A DNA stretch of 64,000 bases, taken from assembly GCF_004353525.1 (NCBI RefSeq), contig NZ_CP085524.1, positions 940,001-1,004,000 of the forward strand, given 5' to 3'. Made by a program: the position numbers and the translations under genes. This DNA comes from Zhaonella formicivorans (GTDB lineage Bacteria; Bacillota; DUOV01; Zhaonellaceae). How positions within the stretch are numbered: the first letter of the stretch is position 1; each line of letters begins with the position of its first letter. The notes under the pieces are model-generated. The model was not told the DNA's origin and did not search any database. It saw only the letters and a list, made by a program, of their open reading frames with translations. Positions 1 to 64,000 of this stretch are shown here, piece by piece.

Positions 1-406
1 TCGTATGCCTCGTCCACTGACGCCAGAAAAAGAAATCCTTTTTCTAAACGGCAACTGAATCTCAGCTAGGTAAGGTCAAATAGTGTGAGGGCAGAAACAA
101 AGATTTTCAGCGCTGAGGCCGTTAAATAGATATTTGCTTTTTCCATAGGGATTCCAGAGTAATTAACAATCTATATATACCCTATGCTTGATGCCCGGAT
201 TCAGTTCAGTCATGTGGTTGACTAACCTAACCAACTGGCAACCTTATTTGACATCTCATGACAACCGCCACTGACGGTTGTAAAGTGGCCGTCAAATAAT
301 GTAGGCATCAACTCCCCTGGCAGATGCTCGGGTTGCTCTTCAGTATTACCCTATCTTTCTCCTAGTAAGAAACATTATATATAACGCAATTTTCCAAGTA
401 TCTGTT
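1..406. other. Non-coding left edge with nested inverted repeats
   Basis: No convincing gene is seen. A nested inverted repeat lies at 246-297: the outer arms ATTTGAC (246-252) and GTCAAAT (291-297) enclose the inner arms ACAACCG (261-267) and CGGTTGT (275-281). The stretch also has TGACGGT (272-278) followed by TGGCCGT (286-292). The same two heptamers recur in the same order at 2304-2310 and 2341-2347, on the other side of the next gene. They may be transposon-end remnants, or the repeat may act as a terminator. Confidence 0.4.
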
Positions 407-2125
407 TCATCTTACCAACCTAGGTTCCCATTTCAGTCTCAATTTTTCTTCTATTAGGTGTTTTAATATATATATTCTTATTTTTATCTGACTTATTTCA
501 GAATCTAACATAAATATATTGCCTTCGGCCGTTTTCGAAGCTTTTAAAATTCGACGATTTCCAGTAAGGTCAACTATTTCTGAGTCGGGAAAAAGATTAT
601 CATCTAAATCCCAACACACTATACCTGCAAGTCTATCAAAAGAATGATTTAGCCGATTTCCTAATTTGTATTTAAATTCGATAAATTGGTAATGAGGCCT
701 TGCAAGATCTAAAGAACTTTTTGTAGCAACTAAAGCATCATAGCCCTGCCTCGTATCGTAATCAATAACTTTAAAGGGAAAAATATCAGGATATTTTATT
801 GATAATATTAAAAATAACGCAAAAACACCCTGCTCCTGCCTGGGTTCAATTAATTCTATCCCATCATCAGTTATGATAGTTTTCTTTTTTTTAAGGTAAT
901 TTTGCCTTCGTGAAAAATCTTTAAGTTCATCTTCTGCTTTTTTATAAATTTTAACCTCGTTTTCCATATCTAAAAAATCTTCATATTCATTTGAACTTCT
1001 TATTTCATCAATAATTTTTTCGGCTATATCCTTTATTTTAATCAAAAGATCATTAGGTGTATTTTCTATTGAACCTCTGTTAGCAGTTAACTCTAAGCCC
1101 TGGCAATTTATAAACCCATGAAATTTAGTCCATTCACTCTTTTGGAAAAACCAATCGTTTACTCTTTGAACAGGTATATAATCTTTTGCTAACCAAATGC
1201 CATATCTTTCTGAAACTGTGTATAATCCTTCACGTCTACCCGATTTTAGACAAGGATTGTAATCTCTCTTAGCTTGATCTCCTTCTACACTTATAAAAAT
1301 ATCCATTGTGATATGTCTTTTTTCAGGAATGGTAATATTTTTGAACATCCAATATTTAGTAAAATACTTGCCACGGTTATTTTCTTTTATATTATCTTTT
1401 TTGAAATGTGAATCTTTAAATCTTTCTGGTGGAAAGACGTGCCCAGGATGAATGGTTTTATAATCTTTTGAGTCAACCCCTCTTACCAATACTTCGCATT
1501 TTGCCCATCTCCTGTTTTTTCTTTCTGGATATAAAGCTAATTCAAAAGAACCAAGTTTTGTAAACCATAAGATATAGTCAATCATTTCTTGGGTTGTAAA
1601 ATGATCATTGTTATTGTTGTTATATCCTATAATTTTAATATTAGTACTATGGGTTTTTATATTGATGCTATTTTTACTAATGGTATAATTGACAATTGGA
1701 ACTTTTCGCTGATTTAAAATAATTAAAGGTTTATCAACCCATGCTTTGATAATAGGCCCATTAAGAGCTATTGTTGTAACTTCAATTTTATTAGAATTGT
1801 AGTAAATTTTGGTTCCATGACCCTTATAACCAATCGTTTCCTCTTCTTGTTCCTGGTATTTAGCACTGTAACCTAATGAAAAAAATTTTTTAATTTCTTC
1901 TTCATTCATTCCTACTCCATTATCAAATACGGATATAACTAATTGCTCTCCTTCATCCGTATTTTCCATTTGTGCAGATATGGAAATTTTTGTAGCTCTT
2001 GCATCAAGAGAATTATGAATTGCTTCCCTAATAATTTCTAGTGGATTGGTAAAATCCTTTGAAATTTCTCTAAACTCTGAGGCTGCGTTCACTTCAGGTA
2101 AATAGGTTTGAATTTCCTCATTCAT
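407..2125 (-). CDS. GHKL (Bergerat-fold) ATPase fused to a PD-(D/E)XK nuclease-like domain
   Basis: The N-terminal domain has the GHKL signatures: N box with E34 and N38 (EAIHNSLDA), G1 box DNGVGM (D68-M73) and a G2-like GYKGHGTK (residues 99-106). This order is typical of MORC/Hsp90/gyrase-B-type ATPases. The C-terminal third ends in a possible PD-(D/E)XK core, with D463 in GYDALVA and E483-F-K485 in IEFKYKL. The middle is not recognised. An ATP-gated DNA nuclease in phage defence would fit the architecture and the setting, but this is inferred. The gene is AT-rich compared with the downstream chromosome. It stands alone, with the next gene on this strand separated by a decayed transposon gene. 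The ATPase call is firm, the nuclease call moderate. Confidence 0.75.
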   Translation of the reverse strand: MNEEIQTYLPEVNAASEFREISKDFTNPLEIIREAIHNSLDARATKISISAQMENTDEGEQLVISVFDNGVGMNEEEIKKFFSLGYSAKYQEQEEETIGYKGHGTKIYYNSNKIEVTTIALNGPIIKAWVDKPLIILNQRKVPIVNYTISKNSINIKTHSTNIKIIGYNNNNNDHFTTQEMIDYILWFTKLGSFELALYPERKNRRWAKCEVLVRGVDSKDYKTIHPGHVFPPERFKDSHFKKDNIKENNRGKYFTKYWMFKNITIPEKRHITMDIFISVEGDQAKRDYNPCLKSGRREGLYTVSERYGIWLAKDYIPVQRVNDWFFQKSEWTKFHGFINCQGLELTANRGSIENTPNDLLIKIKDIAEKIIDEIRSSNEYEDFLDMENEVKIYKKAEDELKDFSRRQNYLKKKKTIITDDGIELIEPRQEQGVFALFLILSIKYPDIFPFKVIDYDTRQGYDALVATKSSLDLARPHYQFIEFKYKLGNRLNHSFDRLAGIVCWDLDDNLFPDSEIVDLTGNRRILKASKTAEGNIFMLDSEISQIKIRIYILKHLIEEKLRLKWEPRLVR

Positions 2126-2380
2126 TCAATAATCTACCTCACCTTCCTGCGTGTATTTGTTTAAATTGCCAGATTGCTTTAATTGTTATTTTCCTTTACT
2201 CTACTTATTGGGTTAATAATCCTTGTTTGACATTAATAGTGCAAACATAGCTGCTAAATTTTATTCATGAATTTTAATATAACCTGTTGTCGCTCACTTA
2301 CTTTGACGGTAGAATTCTCACCGCATATGGTGTAAGAGTTTGGCCGTAATCAGTCACTTTGATGAAAATTCACCCGCTAT
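2126..2380. other. Non-coding spacer with transposon-end-like motifs
   Basis: No gene is seen. TGACGGT (2304-2310) and TGGCCGT (2341-2347) repeat the heptamer pair found at 272-292, here 30 bases apart and flanking a CACC-GCATAT-GGTG hairpin. Together with the adjacent ExeA-type ATPase remnant this suggests a decayed transposon end. Confidence 0.35.
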
Positions 2381-2841
2381 TCATTTACAGTTTAGGAGGA
2401 AAGGCCAGTCATCATGCCACTCTAGCCGCCGGTCAAAGTCGGCCAGTATTCTGGCAATATGGGATTCTTCGATTACTTCGTGACCACGTTGGACCGCCCT
2501 GACTGCAGATCTGGTTAATAATACGCGGATGCCCTGACTGGTTGCATGGACCAAGGCCATAGCAGTTTCAGAAAAAAATCGGGATGGCCATGCCAGCTGT
2601 CTTCATCTGGCAACGGATGTAATGAGCAGTCTCCTCCGGGCTAAGCTCCCCCAGATGGTTGCAGAGGAATTCTTTGGGCAATAGCCTCAGATTTTTTGAG
2701 CCGTAAGGTTCGCTGCAGTTCGAGCTGCCCCATCAGGATCAGAGGAAAAAGAGAGCAAGAGCCATCTAGTTTGATCACAAACCGTAGTTCCCCCAGCATG
2801 GCCTTACTCATTATACTTAAATATCTTATTCTATTTCCCAT
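2381..2841 (-). pseudogene. Decayed ExeA/TnsC-like transposon ATPase (C-terminal remnant)
   Basis: Three reading frames on the minus strand together give the C-terminal part of the ExeA-type AAA ATPase that accompanies DDE transposases. The first (about 2841-2641) reads LGELRF..., LILMGQLELQRTLRLK and EAIAQRI. The second reads LCNHLGELSPEETAHYIRCQM. The third, after a break at a poly-A run near 2572-2578, reads ALVHATSQGIRVLL and ends VIEESHIARILADFD. At least two frameshifts therefore interrupt it. The Walker A half is missing, and the remnant abuts the end of the OLD gene at 2826. No partner transposase is visible. Family assignment is by recognition of conserved phrases and is fairly confident; function is lost. 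Confidence 0.7.
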
Positions 2842-4565
2842 TTTTCAGGTTCTTCCGGATTGTTGTTTTCTACCCATTCTAGTACGAAATTACATAATTC
2901 TTCATAAGAACTATATTGGTACGGATGGTTATGCTCAATGATATTTTTTAGTAATAAACGGAGTTTTTCAAATTGGGGGTTTGTTTCAAAGTCATCTTGA
3001 TGAATAATTTTTATTGCATGGAAAGGCTTGTCCCCTTTCTGTAGGTAACCAAAATAGTATTGTTCAAAATCTGGTATGTGTGTAATGCTGAAACAGCTAG
3101 GAAGATTTTTATCCCTCTCACTAACTACTTCAGCTATCCGTTTATTTATTGTCCACATACTATTTGTTACCCAATTTCCATCACGACGTACTTTTGGTGA
3201 GTCGGAATCATGAAGAATTGTATACGTTGTCCCAAAATGATTCAGTATTTTGACAAATAATGGTATGTTGGCTTTTCCCATACAATTTACTACGTGAATG
3301 TTTAAATTTGGATTTTGGTTACTGGCTAAGAGTGAGTTTAGTACTGCATGTTCAGTTTCACCTTCAACAAGTATCACGTGGTCTGCAAAGAAAAACTCAT
3401 TTACAGTTGGATGACAAGAGCGAATCATTCTAAGTCTATCTCTTTCATCACCATCGAATTGCGCTTTTTCTGTTGAAAAAATTTTTGAGCCTTTACTAGC
3501 ATCTCGTTCCACTCTAATAATTGTAGTATGAGGTTTAGAAACGTCAATAAAAATAGGGGAGTGGGTGGTAACCATTACTTGCCAACCTGAAACCTCAGCT
3601 AGGCTATACAACGCCTCTCTTGCGGCTCGAATTGCAGGAGGGTGTAAAAAAACCTCGGGTTCTTCAACAAGTAAAATACGTGGTTCTTCTGGGCTTATCG
3701 TTTTCTTACCTTGTTTATATCTGCCAATCTCGGCTAAAGCGCCGATAGCTGTCCAAATAAAAGTTCTTTGCAAACCTGTACCTTGTTGAGACAAAGGATA
3801 AGATTCGCCAAGTGGATCTTTTATTCGAACATGACTACCTGCACCAATAACTTTCTCCGGTTCAATTTTTCCCGCGGAAGGTTTTATTAAGATCTCGTGG
3901 TCTGGGAAAACTTTATCTAATTTGTCTTTCAAATTGTCAAAGGTTTCTTCAATCGTTGTAGCAATTTCCTTTTGGACTTCTTCAGCGATCTTAATGAATT
4001 CATTTATTAACCCATCAACTTTAGTTGAGTCATTTTTTACTTTCTCTTTTACCGCGCTAGTTAAGATTTCTAGAATTTTGGATTCAATATCTTTTGAACT
4101 ATCTGTCGGTCTAATTGTTAAAGGAGTAGGAACACAAGATGATATAAGGCTATCAAATCCTCCCATACCTCCTTCTTTCCAATCTCCAATTGAATTATCC
4201 CAAGAATATTTTTGCCCTTTTGAACCAGGTGAATTCCACTGCCATTTTACCCTTATGCATTTACCAAATTCGGTGTCATCATATATCCATTTTGTTGTTT
4301 TAATCTTTTCTATATCTTCATTAGAAATTTCCACAAAAGTTCCGATAATTTCGACTGGTACATTTTTTCGCTCTCTGTGAAACCATGTTTCTTCTAGTGG
4401 CTCTCCAGTACCGGAAAAAGCTTCATACGCCTTTAAAACAGTGCTTTTCCCTGAATTATTTGCCCCTATAAGTACAACAATGTTGTCAATATGAATGGTA
4501 ATGCCTTCCTCTCCAATGCAGCCAAAATTTTTGATTTCTAAAGCTGCCAATTTCACTATTTTCAC
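2826..4565 (-). CDS. OLD-family ATPase with TOPRIM nuclease domain
   Basis: This 579-aa protein starts with an SMC/RecF-like ABC ATPase domain: Walker A GANNSGKST at residues 34-42. A Walker B-like ILLVEEPEVFLHP and a switch-histidine motif MVTTHSP lie near residues 295-335. A TOPRIM domain follows, with HVILVEGETE as the acidic first motif and HDSD as the later one. This is the layout of overcoming-lysogenisation-defect (OLD) nucleases, which cut DNA and often act in phage defence. No UvrD-like helicase (GajB) is adjacent, so this looks like a stand-alone class 1 OLD rather than Gabija. Downstream are a decayed transposon ATPase and a GHKL-nuclease gene, and upstream XRE regulators. Whether any of these work together is unknown. 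Confidence 0.88.
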   Translation of the reverse strand: MKIVKLAALEIKNFGCIGEEGITIHIDNIVVLIGANNSGKSTVLKAYEAFSGTGEPLEETWFHRERKNVPVEIIGTFVEISNEDIEKIKTTKWIYDDTEFGKCIRVKWQWNSPGSKGQKYSWDNSIGDWKEGGMGGFDSLISSCVPTPLTIRPTDSSKDIESKILEILTSAVKEKVKNDSTKVDGLINEFIKIAEEVQKEIATTIEETFDNLKDKLDKVFPDHEILIKPSAGKIEPEKVIGAGSHVRIKDPLGESYPLSQQGTGLQRTFIWTAIGALAEIGRYKQGKKTISPEEPRILLVEEPEVFLHPPAIRAAREALYSLAEVSGWQVMVTTHSPIFIDVSKPHTTIIRVERDASKGSKIFSTEKAQFDGDERDRLRMIRSCHPTVNEFFFADHVILVEGETEHAVLNSLLASNQNPNLNIHVVNCMGKANIPLFVKILNHFGTTYTILHDSDSPKVRRDGNWVTNSMWTINKRIAEVVSERDKNLPSCFSITHIPDFEQYYFGYLQKGDKPFHAIKIIHQDDFETNPQFEKLRLLLKNIIEHNHPYQYSSYEELCNFVLEWVENNNPEEPEKWEIE

Positions 4566-4708
4566 TCCCCATGATATTTAATTATTTTAAACTGTAGAAT
4601 TTTGTGTATTGTATAATGAAACCAAATATGCTACCAAGTTGTCCAAACAAGAATTTTATTTTTTATCCTTAGCTTTATTCCTCAACTGCTTAATTAGCCT
4701 TCTTTCGT

Positions 4709-5065
4709 CTAGGCTGCAGAGGTTTTGGCTGGCGTTCTATTTATTGACTCCTTGATTTTTAGCAGGTCTGCCTGATTTTCAAGGTAAGCTATGCTTTCCT
4801 CACCTAAAGTTGCGATTTTTTCAATCAGCCTTTGTTTCTTGGGGGATAAGGCTGGCAGTTGCGCCCGGGAATCTTCCCTGAAGAATTCAGCTAGCGTTAT
4901 GCCAAGCGCGGTACAAATACGTTCTAAGGTCAAAATTGTGGGCTCGATTAGGCCCTGCTCAATATTTAACAAATCGGCATGGTTTATCCCGGCCAGAAAG
5001 GCAAATTTTTTAGTGCTGTAACCTTTTTTTCTGCGAAGACTGATTATACGTACAGGTATCTTCAT
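4709..5065 (-). CDS. XRE-family HTH regulator
   Basis: A 118-aa protein with an N-terminal Cro/C1-type helix-turn-helix: SLRRKKGYSTKKFAFLAG, then the turn and the typical NIEQGLIEPTILTLERICTALG continuation, ending ITLAEFF. The C-terminal half is helical and resembles that of the next regulator (5282-5656): both contain KIATLGEES/KISELSDES and ENQADLLKIKES/EKQAELLKIKES. The two are therefore paralogues, probably from a tandem duplication. It probably regulates the element or the OLD gene just downstream on the same strand. Target unknown. Confidence 0.85.
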   Translation of the reverse strand: MKIPVRIISLRRKKGYSTKKFAFLAGINHADLLNIEQGLIEPTILTLERICTALGITLAEFFREDSRAQLPALSPKKQRLIEKIATLGEESIAYLENQADLLKIKESINRTPAKTSAA

Positions 5066-5210
5066 AATTATGGCTCCTGAAGATTTTTAAATAAGTTCTT
5101 TTAGACGAGAAGAAATAGTGTACCTGGTAATTTTGTAAAGATTCAATGCCAGCATAATATTCAAACCCAATTTTTGGAACGGTATTTTGTCGAATTTTGC
5201 CAAAACTAAT

Positions 5211-5247
5211 AAGACTGCTGCTCATATTCGAAGCAACAGTCTTTTTT
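5211..5247. terminator. Hairpin between the two XRE genes
   Basis: AAGACTG (5211-5217) pairs with CAGTCTT (5237-5243), followed on the plus strand by a T run. It lies just downstream of the minus-strand regulator at 5282-5656 and could end that transcript, although the T-rich side faces the other strand. Confidence 0.4.
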
Positions 5248-5281
5248 ATTTCTGTTATTTAAGTCTGTAGAATTTAAAATG

Positions 5282-5656
5282 TTAACTATCTGAAGAGCCT
5301 TCCTTTAATACCGTTACAGATGTCTCATCAGTTGCCTTGTCCAAGGATTCCTTGATTTTTAGCAGTTCCGCCTGTTTTTCCAGGTGTTCTATGCTTTCAT
5401 CGCTGAGCTCTGAAATTTTTTCAATAAGTTTTTGGGTTTTGGGGGACATCAAGGATTGATCTTCAGAAAAAAAGTCAGAAAGTGTTACACCTAATGCATT
5501 GCAAGCCCTTGATAAAAGCTCAATAGAGGGCATAGAACTAGAGTTTTCTATCTTGCTAATAGTAGAGGGATCTACATTAAGCATCTTAGCTAATTTATTA
5601 GCTGAAATCTTTTTAACTTTTCTTAAGGTTCTTAAGCGTTCCCCAATATCTAGCAT
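5282..5656 (-). CDS. XRE-family repressor-like regulator
   Basis: A 124-aa protein with a textbook Cro/C1 HTH: RLRTLRKVKKISANKLAKML, then STISKIENSSSMPSIELLSRA and GVTLSDFF. The C-terminal helical tail matches the upstream paralogue at 4709-5065. The gene is divergent from another small XRE gene (5802), and a perfect 15-bp palindrome lies 15 bases before its start codon. This is the arrangement of a phage or ICE CI/Cro switch, in which this protein would be the lysogenic repressor and bind that site autogenously. That role is inferred from layout. Confidence 0.85.
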   Translation of the reverse strand: MLDIGERLRTLRKVKKISANKLAKMLNVDPSTISKIENSSSMPSIELLSRACNALGVTLSDFFSEDQSLMSPKTQKLIEKISELSDESIEHLEKQAELLKIKESLDKATDETSVTVLKEGSSDS

Positions 5657-5670
5657 AAGAGATCCTCAAT

Positions 5671-5773
5671 TTGAATTTAATTCAACCTTAATTAAATAAT
5701 ATCATAAAACATATAGAAGCAAAATCTTGAATATATTTCAATTATAAGTATTGATATATTGAATATAATCCAA
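5671..5773. promoter_or_regulatory. Three copies of a palindromic repressor operator
   Basis: TTGAATTTAATTCAA (5671-5685) is a perfect palindrome around a central T. TTGAATATATTTCAA (5727-5741) and TTGAATATAATCCAA (5759-5773) are near copies. Centres are 56 and 32 bases apart. The first abuts the start of the leftward XRE gene and the third fills the spacer of the rightward promoter. This looks like the operator set of a divergent repressor switch. Confidence 0.7.
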
Positions 5774-5779
5774 TATAAT
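5751..5779 (+). promoter_or_regulatory. Sigma-A-type promoter of the small XRE gene
   Basis: TTGATA (5751-5756), a 17-base spacer and TATAAT (5774-5779) form an excellent promoter. The third operator copy (5759-5773) lies entirely within its spacer, so binding there would block transcription. The predicted start leaves almost no leader before the ribosome binding site AAAGGAG at 5787-5793. Confidence 0.7.
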
Positions 5780-5801
5780 TGTTTTTAAAGGAGTGATTAT
5801 C

Positions 5802-6020
5802 GTGATAGGAAAAAACATTCGATATTTTCGTACTAAAGCTGGATTTACTCAAGAGCAACTAGCGTATATGACAAATACAGATATTTCCACCATATCTAAA
5901 ATTGAAAATAACAAAGCTAACCCATCAATTCCAACACTAAAAAAGATAGCAAAAGCTTTAGAAATTCCTGTTACCAAACTTATGGAAACAAACGAAGATC
6001 AGTGTAGTAATGATTCTTAA
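5802..6020 (+). CDS. Small XRE-family HTH protein (Cro-like)
   Basis: A 72-aa protein that is almost entirely one HTH domain: NIRYFRTKAGFTQEQLAYM, STISKIENNKANPSIPTLKKI and LEIPVTKLME. An upstream in-frame GTG at 5793 overlaps the ribosome binding site AAAGGAG (5787-5793), so GTG 5802, eight bases after it, is chosen. It is divergent from the 124-aa repressor and expressed from a promoter with an operator in its spacer. By position it is the Cro-like or activator partner of the switch, followed by the NusG-like gene. Confidence 0.85.
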   Translation: MIGKNIRYFRTKAGFTQEQLAYMTNTDISTISKIENNKANPSIPTLKKIAKALEIPVTKLMETNEDQCSNDS

Positions 6021-6085
6021 ATTATTTATTTTTCTTCTTTTATATATTAATTCCTTCTAAAAAATGGAAGAGGGGAGAAAACCCA

Positions 6086-6715
6086 ATGTATAACGTTTTC
6101 TATGTACCGGCATTGAAAGAAAAGTCTGTAGCCCAGAAAATCATGAATTACAACAACAACCTGAAAGTCCATGTGTTTGAGTCCAAGGAAATTAAGCTGC
6201 AGGATGGCAAAGAGATAGCTGCTGGTAAATGTTTGTTTTCATCCTATATCGTTGTGGAAAGCGAAACATGGGATGACAACCTTTACTATGCTGTTAGGGG
6301 TTGTGGGGCTATCAGGCATTTAGGAGCTATAACTGAGGCAGAGTTTTTTGATATGTGTAAGAAAGCCGGCATTGAAAGCGTTATCGTTGAGGAACCGGTT
6401 TTTATTGAGGATAAACTCAGAAGCATGTTAAATAAAACTTTGGCAGCTGCTGAAAAGGCAAAAATAAGCTGGAGCGATTTACCTACCAGGGTTAAAAATA
6501 TGCTTGAGTCTTTACGTAAGAGAAACAGCGAATACTGGGAGTATGTAAGAAATATGGACTTGTTAGCTCCTTTCCGCCGCCTGAGCGGAAAGAAATATGT
6601 CCTTTCTTTTCCCCGTGCAGTTTATGAAAACATGAAGGAGGACCTGCATGGCCTGTCGCCTGTTTCAGCTGCCCTCTGCCTGGCCAGGACTGCGGGGGAC
6701 CAAGTCCTTACCTGA
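6086..6715 (+). CDS. NusG N-domain-like protein (possible specialised antiterminator)
   Basis: This 209-aa protein resembles the NGN domain of NusG/RfaH/LoaP over about residues 1-105. It has an opening MYNVFYVPALKEKSV strand and helix, then ESKEIKLQDGK, the core strand LFSSYIVVES (compare LFPGYVFV in NusG) and the RGCGAIRHLG segment where NusG has its V-x-x-F-[IL]-G motif. No KOW domain follows; the C-terminal half is basic and helical and not recognised. The ribosome binding site GAGGGGAG precedes ATG 6086. Placed behind the Cro-like gene, it could act as an element-specific antiterminator that reads through cargo. Family assignment is by pattern only and moderate. Confidence 0.55.
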   Translation: MYNVFYVPALKEKSVAQKIMNYNNNLKVHVFESKEIKLQDGKEIAAGKCLFSSYIVVESETWDDNLYYAVRGCGAIRHLGAITEAEFFDMCKKAGIESVIVEEPVFIEDKLRSMLNKTLAAAEKAKISWSDLPTRVKNMLESLRKRNSEYWEYVRNMDLLAPFRRLSGKKYVLSFPRAVYENMKEDLHGLSPVSAALCLARTAGDQVLT

Positions 6716-7081
6716 TAAGCTGAATTGTTTAGCTGTTAGATGTTTTATGTTTTTGACTTTCTTACATACTTATGAACGGGGAAAATGCGAAAAAGCAGCC
6801 GCGCCAGGCTGCCTTTCCAAGATGTGCGCATAGATACAACAGTATTTAAATGTTATTTGCTATATTGTAACCTAAATGTTTCTGTATTAGTATTATCAAC
6901 ATGGATTTTTGACGGCAGGGAAGAAAACCCAAGCGATTCCTTGTTGTTTCGGCAAAAAAAATTTAATATGGCAGCCGGGGAGGGCGAAGCTGTGCCCATT
7001 GTGGCCCAGCCATTATAGGTAGGTTAGAATTTATAGTACATTGCCATCTTATTGTTTATAGTAGCGGTAGGGGTGAGGTAA
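6716..7081. other. Non-coding spacer
   Basis: Open frames here (for example 6785-7018) lack a ribosome binding site, have unlikely composition and resemble nothing known. I see no clear RNA or repeat. Confidence 0.4.
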
Positions 7082-7192
7082 ATGCCCAAGGTTGACAGCC
7101 TGGCCATAGAGTTTGGAAACTTATCAAAACATGAAGCGTTAGAAATGCTTAAAGCGATTGAATCTGTTTTTTCAGACTGGGACAATCATTAG
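7082..7192 (+). CDS. Small ORF, 36 aa
   Basis: ATG 7082 follows a GGGGTGAGG ribosome binding site. The peptide reads MPKVDSLAIEFGNLSKHEAL and ends SDWDNH. It is amphipathic and acidic with plausible codon use. Not recognised. It sits in the small-gene zone before the excisionase, where integrative elements often carry tiny regulators. Confidence 0.45.
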   Translation: MPKVDSLAIEFGNLSKHEALEMLKAIESVFSDWDNH

Positions 7193-7322
7193 GGCGGTAT
7201 TTATAATAATATGTAATTTATCTAATAGTAGTTTCCAATATTTATTTTTTCCATATGCGAGCGGTTAAGTAAAAAGCCAAATTAAAGGCTCTTTTATTTT
7301 TTGTATGAAAGGATGGATAAAA

Positions 7323-7469
7323 ATGTGGCTGTCCTTTAAACCGGTCAAAAATAAAGAAATGGTTGTCAGGGTTGCTGGTAACCTTGCCGGGAAAGCAGTG
7401 GTCGAGCAAGTAAAAGACAGGTGGGTATTAAAAATCTGGTTAAACGGAGTTAGGAGGTTGCGCCGATGA
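7323..7469 (+). CDS. Small basic protein, 48 aa
   Basis: ATG 7323 is preceded by GAAAGGA at a good distance; an in-frame ATG at 7305 lacks a site. The product starts MWLSFKPVKNKEMVVRVAGN and ends in a basic LNGVRRLRR. Its stop codon overlaps the start of the excisionase gene (ATGA at 7466-7469), which implies translational coupling. Not recognised; probably a small DNA-binding or accessory protein of the integration module. Confidence 0.55.
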   Translation: MWLSFKPVKNKEMVVRVAGNLAGKAVVEQVKDRWVLKIWLNGVRRLRR

Positions 7470-7720
7470 GTCTTCAGGTATTGCATACTGTTTCCGAGGA
7501 AAATAATCTGCCTAAGGGCAAAAAGAAGTTTTATTCGGTCGAAGAACTTTTGGAGCATGAAATAATTAAACAGTTGGGTATCGGACGAAACAGAATGTAC
7601 GAGCTGCTGAAGAAAGATGTAATTCACTCCGTAAGGATTGGACGTAATTACCGCATTCCCCTTTCAGCTTTTGAACAGTTTCTTAAGTCACTGGATGAAC
7701 TTGAAATAAGGTCTTTATGA
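7466..7720 (+). CDS. Excisionase-family (MerR/Xis-like) DNA-binding protein
   Basis: This 84-aa protein contains the helix-turn-helix of the excisionase/HTH_17 family: IKQLGIGRNRMYELLKKD, then a basic wing VHSVRIGRNYRIPLSAFEQFL. It lies directly upstream of the integrase and overlaps the preceding small ORF by four bases. By position and fold it probably bends DNA at the att sites and steers the integrase towards excision. It is longer at the N-terminus than minimal Xis proteins, carrying about 25 extra residues. Confidence 0.75.
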   Translation: MSLQVLHTVSEENNLPKGKKKFYSVEELLEHEIIKQLGIGRNRMYELLKKDVIHSVRIGRNYRIPLSAFEQFLKSLDELEIRSL

Positions 7721-7770
7721 TATATATGATATAATTTCATCGGATTATAAACACCGGCAAACATGCTAAC

Positions 7771-9018
7771 GTGAAAGGGGAGGGAGTAAATATAGCAAGT
7801 ATCGGTAAAAAGCCGGTTGGTATTAACAAGGAAGGGAAAGAGGTCTGGCAGGTCAGTTGGCGCGATCCCGACGGAAGGCAGAGGCACAAAAGAATAGTCG
7901 GTAAGAAAAACGCTCTGGCCTTCAAGGCAAAAATCGAATACCAGTATAATACCGGTACTCTGATTCCCAAGTCCAAGGAGAAAACAGTGGGGCAATGGCT
8001 CGATGAGTGGCTGCAAACCAAAGAAAACAAAGAATATAAAACTTTTATGGACTACAAACTCATCGTGGAAAAACACCTGAAACCTGCCCTGGGTGATATT
8101 CCATTATCACAGCTCAAGCCTATTAATATTGAAAATTATTACACAAAAAAGCAAAAGGAAGGGAGAGCGGATGGAAAAGAAGGCGGCTTGAGCAACAAAA
8201 CACTGGCAAAACACCACAGAGTTTTAAGGATGGCGCTGCAAAAAGCGGTAGCAAATGATTTGATACTATACAACCCGGCTGAACGGGTTAGCGATGTGCC
8301 AAAACCTGATAAAGAAAAGGTCGGTAAAAAGCTGAATATAAACGAGGTACAGGAGTTAATCAGACTTACCAGGACTACTGACATCGGTTTTATCGTGCAG
8401 CTGGCGTTGCTCACTGGCCTAAGGCTTGGGGAAGTTTTGGCAATGAAATGGATGTATATAGACTGGGAAAAACGCCTTTATACTGTCCGCGAAACATTGC
8501 AGCGGCAAAAGATAGTAGATGAAAACGGGGTCTTGGTAAGTAAGCTTGTTTACAAGCCAAAGCCGAAGTCGGGTGTAACGCGGAAGGTGCCTCTGCCTAT
8601 GGGTATCATTATGCAACTCAGACAGCTCAGACGAAAACAGGCGGAGGATAAGCTGAGGGCAGGGGAACTGTATGAGGACCATGACTTAATCCATTGTCAG
8701 CAAGACGGGACACCCTGGGAACCTTCAAATATAAGCAATAAGTTCCACAGCATTATAAAAAACAGCAACCTGCCGGCTATAAGACTTCACGATTTGCGCC
8801 ATACTTTTGTTTCTAGTTTAATTCAGGACCTGAAAATCGATTATAAGACGGCCAGTGCGCTGGCCGGCCATGCCGACCCTGGATTTACACTTAACACATA
8901 CTCGCATTCTGAGTTTGAATATGAAATGAAGGCCATCCAGCAGCTGGAGGACTACTATCTAAACGGACTTTGCGGGGAAAACACAAAAAAACAGCTGCAA
9001 AACCTAAAAAACGGATAA
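7771..9018 (+). CDS. int: Tyrosine recombinase/integrase (Tn916/phage type)
   Basis: This 415-aa protein has an N-terminal arm-binding region (VSWRDPDGRQRHKRIVG), a SAM-like core-binding domain and a complete catalytic domain. The catalytic residues are Arg in TGLRLGE near residue 217, HDLRH with H340 and R343, H367 in GHADPG, and Tyr377 in NTYSH. All are intact, so it should be active. The GTG at 7771 is the longest start; a GGGGAGGG site just inside it suggests the true start may be slightly downstream. It ends 67 bases before the 3' end of tRNA-Trp, the expected attachment site. Confidence 0.93.
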   Translation: MKGEGVNIASIGKKPVGINKEGKEVWQVSWRDPDGRQRHKRIVGKKNALAFKAKIEYQYNTGTLIPKSKEKTVGQWLDEWLQTKENKEYKTFMDYKLIVEKHLKPALGDIPLSQLKPINIENYYTKKQKEGRADGKEGGLSNKTLAKHHRVLRMALQKAVANDLILYNPAERVSDVPKPDKEKVGKKLNINEVQELIRLTRTTDIGFIVQLALLTGLRLGEVLAMKWMYIDWEKRLYTVRETLQRQKIVDENGVLVSKLVYKPKPKSGVTRKVPLPMGIIMQLRQLRRKQAEDKLRAGELYEDHDLIHCQQDGTPWEPSNISNKFHSIIKNSNLPAIRLHDLRHTFVSSLIQDLKIDYKTASALAGHADPGFTLNTYSHSEFEYEMKAIQQLEDYYLNGLCGENTKKQLQNLKNG

Positions 9019-9033
9019 TGTTTGCAGCTGTTT
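8989..9033 (+). terminator. Perfect 13-bp inverted repeat spanning the int stop codon
   Basis: AAACAGCTGCAAA (8989-9001) and TTTGCAGCTGTTT (9021-9033) are perfect complements. The integrase stop codon lies in the 19-base loop. It may be the int terminator or a recombinase/excisionase binding site near the att end. Confidence 0.5.
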
Positions 9034-9085
9034 GTACTTTGGGATTTAAACCGTAACATGAAAACCCCAAAGCCCTTTATTTCAT

Positions 9086-9161
9086 TGGCAGGGGAGACAG
9101 GAATCGAACCCGCAACCAACGGATTTGGAGTCCGCTACTCTACCAATTGAGCTACTCCCCT
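9086..9161 (-). tRNA. trnW: tRNA-Trp (CCA)
   Basis: The minus strand folds into a standard cloverleaf: acceptor AGGGGAG paired with CTCCCCT, D-arm AGCTCAATTGGTAGAG, anticodon loop CTCCAAA with anticodon CCA, T-arm GGTTCGATTCC, and an encoded CCA 3' end at 9086-9088. Its 3' end faces the integrase, marking it as the likely integration site. Confidence 0.96.
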
Positions 9162-9426
9162 ACTGCACGTATTATTATACAATCTGAAATAAATTAAGTC
9201 AACATAAAGTGGCAGGGATTTTTTGGCGGCAATTTAGAGGCGGCAAATTAACTTCTTTTTCTATTACTAGCAGGTATCTTCTGTCTATCAACGAATAAAA
9301 ATAAAGTATTATTATTTTCCCTATGTAAAGAAAACTTGGCCGATCTACTTTCTGATTTGCCAAGAAAGGAACATTTTATTCTTTTGAGCATATTAATACT
9401 TAAGAGCTTACGGAGGAGGCGCAACC

Positions 9427-10365
9427 ATGCGGAAAAAGGTAGCGGTGTTGCTTGGCGGTAGATCAGCTGAGCGTCAAGTATCTTTAAAAACTGGAGAAGC
9501 TGTTTACCAAGCTCTGCTGAGCAAAGGTTACGAAGCACTAAAAATTGATGCGACAGGCCCGATAGTAGAAGAATTGAACAATTTTAAACCCGATATTGTT
9601 TTTATTGCTTTACACGGCAGGTACGGTGAAGATGGAACAATACAGGGTTTGCTGGAAACATTGGATATTCCTTACACCGGCTGTGGTGTCTTAGCCAGCG
9701 CATTGGCCATGAACAAAATATACACAAAAAAAATCCTACGCTACGAAGGAATACCTACGGCGGATTTTCTAACTATTTCAGCTGGCGAATTTAAAAATAA
9801 AGAAACTAGTGAGCTTTTAAATTTGATTAGAACTAAATTAGGCTACCCTGTAGTCGTTAAAGCTCCAACTCAGGGTTCGACAATAGGAATTTATTTTGTT
9901 AAAAAAGAAGAAGAACTGCTGGAAGCGATTAATAATGCATTTGCATATGATTCTGTGATCATGGCGGAAAAATTTATCGTAGGAACGGAAGTCACGATCT
10001 CGGTATTAGGAAATGAACAGCCCTTTGCGCTGCCTTCTTTGGAAATCATATCAAAAACAGGGGTCTACGATTACCAGGCAAAATATACGGTGGGGTTAAG
10101 CGAGCATATTATACCTGCCCGTGTCCCTGCTGAGGTACAGGAAAAGCTCAGCAGTATTGCAGTCGAAAGTTACAAAGCAATAGGCTGCCGTGGTTTTGCC
10201 AGAGTAGATTTTATAGTGGGGGAGAACGGCCAGCCTTATGTCTTGGAAATTAACACTATACCAGGAATGACTGAAACCAGCCTCTTGCCTGATGCTGCTA
10301 AAGCCGCAGGTATTGAATTTCCTGATCTGGTTGAAATGATTATTAACCTTGGTATGGAAAAGTAA
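9427..10365 (+). CDS. ddl: D-alanine--D-alanine ligase
   Basis: An ATP-grasp ligase of 312 aa, the normal length for the family. It joins two D-alanines for peptidoglycan precursors in the cytoplasm. The N-terminal domain has VLLGGRSAERQVSLKTG. The middle has GRYGEDGTIQGLLE and PYTGCGVLASALAMNK, and the ATP-binding and metal region shows CRGFARVDFIV and VLEINTIPGMTE. The ribosome binding site GGAGGAGG lies before ATG 9427. It stands alone between the tRNA-Trp and the cytochrome region, outside the integrative element, so it marks the resumption of core chromosome. Confidence 0.96.
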   Translation: MRKKVAVLLGGRSAERQVSLKTGEAVYQALLSKGYEALKIDATGPIVEELNNFKPDIVFIALHGRYGEDGTIQGLLETLDIPYTGCGVLASALAMNKIYTKKILRYEGIPTADFLTISAGEFKNKETSELLNLIRTKLGYPVVVKAPTQGSTIGIYFVKKEEELLEAINNAFAYDSVIMAEKFIVGTEVTISVLGNEQPFALPSLEIISKTGVYDYQAKYTVGLSEHIIPARVPAEVQEKLSSIAVESYKAIGCRGFARVDFIVGENGQPYVLEINTIPGMTETSLLPDAAKAAGIEFPDLVEMIINLGMEK

Positions 10366-10380
10366 TGCATGTTTAAGCGG

Positions 10381-10407
10381 TAAATCCTGTTAATGCGGCA
10401 GGATTTA
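10381..10407 (+). terminator. Hairpin after ddl
   Basis: TAAATCCTG (10381-10389) pairs perfectly with CAGGATTTA (10399-10407), directly downstream of ddl. There is no T run, so termination efficiency is uncertain. Confidence 0.4.
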
Positions 10408-10507
10408 AACGCGCCTTGTCGAATTAGAACGGTAATATAAAAATGTTAGTTTAATTCAACACGTAGCGTCTAGAGACCCAGAGTTCCAAGGCCAGTGTTT
10501 ATTTTTT

Positions 10508-10540
10508 GCTGGCTTTTATAAAAGCCAGCTTTTTGTTTTG
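10508..10540 (+). terminator. Rho-independent terminator
   Basis: The perfect palindrome GCTGGCTTTTATAAAAGCCAGC (10508-10529) is followed by TTTTTGTTTT. It separates ddl from the cytochrome region and could also be a leader terminator for the small ORF and cytochrome that follow. Confidence 0.75.
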
Positions 10541-10572
10541 TGAAAAAACGAACGGTCACGAGGAGGTGAAAA

Positions 10573-10641
10573 ATGTATACTCGATGCAAAGCCGAACTAA
10601 CACCTTTATTTCAACTCCTGTATCTGCATACTATGCTCTGA
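10573..10641 (+). CDS. Possible 22-aa leader peptide ahead of the cytochrome module
   Basis: ATG 10573 follows an unusually strong ribosome binding site, GAGGAGGTGAAAA. The peptide reads MYTRCKAELTPLFQLLYLHT and ends ML. It lies 170 bases before the first multihaem cytochrome gene. An overlapping frame starting at ATG 10584 could give a 53-aa peptide with a hydrophobic C-terminus (to 10745), so which frame is real is unclear. A leader-peptide role is speculative. Confidence 0.3.
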   Translation: MYTRCKAELTPLFQLLYLHTML

Positions 10642-10813
10642 ACAACTCCACAAATGCAACAATAAAGTTGAACAAAATACCTAATTTGGTCTTTGCGTTA
10701 CTGTTCATTAAGCTGTTCTTTTGGCCAAGAGTATGGCTTCTTTGAAACCGATTATTAAAAGCTTTGTTTTCGGTCTTATACCCTACGACCTAAAGTGAAG
10801 GAGTGAATTAACC

Positions 10814-11959
10814 TTGTCCAGCTCAAGAACTAAACCCTTGGCTTACCTGTGGGTTTTAGGTCTTACTACCTTTTTATTTACTTTCCTATTGCTGATAAGT
10901 CTATATTATGGCTCGAGCGAAGTTTATGCCAAGCCAGATTTTGGCTCTGAATGCGCTAGCTGTCATAACGGTACCACGGCGCCGAAACTTGGTAGTGGAG
11001 AGGCACAACCTGCTGAAGACACTACAACTAATCAAAGTAGCTCCTCGAAAAATACATCGGCCCCGGTAAAACCGACCTCGCCTGAATCAAATCCGGACAA
11101 ATCAGGTGATGTTAAATCAAATTCAAAGGCAATATCTAGTTCAAAATCCGGTAATGGTGCCAGTTCGAATTCAACAGAAAATCAATCAGTCCAATCCATT
11201 CAGGCAAAACCAATGGATAACAAAACATGTTTAAGTTGTCATGCCAATAAAAAACTTAGTACTGAAATAGATGGGAAAAAACTAAGTTTATTTGTGGACA
11301 AAGAAATTTTTAATACTTCTGTTCACGGAAAACTGACTTGTACAAGCTGTCATAGCAATTTTCAACAAATCCCACACCAAAAATTTGCTACTATTAAAGA
11401 CTTTAAAATAGATACAATTAAAAATTGCCAAACATGTCATGCAAAACAAAGTGAAAAATACTCAAATAGCGTACATAGTAAAATTGCGGGTTCTGGCGGA
11501 CCTACTTGCTCCGATTGTCACGGGGATGTTCACACAATCACTAAAGCTAAATTAATTGAAAATGCTTTAGTGGGTAAAAATGAGCTGATAAAAAAATCGG
11601 TGGAACTATGCACTTCTTGCCATACAGGCAAGGTGAAAGAGAGCTATGAAGAAAGCTTCCACGGTAAAGCTGTTGCTCTGGGAAGCACTAAAGCTCCTTC
11701 CTGTGTAAGCTGTCATGGCTCCCATGAAGCGCTAGTTTCCCCAGACGCTATCGGCCAAAATTGTGCCAGCTGTCACGGGGGCTCAGCTGCGAAATTAGCG
11801 AGTTCTGGTCCCGAACATTTTACTCTTGAACCTAAGGGAGAATCTCGCCCTATGTATTTCACTTACAAAACTTTTACTTGGCTAACCATTATCACTATAA
11901 CACTTTTGATAATTCACATTGAGCTGGAACTTTTCCGCAGGCTAAAAAATGCTAAGTAA
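10814..11959 (+). CDS. Membrane-anchored octahaem cytochrome c (module 1)
   Basis: This 381-aa exported cytochrome has eight CxxCH haem sites, in order CASCH, CLSCH, CTSCH, CQTCH, CSDCH, CTSCH, CVSCH and CASCH. An N-terminal signal or anchor segment (about residues 12-38) ends near VYA-KPDFGS. After the first haem comes a Ser/Asn/Thr-rich linker (about 60-130), then seven haems and a C-terminal membrane helix (about 350-372, LTIITITLLIIHIELEL). The start is TTG 10814, ten bases after AAGGAG. A HydC-like cytochrome b follows after 21 bases. Together they resemble a split CbcL-type module that would take electrons from menaquinol and pass them outward. The electron-transfer role is family-based; the partner is unknown. 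Confidence 0.88.
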   Translation: MSSSRTKPLAYLWVLGLTTFLFTFLLLISLYYGSSEVYAKPDFGSECASCHNGTTAPKLGSGEAQPAEDTTTNQSSSSKNTSAPVKPTSPESNPDKSGDVKSNSKAISSSKSGNGASSNSTENQSVQSIQAKPMDNKTCLSCHANKKLSTEIDGKKLSLFVDKEIFNTSVHGKLTCTSCHSNFQQIPHQKFATIKDFKIDTIKNCQTCHAKQSEKYSNSVHSKIAGSGGPTCSDCHGDVHTITKAKLIENALVGKNELIKKSVELCTSCHTGKVKESYEESFHGKAVALGSTKAPSCVSCHGSHEALVSPDAIGQNCASCHGGSAAKLASSGPEHFTLEPKGESRPMYFTYKTFTWLTIITITLLIIHIELELFRRLKNAK

Positions 11960-11980
11960 TGTACCTAGGAGGTGATCTGA

Positions 11981-12694
11981 ATGTTTGAACGCTTTAATGT
12001 CCACCAAAGAATACAACACATAATGATGTTTTCCAGTTTTATTTTACTCACAATTACCGGTTTACCGATAAAGTATAGCCAAACAGATTGGGCGAAAGTA
12101 GTAGTTAGTATTTTCGGTGGTTTTGACAACATGTTTACCGCCCATCTAATTGGCGCAGTAGTAATGATTGCCAGTGCCATCTATCATATTCTATATTTAA
12201 TTTTATACCCAATGCTAACCAAGAAAATGTCTACAGCTGCTTTACCCAGCATAAAGGATTTCCGGGATGTATTGCAAAATATGCAATATATGCTTGGACT
12301 CACTCCAGAAGCGCCCAAATTCGGTCGCTATTCTTACAAAGAAAAATTTGATTATTGGGCCGTCTTTTGGGGAATGGTTATTATGGCGGGCTCAGGACTT
12401 TTAATGTGGTTCCCGGGAATAGCGGCTGATTATTTTCCGCGCTGGTTTATTGCCAGCGCCCGAATCGCCCACAGTGATGAAGCTATGTTGGCTATTCTAG
12501 CAATCTTTATTTGGCATTTTTACAATGTACATTTTAGCCCCAGCTTTTTCCCAATGAGTTTTGTTTGGTTACATGGGAAAATGAGTAAGGAAATGATGGA
12601 ACATGAACACCCCTTGGAGCTTGCTGAGCTTACTACGGAAAAATCCGGTCAAAAAGCACTCATTAATAAGGTAGAACCTAAAGTAAAGGCTTAA
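11981..12694 (+). CDS. Di-haem cytochrome b membrane subunit (HydC/FdnI-like), module 1
   Basis: A 237-aa integral membrane protein with about four helices. Likely b-haem histidines are in HQRIQHIMMF, FTAHLIGAVV, ASAIYHILY, RIAHSDEAML and FIWHFYNVHF. This is the pattern of the cytochrome b subunits of formate dehydrogenase, Ni-hydrogenase and CbcL. It would oxidise or reduce menaquinone and exchange electrons with the cytochrome c encoded upstream. The ribosome binding site is AGGAGGTGA. Compared with the paralogue at 17344 it lacks the last membrane helix, which is encoded by the next small gene. Confidence 0.88.
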   Translation: MFERFNVHQRIQHIMMFSSFILLTITGLPIKYSQTDWAKVVVSIFGGFDNMFTAHLIGAVVMIASAIYHILYLILYPMLTKKMSTAALPSIKDFRDVLQNMQYMLGLTPEAPKFGRYSYKEKFDYWAVFWGMVIMAGSGLLMWFPGIAADYFPRWFIASARIAHSDEAMLAILAIFIWHFYNVHFSPSFFPMSFVWLHGKMSKEMMEHEHPLELAELTTEKSGQKALINKVEPKVKA

Positions 12695-12711
12695 CACACA
12701 GGAGGTTAAAG

Positions 12712-12828
12712 ATGCAAAAAGAAAATAAATTTAGCAAAAGCAAGGGGCTTATCATTGCTGAAATGATCTTTTATGCTGTCGTTTTAGTACTTTTTTTGAA
12801 GGCTTTTATTCCATTAGGTTTAAAATGA
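12712..12828 (+). CDS. 38-aa membrane peptide: detached last helix of cytochrome b
   Basis: ATG 12712 follows CAGGAGG. The peptide has a basic start (MQKENKFSKSKG) and one membrane helix (LIIAEMIFYAVVLVLFLKAFI). It matches the C-terminus of the fused paralogue ending at 18171: FSKSKGLIIAEMIFY against FAKSKLLIVTELVIY, then KAFIP against YTFIP. It probably completes the cytochrome b of module 1 as a separate subunit. It lies 17 bases downstream of that gene. Confidence 0.75.
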   Translation: MQKENKFSKSKGLIIAEMIFYAVVLVLFLKAFIPLGLK

Positions 12829-12837
12829 AGTAAGAAA

Positions 12838-12885
12838 GCATACCTGGCTGGTGATTTAAGCTGCCAGCTAGGTATGCTATTAAAT
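12838..12885 (+). terminator. Terminator of cytochrome module 1
   Basis: GCATACCTGGCTGG pairs with GCCAGCTAGGTATGC across an 11-base loop, followed by TATTAAATTTT. A strong stem immediately after the 38-aa gene. Confidence 0.75.
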
Positions 12886-13021
12886 TTTGCTAAAATTTGT
12901 TAGTAACTTGGCAGGAAATTCTTTAATGCTGTTGAATAAGATACAGCAAAAGCAAATACTGTAACATAAAAAATAATTTTTAATCCTGAAGGAATTTATT
13001 GTTAAGTAACGAATACCTTTT

Positions 13022-13057
13022 ACTAAGATAATAAAATTCTTATTTTATTATCTTAGT
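13022..13057 (+). terminator. Perfect 15-bp AT-rich hairpin
   Basis: ACTAAGATAATAAAA (13022-13036) pairs perfectly with TTTTATTATCTTAGT (13043-13057) over a six-base loop. It lies just upstream of the first conserved hairpin RNA. It may be a bidirectional terminator or an insulator. Confidence 0.45.
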
Positions 13058-13098
13058 TATGTGAAAGTTAATACAAACACTATGCCAAAGACCCCTAG

Positions 13099-13160
13099 CC
13101 ACAAGGCTGAGTCTCGCTGTATGGATATTATGGCCAGATCCCTTGTGGAACTGGCTTTTT
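13099..13160 (+). ncRNA. Conserved hairpin RNA element, copy A
   Basis: The stem CCACAAGG/CCTTGTGG (13099-13106/13141-13148) encloses CTGAGTCTCGCTG and CCAGATC. A T run follows (TTTTTT near 13155-13160). Copy B at 13337-13380 has the same internal bases and a stem that differs but still pairs. Upstream of both lie TATGTGAA-x-GTTAA and ACACTAT. Not matched to any riboswitch I know. Confidence 0.5.
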
Positions 13161-13301
13161 TACATCCAATAGAAAGAAGTTAATGTGCTACTGGTGAAAT
13201 ATCTTCTAAGTTGAGAAGAAATTTTTAGTTAATATCCGAATATGATTGTATGAAATAAAAGAAATGTTGAGAATCCCGAATAAAAATTATTTTATAACAT
13301 T

Positions 13302-13321
13302 TATGTGAATGTTAACACATA
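13302..13321 (+). promoter_or_regulatory. CRP/FNR-like palindrome upstream of RNA copy B
   Basis: TATGTG-AATGTTAA-CACATA (13302-13321) is a symmetric site with eight-base spacing. Copy A has the left half (TATGTG at 13058-13063) but only a weak right half. A CRP/FNR-family regulator would fit genes for respiration, but this is inferred. Confidence 0.4.
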
Positions 13322-13336
13322 CACTATACTCTTTAA

Positions 13337-13394
13337 TCACGAGGCTGAGTCTCGCTGGTATTATGTCCAGCTCCTTGTGAATTGCATTTTTATC
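13337..13394 (+). ncRNA. Conserved hairpin RNA element, copy B
   Basis: The stem TCACGAGG/CCTTGTGA (13337-13344/13373-13380) encloses the same CTGAGTCTCGCTG and CCAG elements as copy A, followed by ATTTTT. Stem changes relative to copy A (outer C-G to T-A, inner A-T to G-T) keep pairing. An inner CUGG/CCAG helix is also possible. It lies 60 bases before the first zinc-ribbon gene, so it could be a leader element. Confidence 0.5.
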
Positions 13395-13439
13395 AGCTAC
13401 CAATGTGGCAAACTTTAAACGTAGTAGGAGGTGGTAGCA

Positions 13440-13640
13440 ATGCAAAACTTTCGATGTCAATGCAAAAAAATAACATTCCAGTTAGAAGGAGATACAATTA
13501 TTATTAAATGCAGGCATTGCAAACGTTACATCTATATTACAACCTCAGGAATAGAAAATATTGAATTTAAGAACGAAATCGAGCTTGACAAAAATAATCG
13601 TATGCGGGAACTCCAACTGAATACAGTAAGACTAAGTTAG
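13440..13640 (+). CDS. Zinc-ribbon miniprotein (Com-like), copy 1
   Basis: A 66-aa protein with a four-cysteine zinc site: C-x-C (FRCQCKK) and C-x-x-C (IKCRHCKRY), with strands in between, as in Com-like zinc fingers. ATG 13440 lies nine bases after TAGGAGG; an earlier in-frame GTG overlaps that site. A paralogue follows at 13785. Both sit between the two cytochrome modules, so a role in sensing, RNA binding or assembly there is possible. Function unknown. Confidence 0.7.
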   Translation: MQNFRCQCKKITFQLEGDTIIIKCRHCKRYIYITTSGIENIEFKNEIELDKNNRMRELQLNTVRLS

Positions 13641-13686
13641 CGGCTAATAGCCCTAAAACAAGTCCAGAAGCTTTTAAAGCTCAGTA

Positions 13687-13720
13687 GGCTAGTAAAAATT
13701 CATTTTTTACTAGCCTTTTT
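13687..13720 (+). terminator. Rho-independent terminator
   Basis: GGCTAGTAAAAA (13687-13698) pairs with TTTTTACTAGCC (13704-13715), followed by TTTTT. It separates the two zinc-ribbon genes. Confidence 0.8.
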
Positions 13721-13784
13721 AATTTGCTAAGTAGGGGTGGTGGGAAGAAAACGAATCCAAATTTTCGGGGAAAGGGGGGTAGGT

Positions 13785-13964
13785 ATGGAAGAATTCCGGT
13801 GCCAATGCAAAAAAATTATTTTTCAGATTGAAGGTGATACGATAATTGTTAAATGCCGACATTGTAAACGTTTTATTCATATCAATACCAAAGGTATCCT
13901 TAACATCGAGTTTAAGTTAGAACCTGAAACAAAAAAAGGCCCTGAAATAGCTAATGTTGAGTAA
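13785..13964 (+). CDS. Zinc-ribbon miniprotein (Com-like), copy 2
   Basis: A 59-aa paralogue of the 13440 gene, with MEEFRCQCKKIIFQ, VKCRHCKRFIHI and EGDTII shared with it. ATG 13785 is chosen because AAAGGGGGG ends seven bases earlier; the frame upstream has no credible start. This copy lies in the same run as the 42-aa membrane peptide and cytochrome c of module 2, with 26 bases to the next gene. The two copies differ mainly in their tails. Function unknown. Confidence 0.7.
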   Translation: MEEFRCQCKKIIFQIEGDTIIVKCRHCKRFIHINTKGILNIEFKLEPETKKGPEIANVE

Positions 13965-13990
13965 AAATGTAATTTTAAGGAGGGTAAAAA

Positions 13991-14119
13991 ATGTTTTCAA
14001 TTACTATGGGAAATTATTTTTCAAAGCTTTTAGCCTGGTGGTTTGTAATCACGTTTATGCTGATTACCGCTAGTGGAGTTTCCTTTTTAGGTTCCTTCCT
14101 ATACTACTTGTTTTTCTAG
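13991..14119 (+). CDS. 42-aa single-helix membrane peptide
   Basis: ATG 13991 follows AAGGAGGG. The peptide starts MFSITMGNYFSKLLAWWFVI and is hydrophobic to its end (FLYYLFF), so it is one or two membrane helices. It is encoded between the second zinc ribbon and the module 2 cytochrome c. It may be a small subunit of the cytochrome complex. No family recognised. Confidence 0.6.
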   Translation: MFSITMGNYFSKLLAWWFVITFMLITASGVSFLGSFLYYLFF

Positions 14120-14235
14120 CTTCTTTCATAAACAAATGAAATGCAAGTATTCCGCCAGAGACTCATTCCCAAGGCTTAAGTCTAGAGAGAAGTCCCAGTC
14201 GAGATGCTAGCATTAGTAAAAGGAGTGAGTTGCAA

Positions 14236-15435
14236 TTGTTGAAACTAAACGCTAAACCCTTCTTAAAAGCTTCTGTTTTTAAAATTTGTCTGCTTGCTAT
14301 CGTCTTAATTTCGGCTTTGCTTTATATATCCTTGGATGAAGCATACGCTAAACCAGAATTTGGCTCAGATTGCGCTAGCTGCCACAACGGAACCGCCGCA
14401 CCAAAACTAGGAGGGGGTGCTGAACCAGCAAAAGAAAACCCAACCGAGCCCGAAAAAAAAGCTCCGGATAAATCACCTTCTCCCGAGCAAAAACAAGCAA
14501 AGCCGACTTCAAAACCCGCCAACGCTGAGCAAGGTTCAAAGCAAACGAAACCTGCTGAACAAGCTTCAGCTAAGTCGGACTCAACTGGAGAAGTTCCAGC
14601 TGAATCAACTCCGGCGGAACCAGTTCAGGCTAAAGCCCCTGACAATAATACCTGCCTTGCATGTCACGGAAAAGAAGGTTTTAAAGGGAAAGTAGGTAAT
14701 CAGGAAATATCTTTAGCAGTTAATTTGGCTGAATTTAAGGATTCGGTTCACGGCGGAAATCAATGTGTTACCTGTCATGAAAATACTAAAGTTATTCCAC
14801 ATGAAGCTTTGGGATCAGTAGAGGAAATAAAGAGCACCGTATCACAAAGTTGCCTGAAATGTCACGCAAATCAAGCAACTGCAATGAATAGCAGCGTTCA
14901 TAGCAAAGTTAACGGTTTAACTTGCGTAGATTGTCATGGTTCACATGACATCAAAAGGATCTCTGAAAATCCTGCTAGTTTATCCAAAGCAAATCTAAAC
15001 GCCACTTGCACCAGTTGTCATCAAGGTAAGGTATTGGATAGTTATAAAAGAAGTTTTCATGGTATTGCTTTAGCTCATGGTTACGAAAAAGCGGCTGCCT
15101 GTACCGATTGCCATGGTACCCATTCCATTTTGCCGGCTTCGAACCCTGAGTCCAAAATCTCGGCTGCTAATTTAGCTAACACCTGTGACAGCTGCCATCC
15201 GGGGATGTCAGCTGCGGGAGCCAACCTAGTTAAAGGTAAGGAGCATGTAGTCCCCGAGGATAAAGAAGGGGCTTTCCCACTGTGGATTACATGGAAAATC
15301 TTTTTAGCGCTGATTTTATTCGATGTCCTGATGAATGGTACTATCCCTACGTTGGAACTGCTTAAGCTGCTAAGAGGATTGTTCCGACCGGTTAAACCTA
15401 GTCTGGATTCTCCTGACAAGGATCTGACTTTGTAA
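14236..15435 (+). CDS. Membrane-anchored octahaem cytochrome c (module 2)
   Basis: A 399-aa paralogue of the module 1 cytochrome. The eight CxxCH sites are CASCH, CLACH, CVTCH, CLKCH, CVDCH, CTSCH, CTDCH and CDSCH. It has an N-terminal signal/anchor, a conserved FGSDCASCHNGTAAPKLG start, a Pro/Ala/Glu/Lys-rich linker (about 60-135) and a C-terminal membrane helix near residues 350-375. TTG 14236 is chosen over TTG 14230 because it repeats the GGAGTGA-plus-seven spacing of module 1. In module 1 the cytochrome b gene follows after 21 bases; here an IS110-type insertion separates them by 1.9 kb, probably weakening co-expression. Confidence 0.86.
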   Translation: MLKLNAKPFLKASVFKICLLAIVLISALLYISLDEAYAKPEFGSDCASCHNGTAAPKLGGGAEPAKENPTEPEKKAPDKSPSPEQKQAKPTSKPANAEQGSKQTKPAEQASAKSDSTGEVPAESTPAEPVQAKAPDNNTCLACHGKEGFKGKVGNQEISLAVNLAEFKDSVHGGNQCVTCHENTKVIPHEALGSVEEIKSTVSQSCLKCHANQATAMNSSVHSKVNGLTCVDCHGSHDIKRISENPASLSKANLNATCTSCHQGKVLDSYKRSFHGIALAHGYEKAAACTDCHGTHSILPASNPESKISAANLANTCDSCHPGMSAAGANLVKGKEHVVPEDKEGAFPLWITWKIFLALILFDVLMNGTIPTLELLKLLRGLFRPVKPSLDSPDKDLTL

Positions 15436-15482
15436 AAAAAGGAGCATTCCTGTAATGAATTAAAATGAGCTTTGAAAAAAGA

Positions 15483-15555
15483 AGTACCTCCTGTTAACAT
15501 ACGAGGTGTCGAGGTGTCGATTAACTAGCGACCCTTAAATAACAGAGGAGGTACT
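15483..15555 (+). promoter_or_regulatory. Inverted repeat sequestering the transposase ribosome binding site
   Basis: AGTACCTCCTGTTA (15483-15496) pairs with TAACAGAGGAGGTACT (15540-15555), with a two-base bulge. The right arm contains the GAGGAGG ribosome binding site of the transposase. A transcript entering from the cytochrome operon would fold and hide it, a known way for insertion sequences to avoid activation by read-through. A tandem GAGGTGTC lies in the loop. Confidence 0.6.
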
Positions 15556-15559
15556 CAAT

Positions 15560-16841
15560 ATGAAGTATAACCAGAACTCAAGAATTTTGCAAATAACAGA
15601 AAAGACTTTAATCATTGGTGTAGATGTAGCTAGCGAGACAAATTACGCCAGAGCTTTCGATTACAGAGGCGTAGAACTAGCTAAGCTACTAAAATTCAAT
15701 AATGACAACAACGGCTTCAAGACATTTTCTGAGTGGGTAAAAAGTGTGGCAAAACAACAGCAGAAGCAGCAGGTAATGGTTGGGATGGAGCCTACGGGAC
15801 ACTATTGGTTTACCTTTGCCCAGCATCTTAAGGATCACCAGCTGAAAATAGTACTAGTGAATCCGTTTCACGTAAAGCGACGCAAAGAATTGATGATAAT
15901 AATCCGACCAAAAATGACCGAAAGGACCCAAAACCATTGCCATGCTGGTAAAAGACGGTCGATACATGGAACCGTACATTCCCGAAGGAATTTACAGCGA
16001 TTTACGAAATGCAATGGAAACCCGCTTAAGATTAGTGAAGCAGCTTAACAGCATCCGAAACAGAGTTAAACGCTGGATAAGCATATATTTCCCGGAGTTC
16101 AACAGAGTCTTTGGGGATTGGGAAGGCAAAGCAGCAATAGTAACGCTAAAAGAGTTTCCAACACCGGATAAAGTACTTGAAAAAGGCGTCGAAGGCATAG
16201 TTGCCAGCTGGAGAAAAGAAATCAGCAGAGCTGTTGGAGTTAGACGAGCCAGCCAACTAGTTGAGGCAGCAAAGATATCAGTAGGAGTACGAGAAGGATT
16301 AAGAGCAGCTCAAAATGAACTTGCCACACTACTAGAAGAATATGAAATGCTGCAGAGGCAATATGAAAGGACAATGGCTCTAATAGAAGAATTAGCCATG
16401 CAGATTCCCGGTATTGAAGAAATGCTAAAAATCAAGGGAGTAGGCCTCATAGCAGCAGCAGGGTTTATAGCTGAAGTAGGGGATATTACAAGGTTTGAAC
16501 ATCCAAAGCAGGTACAGAAGCTGGCGGGACTAAGCCTGAAAGAAAATAGCTCAGGAAAGCATAAGGGCCAAACAACTATTAGCAAACGAGGGCGAAAAAG
16601 GCTAAGATCGTTGTTATTTCAAGGGATTATGCCCATAGTGGCTAAGAACAACGAATTTAAAGAACTACACCAGTACTACACAACAAGGCCACAGAACCCG
16701 CTCAAAAAGAAACAGTCGCTAGTACTCTTATGCTGTAAGCTCATAAGGATATTTTACACCTTACTGAGAAAAGGCGTAGCTTATGACCCACAAAAAATGA
16801 TGAGTGATATAAGAAGGCAAGAATTACAGGAAGCCGCCTAA
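15560..16841 (+). pseudogene. IS110-family (DEDD) transposase, frameshifted
   Basis: The N-terminal RuvC-like DEDD domain shows IIGVDVASE and VGMEPTGHYWF; the C-terminal Transposase_20 domain shows IPGIEEMLKIKGVG and KLAGLSLKENSSGKHKG. The reading frame breaks near 15890: GAATTGATGAT lacks one G compared with the expected KELDDNNPTKNDRKDPK, after which translation continues in the next frame (MLVKDGRYMEPYIPEGIY) to 16841. The break falls before the last catalytic aspartates, so the product should be inactive unless the ribosome shifts frame. Only this one lesion is seen, so inactivation looks recent. Confidence 0.85.
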
Positions 16842-16846
16842 AAAGC

Positions 16847-16967
16847 GCACCGCAACTGACAATGTTACATTTCATCCGTTTGCCAGTCAAGGGTAAAGAC
16901 TGCGTCGCCGCTATCGCGGCCCCTTGACAGTCAAACTCCTGCAATGTAACAAGCAATCAAGCGGTGC
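16847..16967 (+). repeat. Nested 121-bp palindrome at the right end of the IS110 element
   Basis: Four nested stems: GCACCGC/GCGGTGC (16847-16853/16961-16967), TGTTACAT/ATGTAACA (16863-16870/16944-16951), GTTTGCCAGTCAAGGG with CCCTTGACAGTCAAAC (16878-16893/16921-16936, three mismatches), and apical GCCGC/GCGGC (16907-16911/16916-16920). This could be an RNA such as a bridge/seekRNA, or a DNA structure used in transposition. Confidence 0.6.
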
Positions 16968-17343
16968 TGGAAATGTAAAAAAACCTTGCTTAATTAAAGA
17001 TTACGTTCATTGACAAAGCGAGCCGGAATAGTCAGGTTGAAATTTATCCATAAGGGCATTTGACCCAGCAAAGGAGCAAGGCTGACATCCACCTCATGGG
17101 CAGGCAGTACGAAGGAATTTAGGGGCACAGACCCTGTGAGACATGGGAGGTTTGCCACCGGAGAACAAGTGGATTACATGGCCGAAATACGTTTAAAAGA
17201 CGCATATTCTGTCGGTATACACTTGTTAATCCAGATATATACAAAAATAGGCATATTGTCCAAGAGGATTGACTTTGTACAAATGAAAATCTAAGATTAA
17301 GCGAGATTTTCAAAGAAAATTAAAGATTATAGAGGGAGGGCTT
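16968..17343. other. Non-coding right flank of the IS, before cytochrome b
   Basis: No gene is seen. Short inverted repeats are present, for example CACAG-ACC-CTGTG near 17126-17138, and AACAAGT near 17164 with ACTTGTT near 17220. The stretch may carry the rest of an IS-encoded RNA, plus the original leader of the cytochrome b gene. Confidence 0.35.
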
Positions 17344-18171
17344 ATGGTGAAAGGAAGTAATGTTGGCATTAGCAAGGTAGAAAGGTTTAATCTGCAGCAA
17401 CGCATCCAACACGGTTTATTAGCCATCAGCGTTCTTATGCTCATAGTTACCGGTTTCCCAATCAAGTATGGTTACGAAGGATGGGCTGCCCAAGTCATAG
17501 CTTTATTCGGCGGTTTTGAAATCATGTTTAAGGTCCACCTGATTTTTGCAGTCATTATGCTCTTGACCGGCGTATATCATATTGTCTGGATTATTTATAG
17601 TTTCGCCAAGAATCGCCCTTCCTGGGCAATGCTACCCGGTCTTAAAGACATAAGCGATGCTTTCCACCATATTAAGTATTTGGCGGGCTTTGAGCAAAAA
17701 GCTCCTAGATTTGGTCGTTACACTTATCTGGAGAAGTTTGAGTATTTTGCTGTGGTCTGGGGCATGATTTTAATGGGGCTCACGGGGTTTATGCTCTGGT
17801 ATCCGCAAAAATTTGTGTTTATGCCCAGGTGGGCCTTTCAAGTAGCGCGGGTAGCTCATACCAACGAAGCCTTTGTAGCCATGTTGGCTTTATTTGTCGG
17901 CCACTTCTTTGCGGTTCATTTTAACCCCAAAGTTTTTCCCACCAGCAGGGTTTGGCTGGATGGCACCATTGATTTGCATCATCTAAAAGAAGAGCATCCT
18001 CTGGAGTATGAAAAGTTGTTTGGCCAGGGAGAAGTTGCAGCAGCCCATGAAGAACCAAAGGGCTTTGCCAAATCAAAGCTTTTGATTGTGACGGAGTTAG
18101 TGATCTATGTGGGCCTGTTTATTTTCTTACTCTACACCTTTATTCCAAAATTTTTACATGGCATAATATAG
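17344..18171 (+). CDS. Cytochrome b membrane subunit (HydC/FdnI-like), module 2, fused form
   Basis: A 275-aa paralogue of the 11981 cytochrome b, with the same histidine pattern (LQQRIQHGLL, FKVHLIFAV, GVYHIVWI, RVAHTNEAFV, FVGHFFAVHF). It continues through an acidic linker (HHLKEEHPLEYEKLF...) into one more helix, LLIVTELVIYVGLFIFLLYTF. That helix is the same segment that module 1 encodes as a separate 38-aa gene. The ribosome binding site is GAGGGAGG. Its usual upstream partner, the module 2 cytochrome c, is cut off by the IS110 insertion, so expression may depend on a promoter in the IS flank. Confidence 0.87.
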   Translation: MVKGSNVGISKVERFNLQQRIQHGLLAISVLMLIVTGFPIKYGYEGWAAQVIALFGGFEIMFKVHLIFAVIMLLTGVYHIVWIIYSFAKNRPSWAMLPGLKDISDAFHHIKYLAGFEQKAPRFGRYTYLEKFEYFAVVWGMILMGLTGFMLWYPQKFVFMPRWAFQVARVAHTNEAFVAMLALFVGHFFAVHFNPKVFPTSRVWLDGTIDLHHLKEEHPLEYEKLFGQGEVAAAHEEPKGFAKSKLLIVTELVIYVGLFIFLLYTFIPKFLHGII

Positions 18172-18178
18172 GTTTATA

Positions 18179-18212
18179 ATGAGAGCCGGTGAAGCCGGCT
18201 CTCATTATATTA
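18179..18212 (+). terminator. Terminator of cytochrome module 2
   Basis: ATGAGAGCCGG (18179-18189) pairs perfectly with CCGGCTCTCAT (18195-18205), followed by a T/A-rich tail. The AGAGCCGGCTTC sequence recurs at about 18220. Confidence 0.75.
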
Positions 18213-18268
18213 TTAACTAGAGCCGGCTTCAATTTTAAGGTATAATAGTAAGCAAAAAGGAGGCAAAC

Positions 18269-19714
18269 ATGCCCAGTTTTATCGCACACATTGAACGAAA
18301 ATATTCCCCACGGGTTCCGGCTAAAAGCCCAGGGCTAAAATCACGAAAAAATCTTTTACCCGACGGCAAGAGAATAATCATTGTGGGTGGGGGAATATCT
18401 GGCAGTTCCCTGGCCAGAGAACTATTAACTATTGCAGCTAAGGAAAACGTGTCCATCCAAATCTTTTTGATTAATAGCAATACATGTAATTACTGCGGAG
18501 GGTTAATCACTAACCTAGCACAAAACACATTGCAAAACAATTATGCGCTTACCATCCCACCCAAATTGGTTTTGAAAGAAATTAGTACTTGCCTTTACCT
18601 TACTACCGAAGGTCATGTCAATGTTGATCTCGGCAAAAAACTCATTGCCACACTTCGTACTAGTAAATTCGGTATTCAAGGTTTTGATGATTCAATTAAA
18701 AGCAGAATCGCAGAAGGATTAGATCCCAAGTGGGCAAAACAGCTGAAAATCTATGAGCCTACCATTGTAACAAAGATTGTTAAGCCCGAACAAAACACTG
18801 GTTTGTGGAAGGTAGTTTTAAGCCGCAAAGATGAAAATCACCGGCCTATAGTGGTGGAAGGTGATATTTTAGTAATGGCCACCGGATTTAAGTCCCTGAA
18901 TAAGCCGATGATGCTTGATTTTCAAAAGCAAACGGGTTATGTCCCTCCTCCTTTAATGCCAGCCGGTGTAACAGAAATAGATACCAGTTCTGCGCTAAAA
19001 AACAAGATTACAGACCAGATGTTGATCATTGACCATGTTGTACCAGATGCAGTTGTGGCATTGATACCCAAAGCAAATAATTGGTTGACATTAACTTCCT
19101 TAGGCAAGAAGTTGAATCCGGCTGATATTGACCTGTTGTTCGATGCGGAACCGGTGCGGGAATTTATTGAGCTCCCTTCCGCTTCCAAGCATTTACGCTG
19201 TCAAACCATTTGCCCTGCACAAGTTTTTACCGGTCCCTCCTCCAAGTTTTATGGCGAACGTTGGGTGGCAATAGGGGATCTTACCGGTTATGGGCGTGTT
19301 TTAAAAGACGGCTATTTTGCTTCCTTTTTGGAGTCCCAATTGGTAGCAGAAACAATTTTTTATCACGGAGCATCCGAGCAACACTTCAAGGAGCATTACC
19401 ATGCCAAACTAAAGTGCTTTACACACGACAACCGTTTCGGGATGTTTTTGTTCAGGCTGAACTTAATGTTAGGTAAATATAAATGGTTTCGAAGGCTTTT
19501 AATTGCCGTTGGTCAATTGGAAGAAGAAAAGGGAAAATACGGCAGTTTTTTCCACAGCGCCATTCGTGCCTTGGCCACGGGTGATTTAAATTACAGATTA
19601 ATAACATCGTTTTTCATCATAGGATGTTTACAGGCTCTTTTATCCCCTGTGGCACTATGGAAAAAGAGCAGGTTAGCAAGGTCTGCTAGTATTAGACTTT
19701 TTGGGGGAGACTAA
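18269..19714 (+). CDS. FAD/NAD(P)-binding oxidoreductase
   Basis: This 481-aa flavoprotein has an N-terminal Rossmann motif IIIVGGGISGSSLAREL (about residues 36-52), a CxxC soon after (NTCNYCGGL) and an ATG-like VMATGFKSLNKP. Near the C-terminal third comes WVAIGDLTGYGRVLKDGYFAS, the second FAD-binding stretch also seen in geranylgeranyl-reductase-like flavoproteins. The substrate is unknown. The ribosome binding site is AAAGGAGG. It follows the cytochrome b terminator and is followed after two bases by the UPF0182 gene, so these two form an operon. A link to quinone or prenyl-lipid redox chemistry next to the cytochromes is possible but inferred. Confidence 0.7.
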   Translation: MPSFIAHIERKYSPRVPAKSPGLKSRKNLLPDGKRIIIVGGGISGSSLARELLTIAAKENVSIQIFLINSNTCNYCGGLITNLAQNTLQNNYALTIPPKLVLKEISTCLYLTTEGHVNVDLGKKLIATLRTSKFGIQGFDDSIKSRIAEGLDPKWAKQLKIYEPTIVTKIVKPEQNTGLWKVVLSRKDENHRPIVVEGDILVMATGFKSLNKPMMLDFQKQTGYVPPPLMPAGVTEIDTSSALKNKITDQMLIIDHVVPDAVVALIPKANNWLTLTSLGKKLNPADIDLLFDAEPVREFIELPSASKHLRCQTICPAQVFTGPSSKFYGERWVAIGDLTGYGRVLKDGYFASFLESQLVAETIFYHGASEQHFKEHYHAKLKCFTHDNRFGMFLFRLNLMLGKYKWFRRLLIAVGQLEEEKGKYGSFFHSAIRALATGDLNYRLITSFFIIGCLQALLSPVALWKKSRLARSASIRLFGGD

Positions 19715-19716
19715 CC

Positions 19717-22416
19717 ATGCATTTAAACTGGCGAAAATGGCTGCTGGGCAGCCTGATATTTTTGTTGTTTTTAGGAACATTCCTAAATAGCTTTTGGGTA
19801 GATTGGATCTGGTTTAGGGCAGAAGGATTTGCCGGTGTATGGTTAAAAATTATAACTACTAACATCATACTGAATCTGGTTGTGTTTATAGTTTTGTGGC
19901 TGATTTTGGCCCTAAATGTTTTCAAGGCAAGGCAAAATATCCTCTTATCGATTGTGCAAGATTACCAACACGAACAAGGTATGTCCCTCAAAAACTACCT
20001 GCTCAACAAAATCTTGAATGGAACCGGAGCCAAAATAATTCTTCTGGCTTTTACCGGGGTTTTAGCCCTGACTGTTGCCGCTTCGTCTGATTTTGACTGG
20101 CAATTATGGCAGAAATTTATTAATAAAATAGATTTTGCCGTTACAGATCCGATTTTTAACAAAGACGTGGGTTTTTATGTTTTCCGTTTGCCGCTGCTTC
20201 TTAAGTCGTTAAATACTCTTCTAAATGCGCTTTTTGCAGCTCTTTTTCTATCGGTAGCGTTGTACACATTAACTATGCCAGGGTTAATAATAAATTTCCG
20301 CAAATTCAGCAAGGCTCATTCTCATTTAACGATGTTGGGTGCGGCACTCCTGTTCTTGCAAGCAGCTCATTTTTATTTAGAACGTTACCTGCTGCTATAT
20401 TCCCCCAAAGGAGCGGCTTATGGCGCAAGCTTCACAGATGTACACGCCAGTTTGCCTGGGTTAAACATCCTAACGGTAATTACAATAGCGGCAGCTATAG
20501 TTCTTATTTACTGTCTATGGCTGAAAAATTTTAAATTTGCCTTTGGCAGTATCTTATGTATCGTTTTGGCGTCGCTGGGCTTACAAATTGCCTATCCTCT
20601 GTTAGTTCAAAAGTTACAAGTAGAACCTAATGAATTCAATAAAGAACAATTATATCTTAAAAACAACATTTCCTATACTTTAAAGGCTTATGGTTTGGAC
20701 AAGGTAAAAACGGAAAATTTCCCGGTCAACAATACCCTTACAGCCGGCGATTTGGCTTTGCACTCGAAAACTATCAGCAACGTCCGACTTTGGGATTGGA
20801 GGCCTATTGAACAAACTTATAACCAATTGCAAAGTTTGCGGCCCTATTATGTTTTCCCGGAAGTTGATGTTGACCGGTACCAGCTGGACGGAACAACCAG
20901 GCAAGTACTTATTGCTGCTAGAGAATTAGACTCGAGCAGGCTTGATCAGGCTCAAACATGGGTGAACAAACATTTACGCTACACCCACGGTTACGGAGCG
21001 GTAGTAAGCCCGGCAAGCGAAGTGACCCCAGAAGGGTTGCCGACTTTTTACCTGAAAGACATACCGTTGGCTGCCGAAAAACCCTTTGCTGTAGAGCGAC
21101 CGGAGCTATACTTTGGGGAAAAAACTACCGATTATGTCTTGGTCAAAACAAAAACCAAAGAATTTGATTACCCTTTGGGTGAAAATAATGCTGAAAACTA
21201 TTATGCGGGCAGTGGTGGAGTGCGAATCAAAAGCTTACTGCATCGCTTGAATTTTGCTCTTTACTTTAAAGATTACAAGCTGCTCTTGACTAGAGATTTA
21301 ACCACAGAAAGCAGGCTTCTATTCCATAGACAGATTAGTGCGCGGGCTGAGAAAATTGCTCCTTTTTTGCGTTATGACCCCGATCCTTACTTGGTAATCA
21401 GCGGTAAAAAGCTATACTGGATACAGGATGCATATACAACCACCAACATGTACCCATATGCCAAACCTACTGCAGGATGGGGTAACTATATTCGTAATGC
21501 AGTCAAAGTTGTAACGGATGCTTATAATGGTAGGGTAACGTTCTATCTTGCGGATGAAACGGATCCTATAATTCAGGCTTACCATAAGATTTTTCCCGGG
21601 TTGTTTAAGCCGCTATCCCAAATGCCCCCGGATCTGAAAAGTCATCTGCGGTACCCGGAGACACTGTTTAAAATTCAAAGCTCCGTTTACACTACTTATC
21701 ATATGGAAAACCCCATGGTGTTTTATAACAAGGAAGATGCTTGGAGCATTCCCGATGAGATAGTTGCCGGTGAAACCAGACCCATGGACCCATATTATAT
21801 GGTAATGCAGTTGCCCGGGGAGTCGCAGGAAGAGTTTATCCTTATGCTTCCTTTTACTGCTGCAAAAATCAATAAAATGGTTGCCTGGTTGGCTGCGCGC
21901 AATGATGCAGAACATTATGGCGAGCTGGTTGTGTATAAATTTCCCAAAGAAAAACATATTTACGGCCCGCTGCAAATTGAAGCCCGAATTGATCAGGATT
22001 CGGAAATTTCTCAGCAATTGACTCTCTGGGATCAGCGGGGTTCCCAGGTATTACGTGGCAATTTGCTGGTCATACCAATGGAAAATTCAATATTGTATAT
22101 TGAACCTCTCTACCTCCAAGCAGAAAAAAGCAAGATTCCAGAATTGCGCAGGGTAATAGCCATTTACGGTGAGAGGGTGGTAATGTCGTCCAAAATTGAG
22201 GATGCTTTAAAAGAACTTTTTGCCAATGCGCCTATTACCCAAAAAACTGACGCTGCAGCACAGACTGTTCCTGAATTGATTGCTGATGCCAACAAGTATT
22301 ATCAAGAAGCTATAGAAAAGCAAAAAGCAGGGGATTGGGCAGGCTACGGCATAGCTTTACAGCACCTGCAGGAAACTTTGATAAAATTACAAGAATTAAG
22401 TCAAGCTAAACAATAA
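19717..22416 (+). CDS. UPF0182 family membrane protein
   Basis: An 899-aa protein of the UPF0182 family, of full typical length. It has about seven N-terminal membrane helices to roughly residue 300 (for example WLLGSLIFLLFLGTFL, IILLAFTGVLALTVAASS), then a large outside domain. That domain includes RLWDWRPIEQTYNQLQSLR, the family-typical YVFPEVDVDRY and TRPMDPYYMVMQLPGE, and ends with a helical tail. Function is unknown in any organism I can name. It is co-directional with and two bases behind the flavoprotein gene. The family call is firm. Confidence 0.92.
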   Translation: MHLNWRKWLLGSLIFLLFLGTFLNSFWVDWIWFRAEGFAGVWLKIITTNIILNLVVFIVLWLILALNVFKARQNILLSIVQDYQHEQGMSLKNYLLNKILNGTGAKIILLAFTGVLALTVAASSDFDWQLWQKFINKIDFAVTDPIFNKDVGFYVFRLPLLLKSLNTLLNALFAALFLSVALYTLTMPGLIINFRKFSKAHSHLTMLGAALLFLQAAHFYLERYLLLYSPKGAAYGASFTDVHASLPGLNILTVITIAAAIVLIYCLWLKNFKFAFGSILCIVLASLGLQIAYPLLVQKLQVEPNEFNKEQLYLKNNISYTLKAYGLDKVKTENFPVNNTLTAGDLALHSKTISNVRLWDWRPIEQTYNQLQSLRPYYVFPEVDVDRYQLDGTTRQVLIAARELDSSRLDQAQTWVNKHLRYTHGYGAVVSPASEVTPEGLPTFYLKDIPLAAEKPFAVERPELYFGEKTTDYVLVKTKTKEFDYPLGENNAENYYAGSGGVRIKSLLHRLNFALYFKDYKLLLTRDLTTESRLLFHRQISARAEKIAPFLRYDPDPYLVISGKKLYWIQDAYTTTNMYPYAKPTAGWGNYIRNAVKVVTDAYNGRVTFYLADETDPIIQAYHKIFPGLFKPLSQMPPDLKSHLRYPETLFKIQSSVYTTYHMENPMVFYNKEDAWSIPDEIVAGETRPMDPYYMVMQLPGESQEEFILMLPFTAAKINKMVAWLAARNDAEHYGELVVYKFPKEKHIYGPLQIEARIDQDSEISQQLTLWDQRGSQVLRGNLLVIPMENSILYIEPLYLQAEKSKIPELRRVIAIYGERVVMSSKIEDALKELFANAPITQKTDAAAQTVPELIADANKYYQEAIEKQKAGDWAGYGIALQHLQETLIKLQELSQAKQ

Positions 22417-22438
22417 GGATAACAATGGAGGTAAAAGT

Positions 22439-24136
22439 ATGCACTTATCTCCAACAGCCAAATTAGTCCTGGAAAAAAGGTATCTTCGTAAAAATGAGCA
22501 AGGTAAAGCGGTTGAAAGCCCAGAAGAGCTTTTTCAAAGGGTAGCAAATAGTATTGCTGTCGTTGAGCGGCTGTACAATCCCCGAATTACGGAAAAAGAA
22601 TTGACAGCAATTGCGCGGAGTTTTTATGAGTTGATGTCCAATTTGGACTTTTTACCAAACAGCCCGACTTTAATGAATGCCGGCCGTGAACTTAATCAAC
22701 TGGCAGCATGCTTTGTGCTCCCGGTTGAAGATAGTATTGAAGATATTTTTATGACCATTAAAAATGCCGCACTTATACATAAAAGTGGCGGCGGTACCGG
22801 ATTTTCCTTTTCAAGGATAAGGCCTAAAAGCTTTCCGGTCAAATCAACTGGCGGCGTTGCCTCCGGGCCGGTCAGTTTTATCCGGGTTTTTAACGCAGCA
22901 ACAGAAGCTATTAAACAGGGGGGGACTCGCAGGGGGGCAAATATAGCACTCTTGCGAGTAGACCACCCGGATATTTTGGAATTTATTACTGCTAAAAATA
23001 AGCCGGGAGAATTGACAAATTTTAATATCTCGGTTGCTCTTTCAGACGAATTTATGAAAGCGGCAAGCACAGCTAATAATTATGAACTTGTTTTTCAAGG
23101 CAAACGATTAGGTACAATGAATGCTGCAGAAATTTTAAAGCTAATTGCCGAGCAAGCCTGGCATAACGGCGAACCAGGTGTAATTTTTTTGGACACAATT
23201 AATGCTGCCAACCCAACTCCGGAACTCGGCTACATTGAAGCAACCAACCCCTGCGGGGAACAGCCGCTTTTACCATACGAAGCTTGCATTCTTGGATCCA
23301 TTAACCTGACCAACATGGTGGAAAACGGTGTAGTAAATTGGGTTAAGTTGGAACAGGCTATAAGAATGGCTGTCAGGTTTTTGGATAATGCCATTGACGC
23401 CGGCTCCTACCCGCTACCGGAAATAACGGCACTGGTTAAAGGCAACCGTAAAATTGGTTTAGGGGTCATGGGCTGGGCTAATATGCTGTACAAATTGTTT
23501 ATTCCCTATGATTCGGACGAAGCGCTGCAGCTTGCTGAAGAAGTGATGTCCTTTATTCAAAGGGTTGCCCGGAACAGTTCCAGGGAACTGGCCGCAGCAA
23601 GGGGTAATTTTCCAAATATTAACAAAAGCATTCTTCAACAACCCCAGCGGAATGCAACCTGTACTACCATTGCTCCTACAGGTTCCATCAGCATTATAGC
23701 CGACACCAGTCCCGGTATAGAACCCGCTTTTGCCCTGGCCTTCAGCAAACAAGCGCTGGAAGGGGAATTAAAAGCCCAAATCAATCCTGTTTTTCATCAG
23801 GCCTTGCGGGAAAATTTCAGTCAAAGTCAAGTCCAAGAGGTGCTGCATGAGGTTCTTTCTACAGGCAGCTTGGCAAATTGTTTGCAGTTACCTAAATCCT
23901 GGCGCCGTGTCTTTGTTACCGCCAGAGAAATAGCGCCTTACTGGCATGTCAGAATGCAGGCAGCATTTCAAAAACATTGCGATAACGCTGTATCCAAGAC
24001 GGTTAATTTACCCATGACAACTACAGCGGAGGAGATTTTGCATATATTCACCCTGGCCTACCAACTAGGTTGCAAGGGAATAACCGTATACCGCAGCGGC
24101 AGCAGGGAACAGGAAGCGCTGCGGGCTGGTATTTGA
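22439..24136 (+). CDS. nrdJ: Adenosylcobalamin-dependent (class II) ribonucleotide reductase
   Basis: Converts ribonucleotides to deoxyribonucleotides using coenzyme B12. The catalytic core is complete: redox Cys91 (QLAACFVLP) and Cys408 ([11 protein letters not shown]), the NPCGE loop with N270, Cys272 and E274, and the [14 protein letters not shown] phosphate-binding segment. There is no ATP-cone before residue 1. The protein stops at 565 aa just after the [11 protein letters not shown] motif. Family members I know usually continue into a Cys-rich tail that re-reduces the active site; none is seen here, and the next gene starts 18 bases later. It may rely on a separate reductant. The cobalamin operon in this window would supply its cofactor. 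Confidence 0.92.
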
Positions 24137-24153
24137 ACCGGATTGGTGATCCT

Positions 24154-24921
24154 ATGTCTTTACTGCAATTACCTCAAGAAAAAATATTCTATATTTCCCG
24201 ACACAAAGACTCCGGGTTTCCATCCCTGCTGTTCATACACGGAGCAGGGGGCAACCATCGTCATTGGTTATACCAATGGCATGCACTGGCACAACAGGGC
24301 TTCGAAGTTTATGCACTGGACTTGCCGGGTCATGGTAAATCAACAGGTGAACCGGGAGGTTCCCTGGAAAGTTACGCCGAAAGCGTAATTTCTTTTTGCC
24401 AGCTTTTAGGACTAAAACAACCGATCTTAATTGGGCATTCCATGGGAGGCGCGATTGCTCTTTTAGTTGCAATCAGCGGGAGATTGTCCTGTCGGGGTTT
24501 AATTCTTTTAGGAACAGGTGCGGAATTACCGGAGGCCAATAATCTTTTAAAACTGCTCCAGCAGGAAAACGGTTTACAGTTGATGCTTGCCCAATTGTAT
24601 GGAGATGATGTTAAAAAAGCTCAGGAAAAAGCTTACCTGGAACTGCATAAAATTCCGAAGAAAACCTTATTATGCGATTTTAAGTCCTGTGCCAAGGTAA
24701 AGTTGCCAACAACCAAATTGCAGAAGCTCAACCTGCCGGTAAGCATAATCGTAGGGACGAAGGATCAGGTTACCCCCCCGACCTTAAGCCAGGCTTTACA
24801 TCACTTCATTCCGGGCTCTGAACTACACCTTATTGCAGGCGGAAATCATATGTTAATGTTTCAGCACCCGCTAAAAATTACAGAAAAAATCCTTAACTTT
24901 TGTCACAGCAATTTTAACTAA
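24154..24921 (+). CDS. Alpha/beta hydrolase
   Basis: A 255-aa protein of the alpha/beta-hydrolase fold: FIHGAGGNHRHW oxyanion region, nucleophile elbow GHSMGG, acid in GTKDQVTPP and histidine in GGNHMLMF. It should be a soluble esterase or lipase-like enzyme of unknown substrate. ATG 24154 is chosen because the longer frame overlaps the end of nrdJ and has no family-like sequence there. It is linked to nrdJ upstream and to the DUF89 gene downstream (13 bases). Confidence 0.85.
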   Translation: MSLLQLPQEKIFYISRHKDSGFPSLLFIHGAGGNHRHWLYQWHALAQQGFEVYALDLPGHGKSTGEPGGSLESYAESVISFCQLLGLKQPILIGHSMGGAIALLVAISGRLSCRGLILLGTGAELPEANNLLKLLQQENGLQLMLAQLYGDDVKKAQEKAYLELHKIPKKTLLCDFKSCAKVKLPTTKLQKLNLPVSIIVGTKDQVTPPTLSQALHHFIPGSELHLIAGGNHMLMFQHPLKITEKILNFCHSNFN

Positions 24922-24934
24922 GGAGTTGACATAT

Positions 24935-25792
24935 GTGAGAGTTACCACCACTTGTGTCCCTTGTTATTTAAAGCAGGCTCTTTCTGCTTTTAAACATGCA
25001 GGTATCAAGGAAGAAGAAAAATGGGAGGTATTAAATCAGCTCTGTCAGCTTATACCCGAACTTTCTAACGAGGCAACACCAGCAGCCAATTCCTCTCTTG
25101 TTTTGCATAAGTTAGTGCAAGCTTTGGGAGGAGAGGATCCTTTTCGGAGAGCTAAAGAATACTCCAACCGGCAAGCAGAAAAACTATTAGCCAGTTTGGA
25201 GCTAGACTTGGGTCACGAACCGGTTTATACCGCTTTAAAATTAGCTGTCGCTGGCAATATTATTGATTTGGGGATAATTGAACATTACGATTTGCAGGAA
25301 AGCGTTTACAGCGCTTTGCATACACCTTTTGCCATCGACCACTACCTACGCTTTTCCCGTTTATTGCCAGATGCAAAGAAAATATTGATTATCGGTGATA
25401 ACAGCGGCGAAATTGTTTTTGATAAAATCTTAGTAGCCGAGCTAAACAAGCTAGGTTTGGAAGTGTTATATGGTGTAAAAAGCGGTTTTATTTTAAATGA
25501 TGCTACTATGTTAGATGCACAACAGGTTGGTATGGATAAGATCTCTCAGGTATTACCTAATGGTAACAACTTTTTAGGTACAATTTTAGAGAAGTGTAGT
25601 GAAGAATTTATTGATCACTTCCTAACTGCGGACGTCATAATCGCTAAAGGACAGGCTAATTACGAAACATTGGAAGGAAACGTAGCAGGAGGCAAAAGGA
25701 TATTCTTTTTACTTAAAGCAAAATGCGAGATTGTAGCCGAGCATTTAGGGGTAGAACTAGGGGATATTGTTTTTAGGCAGAACAAGATATAA
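24935..25792 (+). CDS. DUF89/ARMT1-like metal-dependent phosphatase
   Basis: This 285-aa protein belongs to the DUF89 family of damage-control phosphatases that hydrolyse sugar or nucleotide phosphates. Signs are the Cys pair at the start (TTTCVPCYLKQAL), the conserved LKLAVAGNIIDLG, the metal site GDNSGEIVFDK (Asp and Asn) and VIIAKGQANYETLEG near the C-terminus. GTG 24935 is chosen because TAAGGAG ends nine bases earlier; an in-frame TTG at 24926 would touch it. Substrate unknown. Confidence 0.87.
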   Translation: MRVTTTCVPCYLKQALSAFKHAGIKEEEKWEVLNQLCQLIPELSNEATPAANSSLVLHKLVQALGGEDPFRRAKEYSNRQAEKLLASLELDLGHEPVYTALKLAVAGNIIDLGIIEHYDLQESVYSALHTPFAIDHYLRFSRLLPDAKKILIIGDNSGEIVFDKILVAELNKLGLEVLYGVKSGFILNDATMLDAQQVGMDKISQVLPNGNNFLGTILEKCSEEFIDHFLTADVIIAKGQANYETLEGNVAGGKRIFFLLKAKCEIVAEHLGVELGDIVFRQNKI

Positions 25793-25844
25793 GAAGGAAA
25801 CCTGCTTCTCTCTGATTTAATGGTACGATCTTTTGTCAAAACCA

Positions 25845-25853
25845 TGATATAAT
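25845..25853 (+). promoter_or_regulatory. Extended -10 promoter of the HAD gene
   Basis: TGATATAAT (TG-n-TATAAT) lies 25 bases before the start codon, with no good -35. Extended -10 elements of this kind can work alone. Confidence 0.4.
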
Positions 25854-25877
25854 AGTCTTGGCAAAAGGAGGAACAAG

Positions 25878-26531
25878 ATGCAGCATATTGAAGCCATACT
25901 GTTTGATTTGGATGGCACTTTACTTGATACAACTGATTTAATTGTCGCTTCCTTTCAACATGTTGCCCGCAAATATTTGGGACGCGAAGTAACGCTCGAG
26001 GAGCTTTTGCCTTCCTTTGGTAAGCCACTAATCGAAGGTTTAGAAGAACTAATGCCGGGAAAAGGGCAAGAAATGGTCCTGACATACAGGGAATTTAATT
26101 TGCAGCACCACGATAATATGGTCAAGATTTTTCCTGGTATAAAAGAGATGCTTCAGGAATTAAAACAGAGAAAGATAAAACTGGGTATAGTAACTTCCAA
26201 GGTTAAGAAGACCGCTATCAAGGGCCTAGAGTTGTTTAAAATTGAGCAGTTGTTTGATGTAATTATTGGACTGGAGGACACAACAATTCATAAACCCAAC
26301 CCGGAGCCCGTGTTGCTCGCACTGGAGCTTGTACAAACTGCTCCGGGGCGTTGTTTGATGGTGGGCGATAGTCCCCACGATATTGTTAGTGCACAACGGG
26401 CAGGTGTCGCCACTGCCGCTGTCAGCTGGTCGAACATCCCTTTGCAAAGCCTTTTGGAGCTAAAACCTACATTTGTGCTGAATAATGCCTCTGAGCTGGT
26501 GGAAATTGTGGATAAGTTGAATAGCATTTGA
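25878..26531 (+). CDS. ppaX: HAD-family phosphatase, PpaX-like pyrophosphatase
   Basis: A 217-aa HAD hydrolase with nucleophile motif LFDLDGTLLDT, motif II VTSKVKK, lysine in HKPNPEPVL and the acidic motif MVGDSPHDIVSAQRAG. The length and cap domain are those of PpaX/phosphoglycolate phosphatase-like enzymes. PpaX in Bacillus removes pyrophosphate made by HPr kinase/phosphatase. No hprK is nearby, so the exact substrate is uncertain. The ribosome binding site is AAAGGAGG. Confidence 0.8.
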   Translation: MQHIEAILFDLDGTLLDTTDLIVASFQHVARKYLGREVTLEELLPSFGKPLIEGLEELMPGKGQEMVLTYREFNLQHHDNMVKIFPGIKEMLQELKQRKIKLGIVTSKVKKTAIKGLELFKIEQLFDVIIGLEDTTIHKPNPEPVLLALELVQTAPGRCLMVGDSPHDIVSAQRAGVATAAVSWSNIPLQSLLELKPTFVLNNASELVEIVDKLNSI

Positions 26532-26561
26532 CCCGATATGGGGTGAAGGGGGTACAGTAGA

Positions 26562-27719
26562 ATGAATATAGCCTTTTTCAGCGATAGTTATCGCCCATAT
26601 ACCAGCGGTGTTGTGCGCTCAATTGAAACATTCAGCGCCGAATTCCGTTCCTTAGGACATAAGGTCTATATTTTTGCCCCAAATTATCCTAATTGTAAAA
26701 AAGAGGAAGATGTTTTTCGTTTTATATCGGTGCCCTCTCTGGCGCACCAGGACTTTACCTTAGCTATACCTATCTCACCTACTTTGGGCAAAACAGTGCA
26801 ATCCTTAGGCATAGATATTATTCATGTCCATTCTCCCTTTTTATTGGGGCGTTTGGGTGCTAAAATCGCCAAAAAATTAGGTATACCTTTAGTATATACC
26901 TACCATACTCTTTACGACCAGTATGTGCATTATGTCCCAATCGCCCAAAACTTTAGTCGCTGGGTCGTGCGTAAAGTTAGCAAGGATTTTTGCAATAACT
27001 GTGATTTAGTAGTAGTTCCAACCGGTGTAATAGAAGAAGTATTAAGACAATACGGAGTGACTACGGAAATCAAACCCATTCCCACAGGGATTGATTTACG
27101 GGATTATGCTAAAGGAAATGCAGGCTGGCTTAGACAAACCTATCAAATACCTGAAAATGACCTGGTGCTGCTTTATGTAGGTCGCTTGGGTTTGGAAAAA
27201 AACTTAGATTTCCTACTGCAATCTTTTCAGCAAATTTTGCAAGCTGCGCCGCAGACGACTTTGGTACTTGTAGGCGGTGGGCCTCAGGAGGAATATTTCA
27301 AGGAACTCTGTACAACCTTGCAAATTGGGCATAAAGTCGTTTTTACCGGTACGCTTGATCGGGCCAAAGTTGTAAACGCCTACCTGGGGGCTGACCTTTT
27401 TGTTTTTGCTTCGGTCACGGAAACTCAAGGGCTGGTGCTGGGCGAAGCTAAAGCAGCCGGATTACCAATTGTTGCTGTTGAAGCTTTTGGTGCCAAAGAA
27501 ATGATAAATCCAGGAATTGACGGTTATTTAACTCCACTTGTACAGGAAGTTTTTGTGGACAGGATTTTGCAGCTTTTGGCTGATCCCGAAGAGAGAAAAA
27601 GGCTGGGAAATAATGCCCGCCAAAATGTAGAGAATATTTCGGCGAGTAAATCGGCCAAGTTGCTATTAAAATGCTACCAAAACTTGTTGGATCATAAGTA
27701 TCAAGCTGCTGTTGGTTAA
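26562..27719 (+). CDS. GT4-family glycosyltransferase (diacylglycerol glucosyltransferase-like)
   Basis: A 385-aa retaining glycosyltransferase with the two Rossmann-like halves. The N-terminal half has IAFFSDSYRPYTSGVVRSIE, DIIHVHSPFLLG and YTYHTLYDQYVHYV, as in monoglucosyldiacylglycerol synthases. The C-terminal half has VGRLGLEKNLDFLL, ALV-type GGGPQEE and the nucleotide-sugar EX7E region SVTETQGLVLGEAKAAG. It probably makes a membrane glycolipid at the inner leaflet. Acceptor is inferred from similarity only. Confidence 0.85.
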   Translation: MNIAFFSDSYRPYTSGVVRSIETFSAEFRSLGHKVYIFAPNYPNCKKEEDVFRFISVPSLAHQDFTLAIPISPTLGKTVQSLGIDIIHVHSPFLLGRLGAKIAKKLGIPLVYTYHTLYDQYVHYVPIAQNFSRWVVRKVSKDFCNNCDLVVVPTGVIEEVLRQYGVTTEIKPIPTGIDLRDYAKGNAGWLRQTYQIPENDLVLLYVGRLGLEKNLDFLLQSFQQILQAAPQTTLVLVGGGPQEEYFKELCTTLQIGHKVVFTGTLDRAKVVNAYLGADLFVFASVTETQGLVLGEAKAAGLPIVAVEAFGAKEMINPGIDGYLTPLVQEVFVDRILQLLADPEERKRLGNNARQNVENISASKSAKLLLKCYQNLLDHKYQAAVG

Positions 27720-27808
27720 ACAAAGCCTTTTGGCGTAAATTAATTTTCAACAAAAAGACCGAAACGGAATCTGCTATCCACCAGTCAAGAGAAAAGAGAT
27801 AGTGCTTC

Positions 27809-27830
27809 AAGCCCTAAAAGGGCTTTTTTT
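27809..27830 (+). terminator. Rho-independent terminator after the glycosyltransferase
   Basis: AAGCCCT (27809-27815) pairs with AGGGCTT (27819-27825), followed by a seven-T run. Just before the SprT-like gene. Confidence 0.8.
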
Positions 27831-27853
27831 ATGAGATATGGAGTTGATGACCT

Positions 27854-28339
27854 ATGACGCAGGATAAAGACGCACAGGAATTATTGAGCACAGATCAACT
27901 TTATAGGATTTATCAAAGGTTTAACGACAAATATTTCGCCGGCAAACTGCCAAAAGAGATCAAAATCGAATGGTCAAATAAGTTAACTACCTCCGCAGGT
28001 GTTTGCTACAAATACAAGCATAAATGCCCGGTGATCAGATTATCAACATGGTATCACCGGAAATACCCGTCTGCGGAGACAGAGCAAACTCTCTTGCACG
28101 AAATGATCCATTTAATTGCAGCTGGCCACGGCAAAGAATTCAAAAAATACGTGGAATCCATCAAAGAGCAAGGAGGGTATGTGGAGCTTCACGCCAAAGA
28201 AAGAGCTAAAAAGCCCCGCTGGTTATATACCTGTAAACAATGCGGCAAAATTTTTCTGCGTGACAGAAAACTATCCCCCCGAAAAAAATATGTCTGCGGC
28301 GTCTGCAAAGGTGAGCTGTTGGAGCTGGCTAACAAATAG
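27854..28339 (+). CDS. SprT-like zinc metalloprotease-fold protein
   Basis: A 161-aa protein of the SprT family: YQRFNDKYFAGKLP start, metal site HEMIH with a further His in AGHGKEF, and a C-terminal zinc ribbon of two CxxC pairs (YTCKQCGK and YVCGVCKGE). Eukaryotic relatives (SPRTN) cleave DNA-protein cross-links; the bacterial role is unclear. It has its own position between terminators. All metal ligands are intact. Confidence 0.88.
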   Translation: MTQDKDAQELLSTDQLYRIYQRFNDKYFAGKLPKEIKIEWSNKLTTSAGVCYKYKHKCPVIRLSTWYHRKYPSAETEQTLLHEMIHLIAAGHGKEFKKYVESIKEQGGYVELHAKERAKKPRWLYTCKQCGKIFLRDRKLSPRKKYVCGVCKGELLELANK

Positions 28340-28361
28340 TTTACAATGTTGTTTTCCCGTT

Positions 28362-28392
28362 TTGAAAAACAAACAGAAATTCATGGTAAAAT
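28362..28392 (+). promoter_or_regulatory. Possible promoter of the transaldolase-like gene
   Basis: TTGAAA (28362-28367), a 19-base spacer and TGG-TAAAAT (extended -10, ending at 28392). Suboptimal spacing, so moderate support only. Confidence 0.35.
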
Positions 28393-28440
28393 AGAAATGT
28401 ACTCAACTAAACCAAAATTTAGCAGGAAAGGGTAAGGGCA

Positions 28441-29127
28441 ATGATGTATTTACTTGATACAGCAAATATAGAACAGCTACGAAAATGCTACGATTTATTC
28501 CCTGTGTCGGGAGTAACAACTAATCCCTCAATTATTTCCAGGGAAAAAAGCAATTTAAAAGAACTATTCACTGATATACGGAATATAATTGGCCCTGAAT
28601 CCATGCTGCATGTCCAAGTTATGGGAACTTCATCAGAGGAAATGGTAAGAGAAGCAAAGTACCTTTCGAGCCAAATCACCGGCAACCTCTATATAAAAAT
28701 ACCGGCAGTGCCGCAAGGAATTAAAGCAATTAAAGAATTAACTAAACTTAACATGAAAACAACGGCCACGGCAATTTTCACCCCCCAACAGGCATTAATG
28801 GCTGCTGCAGCAGGCGCTTCTTTTGTTGCACCTTATGTTAACAGGCTGGACAATATCTGTGGTGATGGGGTAGAGGTACTTGGGGAGATTATGAAGTTTT
28901 GCAAATTATATCAACTAGGCACCAAGGTTTTAGCGGCAAGCTTTAAAAATGTAGAACAGGTCCACAAAGCAGCACTTTGCGGAGTTCATGCTGTTACCGT
29001 TAGTGCTGAATTAATGGAACAGTTGCTGGAACATCCTTTAACCTGGGCAAGCGTCAATAGCTTCAAAACCGATTGGGAAGAAGTTTATGGTGCGGGAAAG
29101 CTGTTAACCGATGTTTTTAATTTTTAG
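28441..29127 (+). CDS. fsa: Transaldolase-like / fructose-6-phosphate aldolase
   Basis: A 228-aa TIM-barrel of the small transaldolase (MipB/TalC/FSA) group. It starts MMYLLDTANIEQL and has VTTNPSIISRE, the Schiff-base lysine in LYIKIPAV and TATAIFTPQQALMAAAAGA. The last stretch has VLAASFKN and the family-typical AVTVSAELMEQLLEHPLT. It interconverts sugar phosphates, either as a transaldolase or as an aldolase on fructose 6-phosphate; sequence alone does not separate these well. Encoded singly with GTAAGGG upstream. Confidence 0.88.
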   Translation: MMYLLDTANIEQLRKCYDLFPVSGVTTNPSIISREKSNLKELFTDIRNIIGPESMLHVQVMGTSSEEMVREAKYLSSQITGNLYIKIPAVPQGIKAIKELTKLNMKTTATAIFTPQQALMAAAAGASFVAPYVNRLDNICGDGVEVLGEIMKFCKLYQLGTKVLAASFKNVEQVHKAALCGVHAVTVSAELMEQLLEHPLTWASVNSFKTDWEEVYGAGKLLTDVFNF

Positions 29128-29201
29128 TCACCCCAAACATGGATCTAACTGTATAACGATGCATTACAGCAAGATACTAAAGGGAGGTCGCATACCTAGC
29201 T

Positions 29202-29702
29202 ATGCAAATTGCAGCAATTGTGATAGCGGCAGTTGCCGGTCTGGCGGGCGCCCTGTTGGGGAGCTTTGCTTCATATAAAGTTGTTGAGAAACTTCTCGTT
29301 GAGCAGAGAAATTTAGTGAAGACAGAACAAGAAAAAAGGGATGAATTGGCAATTAAAATTGTTACAAAATATTTGTGGCATGAAATAGATTACAACCGCG
29401 CCATGCTTGAGGATAAAGATCAAGCCCTAAGCGCTATTTTCCAGGGAAAAGAAAAACCTAAACAATATTCCTACCAAACTAACTTTAAATTTGAGGAATA
29501 CAACAAAGTGAAATATGAACTATTAAAATATAATAGTTCAATTATCAAAGATATTTTTGATCTTTATGATATCTTTTTGACCTTGTATAAGTACAACGAT
29601 TTGAGAGAGTTAAGCAGGGAAGAATACTGCAAAGTATGTAATCTATTTACGTTGCTGGAAAGGATCAAAAGATCTGTAACCCAAGAAGAAAAAATTTTTT
29701 AA
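29202..29702 (+). CDS. Hypothetical protein with one N-terminal membrane helix
   Basis: This 166-aa protein begins with a Gly/Ala-rich membrane helix (IAAIVIAAVAGLAGALLGSF). A charged helical region follows, likely a coiled coil (LLVEQRNLVKTEQEKRDELA), then a helical domain rich in Tyr, Lys and Leu with a single C-x-x-C (YCKVCNLF). The first helix would anchor it with the rest in the cytoplasm. Not recognised. GGGAGG precedes the start, and it lies 48 bases before the amidase gene. Confidence 0.6.
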   Translation: MQIAAIVIAAVAGLAGALLGSFASYKVVEKLLVEQRNLVKTEQEKRDELAIKIVTKYLWHEIDYNRAMLEDKDQALSAIFQGKEKPKQYSYQTNFKFEEYNKVKYELLKYNSSIIKDIFDLYDIFLTLYKYNDLRELSREEYCKVCNLFTLLERIKRSVTQEEKIF

Positions 29703-29750
29703 TCATCATCCTAATTTTTGACTAAACTAAAACCCGGAGGGGATTCTAAA

Positions 29751-30578
29751 TTGCAAGTTAAAGTGGCGCTATGCCAGATGAAGGTTGAAGATAATAAAAA
29801 AAGAAACTTGCAGCGTGCTCAAAAAATGATTAAAGAGGCAGCAGAGCAGGGAGCGCAAATGGTAATGCTGCCGGAAATGTTCAACTGCCCTTACGATATC
29901 AACTGTTTTCGCCCCTATGCGGAAAAGCTGCCCCAGGGTGAAACGGTATATATGCTGGCCGAAATGGCACGGGAAAAGCAAATCTACCTGATTGGCGGAT
30001 CGATCCCTGAGTTGGACGATGATGAAAATCTCTACAATACCTGCCTGATCTTTAACCCAGAAGGGAAATTGCTGGGTAAGCACAGAAAAATTCATTTATT
30101 CGATGTGCAGGTGAAAAACGGGATTTCCTTCAAAGAGTCGAAGGTGTTGAAGGGTGGTAATAACATCACGGTTGTAGCAACCTCCTTTGGGAAAATAGGA
30201 GTGATGATTTGTTTTGATATTCGTTTTCCCGAGCTATGCAGGATCATGGCGATGGAGGGTGCAGGCATGATTTTTGTACCTGCGGCCTTTAATATGACAA
30301 CCGGTCCGGCCCATTGGGAAACACTCTTTAAGAGCAGGGCTTTGGATAACCAAGTTTTTGTCTTAGGTAATTCTCCTGCCAGGAATGAAGCTGCTTCTTA
30401 CATTGCTTACGGGCATTCTTTGGCGGTTGACCCTTGGGGGCAAATCATTGCTAAAGCCAGTGAAGATGAAAGATTGCTTCTGGTAGAGCTGAATCTGGCT
30501 GAAATTGAGGAAGCCCGGACGGCAATACCTATCTGGAAACAACGGCGGACGGATTTATATCGTGTTTCAAAATTATAA
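29751..30578 (+). CDS. Carbon-nitrogen hydrolase (nitrilase superfamily, omega-amidase-like)
   Basis: A 275-aa cytoplasmic hydrolase with the Glu-Lys-Cys triad: Glu in VMLPEMFNCPY, Lys in GKHRKIHLFD and Cys in MICFDIRFPEL. The FNMTTGPAHWE segment matches the Nit2/omega-amidase branch, which hydrolyses alpha-ketoglutaramate and similar amides. TTG 29751 is chosen because GGAGGGG ends eight bases earlier; the longer frame reads through that site. It is followed by a small hypothetical gene 17 bases later. Confidence 0.88.
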   Translation: MQVKVALCQMKVEDNKKRNLQRAQKMIKEAAEQGAQMVMLPEMFNCPYDINCFRPYAEKLPQGETVYMLAEMAREKQIYLIGGSIPELDDDENLYNTCLIFNPEGKLLGKHRKIHLFDVQVKNGISFKESKVLKGGNNITVVATSFGKIGVMICFDIRFPELCRIMAMEGAGMIFVPAAFNMTTGPAHWETLFKSRALDNQVFVLGNSPARNEAASYIAYGHSLAVDPWGQIIAKASEDERLLLVELNLAEIEEARTAIPIWKQRRTDLYRVSKL

Positions 30579-30595
30579 GTCTGGAGGGAAATATT

Positions 30596-30916
30596 ATGGG
30601 CCATTCGGACTTGTGCAAAATAGATTGTTATGGAATTTTGCAAGGTTTAATACAGGAAGGAATCCAAGGGGATAAGCTTTTACGTTCCTTTACATGGAAA
30701 TATCTTGAACTAAACAAAGGTAGGCCTGGTTGCTATTGTGACAAGGTTTTAAATGATCTTATACAAGAAGGCGTAAAGCAAGAGCAACTTTTGGATGCAT
30801 TCAAGAAAAAACAAGAGCTGGTGGTCAAAGGTTTTAATCTCATGGTAGATGAGGCCATAGAGCTAGCCAAAAAATTACCTCCAGATTTTGGAAAGAAGCA
30901 AGATTCTAACGAATAA
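30596..30916 (+). CDS. Hypothetical protein, 106 aa
   Basis: A soluble helical protein with two cysteine-containing turns (DLCKIDCYG and GCYCDK). It has an internal near-repeat: ILQGLIQEGIQGDKLLRSF against VLNDLIQEGVKQEQLLDAF. The repeat suggests two copies of a small helical unit. The ribosome binding site GGAGGG precedes ATG 30596. Probably co-transcribed with the amidase. No family recognised. Confidence 0.65.
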   Translation: MGHSDLCKIDCYGILQGLIQEGIQGDKLLRSFTWKYLELNKGRPGCYCDKVLNDLIQEGVKQEQLLDAFKKKQELVVKGFNLMVDEAIELAKKLPPDFGKKQDSNE

Positions 30917-30925
30917 ACAGTGAAC

Positions 30926-30957
30926 AACACCCCCTATCCAGTGGGGTTTTATTTTTT
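30926..30957 (+). terminator. Rho-independent terminator
   Basis: ACCCC and GGGGT arms over a short loop, followed by TTTTATTTTTT, ending the amidase transcript. Confidence 0.7.
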
Positions 30958-31019
30958 GCACCAGGGAAAGTGACATGCAGAAAATGTTAAAAATCCACCT
31001 GAAACTGAAAACAAAAAGG

Positions 31020-31049
31020 TTGATAGTTTTAGCAAAACAGTGATAAACT
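31020..31049 (+). promoter_or_regulatory. Promoter of the padR-permease operon
   Basis: TTGATA (31020-31025), an 18-base spacer and TAAACT (31044-31049) preceded by TGA (extended -10). The expected start site falls at the left edge of the palindrome at 31055-31073. Confidence 0.5.
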
Positions 31050-31054
31050 GACTA

Positions 31055-31073
31055 TAGTGACAATGTGTCACTA
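31055..31073 (+). promoter_or_regulatory. 19-bp palindromic operator before padR
   Basis: TAGTGACA-ATG-TGTCACTA is perfectly symmetric and lies just after the predicted -10, overlapping the likely transcription start. A repressor bound here, most simply the PadR protein encoded next, would block the operon. Confidence 0.7.
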
Positions 31074-31105
31074 TATGCTTTTTGCACTTAAAGGGGATGA
31101 TAATT

Positions 31106-31483
31106 TTGTGCACTAAAAAAGGGCATGAGAACTGCGGGTGCGGTGGCAGAAGGATGGAGCGGTTTTTAGAGCCCTGCTTACTGCTCCTTTTAAAGCAGAA
31201 GGCTGCCCACGGCTATGAACTGATTGAAAAAATTCATCAGCTTGATTTTCTACTGGCTAAACCCGACCCAGGAGTAGTTTACCGACACCTTCGACGTTTG
31301 GAAGAGAAGGGCTTGATTTCATCCACCTGGGATACGGAAGGTTCAGGCCCCGCCAAAAAAGTTTATAACATTGCCAAAGAAGCGGATGATTATCTTCGTG
31401 CTTGGGCAGAGCATATCGGTGCTACTAAAGCCATGCTAGAAGGGTTTTTGGAAATATTTCAAAAGGAATTTCCTAAAAGCTGA
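31106..31483 (+). CDS. PadR-family transcriptional regulator with Cys-rich N-terminus
   Basis: A 125-aa winged-helix regulator of the PadR family: CLLLLLKQKAAHGYELIEKI, then VVYRHLRRLEEKGLISSTWD and the wing GPAKKVYNIAKEADDYL. The N-terminus has three cysteines and a histidine in CTKKGHENCGCGG, which could bind a metal or metalloid. TTG 31106 is chosen because AAAGGGG ends eight bases earlier. It heads an operon with two permease halves and has a palindromic operator over its promoter. A metal- or arsenic-responsive repressor would fit, but this is inferred. Confidence 0.82.
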   Translation: MCTKKGHENCGCGGRRMERFLEPCLLLLLKQKAAHGYELIEKIHQLDFLLAKPDPGVVYRHLRRLEEKGLISSTWDTEGSGPAKKVYNIAKEADDYLRAWAEHIGATKAMLEGFLEIFQKEFPKS

Positions 31484-31496
31484 GGTGAAAAACTAG

Positions 31497-31976
31497 ATGT
31501 CCGATTACGTTTTGTACGTGATAACAACGATTTTACTTATTTTGTCTTATTTCAGGGACAAGCAAAAAACTAAGATGGCGCTAAAAAAGGCATGGAAAGC
31601 TTTTGAAAATATTCTTCCCGAATTGTTAAGCGTAATTGTACTGGTAGGTATTATTTTAGCTCTCTTAAACCCATACATGGTATCACGGATAATAGGGAAC
31701 AAATCTGGATGGTTCGGTGTAATTTTGGCAGCAGTGATAGGAGCAATCACTTTGATTCCAGGCTTTGTAGCATTTCCGACAGCAGCCATGCTGCTGCAGG
31801 GTGGAGCCGGTTTAATGCAAATTGCTGCTTTATTATCTACGCTGATGATGGTGGGGGTAGTTACGGCCCCAGTTGAAATAAAATATTTTGGGAAAAAGGT
31901 TACTGTTGTACGCAATTTATTGGCATTCCTTTTTTCATTTCTTGTAGCAGCAGTAATTAACAAGGTGGTGGGTTAA
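31497..31976 (+). CDS. Permease half 1 (DUF318/ArsP-like)
   Basis: A 159-aa membrane protein with about four helices, containing VIVLVGIILALLNPYMVSRIIG and the Gly/Pro-rich VAFPTAAMLLQGGAG. This resembles one half of the DUF318/ArsP permease family, which are normally single proteins of about 300-350 aa. It follows the padR gene by 13 bases and precedes the second half by two. The pair probably forms one transporter, perhaps for export of a metal or an organic compound. Substrate unknown. Confidence 0.7.
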   Translation: MSDYVLYVITTILLILSYFRDKQKTKMALKKAWKAFENILPELLSVIVLVGIILALLNPYMVSRIIGNKSGWFGVILAAVIGAITLIPGFVAFPTAAMLLQGGAGLMQIAALLSTLMMVGVVTAPVEIKYFGKKVTVVRNLLAFLFSFLVAAVINKVVG

Positions 31977-31978
31977 GC

Positions 31979-32509
31979 GTGGAAATCTTCAAGAGATATC
32001 GATTTTTTGCACTGACTCTAGGCGTAATACTGGCGATTATGGCGGTAAATGTTCAAATCGGGTTAAAAGCCGTTAATCTTACCTTACTAAGTTTTAAGGA
32101 AATGATTGTAGTCATACCGCCTGTATTCGTGCTTTTGGGATTGCTTGATGTCTGGGTACCCAGGGAGACCATGGTAAAGTATATGGGGGAAGGTTCAGGC
32201 CTAGTGGGGATCCTTTTAGCGATCATTTTAGGTTCAGCTGCGGCCGGGCCACTCTACGGTGCTTTTCCCATAGCAACGGTTTTTATGAAAAAAGGGGTCA
32301 AATTAAGCAACATTTTTATTTTTATTGGTGCCTGGTCAACCACTAAAATCCCAATGTTTCTCTTTGAACTATCAGCATTGGGAGCAAAATTTGCTGTAAC
32401 ACGGCTTGCAATTGATATACCTGGCATCATAGTTATCAGCTATGTGCTATATTCTTTACTTTCGCATGCAGAAAGAGAGGAAATACTGGCAAAGGCTGAA
32501 TCACTGTAG
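31979..32509 (+). CDS. Permease half 2 (DUF318/ArsP-like)
   Basis: A 176-aa membrane protein with about five helices. The segment VFVLLGLLDVWVPRETMVKYMGEGSGLVGILLA mirrors half 1 (VLVGIILALLNPYMVSRIIGNKSGWFGVILA); both then reach a Pro/Gly-rich re-entrant stretch (AGPLYGAFPIATVFMKKG against FVAFPTAAMLLQGGAG). The two halves are therefore diverged repeats of one unit encoded by separate genes. The start is a GTG at 31979. Transport is inferred. Confidence 0.7.
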   Translation: MEIFKRYRFFALTLGVILAIMAVNVQIGLKAVNLTLLSFKEMIVVIPPVFVLLGLLDVWVPRETMVKYMGEGSGLVGILLAIILGSAAAGPLYGAFPIATVFMKKGVKLSNIFIFIGAWSTTKIPMFLFELSALGAKFAVTRLAIDIPGIIVISYVLYSLLSHAEREEILAKAESL

Positions 32510-32652
32510 CCAAATAATATTAATTAACAAAAAGCATCTAGGGCTGAACTGTAATCTTGACAAAATCTCAACATCTTCCTGAAAAGTTTTTAGCAACTAA
32601 TATTTATACTAACAATAGACCGGTCGATAAAAACTTGGAAGGAGAGATGCTA

Positions 32653-33132
32653 ATGCTAAAAAAAAGAATTAAACAAGGGGTAATGCTGCTTCTTACCACT
32701 GCTTTACTCATCAGTACGGTGCCGGCTTTTGCTGCCGAATCCACAACAAATCGAGGGGCCGGTGTCGCCATTGGACGGATGTACGGCAGCATGAGGACAG
32801 TAATTGCTGACTTGCTGGGCATGAGCGAATCGGATTTGATTGCTGCCAGACAAAGCGGTCAATCCATGGTTGACATTGCCAAAGAAAAAGGGATCGAGAA
32901 AGAGCAGCTAATTGATAAAGTTGTGAGTACACGTAAGGATACATTACAGCAGTTGGTTGCTGATGGCAAAATTACCCAAGAACAAGCTAATTATTGCTTG
33001 CAGAACCTTGAGACAAGGATTGAAAGCAATATGGAACGTACCACAACCGGCAACATCTGGAAAGGCAACCGGGGTGCAAAAGGCTTTGGGCGTGGAGGCT
33101 ACGGCCTGCGTGGTAATTCTAGCCAACTATAG
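32653..33132 (+). CDS. Secreted DUF2680-like protein
   Basis: A 159-aa protein with a clear signal peptide (MLKKRIKQGVMLLLTTALLI, cleavage after AFA). The mature part has MSESDLIAARQSGQSMVDIA and LQQLVADGKITQEQANYCL, helical features of DUF2680-type proteins that occur in Firmicutes envelopes. It ends in a Gly/Arg-rich tail. ATG 32653 lies eight bases after GGAAGGAG. It sits upstream of a two-component system, possibly as its target or as an envelope accessory. Confidence 0.75.
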   Translation: MLKKRIKQGVMLLLTTALLISTVPAFAAESTTNRGAGVAIGRMYGSMRTVIADLLGMSESDLIAARQSGQSMVDIAKEKGIEKEQLIDKVVSTRKDTLQQLVADGKITQEQANYCLQNLETRIESNMERTTTGNIWKGNRGAKGFGRGGYGLRGNSSQL

Positions 33133-33140
33133 TATAATTT

Positions 33141-33163
33141 AGGGAGGGAGAACCTCCCTTTTT
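33141..33163 (+). terminator. Rho-independent terminator
   Basis: AGGGAGG (33141-33147) pairs with CCTCCCT (33153-33159), followed by TTTT. It separates the secreted protein from the two-component genes. Confidence 0.75.
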
Positions 33164-33191
33164 AGCATTTATTGACCGCTCAGAGGTGAAG

Positions 33192-33884
33192 ATGATGGGT
33201 AAACAGAAAATTATGATTGTAGAAGATGAGCCTAAAATAGCTGAAATGATTTCTGCATTCTTGTTAGCAGAAGGCTATGAAACTGCAGTATGCCAGGATG
33301 GGGATAAAGCACTTCAAGAGCTAACAAAATTCAATCCTGACTTGGTTGTTCTGGACTTAATGCTGCCTGGAATGAGTGGTTTAGAGATCTGCAAGCAAAT
33401 TCGCCAGGAATCAAATCTCCCAATCATTATGCTCACGGCAAAAGCGGAGGAGATAGATAAGCTACTGGGCTTGGAACTTGGTGCAGACGACTACATTACC
33501 AAGCCATTCAGCTTAAGGGAATTATTGGCCAGAATCAAAGCTGTCCTAAGGCGAGCAAGTCAAACCAGTGCTATCGCGATTGAAACAGTGAATTTTAGTG
33601 ATCTGAAGATCAATTTCAGCGAACATGTGGTTGAGCTTAGGGGAACCCCTATAGAACTGACCCCTACGGAATTCAGCATTTTGGGTCTCCTTGCAAAAAA
33701 CCCGGGACGGACTTTCAGCCGCGCTCAAATATTAGATTCGGCCTTGGGAGTGGCCTATCTGGGTTATGAGCGTTCAGTTGACAGTCACATTAGTAATATC
33801 CGAAAAAAGATTGAGGATGACCCAGCAAATCCGAAATATATCCTCACGGTATTTGGGGTAGGCTATAAGTTCGCTAAAAATTAG
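33192..33884 (+). CDS. OmpR-family response regulator
   Basis: A 230-aa regulator. The receiver domain has the acidic pair in VEDEPK, phospho-acceptor Asp in VVLDLMLPG and conserved Lys in YITKPF. The C-terminal winged helix (ELTPTEFSILGLLAKNPGRTFSR, then VDSHISNIRKKIEDDP) is typical OmpR/PhoB. ATG 33192 or 33195 follows GAGGTG; the longer frame starts inside that site. The partner kinase follows after 16 bases. Confidence 0.93.
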   Translation: MMGKQKIMIVEDEPKIAEMISAFLLAEGYETAVCQDGDKALQELTKFNPDLVVLDLMLPGMSGLEICKQIRQESNLPIIMLTAKAEEIDKLLGLELGADDYITKPFSLRELLARIKAVLRRASQTSAIAIETVNFSDLKINFSEHVVELRGTPIELTPTEFSILGLLAKNPGRTFSRAQILDSALGVAYLGYERSVDSHISNIRKKIEDDPANPKYILTVFGVGYKFAKN

Positions 33885-33900
33885 ACAAGGGTGAATTGAA

Positions 33901-35259
33901 ATGACGCTCAGGGGAAAAATCACGGTGGCCATGTTACTGGTGGTAGTAGTAGCTACCAGCATTTTTGGACTTATCTCCAATTATACCATTAAAAATATCT
34001 TTAACACCTATATAGAAAACCAGAGGCTCATGATGCAAGCGCAGTGGGCAAATTATTTGGAAAGCTATTATTCCCAAAACGGAAGCTGGCAAGGAGTGGA
34101 AATGTTCTTTAAACCCATCCCGGGAAGGCAGCGTTTTAGCAGAAGGTGGCTTATGGAAGAAAGGTTTATACTCTTGGACAACAAGCAAGAAGTTATTTAT
34201 GATTCGGAACCTGGAGGGGAAAACTATGCTGAACTGATAAAAAAAGGGCAGCCTCTGGCTTTAAATGACCAGCTTATAGGTTATGTTGTATTATCTCCCA
34301 GGACCCATCATCAACTTTTACCCCTTGAAGAGGAGTTTTACCGCTCCATTAAGCGAATGGTTTTGCTGGGCGGCTTGTTTTCTATGCTTGTCGCTATCGG
34401 GTTAGGAGTTATGTATTCCCGCCGTATCACTTTACCGCTGCTGAAATTAACTCAGGCGGTGCAGGCTATGACCTCGCCAGAAAGAGGAATGAAAGTTCAA
34501 GTTACCGGTGATGACGAAATTGGGGACTTAGCGAAAAGCTATAATGATATGATTGATAGTCTGGTTAAGCACGAGCAAATCAGGAAAAACCTAGTGGCAG
34601 ATGTGGCCCACGAGTTGCGAACTCCCTTGGCGGTATTGCGGGGTAACCTGGAAACTTTACTGGATGGAGAGACTTTGCCTACGCAAGCGGTAATTTCCTC
34701 GCTCCATGATGAGGTAATCTGCATGTCGCGCTTAGTCACTGATTTACAGGAACTCACCTTGGTGGAGGCAGGCAAGTTAAAGCTGAACCTTGGTCCCACA
34801 AACCTGAAGCAGCTTATGCAGCAGATCGCAACAACTGTGGGTTTTGAAGCAGAAGCTAGGGGGATTAACCTCATTTGCGATGTAGACATAGCTCCGCAGG
34901 AAGAGGTGGTTCTTGACAAAGACCGCATCACCCAGGTTATTATGAACCTATTAACAAATGCCTTAAAACATACCCCAAGCGGCGGGACGGTATCTCTAGA
35001 GGCTCGGCATATAGGTGAGGGTTTAAAATTTGCAGTGCAGGATACGGGAACAGGAATTCCGGAGGAGCATCTGCCGCATATCTTTAACAGGTTCTACCGG
35101 GCAGACAAGTCCAGAAGCAGGGCCGAAGGCGGAGTTGGGCTAGGGCTGGCTATTGCTAAGGGTTTTGTGGAAGCTCATGGAGGGAGAATTTGGGTGGAAA
35201 GTAATCCGGGCACAGGAACCAGATTTATCTTTACAATACCAAAAATGCTTAGCGAATAA
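33901..35259 (+). CDS. Sensor histidine kinase (BaeS-like)
   Basis: A 452-aa membrane kinase: first helix at about residues 8-28, an extracytoplasmic sensor domain of about 130 residues, second helix near 155-175, a HAMP domain, then HisKA with the phospho-His in HELRTPLAVLRG. The ATPase domain shows NLLTNALKHT, DTGTGIPEEHL, FNRFYR and GLGLAIAKGFVEAHGG. It should phosphorylate the regulator encoded just upstream. The stimulus is unknown; the neighbouring secreted protein suggests the cell envelope. Confidence 0.93.
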   Translation: MTLRGKITVAMLLVVVVATSIFGLISNYTIKNIFNTYIENQRLMMQAQWANYLESYYSQNGSWQGVEMFFKPIPGRQRFSRRWLMEERFILLDNKQEVIYDSEPGGENYAELIKKGQPLALNDQLIGYVVLSPRTHHQLLPLEEEFYRSIKRMVLLGGLFSMLVAIGLGVMYSRRITLPLLKLTQAVQAMTSPERGMKVQVTGDDEIGDLAKSYNDMIDSLVKHEQIRKNLVADVAHELRTPLAVLRGNLETLLDGETLPTQAVISSLHDEVICMSRLVTDLQELTLVEAGKLKLNLGPTNLKQLMQQIATTVGFEAEARGINLICDVDIAPQEEVVLDKDRITQVIMNLLTNALKHTPSGGTVSLEARHIGEGLKFAVQDTGTGIPEEHLPHIFNRFYRADKSRSRAEGGVGLGLAIAKGFVEAHGGRIWVESNPGTGTRFIFTIPKMLSE

Positions 35260-35578
35260 TCAGTTTGTTTTAAACGACAGGAATTTCGTAAGCCAATGTT
35301 TTTATCTGTAAGCAAAGGGAAACATAGAGCACCTGCGCAAGTATGGTAATCGAAGCCTTGAGCACAATTCCTTAGGGTCGGAAATAATAGGTGCCCCAAG
35401 GTACTTCTCCAATTAGGTTTACATAATTAATATTATGGGAATCAATCTGATGCAAAAATGACGCCATTTTCCTGGCGCCATTCCAAAATAACAAAACAGC
35501 TTCTTGAACAATTATCAACCAGTTTCCCGCTTTGAAGACTATTCGAAGCTGTTAAATGTTTTACATATAAATGAGTTA
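35260..35578. other. Non-coding spacer with hairpins
   Basis: No gene is seen. AGCACCT near 35325 and AGGTGCC near 35388 could close a multi-branched RNA. ATGACGCCA/TGGCGCCAT near 35457-35480 (one mismatch) and AACAGCTTC near 35494 with GAAGCTGTT near 35545 also pair. Some of these are probably terminators for the convergent genes on either side. Confidence 0.4.
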
Positions 35579-35770
35579 TCATTTGTTATGTTTTTCCTTA
35601 GTTATATCTTCGATGTTAAAAAGTATGTCGTCAATATAAACACCGGTATATTCAGCGTCTCCTAAACAAGCACAGCAGTTATCACAGATTTTAGCATGGT
35701 CAAGATCGCAAAAATTGCATTCCCCACAGTTACTACATGTTTTGTCCTCCAATAAACACATTTTACTCAT
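35579..35770 (-). CDS. Cys-rich miniprotein, possible Fe-S or zinc binder
   Basis: A 63-aa protein with nine cysteines in CSNCGECNFCDLDHAKICDNCCACL plus one earlier: three CxxC repeats, then C-x-x-C-C-x-C. This could hold a 4Fe-4S cluster or zinc. ATG 35770 is chosen because AAAGGTG precedes it at a suitable distance, while the longer frame has none. It lies downstream of the yneA-like gene on the same strand, so it may belong to the SOS-controlled unit. Not recognised as a named family. Confidence 0.6.
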   Translation of the reverse strand: MSKMCLLEDKTCSNCGECNFCDLDHAKICDNCCACLGDAEYTGVYIDDILFNIEDITKEKHNK

Positions 35771-35859
35771 GAATAGCTTCGCACCTTTACTCATCAATTT
35801 AATAGCAAAATTATATCACAAGCAATTAACAAAACAAAATGGTTTACATAATGTAAAAG

Positions 35860-36165
35860 TTACTCTGTTTGCGGTATTATTAGCACATCGCCCGGCTGTA
35901 ACAAATCCTCAACTTTGTTCATAATTTTAATTTCATAGATAGTTTTTCTTATATCTTGCTCTGCTGGACCGTATTTTTCTGCAATGTTCCATAATGTATC
36001 TCCCTTTTTGACTACCACCTTTATATGCTGTGTAGAGTTACCCAGGGCTTGCCCTTCTATAGGGCCTGTTATACCTAGCCAAAAAGTTGTCAATAATATT
36101 GTAGCCAATAAAATTCTTATTTTGTTTATTTTCTTTTTAGAGTTGATTCTTCTAAGCTTAAGCAT
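35860..36165 (-). CDS. yneA: LysM-domain membrane protein, YneA-like SOS division inhibitor
   Basis: A 101-aa protein with a basic start, one membrane helix (ILLATILLTTFWLGIT) and a C-terminal LysM domain (VVKKGDTLWNIAEKYG, then LLQPGDVLIIP). Size, architecture and divergent placement next to lexA match YneA, which halts cell division during the SOS response. A GAAC-TAAC-GTTC LexA site lies upstream (36212-36223). Symbol by architecture and synteny, not by detailed similarity. Confidence 0.75.
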   Translation of the reverse strand: MLKLRRINSKKKINKIRILLATILLTTFWLGITGPIEGQALGNSTQHIKVVVKKGDTLWNIAEKYGPAEQDIRKTIYEIKIMNKVEDLLQPGDVLIIPQTE

Positions 36166-36211
36166 ATTACAACCCTCCCAAACTCATGTTCCCTATACAC
36201 TTAATTTAGCA

Positions 36212-36264
36212 GAACTAACGTTCGTTTGCAAGATGGTTTCTAAAAATTTTCGAACAAATGTTTT
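36212..36264. promoter_or_regulatory. Two LexA (Cheo-box) sites in the divergent SOS promoter
   Basis: GAACTAACGTTC (36212-36223) fits the Gram-positive GAAC-N4-GTTC box exactly. CGAACAAATGTTTT (36251-36264) fits with one mismatch in the right half and overlaps the lexA -35. The first would serve the yneA-like gene, the second lexA autoregulation. Confidence 0.75.
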
Positions 36265-36289
36265 ACATTATAAGAATACATGCTATAAT
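36262..36289 (+). promoter_or_regulatory. lexA promoter
   Basis: TTTACA (36262-36267), a 16-base spacer and TATAAT (36284-36289) with an extended TGC before it. The right LexA half-site overlaps the -35. Confidence 0.7.
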
Positions 36290-36332
36290 AAAAATGGTAA
36301 AAAATGAATATTGTTCTTTAAGGAGGCGTGAT

Positions 36333-36947
36333 ATGTACGAAGATTTGACTAGCCGCCAGCAAGCCATCTTGGAATTTATTCAGCAAAACTTAAGAGAAAA
36401 AGGCTACCCTCCTTCTGTCAGGGAAATAGGTGAAGCCGTTGGATTGAGCTCAAGTTCAACTGTTCACGGACATTTAAATCAATTGGAAGAAAAAGGTTAT
36501 ATTCGGCGTGATCCAACCAAACCCCGGGCCATTGAAGTTTTGGTCGGAGAAGGACAGAGGAATTACAAATCTATGGTGCCTGTTCCATTAGTAGGTCGGA
36601 TAACTGCCGGAACTCCTATACTCGCCGTGGAAAATATTGAAGATACTTTTCCGCTTCCTTACGATTTTGTCAGAAGCAGCGATGTTTTTATGTTAGCGGT
36701 TGTAGGAGATAGTATGATCGAAGCCGGTATATTGGATGGGGATTTGGTTTTGGTTAGAAAACAAGATACAGCCAACAACGGAGATATTGTGGCTGCCATG
36801 ATTGATGAAGAAGCAACTATAAAGAGGTTTTTTAAAGATAAGGATAGGATTCGTTTACAACCAGAAAACAGGTATATGTCACCTATTTATTGCGACGATG
36901 TCAAAATTTTAGGTAAAGTAATTGGTCTATTTCGTTACATATATTAA
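36333..36947 (+). CDS. lexA: LexA SOS repressor
   Basis: A 204-aa repressor protease. The N-terminal HTH has [20 protein letters not shown] and [20 protein letters not shown]. The self-cleavage site is Ala-Gly in RITAGTPI, the catalytic Ser is in [10 protein letters not shown] and the Lys in [11 protein letters not shown] 36333 follows AAGGAGG; the longer frame starts upstream of the promoter. RecA-stimulated self-cleavage would release the two boxes in the shared promoter region. Confidence 0.96.
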
Positions 36948-36961
36948 AAAAGACATATATT

Positions 36962-36996
36962 AAAAAGCACCAGCGGCTCGCTGATGCTTTTTTTTT
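36962..36996. terminator. Bidirectional terminator between lexA and the PLP enzyme
   Basis: AAAAAGCACCAGCG (36962-36975) pairs with CGCTGATGCTTTTT (36979-36992), with one mismatch and a nine-T run. The A-rich left side serves the convergent minus-strand gene. Confidence 0.8.
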
Positions 36997-37064
36997 AATA
37001 AAAAATCAAAAAATGGTTTCACTTACTTATTTGCTGCTTTCATTATTAATTCCCACAGCGTCAA

Positions 37065-38324
37065 TCAGTTGCCCTTTTGAAGCAATCGCTTTGCAGCATT
37101 GATTACGGCTATTTTCACGTAGTCTCTTGATAACCCTCCTTGAAGATATACTACGTAGGGTTCCCGTACAGGCGAATCTGCGCTTAATTCGATAGTTGAA
37201 CCTTGAACAAAAGTCCCTCCAGCCATTATAACCTCATCCTCATAACCTGGCATTTTCCAAGGTTCCGGTACTACGTGGGCATCTAGCGGTGAAGCTTCCT
37301 GCAGCCCTTGACAAAAGGCGATCAATTTTTCCCTGCTTCCTAGCATAATAGCTTGAATTATATCGCTGCGTTTATCGGAATATGACGGAGATACTCTATA
37401 GCCCAGCTCAGCAAATAGGGCCGCGCTAAAGATAGCCCCTTCCAAAGCCTGGGCTACAGCATGGGGAGCAATGTACAATCCCTGGTAAAGCAAACGGTAG
37501 ATATTGCCTTGAGTTGAACCAACTTCTGCTCCTATACCTGGAGCCGTAAGCCTATAACCCACTCTCTCGATCAGTTCTTTTTTGCCTACAATATAACCTC
37601 CGGTGGGAGCTAAACCTCCGCCGGGATTTTTGATTAAAGAACCAGCCACAAGATCCGCATTAACCTCCGTGGGTTCCTTATCTTCCACGAATTCCCCGTA
37701 GCAATTATCAACAAAACAAATGATGTTTGGGTTTACGGACTTCACATGATTGATTAATTTGGCAATTTGCTCTATATCCAAGGGCGGTCTCCACGCATAT
37801 CCCCTGGAACGTTGAATCAAAACCATCTTAGTATCGGGCTTTAAGCTTTCCGCAATCGCCTCGTAATCGGGAAAACCTGCGGGAGTTAGGTTGACTTCGC
37901 TATATTTTACCCCTAGTTCAGTTAAGGAACCAGGTGTATTCTTAGGATAACCTATCACTTTCAAAAGGGTGTCGTAAGGGGTCCCTGTTATGGCTACAAC
38001 TCTGTCGCCAGGCTTTAAAATACCAAACAGGCAAAGGGAAATAGCATGGGTTCCGGAAACTATCTGAGTCCTGACGAGCCCGTCTTCCGCGCCGAAAATC
38101 CTGGCAAATAATTTATCTAAAAGATCTCTTCCATAATCGCCATACCCATACCCTGTACTGCCCCGAAAACACTCCTCGCTTACTTTGTAATCATGAAAGG
38201 CCCTCAACACTTTGAAGTGATTGAATTCAATCACATGTTTTAACCTGTTTATAGCTTCTAAGCTTTTGCTTTCCGCACTCTCAACTGCACGGGTAAGTAG
38301 CTTATTAACTTCATAGCTAGACAA
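37065..38324 (-). CDS. Aluminium-resistance / methionine gamma-lyase-family PLP protein
   Basis: A 419-aa fold-type I PLP enzyme of the family annotated as aluminium resistance or methionine gamma-lyase-like. Features are STGYGYGDYGRDLLD, the pyridoxal region TQIVSGTHAISLCLFG, VDNCYGEFVE and the lysine loop SLIKNPGGGLAPTGGYIVG. The reaction has not been firmly established for the family. TTG 38324 is the likely start, with GGAGG 12 bases before. It is often found near hfq/miaA in Firmicutes, as here. Confidence 0.85.
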   Translation of the reverse strand: MSSYEVNKLLTRAVESAESKSLEAINRLKHVIEFNHFKVLRAFHDYKVSEECFRGSTGYGYGDYGRDLLDKLFARIFGAEDGLVRTQIVSGTHAISLCLFGILKPGDRVVAITGTPYDTLLKVIGYPKNTPGSLTELGVKYSEVNLTPAGFPDYEAIAESLKPDTKMVLIQRSRGYAWRPPLDIEQIAKLINHVKSVNPNIICFVDNCYGEFVEDKEPTEVNADLVAGSLIKNPGGGLAPTGGYIVGKKELIERVGYRLTAPGIGAEVGSTQGNIYRLLYQGLYIAPHAVAQALEGAIFSAALFAELGYRVSPSYSDKRSDIIQAIMLGSREKLIAFCQGLQEASPLDAHVVPEPWKMPGYEDEVIMAGGTFVQGSTIELSADSPVREPYVVYLQGGLSRDYVKIAVINAAKRLLQKGN

Positions 38325-38399
38325 TATCTGTTACAGCCTCCATATTGAAGTTTCGCTCTAATTATAGTTTTTTTTATGAAAAGATTCCAGTAGAGATGC

Positions 38400-39449
38400 C
38401 TAGTTAGCCTCCGCTTGCATTCCAATCCATTCCCGGTCTTTGCCGTGTATTTCATTGATCCATTCTTCTTTCACATCTTCTTTCGTCAGGGTAACTAAGT
38501 CTTCCCGGGTAATTGTCGCCTGCTTAATTAAACGCACCGCCTGTAATCTTATACTTTTTTCAATGATATTCCTTACCAGACGGGCATTGCCATTCTTACT
38601 ATGGCCTAACAGCAGCTGTTTACGTAAAATTCTTTCCAATTCAGCTAATGCTTCCGCATTGAAGGAATATTGCCTTTGTTCCGCCATTAGTTTGGCTATT
38701 GCCAGTAATTCAGTTACTGTGTAATCAGGAAATTCAATATGTAGTGGAAAACGAGAACGCAACCCAGGGTTTGCTTGCATAAACCACTCCATTTCATCTT
38801 TGTACCCAGCCAAGATTAAAATAAAGTTATTTTTATAGTCCTCCATAGCCTTGACTAAAACATCTATGGCTTCTTTACCAAAATCTTTTTCCCCGCCGCG
38901 GGCCAGGGAATAAGCTTCATCAATAAACAGGATGCCGCCTAAAGCTTTTTTCACCTGCTCCCTCGTTCTTTGCGCAGTATGGCCAATGTATTCGCCAACT
39001 AAATCGGCCCGTTCAACTTCTATAATATGTCCTTTGGAGATAACCGCTAATTCCTTAAAAAGTTTCCCCAAGATCCTGGCTACAGTTGTTTTTCCTGTTC
39101 CAGGATTGCCTTTAAAGACCATATGTAGGACCAACGGATCCGCTATTAAGTTCTCTTTGCCCCGCCTTTTTTGTATTTCCACAAATGCGTAGAGTTCTTC
39201 AATCAATTTTTTGACAGTGGTCAACCCAATTAGACTATTTAACTCGCCAATTATTTCTTTGAGAGAATCTTTTTGATTATTTTCATTAGATTGAGCCGCA
39301 GGAAGTAAAAGTTTATCTTTACGGGTATTTTGTGTTCTAGGTTTAGGGTTAAGCATAGGCTTATCAAAATTTTTAGCAAAGTTCGGGAACAAATCCGAAT
39401 TAACTTCTCCGTTTTTTCTGTGATTATTGAAACTCATTTTGATCTCCAT
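38400..39449 (-). CDS. spoVK: AAA ATPase SpoVK / CbbX-type
   Basis: A 349-aa AAA+ protein. A 60-residue polar start is followed by the ATPase: Walker A GNPGTGKTT, Walker B ILFIDEAYSLARG, sensor LILAGYKDEM and arginine finger NPGLRSRF. SpoVK is needed for spore maturation in Bacillus; the same fold acts as Rubisco activase CbbX elsewhere. The gene order with hfq and miaA supports SpoVK and a spore-forming host. The start ATG follows GAGGTGAAAG. Confidence 0.88.
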   Translation of the reverse strand: MEIKMSFNNHRKNGEVNSDLFPNFAKNFDKPMLNPKPRTQNTRKDKLLLPAAQSNENNQKDSLKEIIGELNSLIGLTTVKKLIEELYAFVEIQKRRGKENLIADPLVLHMVFKGNPGTGKTTVARILGKLFKELAVISKGHIIEVERADLVGEYIGHTAQRTREQVKKALGGILFIDEAYSLARGGEKDFGKEAIDVLVKAMEDYKNNFILILAGYKDEMEWFMQANPGLRSRFPLHIEFPDYTVTELLAIAKLMAEQRQYSFNAEALAELERILRKQLLLGHSKNGNARLVRNIIEKSIRLQAVRLIKQATITREDLVTLTKEDVKEEWINEIHGKDREWIGMQAEAN

Positions 39450-39609
39450 GCTTTCACCTCATCTCAGGAAACAACATTTAAAGGTCCCTATCATTATACG
39501 AAGGTAATCATAAAAAAGTGACATCGAAAAAAACGTCTTCAGGTTACCACTCAACACACGATGAATGGGATCAGTTTTTCCTTTGCTGAGGTTACTAGGG
39601 GCATACTTA

Positions 39610-39640
39610 AAAGCCCTTCACTGTTCAGCAATGAAGGGCG
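39610..39640 (-). terminator. Terminator of hfq
   Basis: On the minus strand GCCCTTCA and TGAAGGGC pair across an 11-base loop, followed by TTTT. Just downstream of hfq. Confidence 0.75.
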
Positions 39641-39660
39641 GTTTAATAACTCCGCAGGTT

Positions 39661-39903
39661 CTATTTTGCTTGGTTGGTTTCGCTGTTTAAATTTACTGGC
39701 TTTGCAGGCATAATGGTAGAGATGGCATGTTTATATACCATCTGCTGCTTACCTTCGGCGTCTAAGACCACCGTAAAATTATCGAAACCTTTAACCAGCC
39801 CTTTCAATTGAAAACCATTGACTAGGTAAATAGTCACAGGCACATTTTCTTTGCGAACTTGATTAAGAAATGCATCCTGTAAGTTGATTTGTGGTTTAGT
39901 CAT
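39661..39903 (-). CDS. hfq: RNA chaperone Hfq
   Basis: An 80-aa Sm-like protein: [22 protein letters not shown] (Sm1 region) and the Sm2 signature VYKHAIST. It forms a ring that pairs small RNAs with mRNAs. ATG 39903 is chosen because CGGAGGG precedes it; the longer frame starts upstream of that site. The classical neighbour miaA lies 54 bases upstream. Confidence 0.95.
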
Positions 39904-39957
39904 TATGTTCCCTCCGTGCACCATATATTTCTTTATATAATATAACCGTATTCTACA

Positions 39958-40908
39958 TCAGGTATTAATTGTCCTGCCAATTTCTGTAGCAATTTCCGCA
40001 GCTAACCTATTTTTATCTGTGTCTGCCGTTAGCTCGTACCATTTAATTCTATGATCCCTTTTAAACCAGGTCAGCTGCCTTTTAGCAAACCTCCTTGTAT
40101 CCCTTTTAATCAAGCTTACAGCTTCCTCCAGGGTGCATTTACCGTTTAAATAGAGACAGATTTGCTTATAGCCCAGGCTTTGCATAGCCGGTAATTCGCA
40201 GCTGTAACCAGCAGCTAATAGATTTTCCACTTCAGTTATAAATCCTTGAGCTATCATCTGCTCAACCCGTTCATCAATTCTCTTGTAGAGCAATTCCCGG
40301 GGCATAGTCAAACCAATTATACTTAAATTGTAGCGGCTTTTTTCTTTACCTACGCGATGTTGTGCCCAAATAGGACGCCCTGTAGCCTTAAAAACTTCCA
40401 GCGCCCTGATTACTCTGCGCAAATCATTGGGATGTAATCGTGCAGCCGTTACAGGGTCAACTAGAGCCAGTTTGCCATGCACATGTTCATTTCCTTTTAC
40501 TTCCGCTTCTCTGTGTAATTCCTTCCGGTATTCCCAATCGGTTGGTATGGGTTCAAATTGGTAGGGGTCGATAATTGCTTGGATATATAAACCTGTACCG
40601 CCCACCAACAATGGCAGCTTATTACGCCCGAGGATTTCCGGAATAAGTTTTTCTACGGCATTTTTGTAATCAGCAACGCTGTATTGCACATCCGGTTCTA
40701 CAATATCCAGCATATGGTGGGGAATGAAATTGCCATCTGTTGTGTAAGACTCCTCGAGAGTGATTTTAGCGGCTCCAATATTCATTCCTTTATAGACCTG
40801 GACAGAATCGGCAGAAATTATTTCTGCCCCAATTATTCCCGCCACCTCTACTGCAATCTTACTTTTACCGACAGCGGTTGGACCTACAATGGCAGCTATT
40901 TTTAGCAA
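39958..40908 (-). CDS. miaA: tRNA dimethylallyltransferase
   Basis: A 316-aa enzyme that adds a prenyl group to A37 of tRNAs reading U-starting codons. P-loop IVGPTAVGKSKIAVE, ISADSVQVYKGMNIGAAK (substrate Asp), PLLVGGTGLYIQA and the helical insert KRDTRRFAKRQLTWF are all intact. It acts before MiaB, which is encoded in the same cluster. It lies 15 bases downstream of mutL. Confidence 0.97.
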   Translation of the reverse strand: MLKIAAIVGPTAVGKSKIAVEVAGIIGAEIISADSVQVYKGMNIGAAKITLEESYTTDGNFIPHHMLDIVEPDVQYSVADYKNAVEKLIPEILGRNKLPLLVGGTGLYIQAIIDPYQFEPIPTDWEYRKELHREAEVKGNEHVHGKLALVDPVTAARLHPNDLRRVIRALEVFKATGRPIWAQHRVGKEKSRYNLSIIGLTMPRELLYKRIDERVEQMIAQGFITEVENLLAAGYSCELPAMQSLGYKQICLYLNGKCTLEEAVSLIKRDTRRFAKRQLTWFKRDHRIKWYELTADTDKNRLAAEIATEIGRTINT

Positions 40909-40923
40909 TTTCTACACCTTCCA

Positions 40924-42750
40924 TTAAGTACGAAGGAATCTCCTGGCAAGTTCAGCCAGCGTAAGATTAATAATTGTTGGCCTGCCGTGAGGGCAGCTAT
41001 AAGGAAATTTTGTGCTATTCAATTTATGAAGCAAATACTCCATTTCCGGTAAATTTAACCTTTTCTTAGCTTTAACTGCTTTTTTACATGCCACAATTTT
41101 TAATAAATCTTCATATAAAATCTCTTTTGGATTTTTAGACTGTAATTCAACCAAAAGTGAAGTGACCAGGTCTTCTCCTTCTTGCGGCGTAAACTCCACA
41201 GGTATCCCTCTAACTAAAAAAGTATTGCCGCCAAAGTGTTCGATAATAATTCCCAGCGATCTAAAATGAAAAATATTATCCACCAGCTTAGTGGTTTCCT
41301 GATAAGTGAGTTCCAGGGTCAGGGGAACGGCTAAAATTTGGCTGCTCAAATTGTTTTTCGCCAGGAACTTGTGTAAGACTTCCTCATACATGATACGCTC
41401 ATGGGCCGCGTGTTGATCAATGATATATAAACCGTTTTCTCCCTGAGCCAGTATGTAGGAGTCATACAATTGTCCGATCACTTGCATAGGTGGTAATTTC
41501 TCTTGCTCCTGTTCACTTGTAATTGGCTGCGGCACTGTTGGTGTTTGAATCCTGTGCAACAGTTGGGTTAAGGAATTAGCGCTTTGTCCGGCTTCCTTTG
41601 TGGCCGGCAGCATTGCCTGTTTTTCTTCCGAATCGGCAGCATTGTCTGTTACAAAATTTTCCTTAACTTGTTCTGCAACTAGTGTTGGTAAATTCAAACT
41701 GACTTGTTCGCTGGCGGGAACATATTTGACTTTGCGAAAACCTGTTTCCGGAAGCCGGTTTTTCTTTTCCAAAGTAGCCCGAACCAGCTCGGTCAGCTGT
41801 TCCGTGATAACTTCTTCCCTTTCTAGGCGCACTTCCAGCTTGGCCGGGTGGACATTAACATCTATTAAGGCAGGAGCAATTTCTAGATTGATAACGCAAA
41901 TAGGATAACGTTTTACCGGAATTGTACCTTGATAGCCCGCCTCCAGGGCTTTGCTTAGTCTAAGGTGGTGAACATAACGTTTGTTAATAAAGAAATTTTG
42001 CATCTCACGGCTGGCCCTATGTTGGAAATTTTGGCCAATAAATCCGGATATACGCAGGCTTTCCGTTTCCATTTCTACCGGCAGCATCTTCTTAGCTAAT
42101 TCAGTGCTGTAAACTTGTGCAATTGCAGTCAAGAGATTATTTTGACCGTTTGTTTGCAAAATTATTCGGCCATCACTAATCAATCTGAAAGAAATCTGGG
42201 GATGAATCAGAGCAATTCTGCTGACAATATCCGCCACAGCCCCTGCCTCTTTAAATGTTGATTTAAGAAATTTCTGCCGGGCAGGAGTATTAAAAAAAAG
42301 ATCCTCTACAATAACGGTAGTCCCCGCCGGACAGCCGCATGGTTCCTGGCCGGTAATTTTTCCACCGGCTAAAGTGAGTTTAGTGCCTTCCAAACTGGCG
42401 GCAGTTCTAGTGAGTAGCTGTACTTTGCTCACTGCCGCAATGCTAGGCAATGCTTCACCCCTGAAACCAAAGGTAGTTATCTTGAAGAGATCACTGGCAC
42501 ACTGAATCTTACTGGTGGCATGGCGGGAAAAAGCCAGCTCGGCATCAACCGGAGTCATGCCTTCCCCGTTATCCGTCACTTTGATTGTTGTTAAACCACC
42601 GCCGGCTATTTCAATTTCAATTCTGGTACTGCCGGCATCAATTGCATTTTCTACTAGTTCCTTAACAACTGAAGCAGGTCTTTCCACTACTTCACCGGCA
42701 GCAATTTGGTTGGCTGTGTGGGCATCAAGCACTACAATTTTTGAATCCAC
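40924..42750 (-). CDS. mutL: DNA mismatch repair protein MutL (endonuclease type)
   Basis: A 608-aa protein with the GHKL ATPase motifs IAAGEVVERPASVVKELVEN, TDNGEGM and TFGFRGEALPSI. The C-terminal domain has the metal endonuclease motif DQHAAHERIMYEEV and the CPHGRPT motif. This is the nicking MutL used where MutH is absent. The start is GTG 42750. Encoded directly after mutS, with 25 bases between. Confidence 0.96.
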   Translation of the reverse strand: MDSKIVVLDAHTANQIAAGEVVERPASVVKELVENAIDAGSTRIEIEIAGGGLTTIKVTDNGEGMTPVDAELAFSRHATSKIQCASDLFKITTFGFRGEALPSIAAVSKVQLLTRTAASLEGTKLTLAGGKITGQEPCGCPAGTTVIVEDLFFNTPARQKFLKSTFKEAGAVADIVSRIALIHPQISFRLISDGRIILQTNGQNNLLTAIAQVYSTELAKKMLPVEMETESLRISGFIGQNFQHRASREMQNFFINKRYVHHLRLSKALEAGYQGTIPVKRYPICVINLEIAPALIDVNVHPAKLEVRLEREEVITEQLTELVRATLEKKNRLPETGFRKVKYVPASEQVSLNLPTLVAEQVKENFVTDNAADSEEKQAMLPATKEAGQSANSLTQLLHRIQTPTVPQPITSEQEQEKLPPMQVIGQLYDSYILAQGENGLYIIDQHAAHERIMYEEVLHKFLAKNNLSSQILAVPLTLELTYQETTKLVDNIFHFRSLGIIIEHFGGNTFLVRGIPVEFTPQEGEDLVTSLLVELQSKNPKEILYEDLLKIVACKKAVKAKKRLNLPEMEYLLHKLNSTKFPYSCPHGRPTIINLTLAELARRFLRT

Positions 42751-42775
42751 CTTTACAACTCTCCTATGTATACAA

Positions 42776-45379
42776 TTAACCCTTTATGCTTCTTTTTAAC
42801 TCATCCAGAATATTAAGCGCCTTGAGCGGGGTTAAATTATTTAAATCAAGTTCTTTTAATCGACTGATAATCAATTCGTAATAAGCCGGAGGCACAAAAC
42901 TGAGCTGGGTTTCTTGCGCAGCTGCAGCTTCCCTCCTGTACTGCCGTTGGCAGCCTTCTTGCTCTAGCTCATGCAATTTCTCCTTTGCTCTTTCAATAAC
43001 TTTTTTTGGTAAGCCTGCCAGCTGCGCTACATGGATACCATAACTTTTGTCTGTTCCACCAGGCACAACCTGGCGTAAAAAAATTACCTGATCGTTATGT
43101 TCTTTTACCGCCATGCTATAATTTTTCACACCTGAAAACAAATTTTCCAGCTCGATTAGTTCATGATAGTGGGTGGCAAATAAAGTGCGGGCTTTCGTGT
43201 TTTCTAACAGGTACTCACTAATAGCCCAGGCAATGCTCAAACCATCAAAAGTACTTGTCCCCCTGCCAACTTCATCCAAAATGATCAGGCTACGCTGCGA
43301 AGCATTGTTTAAGATATTAGCCACTTCATTCATTTCCACCATAAAAGTGCTCTGCCCCGTAGCCAAATCGTCTGAAGCCCCTACCCTGGCAAAAACACGG
43401 TCTACCAGTCCTATTTTGGCCCGGCGAGCCGGGATAAAGCTGCCTATCTGAGCCATAATGGCTAAAATTGCTACCGTACGAATATAAGTTGATTTCCCTG
43501 CCATATTTGGTCCAGTTATAATTGCCAGCTGGTGTTCGGCAGTATTTAAGTAGCAGTTGTTTGGAACAAAATCACACTCAGCAACCAATTTCTCAACCAC
43601 AGGATGCCTGGCTTCAATCAGTTCCAGTGTAGTTGAATTATCTACCTCTGGCTTAACATAATTATTGCGTACTGCTACTTCTGCAAAACTACACAACACA
43701 TCTAATTCGGCAATTAGTTGTGCCGTTTTTTGAATTGAGCCGGTTAGCTTAGCCACTTCAGCCCTTATGGCTAAAAATATTTCATATTCCAGCGTTGCCA
43801 AACGTTCTTGCGAATGTAAAACAAGATCTTCTAATTCTTTTAATTTTGGGGTTATGTAACGTTCAGCGTTGGCTAAGGTTTGCTTCCGGATATAATCAGG
43901 AGGTACATTATTTAAGTTTGCCTTGGTTATTTCCAGATAATAACCAAATACTTTATTGAAACCAATCTTGAGGGATTTAACCCCTGTTCGTTCCCTTTCC
44001 TCCTGTTCGAGACTCGCAATCCATACTTTGCCGTCGCTGCTCGCTTGCCGCAATTGATCAACCGTTTGGTTGTAACCTGTTTTGATTAACCCCCCCTCTT
44101 TTAAAGACAGAGGAGGTTCGGGCGCTATGGACCGTTCCAAAAGGTCAGTTAATTCGGGATAAAGCTGCAACTCATCATTTATTGCTTTTAATCCAGGCGA
44201 ATTACTTTGCTTTAACGCTTTTTTAAGGGGTTCAAGCACTTGCAAGGAATGCTTTAAAGCCAGCAGATCCCGGGCATTTGCCGTTCCATAAGCAACTTTT
44301 CCCAGTAGCCTTTCCAGATCATAAATTTCCTTTAGATAAGACCGGGTTTCCTCTCGTAAAAAAAGATTTTCCACCAGTTCTGCTGTAGCATCTAGTCTCA
44401 ACTTGATAGCATCCAGATCCAGCAGCGGCTGTTCCAGCCATTGTTTTAACTTGCGTCCGCCCATAGCTGTGACAGTGAGATCTAGAATTTGCAACAAGGA
44501 GCCGTTTTTATTTTGGGTCCTGAGTGAAGTTAGCAGTTCTAAATTGCGCCTGGTCTGCAGGTCAAGCAGCATGAACGATTCAATGCTATACGAAGAAATT
44601 TTGGTTAAATGCTTTAAAGCAATTTTTTGCGTTTCCTGCAGGTAACGGAGTACCAAAGCAGCTGCAGTTATAGCGGCAGGTAAGTGCTCGCAGCCGAATC
44701 CTGCCAGGGAAGTTGTACCAAAATGCCGCTTTAAAAGGTTATAGCTTTCCTTAAAATTTAAACAGCCCAGCTCCGGGAAGCTTACCTGGCACCGCAACAT
44801 TTTTCTTAGGGCTGCAAGCAGGTTTTCATCAGCCTGTACACTTTCATTTACTAAACATTCAGCGGGATTCAACCGGGCCACTTCATCAAGAATGGGACCT
44901 TGCCCTTTAGATTTTGCGATGGAAGCAGCGCGAAATTCGCCTGTAGATATATCTACAAAGGCTAGGCCGTAACATTCCTCCGTGCTCGTCAATGCTACCA
45001 AATAATTATTCTGTTTCTCCGGCAACACCTTTTCATCCAGTATAGTGCCTGGGGTAATAACCCTAATCACTTCTCTTTTTACAATTCCTTTTACTGACTT
45101 AGGATCTTCAACCTGTTCACAAATTGCAACTTTATAGCCTTTATCTATCAAGCGGGCAATATAGCTGTCGGCAGCATGATAGGGAACTCCACACATAGGT
45201 ACCCGCTCTGCGCCGCTTTCCCGGGAGGTCAATGTTATTTCCAATTCCCTGGATGCCAGTATAGCATCCTCCATAAACATTTCGTAGAAATCACCTAATC
45301 TAAAAAACAGGATCGCATCCTGATATTGCTTTTTAATCGCAAGATACTGCTGCATCATCGGAGTGAGACTGTTCAACAA
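42776..45379 (-). CDS. mutS: DNA mismatch recognition protein MutS
   Basis: An 867-aa ATPase that binds mismatches. The reading motif F-Y-E is in FRLGDFYEMF near the N-terminus. The ABC ATPase shows Walker A TGPNMAGKSTYIRTVA, ATGQSTFMVEMNE, Walker B LIILDEVGRGTS and the helix-turn-helix dimer end. Full length. It begins the mutS-mutL-miaA-hfq run. Confidence 0.97.
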   Translation of the reverse strand: MLNSLTPMMQQYLAIKKQYQDAILFFRLGDFYEMFMEDAILASRELEITLTSRESGAERVPMCGVPYHAADSYIARLIDKGYKVAICEQVEDPKSVKGIVKREVIRVITPGTILDEKVLPEKQNNYLVALTSTEECYGLAFVDISTGEFRAASIAKSKGQGPILDEVARLNPAECLVNESVQADENLLAALRKMLRCQVSFPELGCLNFKESYNLLKRHFGTTSLAGFGCEHLPAAITAAALVLRYLQETQKIALKHLTKISSYSIESFMLLDLQTRRNLELLTSLRTQNKNGSLLQILDLTVTAMGGRKLKQWLEQPLLDLDAIKLRLDATAELVENLFLREETRSYLKEIYDLERLLGKVAYGTANARDLLALKHSLQVLEPLKKALKQSNSPGLKAINDELQLYPELTDLLERSIAPEPPLSLKEGGLIKTGYNQTVDQLRQASSDGKVWIASLEQEERERTGVKSLKIGFNKVFGYYLEITKANLNNVPPDYIRKQTLANAERYITPKLKELEDLVLHSQERLATLEYEIFLAIRAEVAKLTGSIQKTAQLIAELDVLCSFAEVAVRNNYVKPEVDNSTTLELIEARHPVVEKLVAECDFVPNNCYLNTAEHQLAIITGPNMAGKSTYIRTVAILAIMAQIGSFIPARRAKIGLVDRVFARVGASDDLATGQSTFMVEMNEVANILNNASQRSLIILDEVGRGTSTFDGLSIAWAISEYLLENTKARTLFATHYHELIELENLFSGVKNYSMAVKEHNDQVIFLRQVVPGGTDKSYGIHVAQLAGLPKKVIERAKEKLHELEQEGCQRQYRREAAAAQETQLSFVPPAYYELIISRLKELDLNNLTPLKALNILDELKRSIKG

Positions 45380-45452
45380 TTACCCCTCCCTGCTTAACTG
45401 CTAGCTTAAATTATACCATAACATAACTTCTAAGGTAATAAAGGGCAGCTAA

Positions 45453-45481
45453 AGCAAAACTCCCCATTAGTGCGGGGAGTT
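45453..45481 (-). terminator. Terminator overlapping the end of the ymcA-like gene
   Basis: On the minus strand AACTCCCC and GGGGAGTT pair, followed by TTTGCTTT. The stop codon lies in the loop. Confidence 0.7.
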
Positions 45482-45784
45482 AAAATTTCGTCGGCAGCAG
45501 TGGCCACACCCATTTTCCGCAGTAAGCTCGCCGTCGTAGGCAGAGGTTAAAATGAATTTTACTGCTTCTAACAGGTTGGAAAACTCGCGATAAGCGCTTA
45601 AATACTCGTAAATAACAGGATCTTCAATTTTTTCCAAGGCCAAATTTCCGCTTCGCAACTCTTGCAATTTAACTTGCGCCTCGCTGTTGTTCAGCAGTCT
45701 GGCTTCCGCAGCGCGGTAGCGTAAGAGTTCGCTGGAATTTGCCAAAGCTTCTGCTAATTCATGGGCTTTTGCTATTACATCCAT
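45467..45784 (-). CDS. ymcA: YlbF/YmcA-family protein (Ric complex type)
   Basis: A 105-aa helical protein of the YlbF/YmcA family: VIAKAHELAEALANSSELLRY, EAQVKLQELRS and AYREFSNLLEAVKFILTSAY. It ends in a CGHCCRRNF motif; in the RicA/F/T complex C-terminal cysteines bind Fe-S clusters. In Bacillus the ymcA gene lies between miaB (ymcB) and mutS, as here, which supports YmcA/RicA, an mRNA-processing specificity factor. ATG 45784 follows GGGGAG and is just past the miaB stop. Confidence 0.8.
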   Translation of the reverse strand: MDVIAKAHELAEALANSSELLRYRAAEARLLNNSEAQVKLQELRSGNLALEKIEDPVIYEYLSAYREFSNLLEAVKFILTSAYDGELTAENGCGHCCRRNFNSPH

Positions 45785-45788
45785 TGCT

Positions 45789-47108
45789 CTACTCCCCAAT
45801 AATTTTGCCTTGGAGTGACCAGGTTTGGGCTTCCTCAATTTTAACCTTAATAACATGCCCGATAAGTTCTTCCGGCCCGTCCACGACCACTATCTTATTT
45901 CCCCTGGTACGCCCGCTTAATTTTGCAGGGTCCGTTTTGCTTGTTCCCTCCACCAGCACTTCTTCAATTTTGCCAAGCATTTGCTGATTCAGTTCCCAGC
46001 TGATCCTGTTTTGCAAATCCAAGAGTTTTTGAAAACGCTCCTTTTTTACTTCTTGTGGTACCTGATCAGGCATTTCGGCTGCCGGGGTTCCCTTCCGGGG
46101 AGAATAAATAAAAGTGTATGCCTGATCGAACCTGGCTTTGGTGATCACTTCTAAAGTATCAGCGAAATCTTCGTCCGTCTCACCGGGAAACCCTACAATA
46201 ATATCGGTGGTTAAGGTGGCTTGAGGTACTGCTTCCCTCACCTTGGCAATTAGTTCTAAATAACTTTCCTTGGTGTAACCTCTGCGCATCAGCTTTAAAA
46301 TTCTGTTGCTGCCCGCCTGAATAGGCAAATGGAAATGTTCACAAATTTTTTGAGAACCCGCTATTGTGTTTATTAACTTTTCGGTAAAATCCCTGGGATG
46401 AGAAGTCATGTAACGAATTCTTTCTAGTCCGGGAATAGCGTCCGCCTGCAAAAGCAAATCGGCAAAATCCACTGGACGGGCTAAATCCTTGCCATAGGAA
46501 TTTACATTTTGCCCTAAAAACATGATCTCCTTAAATCCGTTTGAGGCTAATTCCTTTAATTCCTTGATAATTTCCTCCGGCTCCCTGCTTCTTTCCCTAC
46601 CCCTAACATAAGGGACAATGCAGTAGCTGCAGAAGTTGTTACAGCCGTACATTATAGTCACATAGGCTTTCAGCTTATTCATTCTGCTGGCCGGAAGATT
46701 CTCAACAATTTCCCGCTCCCTATCCCAAACTTCAATTAAAGTAACTTCAGCATCTTTAGCTTCCTCCAGCAATTGAGGTAAGCGATGAATGTTGTGGGTG
46801 CCAAAAACCAGATCCACGTAAGGGGCCCTGACCCTGATATCTTCTCCCATCTCCGGCTGTTGGGCCATACAACCCCCTACTGCAATCAGCAGGTTGGGGT
46901 TGGTAGTCTTATATTTTTTTAATTGCCCTAGCCGCGCAAAAACTTTATGTTCCGCTTTTTCCCGCACGCAGCACGTATACAAGATTATTACGTCGGCCTG
47001 AGAAAGAACTTCCGTCTTTCTATAGCCGATTTGTTCCAACATGCCCGATAGAATTTCCGCATCATGTTCATTCATCTGACAGCCCCAGATCTCGATATGG
47101 TAAAACAT
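45789..47108 (-). CDS. miaB: tRNA methylthiotransferase MiaB
   Basis: A 439-aa radical-SAM enzyme that adds a methylthio group to i6A37 of tRNA. The N-terminal UPF0004 domain has the three auxiliary-cluster cysteines (IWGCQMNEHDAE, YTCCVREKAE, VGGCMAQQ). The radical-SAM motif is in GCNNFCSYCIVPYVRG, and a C-terminal TRAM domain ends the protein. It completes the pathway with miaA in the same cluster. Confidence 0.96.
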   Translation of the reverse strand: MFYHIEIWGCQMNEHDAEILSGMLEQIGYRKTEVLSQADVIILYTCCVREKAEHKVFARLGQLKKYKTTNPNLLIAVGGCMAQQPEMGEDIRVRAPYVDLVFGTHNIHRLPQLLEEAKDAEVTLIEVWDREREIVENLPASRMNKLKAYVTIMYGCNNFCSYCIVPYVRGRERSREPEEIIKELKELASNGFKEIMFLGQNVNSYGKDLARPVDFADLLLQADAIPGLERIRYMTSHPRDFTEKLINTIAGSQKICEHFHLPIQAGSNRILKLMRRGYTKESYLELIAKVREAVPQATLTTDIIVGFPGETDEDFADTLEVITKARFDQAYTFIYSPRKGTPAAEMPDQVPQEVKKERFQKLLDLQNRISWELNQQMLGKIEEVLVEGTSKTDPAKLSGRTRGNKIVVVDGPEELIGHVIKVKIEEAQTWSLQGKIIGE

Positions 47109-47161
47109 TTATCCGCTCCTTTCTTACACATGGCCAAGCTTATTTTTCCAAGAAGCCTTTT

Positions 47162-47186
47162 AAAAAAAACGGCGGTAAACTCCGCC
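47162..47186 (-). terminator. Terminator of the lar operon
   Basis: On the minus strand GGCGG and CCGCC pair over a six-base loop, followed by an eight-T run. Confidence 0.8.
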
Positions 47187-47193
47187 CTGTGAA

Positions 47194-48372
47194 TTATTTC
47201 AGTAGCTCCCGGATTTCTATTTTAGCTGCATCATATACTATTTTGATGGGTACATTGTGCTTTATCGCTGCTAAACGGCAATCCTCATATTCGGGAGCAG
47301 CATTTACTATTTCCCCGTTATTTTTGCTAACTTTAATTCTCACTGTTCCATATCTTGTTTCCACCGGAATGTGTTCATTGGCACAAGAAATTTTTTGTAT
47401 TTCATAACACCTTACGCCCAGTGTAGTTGTTTCCTTAAAAATAGTTTGGATAAGTTTCATTTGCTTCTCTTTTGGAGCTAAAACATGGAGCATGGTACCC
47501 GGCCTGTTCTTTTTCATGTATACCGAGCTGAGGTAAACATCCACAGCCCCTTCCACAGAAAGTTTGTAAAAAAGGTAATCATAAAATTCAGGGTTCATAT
47601 CGTCAATATTAGTTTCAATCATCGTAAATGTCCCGGTGTGCAACCCATCTACTCCCGTTTTTCCGCGGCCAATAACTACTCGTAGCAAGTTTGGTATTTC
47701 TAAATCACGCTCACCAGCGCCATAACCGATCTTTTCCACTACCAACTCAGGCAAATTTCCAAAACTTTTGGCTAAAGTCGTGATTATGGCCGCACCAGTA
47801 GGCGTAACTAGCTCATGCTCAATACCCTTAGAATAAACTGGAACACTCTTAAGCAGTTCGGCAGTTGCAGGAGCCGGTACCGGCATCAGCCCATGGGCAC
47901 ATTGCACAAAACCGGAACCGGTATGCAGCGGGGAAGCATAAACTTCCTCTACACCTAACTCTTCTAGGCCGATTACTGCCCCAACAATGTCAATAATGGC
48001 ATCTATGGCCCCTACTTCATGAAAATGAATCTTCTCAGGTTGGGTGTTATGAACTTTTGCCTCCGCTTTAGCCAAGTTAGCAAAGATTCTTTTAGCTGTT
48101 TTAACAACTTTGACCGGCAGTTCACTTTTTTCCAAAATAGCGTTAATATCGGCCAGATGCCTATGCGCATGAGCTTCTTCAGTGCTTACATTCACCTTGG
48201 TTCCCGCAATTCCTTGTTTGGTGACCCTAACAAATTCCAGTTTATATCCTTCTAAACCAAGAGAAGATAAACGTTCCTCCAGAACACTGGGCTCCAAGCC
48301 TGCATCAATTAGAGCTCCTAAAACCATATCTCCGCTGATTCCACTAAAACAATCGAAATATGCGACCCGCAC
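47194..48372 (-). CDS. larC: Nickel-pincer cofactor biosynthesis protein LarC (unsplit)
   Basis: A 392-aa protein that inserts nickel into the pincer cofactor of lactate racemase and related enzymes. FDCFSGISGDMVLGALIDAG starts it, a His-rich patch (EEAHAHRHLADI) is present and the C-terminal half has VYMKKNRPGTMLHVLAP. In Lactobacillus larC needs a ribosomal frameshift between two ORFs; here it is one continuous frame. It overlaps larB by one base. Confidence 0.94.
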   Translation of the reverse strand: MRVAYFDCFSGISGDMVLGALIDAGLEPSVLEERLSSLGLEGYKLEFVRVTKQGIAGTKVNVSTEEAHAHRHLADINAILEKSELPVKVVKTAKRIFANLAKAEAKVHNTQPEKIHFHEVGAIDAIIDIVGAVIGLEELGVEEVYASPLHTGSGFVQCAHGLMPVPAPATAELLKSVPVYSKGIEHELVTPTGAAIITTLAKSFGNLPELVVEKIGYGAGERDLEIPNLLRVVIGRGKTGVDGLHTGTFTMIETNIDDMNPEFYDYLFYKLSVEGAVDVYLSSVYMKKNRPGTMLHVLAPKEKQMKLIQTIFKETTTLGVRCYEIQKISCANEHIPVETRYGTVRIKVSKNNGEIVNAAPEYEDCRLAAIKHNVPIKIVYDAAKIEIRELLK

Positions 48373-49127
48373 TAATCTACCTCTCCAATCTTATTGATTA
48401 AACTTGCCATGTAGCCGGCTCCAAAGCCGTTATCGATATTTACCACGCTGACGCCTGAGGCACAACTGTTCAACATTGTTAAAAGAGCTGCCACACCGCC
48501 GAAACTAGCGCCATACCCAACACTGGTAGGTACTGCGATCACAGGTTTATCCACTAAACCACCCACTACGCTGGCCAGTGCTCCTTCCATTCCAGCCACT
48601 ACTATAATAACTTTAGCAGCGTAGAGTAACTGTTGGTTATGCAACAAGCGGTGAATACCAGCTACCCCTACGTCATACAGGCGTTCTACTTTATTGCCCA
48701 TCACTTCAGCAGTTAAAGCTGCTTCTTCTGCTACAGGCAAATCGGAAGTGCCTGCGCTAATTACCAGTACACAACCGATGCTCTTTTGTTCTCCTTTTTT
48801 TATTACAATTAACCGTGCCTGCTCATGGTAACAAGCTTCCGGAAAGATCAATTTAACGTGCTCATAAACTGCCTGTGACGCCCTGGTAGCCAGGATATTA
48901 TGCTCCCCAGAACTCAATGACTGCATGATTTTAACGACCTGCTCCGGAGTTTTGCCTGCACAGTAAATAACCTCCGGAAAACCCTGGCGCAAATGACGGT
49001 GCAGATCCACTTTAGCAAAACCGAGATCCTCATAAGGTAAAGATTTAAACTGCTCAAGGGCGCTTTCCACCTCTAGCTTGCCTGCTTTAACTTCTTCCAG
49101 AATACGCTTGATATTTTTAGGATTCAC
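48372..49127 (-). CDS. larB: Nickel-pincer cofactor biosynthesis protein LarB
   Basis: A 251-aa protein of the LarB family, related to PurE at the C-terminus: [55 protein letters not shown] and [10 protein letters not shown]. It carboxylates and hydrolyses nicotinic acid adenine dinucleotide in the first step of the pincer pathway. It overlaps larE by 11 bases and larC by one, a tight operon. Confidence 0.93.
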
Positions 49128-49941
49128 GATATTTTTCCACTTCTTTCAAGCCTGCATTCATACTGCCTGTCCGGTAACCCTGCAGATCTAATGTAATATA
49201 GGTATAACCTATTGACTTTAGTTTCTCTACAATCAGATCCGCCTTAGTCAATGCTTCCTGCATGGCTTTTGGCTCCAACTCTATCCTGGCCATGTCCTGG
49301 TGGTGGCGAACCCGAAGTTGTCCGAAACCCAAATCTCGCAAAAAATTTTCTGCCTGGTCCACCATTGCCAGGTTTTCCTTGGTTATCTTGTGTCCATAGG
49401 GGAAACGGGATGATAAACAGGCAAATGAAGGTTTGTCCCAAGTAGGAAGTCCAAGTTGTCTGGACAATATCCGTATATCCTCTTTAGTTATTTTCGCTTC
49501 CTTTAAAGGACTTTTTACTCCTAGCTCTTTACCTGCTTTCATTCCGGGCCGGTAATCATTCAAATCATCATAATTAGCGCCATCTAAAACGTATTTATAT
49601 CCCCTTTCCAAGGCCAGTTCCTTTATTTTGCTAAAAAGTTCGTTTTTACAAAAGTAACAGCGCTCAGGTGAATTTTCAGCAAACTTGCTGTTGTTCAATT
49701 CTTTGGTATGAATAAATTCCTGGGATATACCGATCTCCCGTGCTAATCTCTTCGCCTCTTCAAGTTCCCTGGCAGGAAATGTCTCAGAAATGGCTGTTAC
49801 CGCCAACGCTTTGTCTCCTAAGACATCATAAGCCACTTTGGCCAGAAACGTACTGTCTACTCCCCCCGAAAAAGCAATAGCCACGCTCTCATATTCCCGT
49901 AAGATATTTTGCAACACCTGCAGCTTGTGCTCTAAACTCAT
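49117..49941 (-). CDS. larE: Sulfur-transfer protein LarE
   Basis: A 274-aa PP-loop ATPase: [18 protein letters not shown] at the start, [17 protein letters not shown] in the middle. It supplies sulfur for the pincer cofactor. The cysteine in [14 protein letters not shown] is at the place of the sacrificial sulfur donor of Lactobacillus LarE. Another pair, RCYFCKNEL, is near residue 80. ATG 49941 is chosen because GGGAGG precedes it. larA itself is not in the window. Confidence 0.93.
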
Positions 49942-50088
49942 TTTTTTCCTCCCTATACATATACTCCTTAACTGCATTTTTCATAAGTTAGTTAACACTA
50001 TCCTTAAATTACCCAATAAGCTACCAATATTGTATCGAAAAATAAGTCTGGTAGCAAAATTATTTTCCTGTCCAAAAAGTAATGTCAA

Positions 50089-50119
50089 CAAAAAAAGCCT
50101 AGCAAATGCTGCTAGGCTC
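50089..50119 (-). terminator. Terminator of the Nudix gene
   Basis: AGCCTAGCA and TGCTAGGCT pair over five bases; on the minus strand a T run follows. The stop codon lies in the stem. Confidence 0.8.
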
Positions 50120-50552
50120 CTTTCTCCATTTCCAGAATCTTGGCGATCTTTCTATAAGCAACTCTTACCAGCGATTTATCTTGACTGTAAGTAATCTTTT
50201 CAATGGCTTCCTGTATCGGATAAAAGCCTCCGTCTAGGAATCCTTCCTCGCAATTTACACGATAATCGGTTTGGTCCGTGTCCATCACAAACCAGGTGAT
50301 TTTATTGCAAACGGGTTGCTGCCTGGAGTAAGAATAAAACTCATAGCTAGTTTCTCCGGCGGGTGCAATAATTTTTGCGTTTATTCCACCTTCCTCTAAA
50401 ACCCTTTTTAAAGCCACTTCGCTGGCATGAGCACCATTCCGGATTACCCCTTTTGGTAGAACCCACTCATGCTTTTCATTTTGTAAGATAAATACACTAT
50501 CCCCGTTGAACACAATGCCACCAGCGCAATTTCTAAAAAGCACTCGATGCAC
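50112..50552 (-). CDS. Nudix-family protein with an altered Nudix box
   Basis: A 146-aa Nudix-fold protein: GGIVFNGDSVFILQNEKHEWVLPKG leads into the box GAHASEVALKRVLEEGG. The standard box has R-E-U-x-E-E; here the R-E pair reads K-R, so one usual metal ligand is missing, while the later E-E is kept. It may hydrolyse poorly, use another metal set, or bind a nucleotide without cleaving it. It stands alone between two terminators. Confidence 0.8.
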   Translation of the reverse strand: MHRVLFRNCAGGIVFNGDSVFILQNEKHEWVLPKGVIRNGAHASEVALKRVLEEGGINAKIIAPAGETSYEFYSYSRQQPVCNKITWFVMDTDQTDYRVNCEEGFLDGGFYPIQEAIEKITYSQDKSLVRVAYRKIAKILEMEKGA

Positions 50553-50708
50553 CTCCTGAGGGTATTTGTGAAAATCTTACTATAATATATTCGACAATAG
50601 CAGCAGCATTTCCTTCCGGGTCAAAAGTTTATAGCTGATTAGCATACTATTTTAGGAATTGTTTACGGTAACGTGGTAGCTAAACCAGCTAAATAAGATA
50701 TAAGATAG

Positions 50709-52082
50709 CTAAAAAATTTGCCTGGCTATAACCCGCAATTGCTCTAAATTGCGGCACTCGTAAACTGCATTTATATAAGGCATGTAAAGATGCAAAATGC
50801 TATCTTCTTCAAACCAGGTAGAGCGGGGCCGGGGGTTCAACCAATAAACCTTGTCACATTTAGCGGCGATAGCTTGAAAAGCTTCGGTTCGAGGAGGTCG
50901 CCAATTGTTTTTGGCATCTCCTAAAATGATCAGCGTTGTCTTTGGTTTTAAAAGTGAGCTGTGAAACTTATATAAATCGCAAAAAACCCGACCGAAGTCG
51001 GAAAAACCTGAAGCTGAGATCCCCGAATTAAAAAGTGATTTTTCCACCACTTCGGGGAAATCGTGCTTTTGGATATAGGTAGTGATGTCTTCCAGCCGAT
51101 CTACAAAGATCATAGTGCGCACAGAACGGAATCTTTTTTGCATGGCGTGAACCAGGAGCAAGAAAAAATGGCTAAACTGGATTACCGAGTTGGAAAGATC
51201 ACAAAGCAAGAGAAGCTCCGGCTTGCCGGGAACCTTCTTTCTTCTCACCACTTTTAAAACCGTTCCACCGGTCTTGAATGCGCTGCGTACCGTATAACGC
51301 ATGGATATTTGCCCTCGCTTGGCTGCTTTGCCTCGCCGTCCACTCCTGACAGCCAGTCTACGCCCCAATTTGAGTACTTGCTTTTTGACCAGTGCAAACT
51401 GCTCTTTAGATAATTGATTAAACGCAAGTTGTCTGTAATTTAAACTGTAAGCATAGCGCTCCAAGGTACGGGTGCTATCTTTTCGAGCTAACCATTTCAC
51501 CAGTTCTAACTCTAACTCCATTTCCACCTTGTGCAGTAAGCTTTGGTAATAGTAGAGGCGGTCCGGCTGATGGTCCAGCTTTTGAAACAGTTGGTGCTCT
51601 GTCATAGCCCAGTCCAGGTTAATTTTGAGCTTGCGCAGCAATTCATGAATAGTTTCTTTGTTGACCGCTGCCGATTCATCTGTAACAATACGCAGCGCAG
51701 CATTAATGAGCTTTCTGATTTGGGTAAAATCTTCGCTGAGTAAAGCCTGGCATAGGCTGCTTCCACCCGCCCCACTTTGTCCTACTCCTCTGCCATCCGT
51801 ATGGGCGGAATGTTGTTGCAGGTAAGAAAATGAACTTTCTTGACTGCCTCTGACTTTAAAATCACAATGTGTCTGCAAACTAAAAAAAGCATGATATAAT
51901 TTTGAAAAAGCTTCTGCATCGGCTTGGCTCTTGACAAAGCTACATTGCAGCACCTGTTTAAAATTTTCGCGGCTCGGCTCTATTAAGGCAAGTGCTTGTA
52001 GGCAACTTTCTATTTCAGCCCCCGAGATTGTAAAACCAGCCTTACGCAGGTAGCCGACGAAAGTGATTATTGCTTGGAGCAT
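50709..52082 (-). CDS. VWA-domain (CoxE-like) protein
   Basis: A 457-aa protein. The N-terminal half is helical with no clear family. The C-terminal half is a von Willebrand A domain with MIDAS LCDLSNS and TTLIILGDAKNNWRPP, of the CoxE type. It lies six bases behind a MoxR-type ATPase. Such pairs act as metal-insertion or remodelling chaperones (CoxD/CoxE for CO dehydrogenase, RavA/ViaA). The client is not evident here. Confidence 0.85.
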   Translation of the reverse strand: MLQAIITFVGYLRKAGFTISGAEIESCLQALALIEPSRENFKQVLQCSFVKSQADAEAFSKLYHAFFSLQTHCDFKVRGSQESSFSYLQQHSAHTDGRGVGQSGAGGSSLCQALLSEDFTQIRKLINAALRIVTDESAAVNKETIHELLRKLKINLDWAMTEHQLFQKLDHQPDRLYYYQSLLHKVEMELELELVKWLARKDSTRTLERYAYSLNYRQLAFNQLSKEQFALVKKQVLKLGRRLAVRSGRRGKAAKRGQISMRYTVRSAFKTGGTVLKVVRRKKVPGKPELLLLCDLSNSVIQFSHFFLLLVHAMQKRFRSVRTMIFVDRLEDITTYIQKHDFPEVVEKSLFNSGISASGFSDFGRVFCDLYKFHSSLLKPKTTLIILGDAKNNWRPPRTEAFQAIAAKCDKVYWLNPRPRSTWFEEDSILHLYMPYINAVYECRNLEQLRVIARQIF

Positions 52083-52088
52083 TACCTC

Positions 52089-52979
52089 TTACCTCTCCCC
52101 GGAATGGTTACAGGTTAACAAGTATTCCATCTTTAGCTCCACCTTTTCAATATCCTCCTGAAACTTTAGGAGAATTGGCAGTGTGCTCTTTACATCTTCC
52201 TGCTTTAACACGTCTTTACCTAAAAAAAGGATTGTTTTGGCCCAATCCAGGGTTTCAGCGATACTGGGCACTTTTTTCAGATCGTACTGGCGCAAACCCT
52301 GTACAAAAGCCACAATTTGCCGTACTAGCTGCGAGGGAAGTTCCGGAAGCTTGGCCGACACTATAGCAGTTTCCATCTCTAAATCGGGGTAATCTAAATA
52401 TAAGTGGAAGCATCTCCGTTTTAAAGCTTCCGAAAATTCCCGGTTGCTATTGCTGGTAATGATGACTGTAGGTTTGTTCTTCGCTTTGATCGTCCCAAGC
52501 TCAGGTATGGAAATTTGAAACTCTGCCAGCAATTCCAGTAAAAAACTTTCAAACTCCTCATCACTCTTATCCAGCTCATCAATCAGCAAAACTGTCGGTT
52601 CCATGGCCTGAATGGCATCCAAAAGAGGACGAGGCAGCAAAAATTCCTGGCTGTATATATTCTTTTTTAACTGCTGCCAATTCTCGTGCTTTTTGACAGC
52701 TTCCAGATACAGGAGCTGCATTTGGTAATTCCATTCGTATAATGCCTTGCTTTCATCCAGGCCTTCGTAACACTGCAGGCGAATCAGCCGCGCGCCTGCT
52801 ACGTCTGCCAACACTTTAGCCAATTCGGTTTTGCCCACACCGGCAGGACCTTCCACCAGCAGGGGTTTTTCCAATTTATAAGCCAAAAAAAGTACCAGAG
52901 CTGCAGAGTCTTTTAGAAAATAATGTTTCTCCCTGAACTTTTCCATTAATTCCTGATAGCTTTCCACCAACAGTCTCAC
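52089..52979 (-). CDS. MoxR-type AAA ATPase
   Basis: A 296-aa AAA+ ATPase: Walker A VEGPAGVGKTELAK, Walker B VLLIDELDKSDEEF, sensor-1 PTVIITSNSNREFSEALKRR (arginine finger). The size and partner VWA gene place it in the MoxR/CoxD group. Together with the VWA protein it probably activates a metalloenzyme; none is adjacent, although cobalamin- and nickel-cofactor genes are in the same window. Confidence 0.9.
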   Translation of the reverse strand: MRLLVESYQELMEKFREKHYFLKDSAALVLFLAYKLEKPLLVEGPAGVGKTELAKVLADVAGARLIRLQCYEGLDESKALYEWNYQMQLLYLEAVKKHENWQQLKKNIYSQEFLLPRPLLDAIQAMEPTVLLIDELDKSDEEFESFLLELLAEFQISIPELGTIKAKNKPTVIITSNSNREFSEALKRRCFHLYLDYPDLEMETAIVSAKLPELPSQLVRQIVAFVQGLRQYDLKKVPSIAETLDWAKTILFLGKDVLKQEDVKSTLPILLKFQEDIEKVELKMEYLLTCNHSGER

Positions 52980-53040
52980 TCCTCAGGAAAACAACTGTTT
53001 AATTTGTAGGATATATTCCCTATGCCCTCCCATTTTCCTG

Positions 53041-53069
53041 CAAAAAAGTGCAGGAATAATCCTGCACTT
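53041..53069 (-). terminator. Terminator of the guaB-HAD operon
   Basis: AAGTGCAGGA (53046-53055) and TCCTGCACTT (53060-53069) pair perfectly over four bases; on the minus strand a T run follows. Confidence 0.82.
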
Positions 53070-53070
53070 C

Positions 53071-53793
53071 TTATAGCTGAACAACGAACTGATACAGTTC
53101 TTTTAAGCTGCCCCGGTAATCAGCATTAATTGGCAGATCGTGCCTGTTTAACAAATAGTCCTCGACTAAAAATGTTTGCATCCCAATTTTTTGGGCTATC
53201 AAGTCCTCTTCTACATCGTTGCCAACCATTAAACAGTTCCGGGCCGGCACCTTTATTTTAGCGCATATTTCACGGTAATATTCCAAATTGGGCTTGCAGG
53301 CATGCATTTCTTCATAACTGGTTATAAGTGCAAAGTCAAATTCACTGACGCCTGCCCAACGCATCCGCTCCTTGATTGCTATCAACGGAAATAACGGGTT
53401 AGTTGCTAACACCAATTTTAATCCTTTTTCTTGGGCTGCGTGAACGATCTCTTTTACCAGCGGGTCCGGTTGAAAATAACAGCCCAGCTGACAATAATCG
53501 TTGGTGTAGAATTCCTCGAACACCGGCATAATTTCCGTTGCAACCAAACCCGTAGCCGGAAAGAATGCTTCAATGAAAACTTGTTCGTTGCTTTTGGCGG
53601 AATCCGTATTTTTGATCATGGCGTCAGTTGCTGCCAAGAGCTCCCGCATAAAAAGCTTAGAATCCAGATATTGCTGCATCTTTTCTGTTAAGAGTTTAAA
53701 GTAGTGATTTAAAAATTCATCGGTATCCATGGGCAGCAACGTGCCATCCAAGTCAAAAAGAATTGCTTCCAGCACCGGTTTCTCTCTCCTCAC
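53071..53793 (-). CDS. HAD-family hydrolase
   Basis: A 240-aa HAD protein with nucleophile motif ILFDLDGTLLPMD, motif II VLATNPLFP, lysine in HACKPNLEYYRE and acidic motif MVGNDVEEDLIAQKIG. It has a helical cap domain. The substrate is unknown. It starts one base after guaB and ends at a shared terminator, so it is probably co-transcribed. A nucleotidase role next to IMP dehydrogenase is possible but not shown. Confidence 0.85.
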   Translation of the reverse strand: MRREKPVLEAILFDLDGTLLPMDTDEFLNHYFKLLTEKMQQYLDSKLFMRELLAATDAMIKNTDSAKSNEQVFIEAFFPATGLVATEIMPVFEEFYTNDYCQLGCYFQPDPLVKEIVHAAQEKGLKLVLATNPLFPLIAIKERMRWAGVSEFDFALITSYEEMHACKPNLEYYREICAKIKVPARNCLMVGNDVEEDLIAQKIGMQTFLVEDYLLNRHDLPINADYRGSLKELYQFVVQL

Positions 53794-53794
53794 A

Positions 53795-55314
<1,520 letters not shown>

Positions 55315-55356
55315 CAAAAAGATTTAGAACTGCGTAAACTCTTCCAAACGGCTGGT

Positions 55357-55383
55357 ACAGAAAAGGGCAGGTTAATCCTGCCC
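55357..55383 (-). terminator. Terminator overlapping the end of the small HTH gene
   Basis: GGGCAGG and CCTGCCC pair over five bases; on the minus strand TTTTCTGT follows. The gene's stop codon is within it. Confidence 0.7.
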
Positions 55384-55596
55384 CATGATGGAATGAATCC
55401 CTAAATGTTCAAAATGCTCACGGAGGTGCGTGATAGTTTTGGTAGAGACATTGAATTCCTCAGCCATTTCCGTATCTGTTTTGTTAGCCGCAAGTCCAGC
55501 GATAAAACTATCAAAATCGATGCCTACTTCTTCTGTTTTCTCTTTCAGGCTTGGCTCTGCGCTCCAAGGCACCCTGGAAACAAAATCTTCAGCCAT
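55372..55596 (-). CDS. Small helix-turn-helix protein, 74 aa
   Basis: A helical protein with a likely HTH near the C-terminus (KTDTEMAEEFNVSTKTITHLREHF). A short polar start has PWSAEPSLKEKTEEVG. The ribosome binding site GGGAGGG lies before ATG. Probably a DNA-binding regulator; target unknown. Own terminator, so likely monocistronic between guaB and the cobalamin operon. Confidence 0.7.
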   Translation of the reverse strand: MAEDFVSRVPWSAEPSLKEKTEEVGIDFDSFIAGLAANKTDTEMAEEFNVSTKTITHLREHFEHLGIHSIMGQD

Positions 55597-55662
55597 TTTG
55601 GTCCCTCCCTTTTATTTTGCTTTAGTTTAACCAAACTGGCTAAAGACTATGTTTCTGTAAAG

Positions 55663-56271
55663 CTAACCTTTTAAATGACAGGTGTCGTTAAACAATTTTA
55701 AAATTGCTTGCTCTTCATTAAACTCCAAGATATTTAATGCAGTGTTATCTTGACGTAAGCGCCAAAAGCAGCTGGTGTCCCAACTCATTGCAGCAATGAT
55801 CAGCATTCTAATTGTTCCTCCATGGCTGATAATTGCTATGCATTGTCCCCGGTGGGCTTTCACCAGACTCTGCAGCATTTTATAAGCCCTCTCTTTTAAC
55901 TGCGTACAAGATTCTCCACCTGGGATACAAATGGCTTCAGGGTTGGTGTACCACTGTTGGGCTAGCGGGCCGTATTTAACCATGATTTCCTTGTAATTGA
56001 GACCTTCCCATTCCCCGAAATTCATTTCCCTGAATTCCGGCAGTAATTTTACCTCCTTGGAGTGAGGGGCTGCAACGATCCGGGCTGTTTCGTAGGCCCT
56101 GGACAGATCACTGGCGTAAAATGCATCGATTGCTTTAGTCTTGAGTCGCTCACCTAGTTTTGCAGCTTGTGCTTTCCCTGTTTCACTTAAAGGAATATCG
56201 GTATGGCCCTGGTATATCCCTCCATTATTCCAAATCGTTTCTCCATGCCTGATCAAAATAATCTCAGTCAC
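55663..56271 (-). CDS. cobC: Alpha-ribazole phosphatase (histidine phosphatase family)
   Basis: A 202-aa phosphatase with the LIRHGETIWN motif and second catalytic His in IAIISHGGTIR; Arg in YASDLSRAYETA. By position at the end of the cobalamin operon it is CobC, which removes the 5'-phosphate of alpha-ribazole or of the finished cobalamin phosphate. Phosphoglycerate-mutase-like enzymes look similar, so the assignment depends on context. Confidence 0.82.
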   Translation of the reverse strand: MTEIILIRHGETIWNNGGIYQGHTDIPLSETGKAQAAKLGERLKTKAIDAFYASDLSRAYETARIVAAPHSKEVKLLPEFREMNFGEWEGLNYKEIMVKYGPLAQQWYTNPEAICIPGGESCTQLKERAYKMLQSLVKAHRGQCIAIISHGGTIRMLIIAAMSWDTSCFWRLRQDNTALNILEFNEEQAILKLFNDTCHLKG

Positions 56272-56280
56272 GTGAACCTC

Positions 56281-57366
56281 CTATAAATGACCGGTTTCCG
56301 CAAGGGCAGCGAGCAGCCTAATATTCTCTTCTCTTTTTCGCACCGCAATGCGGATAAAATTTTCCCCCAAAATCGGGAAAGTGTTACAGTTACGAACTAA
56401 AATCCCCTGCCGGGCTAAAGAGTCAGTAAGCAGGCTGGAAGTCAATTCTCCCGGCAGCAGTTTGAACAATAAAAAATTAGCTGCTGAAGGGAAAACATGG
56501 TATGCCGGAAATTTGACAATTTCATTATACAGAAAATCTTTTTCCCTGCTCACATATTTTATGGTCTCAGTTTGAAACAATTTATCTTCTACGGCAGCTT
56601 TCCCAGCTAGTTGCGCAAACACATTGATGTTCCACGGATCTTTTATGTTGCTCAATTCCGCAATCAAATCAGGATGGGCTAGGCCGCAGCCCAGGCGCAG
56701 GCCGGGGATGGCAAAAAATTTAGTCAGTGAATGCAGCACAAATAAATTAGGGTTATGCCGTACATTTTTCCGGAGCGAATAATGTTCTTTATCGGGCACA
56801 AAATCGATAAACGATTCATCCACAACCAGAAATGTCCGGTATTTAAGGCAAAGCTCTTCAATTTTATGCAACACTTCATAGCTCCAAATATTGCCAGTAG
56901 GATTGTTGGGATTGCATAAAAAAAACAGATCTGCGCTCTTCAGCTTCTCCTCTAATTGTCTCAAATCCAGTTGGAACTCTTCACCCGTATAAAGAGGCAA
57001 ATAGCTCAAATCAGCTTTCACTGCCTTGGCCGCTTTGGCGTATTCGGAAAAAGTCGGCTCCAGGATTAAAACCCGCCGGGGATGTAGCCATAGGCAGATT
57101 AAATAAATAAGTTCCACAGCGCCGTTGCCCAGTAAAAGATGTTCCTTTGGCAGATGGTAATAATCCTGCAATGTTTCTTTTAATAGAGCAGCCTCCGGGT
57201 CCGGGTAATGGAGCAGCTCTTGCCAAGAGCTGCTCAGAATTTCAAAAACGCTTTTCGGACAGCCTAAAGGGTTAATGTTGGCACTAAAATCCAGAAAATC
57301 AGTTCTGCCGTAATGTCTCTTTGCCCAAGAAAGATTGCCTCCATGTTCTGGTAAACCATTTTTCAT
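56281..57366 (-). CDS. cobD: Threonine-phosphate decarboxylase
   Basis: A 361-aa PLP enzyme, related to histidinol-phosphate aminotransferase: HGGNLSWAKRHYG and FSANINPLGCP at the start, SNP-type FLCNPNNPTGNIWS, Schiff-base Lys in HSLTKFFAIPGLRLG. It makes (R)-1-aminopropan-2-ol phosphate for the cobalamin lower-loop linker. ATG 57366 is chosen because it overlaps the stop of the kinase gene (TAATG). The kinase upstream makes its substrate. Confidence 0.9.
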   Translation of the reverse strand: MKNGLPEHGGNLSWAKRHYGRTDFLDFSANINPLGCPKSVFEILSSSWQELLHYPDPEAALLKETLQDYYHLPKEHLLLGNGAVELIYLICLWLHPRRVLILEPTFSEYAKAAKAVKADLSYLPLYTGEEFQLDLRQLEEKLKSADLFFLCNPNNPTGNIWSYEVLHKIEELCLKYRTFLVVDESFIDFVPDKEHYSLRKNVRHNPNLFVLHSLTKFFAIPGLRLGCGLAHPDLIAELSNIKDPWNINVFAQLAGKAAVEDKLFQTETIKYVSREKDFLYNEIVKFPAYHVFPSAANFLLFKLLPGELTSSLLTDSLARQGILVRNCNTFPILGENFIRIAVRKREENIRLLAALAETGHL

Positions 57367-58265
57367 TAACCACACCACATTTCTTTTTTCTGCTCTTCCA
57401 AGGGTACCAGGCCTCCCCCCACTAAGTCGGCCTGGTAAAAAGTCACTCCTGATTTAAGAACGGTTCGCACTAAATATTGCCATTCCTGTATGCGGTTATC
57501 TGCAGCATCTAATAAAATGCCGACTACGGTGCCGCTGTGGGCGACATTAATGCCATAGCCTCCATTTTTCAATACCGTTTCCAACAAATCCTCCAAACCA
57601 GGTTTGTAAAGTATGATCTGATTGGCCAGGGAACTAATACTGGCTCCTTCCCCGATTAATTTGGGTGAATTGAGAGCAATACCCCTTTCAATTAATTCTA
57701 GGGCTTTAGAGATTTCTTTTTCTTTACTCAGGTTTTTGGCCCACAGGCCTTCCTGTCTGTTAAATTCTACAGTATCCACTTCCCCGCCTAAATCTACAAT
57801 TAGTATTTTCATTGCAGGTGGGTTGCCTAAGATCCGGCGGACTGTGCCCTGCACATGGTCAAAAAGCGCTATCCCGGGGTAAAAAGTGCCGTCGGACGGT
57901 TCTATGCCTAGGGCTATATCAGCTATTTCTTCCAAAGATAAGTGCTCCCCCAAAGCAAGAGCTGTGGCTAAAGCCGCAGCGCTGAGATCAGCAGTGCTGC
58001 TGGCCATTCCCTTGCCCACGGGTAGTTGGGATTCAATTTGTACTTCAGCACCGTAAGAGCAGTTAAAATGTGCCAGTGTCCTTTGTACAGCTTGACAGGC
58101 TTTGCTCTTGGCTTTAGTCCCGACAATCTCCGTTTTATGGGGGAAAATTTTCACTGTAGCCACGGAATACTTGTTAATAGGGCAAGTAACCAAAAAATTT
58201 CTTCCCCCCATAACTCCCTGCACCAATTCTCCGCAAGATCCTGGGGCTTTTACGCTGGCGTACAT
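57366..58265 (-). CDS. pduX: L-threonine kinase (PduX-like GHMP kinase)
   Basis: A 299-aa GHMP kinase: APGSCGELVQGVMGG start, phosphate loop PVGKGMASSTADLSAA and IEPSDGTFYPGIALFDH. PduX phosphorylates L-threonine, the substrate of CobD encoded next. It overlaps cobD by one base, and the linkage supports the role. It starts 11 bases after cobS. Confidence 0.88.
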   Translation of the reverse strand: MYASVKAPGSCGELVQGVMGGRNFLVTCPINKYSVATVKIFPHKTEIVGTKAKSKACQAVQRTLAHFNCSYGAEVQIESQLPVGKGMASSTADLSAAALATALALGEHLSLEEIADIALGIEPSDGTFYPGIALFDHVQGTVRRILGNPPAMKILIVDLGGEVDTVEFNRQEGLWAKNLSKEKEISKALELIERGIALNSPKLIGEGASISSLANQIILYKPGLEDLLETVLKNGGYGINVAHSGTVVGILLDAADNRIQEWQYLVRTVLKSGVTFYQADLVGGGLVPLEEQKKEMWCG

Positions 58266-58276
58266 AAATTACCTCC

Positions 58277-59026
58277 TCACACTAATCTACCCAGCAGGAG
58301 CGTCAGCAAAAGGCCAAAGACCTCTGCCAATTCTGCGCAAGCACCGTAGGTATCTCCGGTCAATCCACCTAGTGCCCGGGTAACTGCCCTTCCGTAACAC
58401 CAAGTAAAAAGCCAAAACAATGCAAACAGCGCTATTCCTTGTCGCCAGTCTAGCACTGCAAGCAAAAGAAGTGTTACTGCTGAAGCCACCCAAAACTGCC
58501 TCGTGGTGCTTTGTTCTTTGTACATTTTTCCTAAACCTTCCGTTCTAAGGTAAGGTAAGTAATGGATTAGGAAGACCATACTCCAACGGCTTAAAACAAG
58601 AATCTGTAAAAATGCAACATAGAAAATTGTCAGCCCCAGCTCCAGGTAAATACTGTATTTTAAAAGCAGCAAAACTATAGCACCTGTTACTCCATGGGCC
58701 CCAACCCTGCTGTCCTTCATAATTTCCAAAACTCTCTCCCTGGAGCGATGCGAGAAGAGACCGTCAATTGTATCCATTAACCCGTCCAGATGCAGGCCTC
58801 CTGTAATTAATACATAAACAAAAATAATTAAGACACTTGTAACAGCCGTACTGAAAAGCTGACTGAAAAAATAATGAATAATAACTAAGATGGCGCCAAT
58901 CAACAGGCCAACCACCGGAAAGTATTGCAAAGCATCAACAAAATATTCTTTTTTAAAAGGGAATGTGGGGCAAGGTAAACGGGTCAAAAACTGAATCCCG
59001 GCACAAAAAATTTTAAATTGTCCCAA
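58277..59026 (-). CDS. cobS: Adenosylcobinamide-GDP ribazoletransferase
   Basis: A 249-aa membrane protein with several helices: FLTRLPCPTFPF and FPVVGLLIGA near the start, GGLHLDGLMDTIDGLFSHRSRERVLEIMKDSRVGAHG as the metal-binding core. It joins the lower ligand alpha-ribazole to the corrin. TTG 59026 is chosen because AAAGGGGG precedes it and the size then fits the family; the longer frame overlaps cbiA. Confidence 0.92.
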   Translation of the reverse strand: MGQFKIFCAGIQFLTRLPCPTFPFKKEYFVDALQYFPVVGLLIGAILVIIHYFFSQLFSTAVTSVLIIFVYVLITGGLHLDGLMDTIDGLFSHRSRERVLEIMKDSRVGAHGVTGAIVLLLLKYSIYLELGLTIFYVAFLQILVLSRWSMVFLIHYLPYLRTEGLGKMYKEQSTTRQFWVASAVTLLLLAVLDWRQGIALFALFWLFTWCYGRAVTRALGGLTGDTYGACAELAEVFGLLLTLLLGRLV

Positions 59027-59030
59027 AAGG

Positions 59031-60449
59031 CTAAACCCCCTTTGCGGCTGCACGGTCACCCCTGTCTGCTTGACACGCAGCAAATAAGCGGCACTTTTCT
59101 ACAAATGCAGCTGCAGCTTTGGGATTCCCGGCAAAGTGAAAATGCAAATAGGAGGCTAAGACATTGCCCCGGGCGTAACCTTCTCGTGTCATCTGACCTT
59201 CCCCATTCACATATTGGTAAGCCCACGGGAAATCTTGCCCCTGAACAAGCAGTGCAGAATAGTGAAATTCATGCCCCCTGATTTTTTCACCGGCCTGAGC
59301 CAAAATAGAGGGCAGGAGAACTTCATATTCGCGGTACCCCATGCCCACTAGGCGTTTTTCCATCTTGGCCGAGGCCGGCACTACACCTACCATGGGGTAT
59401 TCCTTTCCCTCAAAGTCAATAATGTTTTGGCAAAGATACATCAAACCGCCGCATTCGGCATAAACTGGTAATCCGCAGGCCGCCTGGTCGGCAATTTCAT
59501 GTTTCAAAGCAGTGTTTTGGGCTAGCTGCTTCAAGAACATTTCCGGAAATCCCCCGCCAATAAACAACCCGCTAATATCGCCGGGAAGAGATTTATCCCA
59601 GAGCGGGCTGAACGGCACCCACTCTACGCCCAGCATTGCCAGGTAGTCCAATCCGTCCTGGTAATAAAAACTAAATGCTTCATCCCTGGCAATGGCAACT
59701 CGTATTTTTTCCGACCGGCAGCTTTGAATCTCCATAGCATCGGGGGCTTCCAATTCACATGCACTATGGGCAATTGACAAGAGCTTTGCAACGTCCAAAT
59801 TAGCCCCAATTCTTTCGGCCAGCATTCCAAAACAATTTTTCAGTTCCTCTCTTTCGCCCAAAGGCACCAGTCCCAAATGTCTTTCAGGCAGTGTTAATTC
59901 TTCATGTCTTCCAATGAAACCCACAACCGGAATACCGGTGTGTTCCTCAATACTATGCTTGACCATCTGTAAATGGCGCTGGCTGCCTACTCTGTTTAAA
60001 ATAACTCCTGCTATTTTTACTTCCGGATCCATCAGCTTATAACCCAGTACCATGGCGGCTGCACTCTGAGCCATTGAATGGACATTAAGAATTAAAATGA
60101 CCGGGGCTTGCAACAGCTTGGCTATCTCCGCCGTACTGCTCTTGTAATCCCCATTCCGGTGCCCATCGTATAAACCCATAACTCCTTCAATCACAGCCAA
60201 GTCGGCTTTTGCGGCTGAAACTAAAAAAAGCTGTTTTAACTTTTCTTCTCCTGTCAGAAAAGCATCTAAATTCCTGGAAATGTTGCCGGTGGCGTAAGAA
60301 TGGTAGCTGGGGTCGATATAATCAGGGCCGACTTTATAAGGCTGTACCTTATAACCTAATCGGCTCAAATAAGTCATTATGCCTGTTGCTATGGTGGTTT
60401 TGCCTACGCCGCTATGAGTTCCGGCTAATACAACGCGAGGTACTTTCAA
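59031..60449 (-). CDS. cbiA: Cobyrinic acid a,c-diamide synthase
   Basis: A 472-aa glutamine amidotransferase: P-loop AGTHSGVGKTTIATG, DYIDPSYH and ILNVHSMAQSAAAMVLGY in the synthetase domain. The glutaminase half has catalytic Cys in VYAECGGLMYL and histidine in IRGHEFHYS. It amidates the a and c side chains in the anaerobic route. It sits between cbiB and cobS with short gaps. Confidence 0.93.
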   Translation of the reverse strand: MKVPRVVLAGTHSGVGKTTIATGIMTYLSRLGYKVQPYKVGPDYIDPSYHSYATGNISRNLDAFLTGEEKLKQLFLVSAAKADLAVIEGVMGLYDGHRNGDYKSSTAEIAKLLQAPVILILNVHSMAQSAAAMVLGYKLMDPEVKIAGVILNRVGSQRHLQMVKHSIEEHTGIPVVGFIGRHEELTLPERHLGLVPLGEREELKNCFGMLAERIGANLDVAKLLSIAHSACELEAPDAMEIQSCRSEKIRVAIARDEAFSFYYQDGLDYLAMLGVEWVPFSPLWDKSLPGDISGLFIGGGFPEMFLKQLAQNTALKHEIADQAACGLPVYAECGGLMYLCQNIIDFEGKEYPMVGVVPASAKMEKRLVGMGYREYEVLLPSILAQAGEKIRGHEFHYSALLVQGQDFPWAYQYVNGEGQMTREGYARGNVLASYLHFHFAGNPKAAAAFVEKCRLFAACQADRGDRAAAKGV

Positions 60450-60465
60450 TTTATAACCCCTTTCA

Positions 60466-61419
60466 CTATAACAAAGTGGCTAAACCAAACAGGATCCCAA
60501 GAGCTGAAGTACAGTACAAAAGGCGCACAACTTCCAAAATGTGTTTCGGTTCCAATTCATAGATTGCTTCGCCCATTACCGCCCTGGGAGAAGGTATGCC
60601 GCCATAAAAGTTTAAACCGCCCAATGCGACGCCTAATGCACCTGCTACGGCTGCCTCGGGCAATCCGCTGTTTGGGCTGGGATGCTTATTTGCGTCACTT
60701 TTCAGGTGGTGCAGGCCTTTACGCCAGTTGAGCCCGCATATTTTAGCAGCCAACAATAAAAGCCCGGCAGTTACCCTGGCGGGTATATAGTTGGCTGCGT
60801 CATCAACTCTGGCAGCCACCCGGCCAAAATAAAGATAACGTTCATTTTTGTACCCCAGCATAGAATCCATAGTATTGATTGCCCGGTACACAAAGGCAAG
60901 GGGAGTTCCCCCAAGTATGGCGTAAAAAAGCGGAGAAATCACCCCATCCACTATATTTTCAGCAACTGTTTCCACTGTAGCGCGAACCACTTCAGCCGTG
61001 CTTAAATGCTCGGTATCCCGACCCACAATGTAGCTCAAATTTTTGCGTGCTGTGAGTAAGTCGCCGGACTGCAAAACCCGGAAAATATCTAAGCCAGCCT
61101 GGGCCAGCCCTTTGATGGCGATAGTGGTGGATAACAGCCACGCTGAAACAACCATACCTAACCAGTAATTAAGGCGGTGGCTAAACCAAACAAGCAGGAA
61201 TGCTGCCAGATAAACCGACAGTACCACTATGCCTACCAGCAAACCGCCTGCCCACAGTTCCTGGGTAGCCGTAGAGGTAAAACGGCGCAGCTGTTTCTCC
61301 AAACCCGCAATTAAATAGCCCATAATCTGCGTAGGATGAATGAGCCATTTAGGATCACCGATTAGCAAATCAAATGCTACGGCCAGTAAAAAAACCTCCG
61401 GGTTTAGGAAATGGCCCAA
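60466..61419 (-). CDS. cbiB: Adenosylcobinamide-phosphate synthase
   Basis: A 317-aa membrane protein of the CbiB/CobD family: LLIGDPKWLIHPTQIMG, VRATVETVAENIVDGVISPLFYA and KHPSPNSGLPEAAVAGALG are conserved. It attaches aminopropanol (phosphate) to cobyric acid. It overlaps cbiP by 16 bases. Named cbiB to avoid confusion with the threonine-phosphate decarboxylase cobD here. Confidence 0.93.
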   Translation of the reverse strand: MGHFLNPEVFLLAVAFDLLIGDPKWLIHPTQIMGYLIAGLEKQLRRFTSTATQELWAGGLLVGIVVLSVYLAAFLLVWFSHRLNYWLGMVVSAWLLSTTIAIKGLAQAGLDIFRVLQSGDLLTARKNLSYIVGRDTEHLSTAEVVRATVETVAENIVDGVISPLFYAILGGTPLAFVYRAINTMDSMLGYKNERYLYFGRVAARVDDAANYIPARVTAGLLLLAAKICGLNWRKGLHHLKSDANKHPSPNSGLPEAAVAGALGVALGGLNFYGGIPSPRAVMGEAIYELEPKHILEVVRLLYCTSALGILFGLATLL

Positions 61420-62978
61420 CTCCTTTCACCCCGCTCGACGCCCATAATTTTGTAAAGCAAATCCATCTGCAAGCTGGAACGGACAACCTCGGCCAGCTTG
61501 TCAAAATCCCGTTCCAGCTGTAGCGCAAAGCTAGCAGTAGATTCCCCAAGAGGCGCCCATCCTTTCTTTTGCCTTAAAACATTCAAAAGATGGCGGCGAA
61601 ACTCATCATTATCAAATATTCCGTGCAAATAGGTTCCCAGCACATCGCCCTTGTCATTAACTGCACCGTCCCATTCGGAACATTCTTTGCCGCCACGTTT
61701 TGTTAAGTAGAATGCAGGTTGTAAATCGCCCTTTAAGGTGGTTCTACCCATATGAATTTCATAACCGGTGACTCTTTGTCCACGACAGGATGCTAAAAAG
61801 GAACCGGTACCGCAAACTTCGGCCTCAACCTGAGTAGTTATCTTTTCAGGTTCAAAATAAGTTTCCATTGCCAACAAGCCCAAACCCTTTTTGGAGCCTA
61901 AATTAGACTCGGTCTGCAAGGGATCATGCAGCCACTCACCCAACATTTGATAACCTCCACAGATCCCAATCACAGGAACCCCATTGACATGGGCATTCTT
62001 AATAGCACCGGCTAAGCCGTTTTGCTCTAAAAATTCCATGTCTGCTATGGTATTTTTACTGCCTGGTAGTATGATTAGATCCGGTTGTCCTACTTTTTCC
62101 TCATCTTCCACATACCTTAGCTCCACATCCATTTCCAAGGCCAACGCATCAAAATCAGTAAAATTTGAAATGTGGGGCAGCCTGACCACAACAATATCCA
62201 ACTTGTTGCCGCTGTCTTGGCGCAAAACATTACACTTGCGCTCTTCTAAAGCTACCGAATCCTCTTCCGGAATGGAGAAATCGCGGAAATAAGGCACCAC
62301 CCCTAAAACAGGCTTGCCGGTTTTTTGCTCAATAAATTCCAAAGCCGGGCGCAGAAGGTCAAGATCCCCGCGGAATTTATTAATGATGATTCCGGCTACT
62401 CTGTCTCTTTCATCCGGGTCTAAAAGTTCCAGAGTTCCCACGATAGAAGCCAAAGCCCCTCCTCTGTCTATATCGGCAACCAGGAGTACCGGCGCATCTG
62501 CCATCTTGGCTATTTTCATATTGGCAATATCCCGTGGTTTCAAATTAACTTCCACCGGGCTGCCTGCGCCTTCGATTACAATTATTTCATACTGTCGGTG
62601 AAATTTCTTTAGGCAGTCTTCAATCACACCTAAAGCAGTGGTGTTAAAATTGAGGTGATATTCCTTGGCTCCCATATTCCTGACCGGCTTACCGAGCACA
62701 ATTACCTGCGAGGTGGCATTGCCTGTAGGTTTCAGCAGAATTGGGTTCATTTCCACTGCTGGTTCAAGGCCTGCAGCCTGGGCTTGCACCACTTGGGCCC
62801 GGCCCATTTCGCCGCCGTCTTTGGTAACAAAAGAATTAAGTGCCATATTTTGAGATTTAAAGGGGACTACTTTAAATCCATCCTGCTTAAAAATGCGGCA
62901 TAAAGCTGCGGTTAGGACACTTTTTCCTACATTTGAACTGGTCCCCTGAAGCATAATAGTCCTGGCCAATGTTTTCAC
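61404..62978 (-). CDS. cbiP: Cobyric acid synthase
   Basis: A 524-aa glutamine amidotransferase: MLQGTSSNVGKSVLTAAL P-loop, FKSQNMALNS, IEGAGSPVEVNL, catalytic Cys in VIGICGGYQMLGEWL and His in TGYEIHMGRT. It amidates four side chains of adenosylcobyrinic acid a,c-diamide. Also called cobQ. Three bases separate it from cbiC. Confidence 0.95.
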   Translation of the reverse strand: MKTLARTIMLQGTSSNVGKSVLTAALCRIFKQDGFKVVPFKSQNMALNSFVTKDGGEMGRAQVVQAQAAGLEPAVEMNPILLKPTGNATSQVIVLGKPVRNMGAKEYHLNFNTTALGVIEDCLKKFHRQYEIIVIEGAGSPVEVNLKPRDIANMKIAKMADAPVLLVADIDRGGALASIVGTLELLDPDERDRVAGIIINKFRGDLDLLRPALEFIEQKTGKPVLGVVPYFRDFSIPEEDSVALEERKCNVLRQDSGNKLDIVVVRLPHISNFTDFDALALEMDVELRYVEDEEKVGQPDLIILPGSKNTIADMEFLEQNGLAGAIKNAHVNGVPVIGICGGYQMLGEWLHDPLQTESNLGSKKGLGLLAMETYFEPEKITTQVEAEVCGTGSFLASCRGQRVTGYEIHMGRTTLKGDLQPAFYLTKRGGKECSEWDGAVNDKGDVLGTYLHGIFDNDEFRRHLLNVLRQKKGWAPLGESTASFALQLERDFDKLAEVVRSSLQMDLLYKIMGVERGERSWAIS

Positions 62979-62981
62979 TCC

Positions 62982-63599
62982 CTAGACCAATTTAAGCAGT
63001 GCATTGACAATGGCAGCGGCAACGGTACTGCCTCCCTTATTGCCTCTGACGGTGATGTAGGGGATACCCGATTGCATCAACAATTCTTTCGACTCACTTG
63101 CACCCACAAATCCCACCGGTGTGCCTACTATCAAAGCAGGTTTTATACCTTCACTGTCAACCAATTGCAGCAGTTGATACAAAGCGGTGGGTGCATTGCC
63201 GATGGCTACGATATTCCCATTTAAATCCTCTTTAAAATGCAGCATGGCAGCCATCGCACGGGTAATTCCTTTTGTTTGTGCCAGTTCAATCACTTCCGGT
63301 ACATCAATAGCACACTTAACTTCACCGCCTAAAGTTTCAATTTTTCTGGCGTTGATGCCGCTTTTGACCATTTTGATATCGGTAAAGACGCTGCAGCCTC
63401 CTGCCAAAGTTTGAATACCTATGGAAATTGCCTCCGGATGCATTTTAACCAGCGCAGCATAATTGGGATCACCTGTGGTATGAACTACCCGGAAAATGAC
63501 GGCCTCTTCCTGAACGGTTAAAACAGTATCCTTTAAAAGGCCTCGAATGATCTCCATGCTCTTTTGCTCAATCAAAACAGGGTCCGTAATGTAATCCAT
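62982..63599 (-). CDS. cbiC: Precorrin-8X/cobalt-precorrin-8 methylmutase
   Basis: A 205-aa protein: VFRVVHTTGDPNYAAL with the catalytic His, DIKMVKSGINARKIE, AIGNAPTALYQLLQL and GTPVGFVGASESKELL. It moves a methyl group to give cobyrinic acid. One base after cbiX. Confidence 0.95.
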   Translation of the reverse strand: MDYITDPVLIEQKSMEIIRGLLKDTVLTVQEEAVIFRVVHTTGDPNYAALVKMHPEAISIGIQTLAGGCSVFTDIKMVKSGINARKIETLGGEVKCAIDVPEVIELAQTKGITRAMAAMLHFKEDLNGNIVAIGNAPTALYQLLQLVDSEGIKPALIVGTPVGFVGASESKELLMQSGIPYITVRGNKGGSTVAAAIVNALLKLV

Positions 63600-63600
63600 G

Positions 63601-63969
63601 CTAACTTACCTCCCGGATGCGATCAATTGCAATCTCTGCAATTCTCGGATCACTGCCCAAATTTTGTGCTAAAACAATCTCTATTTTCCCTGCGTATTTT
63701 TCTTTTTCCTCCGCTAGAATTTCAGGTATATCCTGCTGAACATGCATTCCGGGGAAAAGGAATAGGGGCATGACTACAATCCTTTCCGTGTTTTGCCGTG
63801 AGAGCTTTGCAATTGCGTCAGCAAGGGTTGGCTCAGCCTGCGACATAAAAGCTTTTTCCACAAAGGTGTTTGCCATTTTAACTTTGATCATTTCTACAAT
63901 GGCATCAAGCCCTTGATTAGCTTCTTGCAGCCTGCTGCCATGTCCTAAAATTACTACTCCAAGCGCCAT
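63601..63969 (-). CDS. cbiX: Sirohydrochlorin cobaltochelatase, short form (CbiX-S)
   Basis: A 122-aa half-size chelatase: VVILGHGSRLQEANQGLD with the metal His, FMSQAEPTLADAIAKL and VVMPLFLFPGMHVQQDIPEI with the second metal His. The short form works as a dimer and inserts cobalt into sirohydrochlorin, the first committed step of anaerobic cobalamin synthesis. The ribosome binding site GGAGGAAG is visible just before the right edge, and the operon probably extends beyond it. Confidence 0.93.
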   Translation of the reverse strand: MALGVVILGHGSRLQEANQGLDAIVEMIKVKMANTFVEKAFMSQAEPTLADAIAKLSRQNTERIVVMPLFLFPGMHVQQDIPEILAEEKEKYAGKIEIVLAQNLGSDPRIAEIAIDRIREVS

Positions 63970-64000
63970 GTTGCTTCCTCCTTGAGAACTTTTAAAATCT

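What the first reader, a model, noticed from the sequence alone, without database searches (positions are those of the whole stretch)
13040..13394. Two similar hairpin RNAs between the cytochrome modules
Copies A and B share the loop bases CTGAGTCTCGCTG and CCAG and have different but still paired stems (CCACAAGG/CCTTGTGG and TCACGAGG/CCTTGTGA). Each has the same upstream boxes (TATGTGAA-x-GTTAA, ACACTAT) and a following T run. Stem changes that keep pairing point to a selected RNA. It matches no riboswitch I know.
Basis: partly seen in the sequence, partly recalled or inferred. Interest (0 to 1): 0.6.

Follow-up and report, generated by a model that had tools for sequence, protein, structure and literature searches.

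The report
RNA switches controlling bacterial respiration genes
The two hairpins are diverged members of what appears to be an unrecorded family of on/off RNA leaders that sit in front of respiration genes in one bacterial phylum, each next to genes for small zinc proteins that resemble phage Mu's RNA-binding Com protein and may flip the switch.

Summary
They are not an isolated local duplication. The same leader (GACC..ARYC[NNNA]GGNU-GAGUC plus a downstream terminator) lies at the same gene junction (small membrane gene, then zinc-ribbon gene) in eight further loci of the phylum. Around it the loci carry many copies of a related element: two tiny hairpins, AGUC[CNGA]GACU and AGUC[CAGA]GGCC. 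In 90 of 100 elements an intrinsic terminator begins exactly at the 3' arm of the second hairpin. A covariance model finds this element in 29 of 393 phylum genomes, including in front of unlinked respiration genes (nuoK, ATP synthase, lactate permease, a second cytochrome operon). It matches nothing in Rfam. The zinc-ribbon genes, present in 27 of those 29 genomes, resemble phage Mu Com, an RNA-hairpin-binding activator whose published loop motif is similar. Best reading: attenuators, most likely read by Com-like proteins. Shown: family, terminator overlap, co-occurrence, loop/paralogue correlation. Inferred: binding, direction of switching, signal, and descent of the A/B type from the same family. 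The model of the tandem type does not detect A and B.

The parts
13058..13083 (+). copy A promoter/operator box TATGTGAAAGTTAATACAAACACTAT (TGTG-N8-TACA half-palindrome; CACTAT as -10 candidate)
   Evidence: direct repeat with 13302-13327; only two in genome; TTGTGAA-like boxes also precede several orthologous leaders
13088..13163 (+). copy A leader: hairpin GAC(13090-92)-[AGCC ACAA GGCT 13097-13108]-GA-GTC(13111-13113), then GCCAG(13133-37)...CTGGC(13151-55)-T6 terminator-like stem
   Evidence: orthologues found by regex and CM; energies of the two competing folds -23.5 versus -22.2 kcal/mol
13302..13327 (+). copy B promoter/operator box TATGTGAATGTTAACACATACACTAT (TGTG-N8-CACA)
13328..13394 (+). 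copy B leader: AATC[ACGA]GGCT (13335-13346)-GA-GTC, alternative stem TCACGAGG/CCTTGTGA, T5 run; no clear GC-rich terminator
13396..13442 (+). GCTACC (13396-13401) complementary to GGTAGC (13433-13438) next to the SD/ATG of the zinc-ribbon gene: possible translational platform of copy B
   Evidence: read directly from sequence; not tested further
13440..13640 (+). Com-like zinc-ribbon gene 1 (CxCKK class)
   Evidence: PHROG gpCom E 1.3e-4; BLASTP to Mu Com 42% over 33 aa; hhalign probability 95.9%
13655..13720 (+). third, tandem-type-like element (AAGTCCAGAAGCTT-TTAAAGCTCAGTAGGCTAGT...ACTAGCCTTTTT) between the two zinc-ribbon genes, with terminator
   Evidence: terminator scan; same position as tandem elements in L094/L095/L097; weak R3 hit, E 2.4
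13785..13964 (+). Com-like zinc-ribbon gene 2 (CxCKK class)
10466..10535 (+). degenerate tandem-type element upstream of the first cytochrome module (GTCTAGAGAC..GGCCAGTG..GCTGGCTTTT..GCCAGCTTTTT)
   Evidence: nhmmer 10.6 bits, weak; sequence
12712..12828 (+). small membrane protein gene that precedes the type I leader in the syntenic loci
   Evidence: tblastn synteny
10814..12694 (+). cytochrome module 1: multihaem c (10814-11959) and cytochrome b561-type (11981-12694)
   Evidence: Pfam
14230..18171 (+). cytochrome module 2: multihaem c (14230-15435) and cytochrome b561-type (17344-18171), split by an IS110-like insertion
   Evidence: Pfam; adjacent in relatives

Best explanation
A and B are tandem copies of a promoter-plus-leader that controls the zinc-ribbon operon between the two cytochrome modules. 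They belong with a larger set of attenuators in the phylum, in which two tiny hairpins with conserved loops precede a terminator that starts exactly at the 3' arm of the second hairpin, so hairpin 2 and terminator exclude each other. Most likely the small Com-like zinc-ribbon proteins encoded next door bind the hairpin loops and so decide between termination and read-through of cytochrome and other respiration genes, including their own. Shown: conservation, synteny, terminator overlap, co-occurrence, and correlation of RNA loop with protein subclass. Inferred: protein binding, sign of regulation, the signal, and common descent of the A/B type and the tandem type.
For: Orthologous leaders: a CM built from A and B only has as its top three hits in 250 kb of syntenic loci positions 120-130 nt upstream of the first zinc-ribbon gene of the downstream block in L094, L095 and L097 (E 2e-4, 0.01, 0.2). 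The core GACC..ARYC[NNNA]GGNTGAGTC is found at that junction in L093-L097, L100 and L103 and at no other place in the loci scanned; L178 has a match to the inner part. Its pairs are 93% standard versus 17-37% for slid controls. Long-stem complementarity beats dinucleotide shuffles in A (p 0.010), B (0.027), L094 (0.012), L095 (0.007) and L100 (0.026), but not in L093 or L103. Tandem type: pattern in 25/398 genomes with zero control hits; CM R3 in 29/393 at E<=1e-3; terminator begins at hairpin 2's 3' arm in 90/100, with changes on both sides in several terminator pairs; nothing relevant in Rfam even at E<=5. Protein: gpCom PHROG is the top hit of the window proteins; hhalign to Mu Com probability 95.9%, E 5e-9, against 0.6% for an unrelated zinc ribbon. 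Published Com target: hairpin loop CC(N)2-3GAG, closing pair C-G, often bipartite (PMC6483171); here CCNGAG in both hairpins of most tandem elements. Co-occurrence in 27 of 29 RNA-positive genomes, Fisher 6e-28, the two exceptions being 61-63% complete. Loop versus paralogue, nearest element only: CxCKK genes 0 CNGA / 16 other, remaining genes 29 / 9, p 1e-7. Elements also precede nuoK, ATP synthase, lactate permease, a second cytochrome operon and chelatase-like genes.
Against: No binding or transcript data. Pfam's Com model does not hit the zinc-ribbon proteins, and the loop spacing (CC-N1-GAG) differs from the SELEX motif (N2-3). The A/B type is not detected by the tandem-type model, so kinship of the two types rests on position, the shared ARYC[NNNA]GGCY hairpin and the terminator. 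The two tiny hairpins are too invariant for covariation to test them. Several genomes have a lone zinc-ribbon gene and no RNA element found (G048, G086, G152, G161, G389). The p values ignore shared ancestry and linkage. Copy B has no clear terminator.
Confidence: 0.5

Rival explanations
1. A riboswitch: the two small hairpins (or the A/B hairpin) bind a small molecule or ion linked to respiration, and the zinc-ribbon proteins are merely regulated genes.
For: Short, nearly invariant tandem hairpins overlapping a terminator, in front of genes of one physiological theme at several unlinked loci; tandem arrangement common.
Against: Hairpins of 3-4 bp with four-base loops are small for an aptamer; loop identity correlates with the zinc-ribbon subclass downstream; co-occurrence with a homologue of a known RNA-binding protein.
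Confidence: 0.2
2. ANTAR-controlled attenuators: two hairpins plus terminator read by an ANTAR antiterminator.
For: Same architecture and logic as published for EutV targets (PMC3369931); the window's genome has three ANTAR proteins.
Against: ANTAR loops are hexanucleotides with A at position 1 and G at position 4; here the hexaloop reading is CCNGAG or CNNNAG, with no A1. Genome G040 (99% complete, eight elements) has no ANTAR domain at E<=0.1.
Confidence: 0.07
3. Unregulated terminators and processing stems between genes of polycistronic operons; the hairpins only protect RNA ends, and A/B are a duplicated promoter with a terminator.
For: Nearly every element ends in a terminator-like stem; A and B carry duplicated promoter boxes.
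Against: An ordinary terminator does not need an almost invariant 27-nt upstream dual hairpin conserved over about 20 genera and found at unlinked loci.
Confidence: 0.13
4. Translated leader peptides: the short GTG-started frames over A (13061-13183) and B (13305-13418) share MxVNTxT...AESR, and the hairpins work by ribosome-mediated attenuation.
For: Both frames are open through the conserved parts.
Against: No Shine-Dalgarno-like sequence seen; the start would lie inside the promoter box. Not tested in the orthologues.
Confidence: 0.04
5. DNA-level feature: paired regulator binding sites (CRP/FNR/Rex-like TGTG-N8-CACA boxes), the hairpins being incidental.
For: The palindromic boxes are conserved between copies and resembled upstream of several orthologous leaders.
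Against: Does not explain the hairpin/terminator overlap, or elements inside operons without such boxes.
Confidence: 0.06

Closest known systems
Phage Mu Com / mom mRNA translational activation (Pfam PF10122; PMC6483171)
   Same: Small zinc-ribbon protein (42% identity over the 33-residue zinc domain) that binds a short RNA hairpin; loop motif with CC and GAG, closing pair C-G, two motif copies; protein gene next to the target RNA.
   Different: Cellular, multicopy, beside respiration genes; target linked to transcription terminators instead of a translation start; loop spacing one base instead of two to three; first metal knuckle CxC instead of CxxC; not recognised by the Pfam Com model.
ANTAR-target RNAs (EutV, NasR, AmiR)
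   Same: Two small hairpins with conserved loops, the second overlapping an intrinsic terminator; several such attenuators along one operon.
   Different: Loops lack the A1/G4 hexaloop; a nearly complete genome with eight elements has no ANTAR protein.
Guanidine-II (mini-ykkC) riboswitch (from own knowledge)
   Same: Two short tandem hairpins with matching tetraloops next to an expression platform.
   Different: Different loop sequence, gene context and no Rfam match.
RAT antiterminators of the SacY/BglG family (as described in PMC3369931)
   Same: RNA structure overlapping a terminator, stabilised by a protein.
   Different: RAT is one hairpin of about 30 nt; here there are two hairpins of about 12 nt each.

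Membership tests
Com (Pfam PF10122, Zn_ribbon_Com) | hit to the curated Com profile | tested here: not met
   Mu Com itself scores E 2.7e-9; the window protein and relatives give no hit to it at E<=10
Com (Pfam PF10122, Zn_ribbon_Com) | homology to Com by other profiles | tested here: met
   PHROG 13819 gpCom E 1.3e-4 to 0.03; hhalign probability 95.9% versus 0.6% for a control zinc ribbon
Com (Pfam PF10122, Zn_ribbon_Com) | binds an RNA hairpin with CC(N)2-3GAG in the loop | not testable with these tools
   tandem-type loops read CCNGAG, i.e. N1; A and B loops are ACAA and ACGA; binding needs an assay
ANTAR-target RNA | two hairpins, the second overlapping an intrinsic terminator | tested here: met
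   tandem type: terminator starts at hairpin 2's 3' arm in 90/100
ANTAR-target RNA | hexanucleotide loops with A at position 1 and G at position 4 | tested here: not met
   loops CNGA inside C-G, hexaloop reading CCNGAG or CNNNAG
ANTAR-target RNA | an ANTAR protein in the same genome | tested here: not met
   G040: eight elements, no ANTAR domain at E<=0.1; present in the other four tested and in the window's genome
any Rfam 15 family | score above gathering threshold | tested here: not met
tandem-type attenuator family described here | A and B are found by the family's covariance model R3 | tested here: not met
   no hit to A or B; kinship rests on position and the shared ARYC[NNNA]GGCT hairpin
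type I leader (A/B kind) described here | GAC..ARYC[NNNA]GGCT-GA-GTC upstream of a Com-like gene at the small-membrane-gene junction | tested here: met
   A fits fully; B fits except that the outer GAC is replaced (ACTC) and one inner pair is broken

The most novel reading that the evidence does not exclude
A cellular regulatory system built from several paralogous Com-like zinc-ribbon proteins, each matched to its own RNA loop sequence, which through dozens of tandem-hairpin attenuators switches multihaem cytochromes, complex I, ATP synthase and a lactate permease between termination and read-through, with some elements (three competing arms) wired for the opposite response.
Probability: 0.35. 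Interest if true: 0.88.

Novelty: new variant of a known kind. Interest (0 to 1): 0.72.

Why it matters
Com is known from Mu-like phages as the activator of one mRNA. If cellular relatives read a family of terminator-linked hairpins in front of respiration genes, this would be a new RNA-based layer of control over anaerobic and extracellular electron transfer in this phylum. It would also offer a natural set of matched protein/loop pairs. The RNA family is absent from Rfam, occurs in about 20 genera of the sample, and gives a concrete hypothesis that a single binding or read-through assay can test.

Tried and rejected
Exact-word search of 85,000 species genomes with AGGCTGAGTCTCGCTG: 44 hits, none with the surrounding element, about the number chance would give. 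GGCTGAGTCTGGCTG hits in four relatives look like tRNA-Ser genes. CM from A and B over 149 relatives: only the two copies, plus one spurious 25-bit hit in G053. Pattern RGYCNMAAGGCTGAGTC over the phylum: exact hits only in G000, G043, G083, G111 and G117; one-mismatch hits were numerous in the reversed control too. Kink-turn reading of the GA internal loop: rejected, no matching GA on the other strand. LoaP/NusG paralogue at 6086-6715 as the antiterminator: not pursued, because it lies with XRE regulators and an integrase next to a tRNA (probable mobile island) and its LoaP match is weak. ANTAR: see rivals. Viral contigs and phage genomes: no element, no close protein. Literature searches found no report of this RNA, but only open-licence papers were searchable.

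Full report
1. The observation. The sequence is as described. Copy A has the box at 13058-13083, stem 13099-13106/13141-13148 and T run 13156-13161; copy B has the box at 13302-13327, stem 13337-13344/13373-13380 and T run 13387-13391. The repeats are found without guidance. Neither the shared 13-mer nor the 26-nt box has a third copy in the genome. On its own the stem evidence is slight: one compensatory pair and one wobble.

2. Relatives of A and B. A covariance model of the two copies finds nothing else convincing in 149 relatives. The gene downstream (13440-13640, a 66-residue zinc ribbon) has relatives in 33 of 199 genomes. Twenty of those loci were fetched. In the best conserved ones the gene order is the same: multihaem c, cytochrome b, small membrane protein, zinc-ribbon genes, second small membrane protein, multihaem c, cytochrome b. 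In 250 kb of these loci the three best hits of the A/B core model lie at the matching junction in L094, L095 and L097. A regular expression for GACC-N-ARYC-NNNA-GGNT-GAGTC then finds the leader at that junction in L093, L094, L095, L096, L097, L100 and L103; the only other match, L216, is L094's own sequence again. L178 has the inner part. The alignment keeps 93% standard pairs against 17-37% when the partner column is slid, with one pair changed on both sides in two sequences.

3. Two competing folds. In L093, L095 and L097, and largely in L094, the minimum-energy fold is the small hairpin closed by GAC/GUC plus a separate strong terminator. The long stem pairs the loop region of the small hairpin (CCACAAGG) with a segment inside the terminator loop. 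That complementarity is kept in L094, L095 and L097 through changed bases (CAAAAGG/CCTTTTG) and exceeds dinucleotide shuffles in five of nine sequences at p<0.03, but not in L093 or L103. A switch between the two folds is an inference.

4. The wider family. The same loci contain many copies of a tandem-type element, for example AGTCCGGAGACTTTAAGTCCAGAGGCCAGC...GCTGGCCTTTT. It occurs in 25 of 398 phylum genomes by pattern with no hits of the reversed control and in 29 of 393 by covariance model at E<=1e-3. In 90 of 100 elements a stem of at least 5 pairs starts exactly at the 3' arm of hairpin 2, and 88 have a U-rich tail. Several terminator pairs change on both sides (G-C to A-U and the like). 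The two small hairpins are nearly invariant, so their pairing cannot be tested by covariation. The window's genome has no canonical copy; it carries diverged candidates at 13655-13720 and 10466-10535, and these assignments are likely, not proven.

5. Targets. Most elements precede zinc-ribbon, small membrane and multihaem cytochrome genes. At unlinked loci they precede nuoK/nuoL, the F0 subunit A region of an ATP synthase, a lactate-family permease, a second cytochrome operon and cobaltochelatase-like ATPase genes. This theme of energy conservation and the unlinked positions argue for a trans-acting signal.

6. The candidate protein. The window's zinc-ribbon proteins have gpCom of phage Mu as their best PHROG family. 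They share 42% identity with Mu Com over the 33-residue zinc domain, and a profile comparison gives 95.9% probability against 0.6% for an unrelated zinc ribbon. The Pfam Com model does not reach them, so I call them Com-like. Com binds hairpins with CC(N)2-3GAG in a loop closed by C-G, mostly as a double motif, and the GA step is crucial (PMC6483171). Most tandem elements have CCNGAG in both hairpins. RNA and protein co-occur in 27 of 29 RNA-positive genomes (Fisher 6e-28); the two exceptions are 61% and 63% complete. Within loci, the loop of the nearest element depends on the protein class: CxCKK genes 0 CNGA of 16, others 29 of 38. These p values do not correct for ancestry.

7. Known systems. 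ANTAR targets share the two-hairpin/terminator logic (PMC3369931), but the A1/G4 loops are missing and one nearly complete genome with eight elements lacks any ANTAR protein. No Rfam family matches. I therefore file it as a new variant of a known kind: transcription attenuation by small hairpins, with an unrecorded RNA and probably a Com-like reader.

8. Weak points. No experiment; type I and tandem type are linked by context and a short motif only; copy B lacks a clear terminator and may act on translation through GCTACC/GGTAGC around its start site; five genomes have a lone zinc-ribbon gene without the RNA; literature coverage was limited to open-licence papers.

Noticed in passing
window 15560-16841: IS110-family-like transposase (by eye), in two overlapping frames (apparently frameshifted), inserted between the multihaem c and cytochrome b genes of module 2; the two genes are adjacent in relatives.
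   Followed up: partly
window 6086-6715: Likely NusG paralogue (weak LoaP match, NF033641 E 9e-5) near XRE regulators, an integrase (7771-9018) and a tRNA (9089-9161): looks like a mobile island carrying a specialised antiterminator.
   Followed up: no
L112, L173, L181, L182, L183, L185, L186 and others; window 10466-10535: 13 of 100 tandem elements have a third arm (GCCAG followed by a T run) that can pair with the middle arm, so that hairpin 2 would promote rather than prevent termination: possible opposite-sign switches.
   Followed up: partly
L095, L097, L103, L178 and others: RNA loop sequence upstream of zinc-ribbon genes differs by protein subclass (CxCKK versus the rest), suggesting several parallel RNA/protein specificities in one genome.
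   Followed up: partly
L108, L173, L176, L179, L182-L185, L224: Tandem-type elements often come in adjacent pairs about 90-200 nt apart, like A and B in the window.
   Followed up: partly
window 13060-13075, 13304-13319; L096, L100, L103-L106: TTGTGAA...CACAA-like palindromes (CRP/FNR/Rex-like spacing TGTG-N8-CACA) upstream of many of these leaders; regulator unknown.
   Followed up: no
window 13022-13057: Perfect 16-bp AT-rich inverted repeat (ACTAAGATAATAAAAT) just upstream of the copy A box.
   Followed up: no
window 13061-13183 and 13305-13418: Short GTG-started frames over A and B share MxVNTxT...AESR; no Shine-Dalgarno sequence seen.
   Followed up: no
L175, L220-L222: Tandem elements precede a chelatase-like AAA+ ATPase and VWA-domain protein cluster of unknown role in several genomes.
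   Followed up: partly
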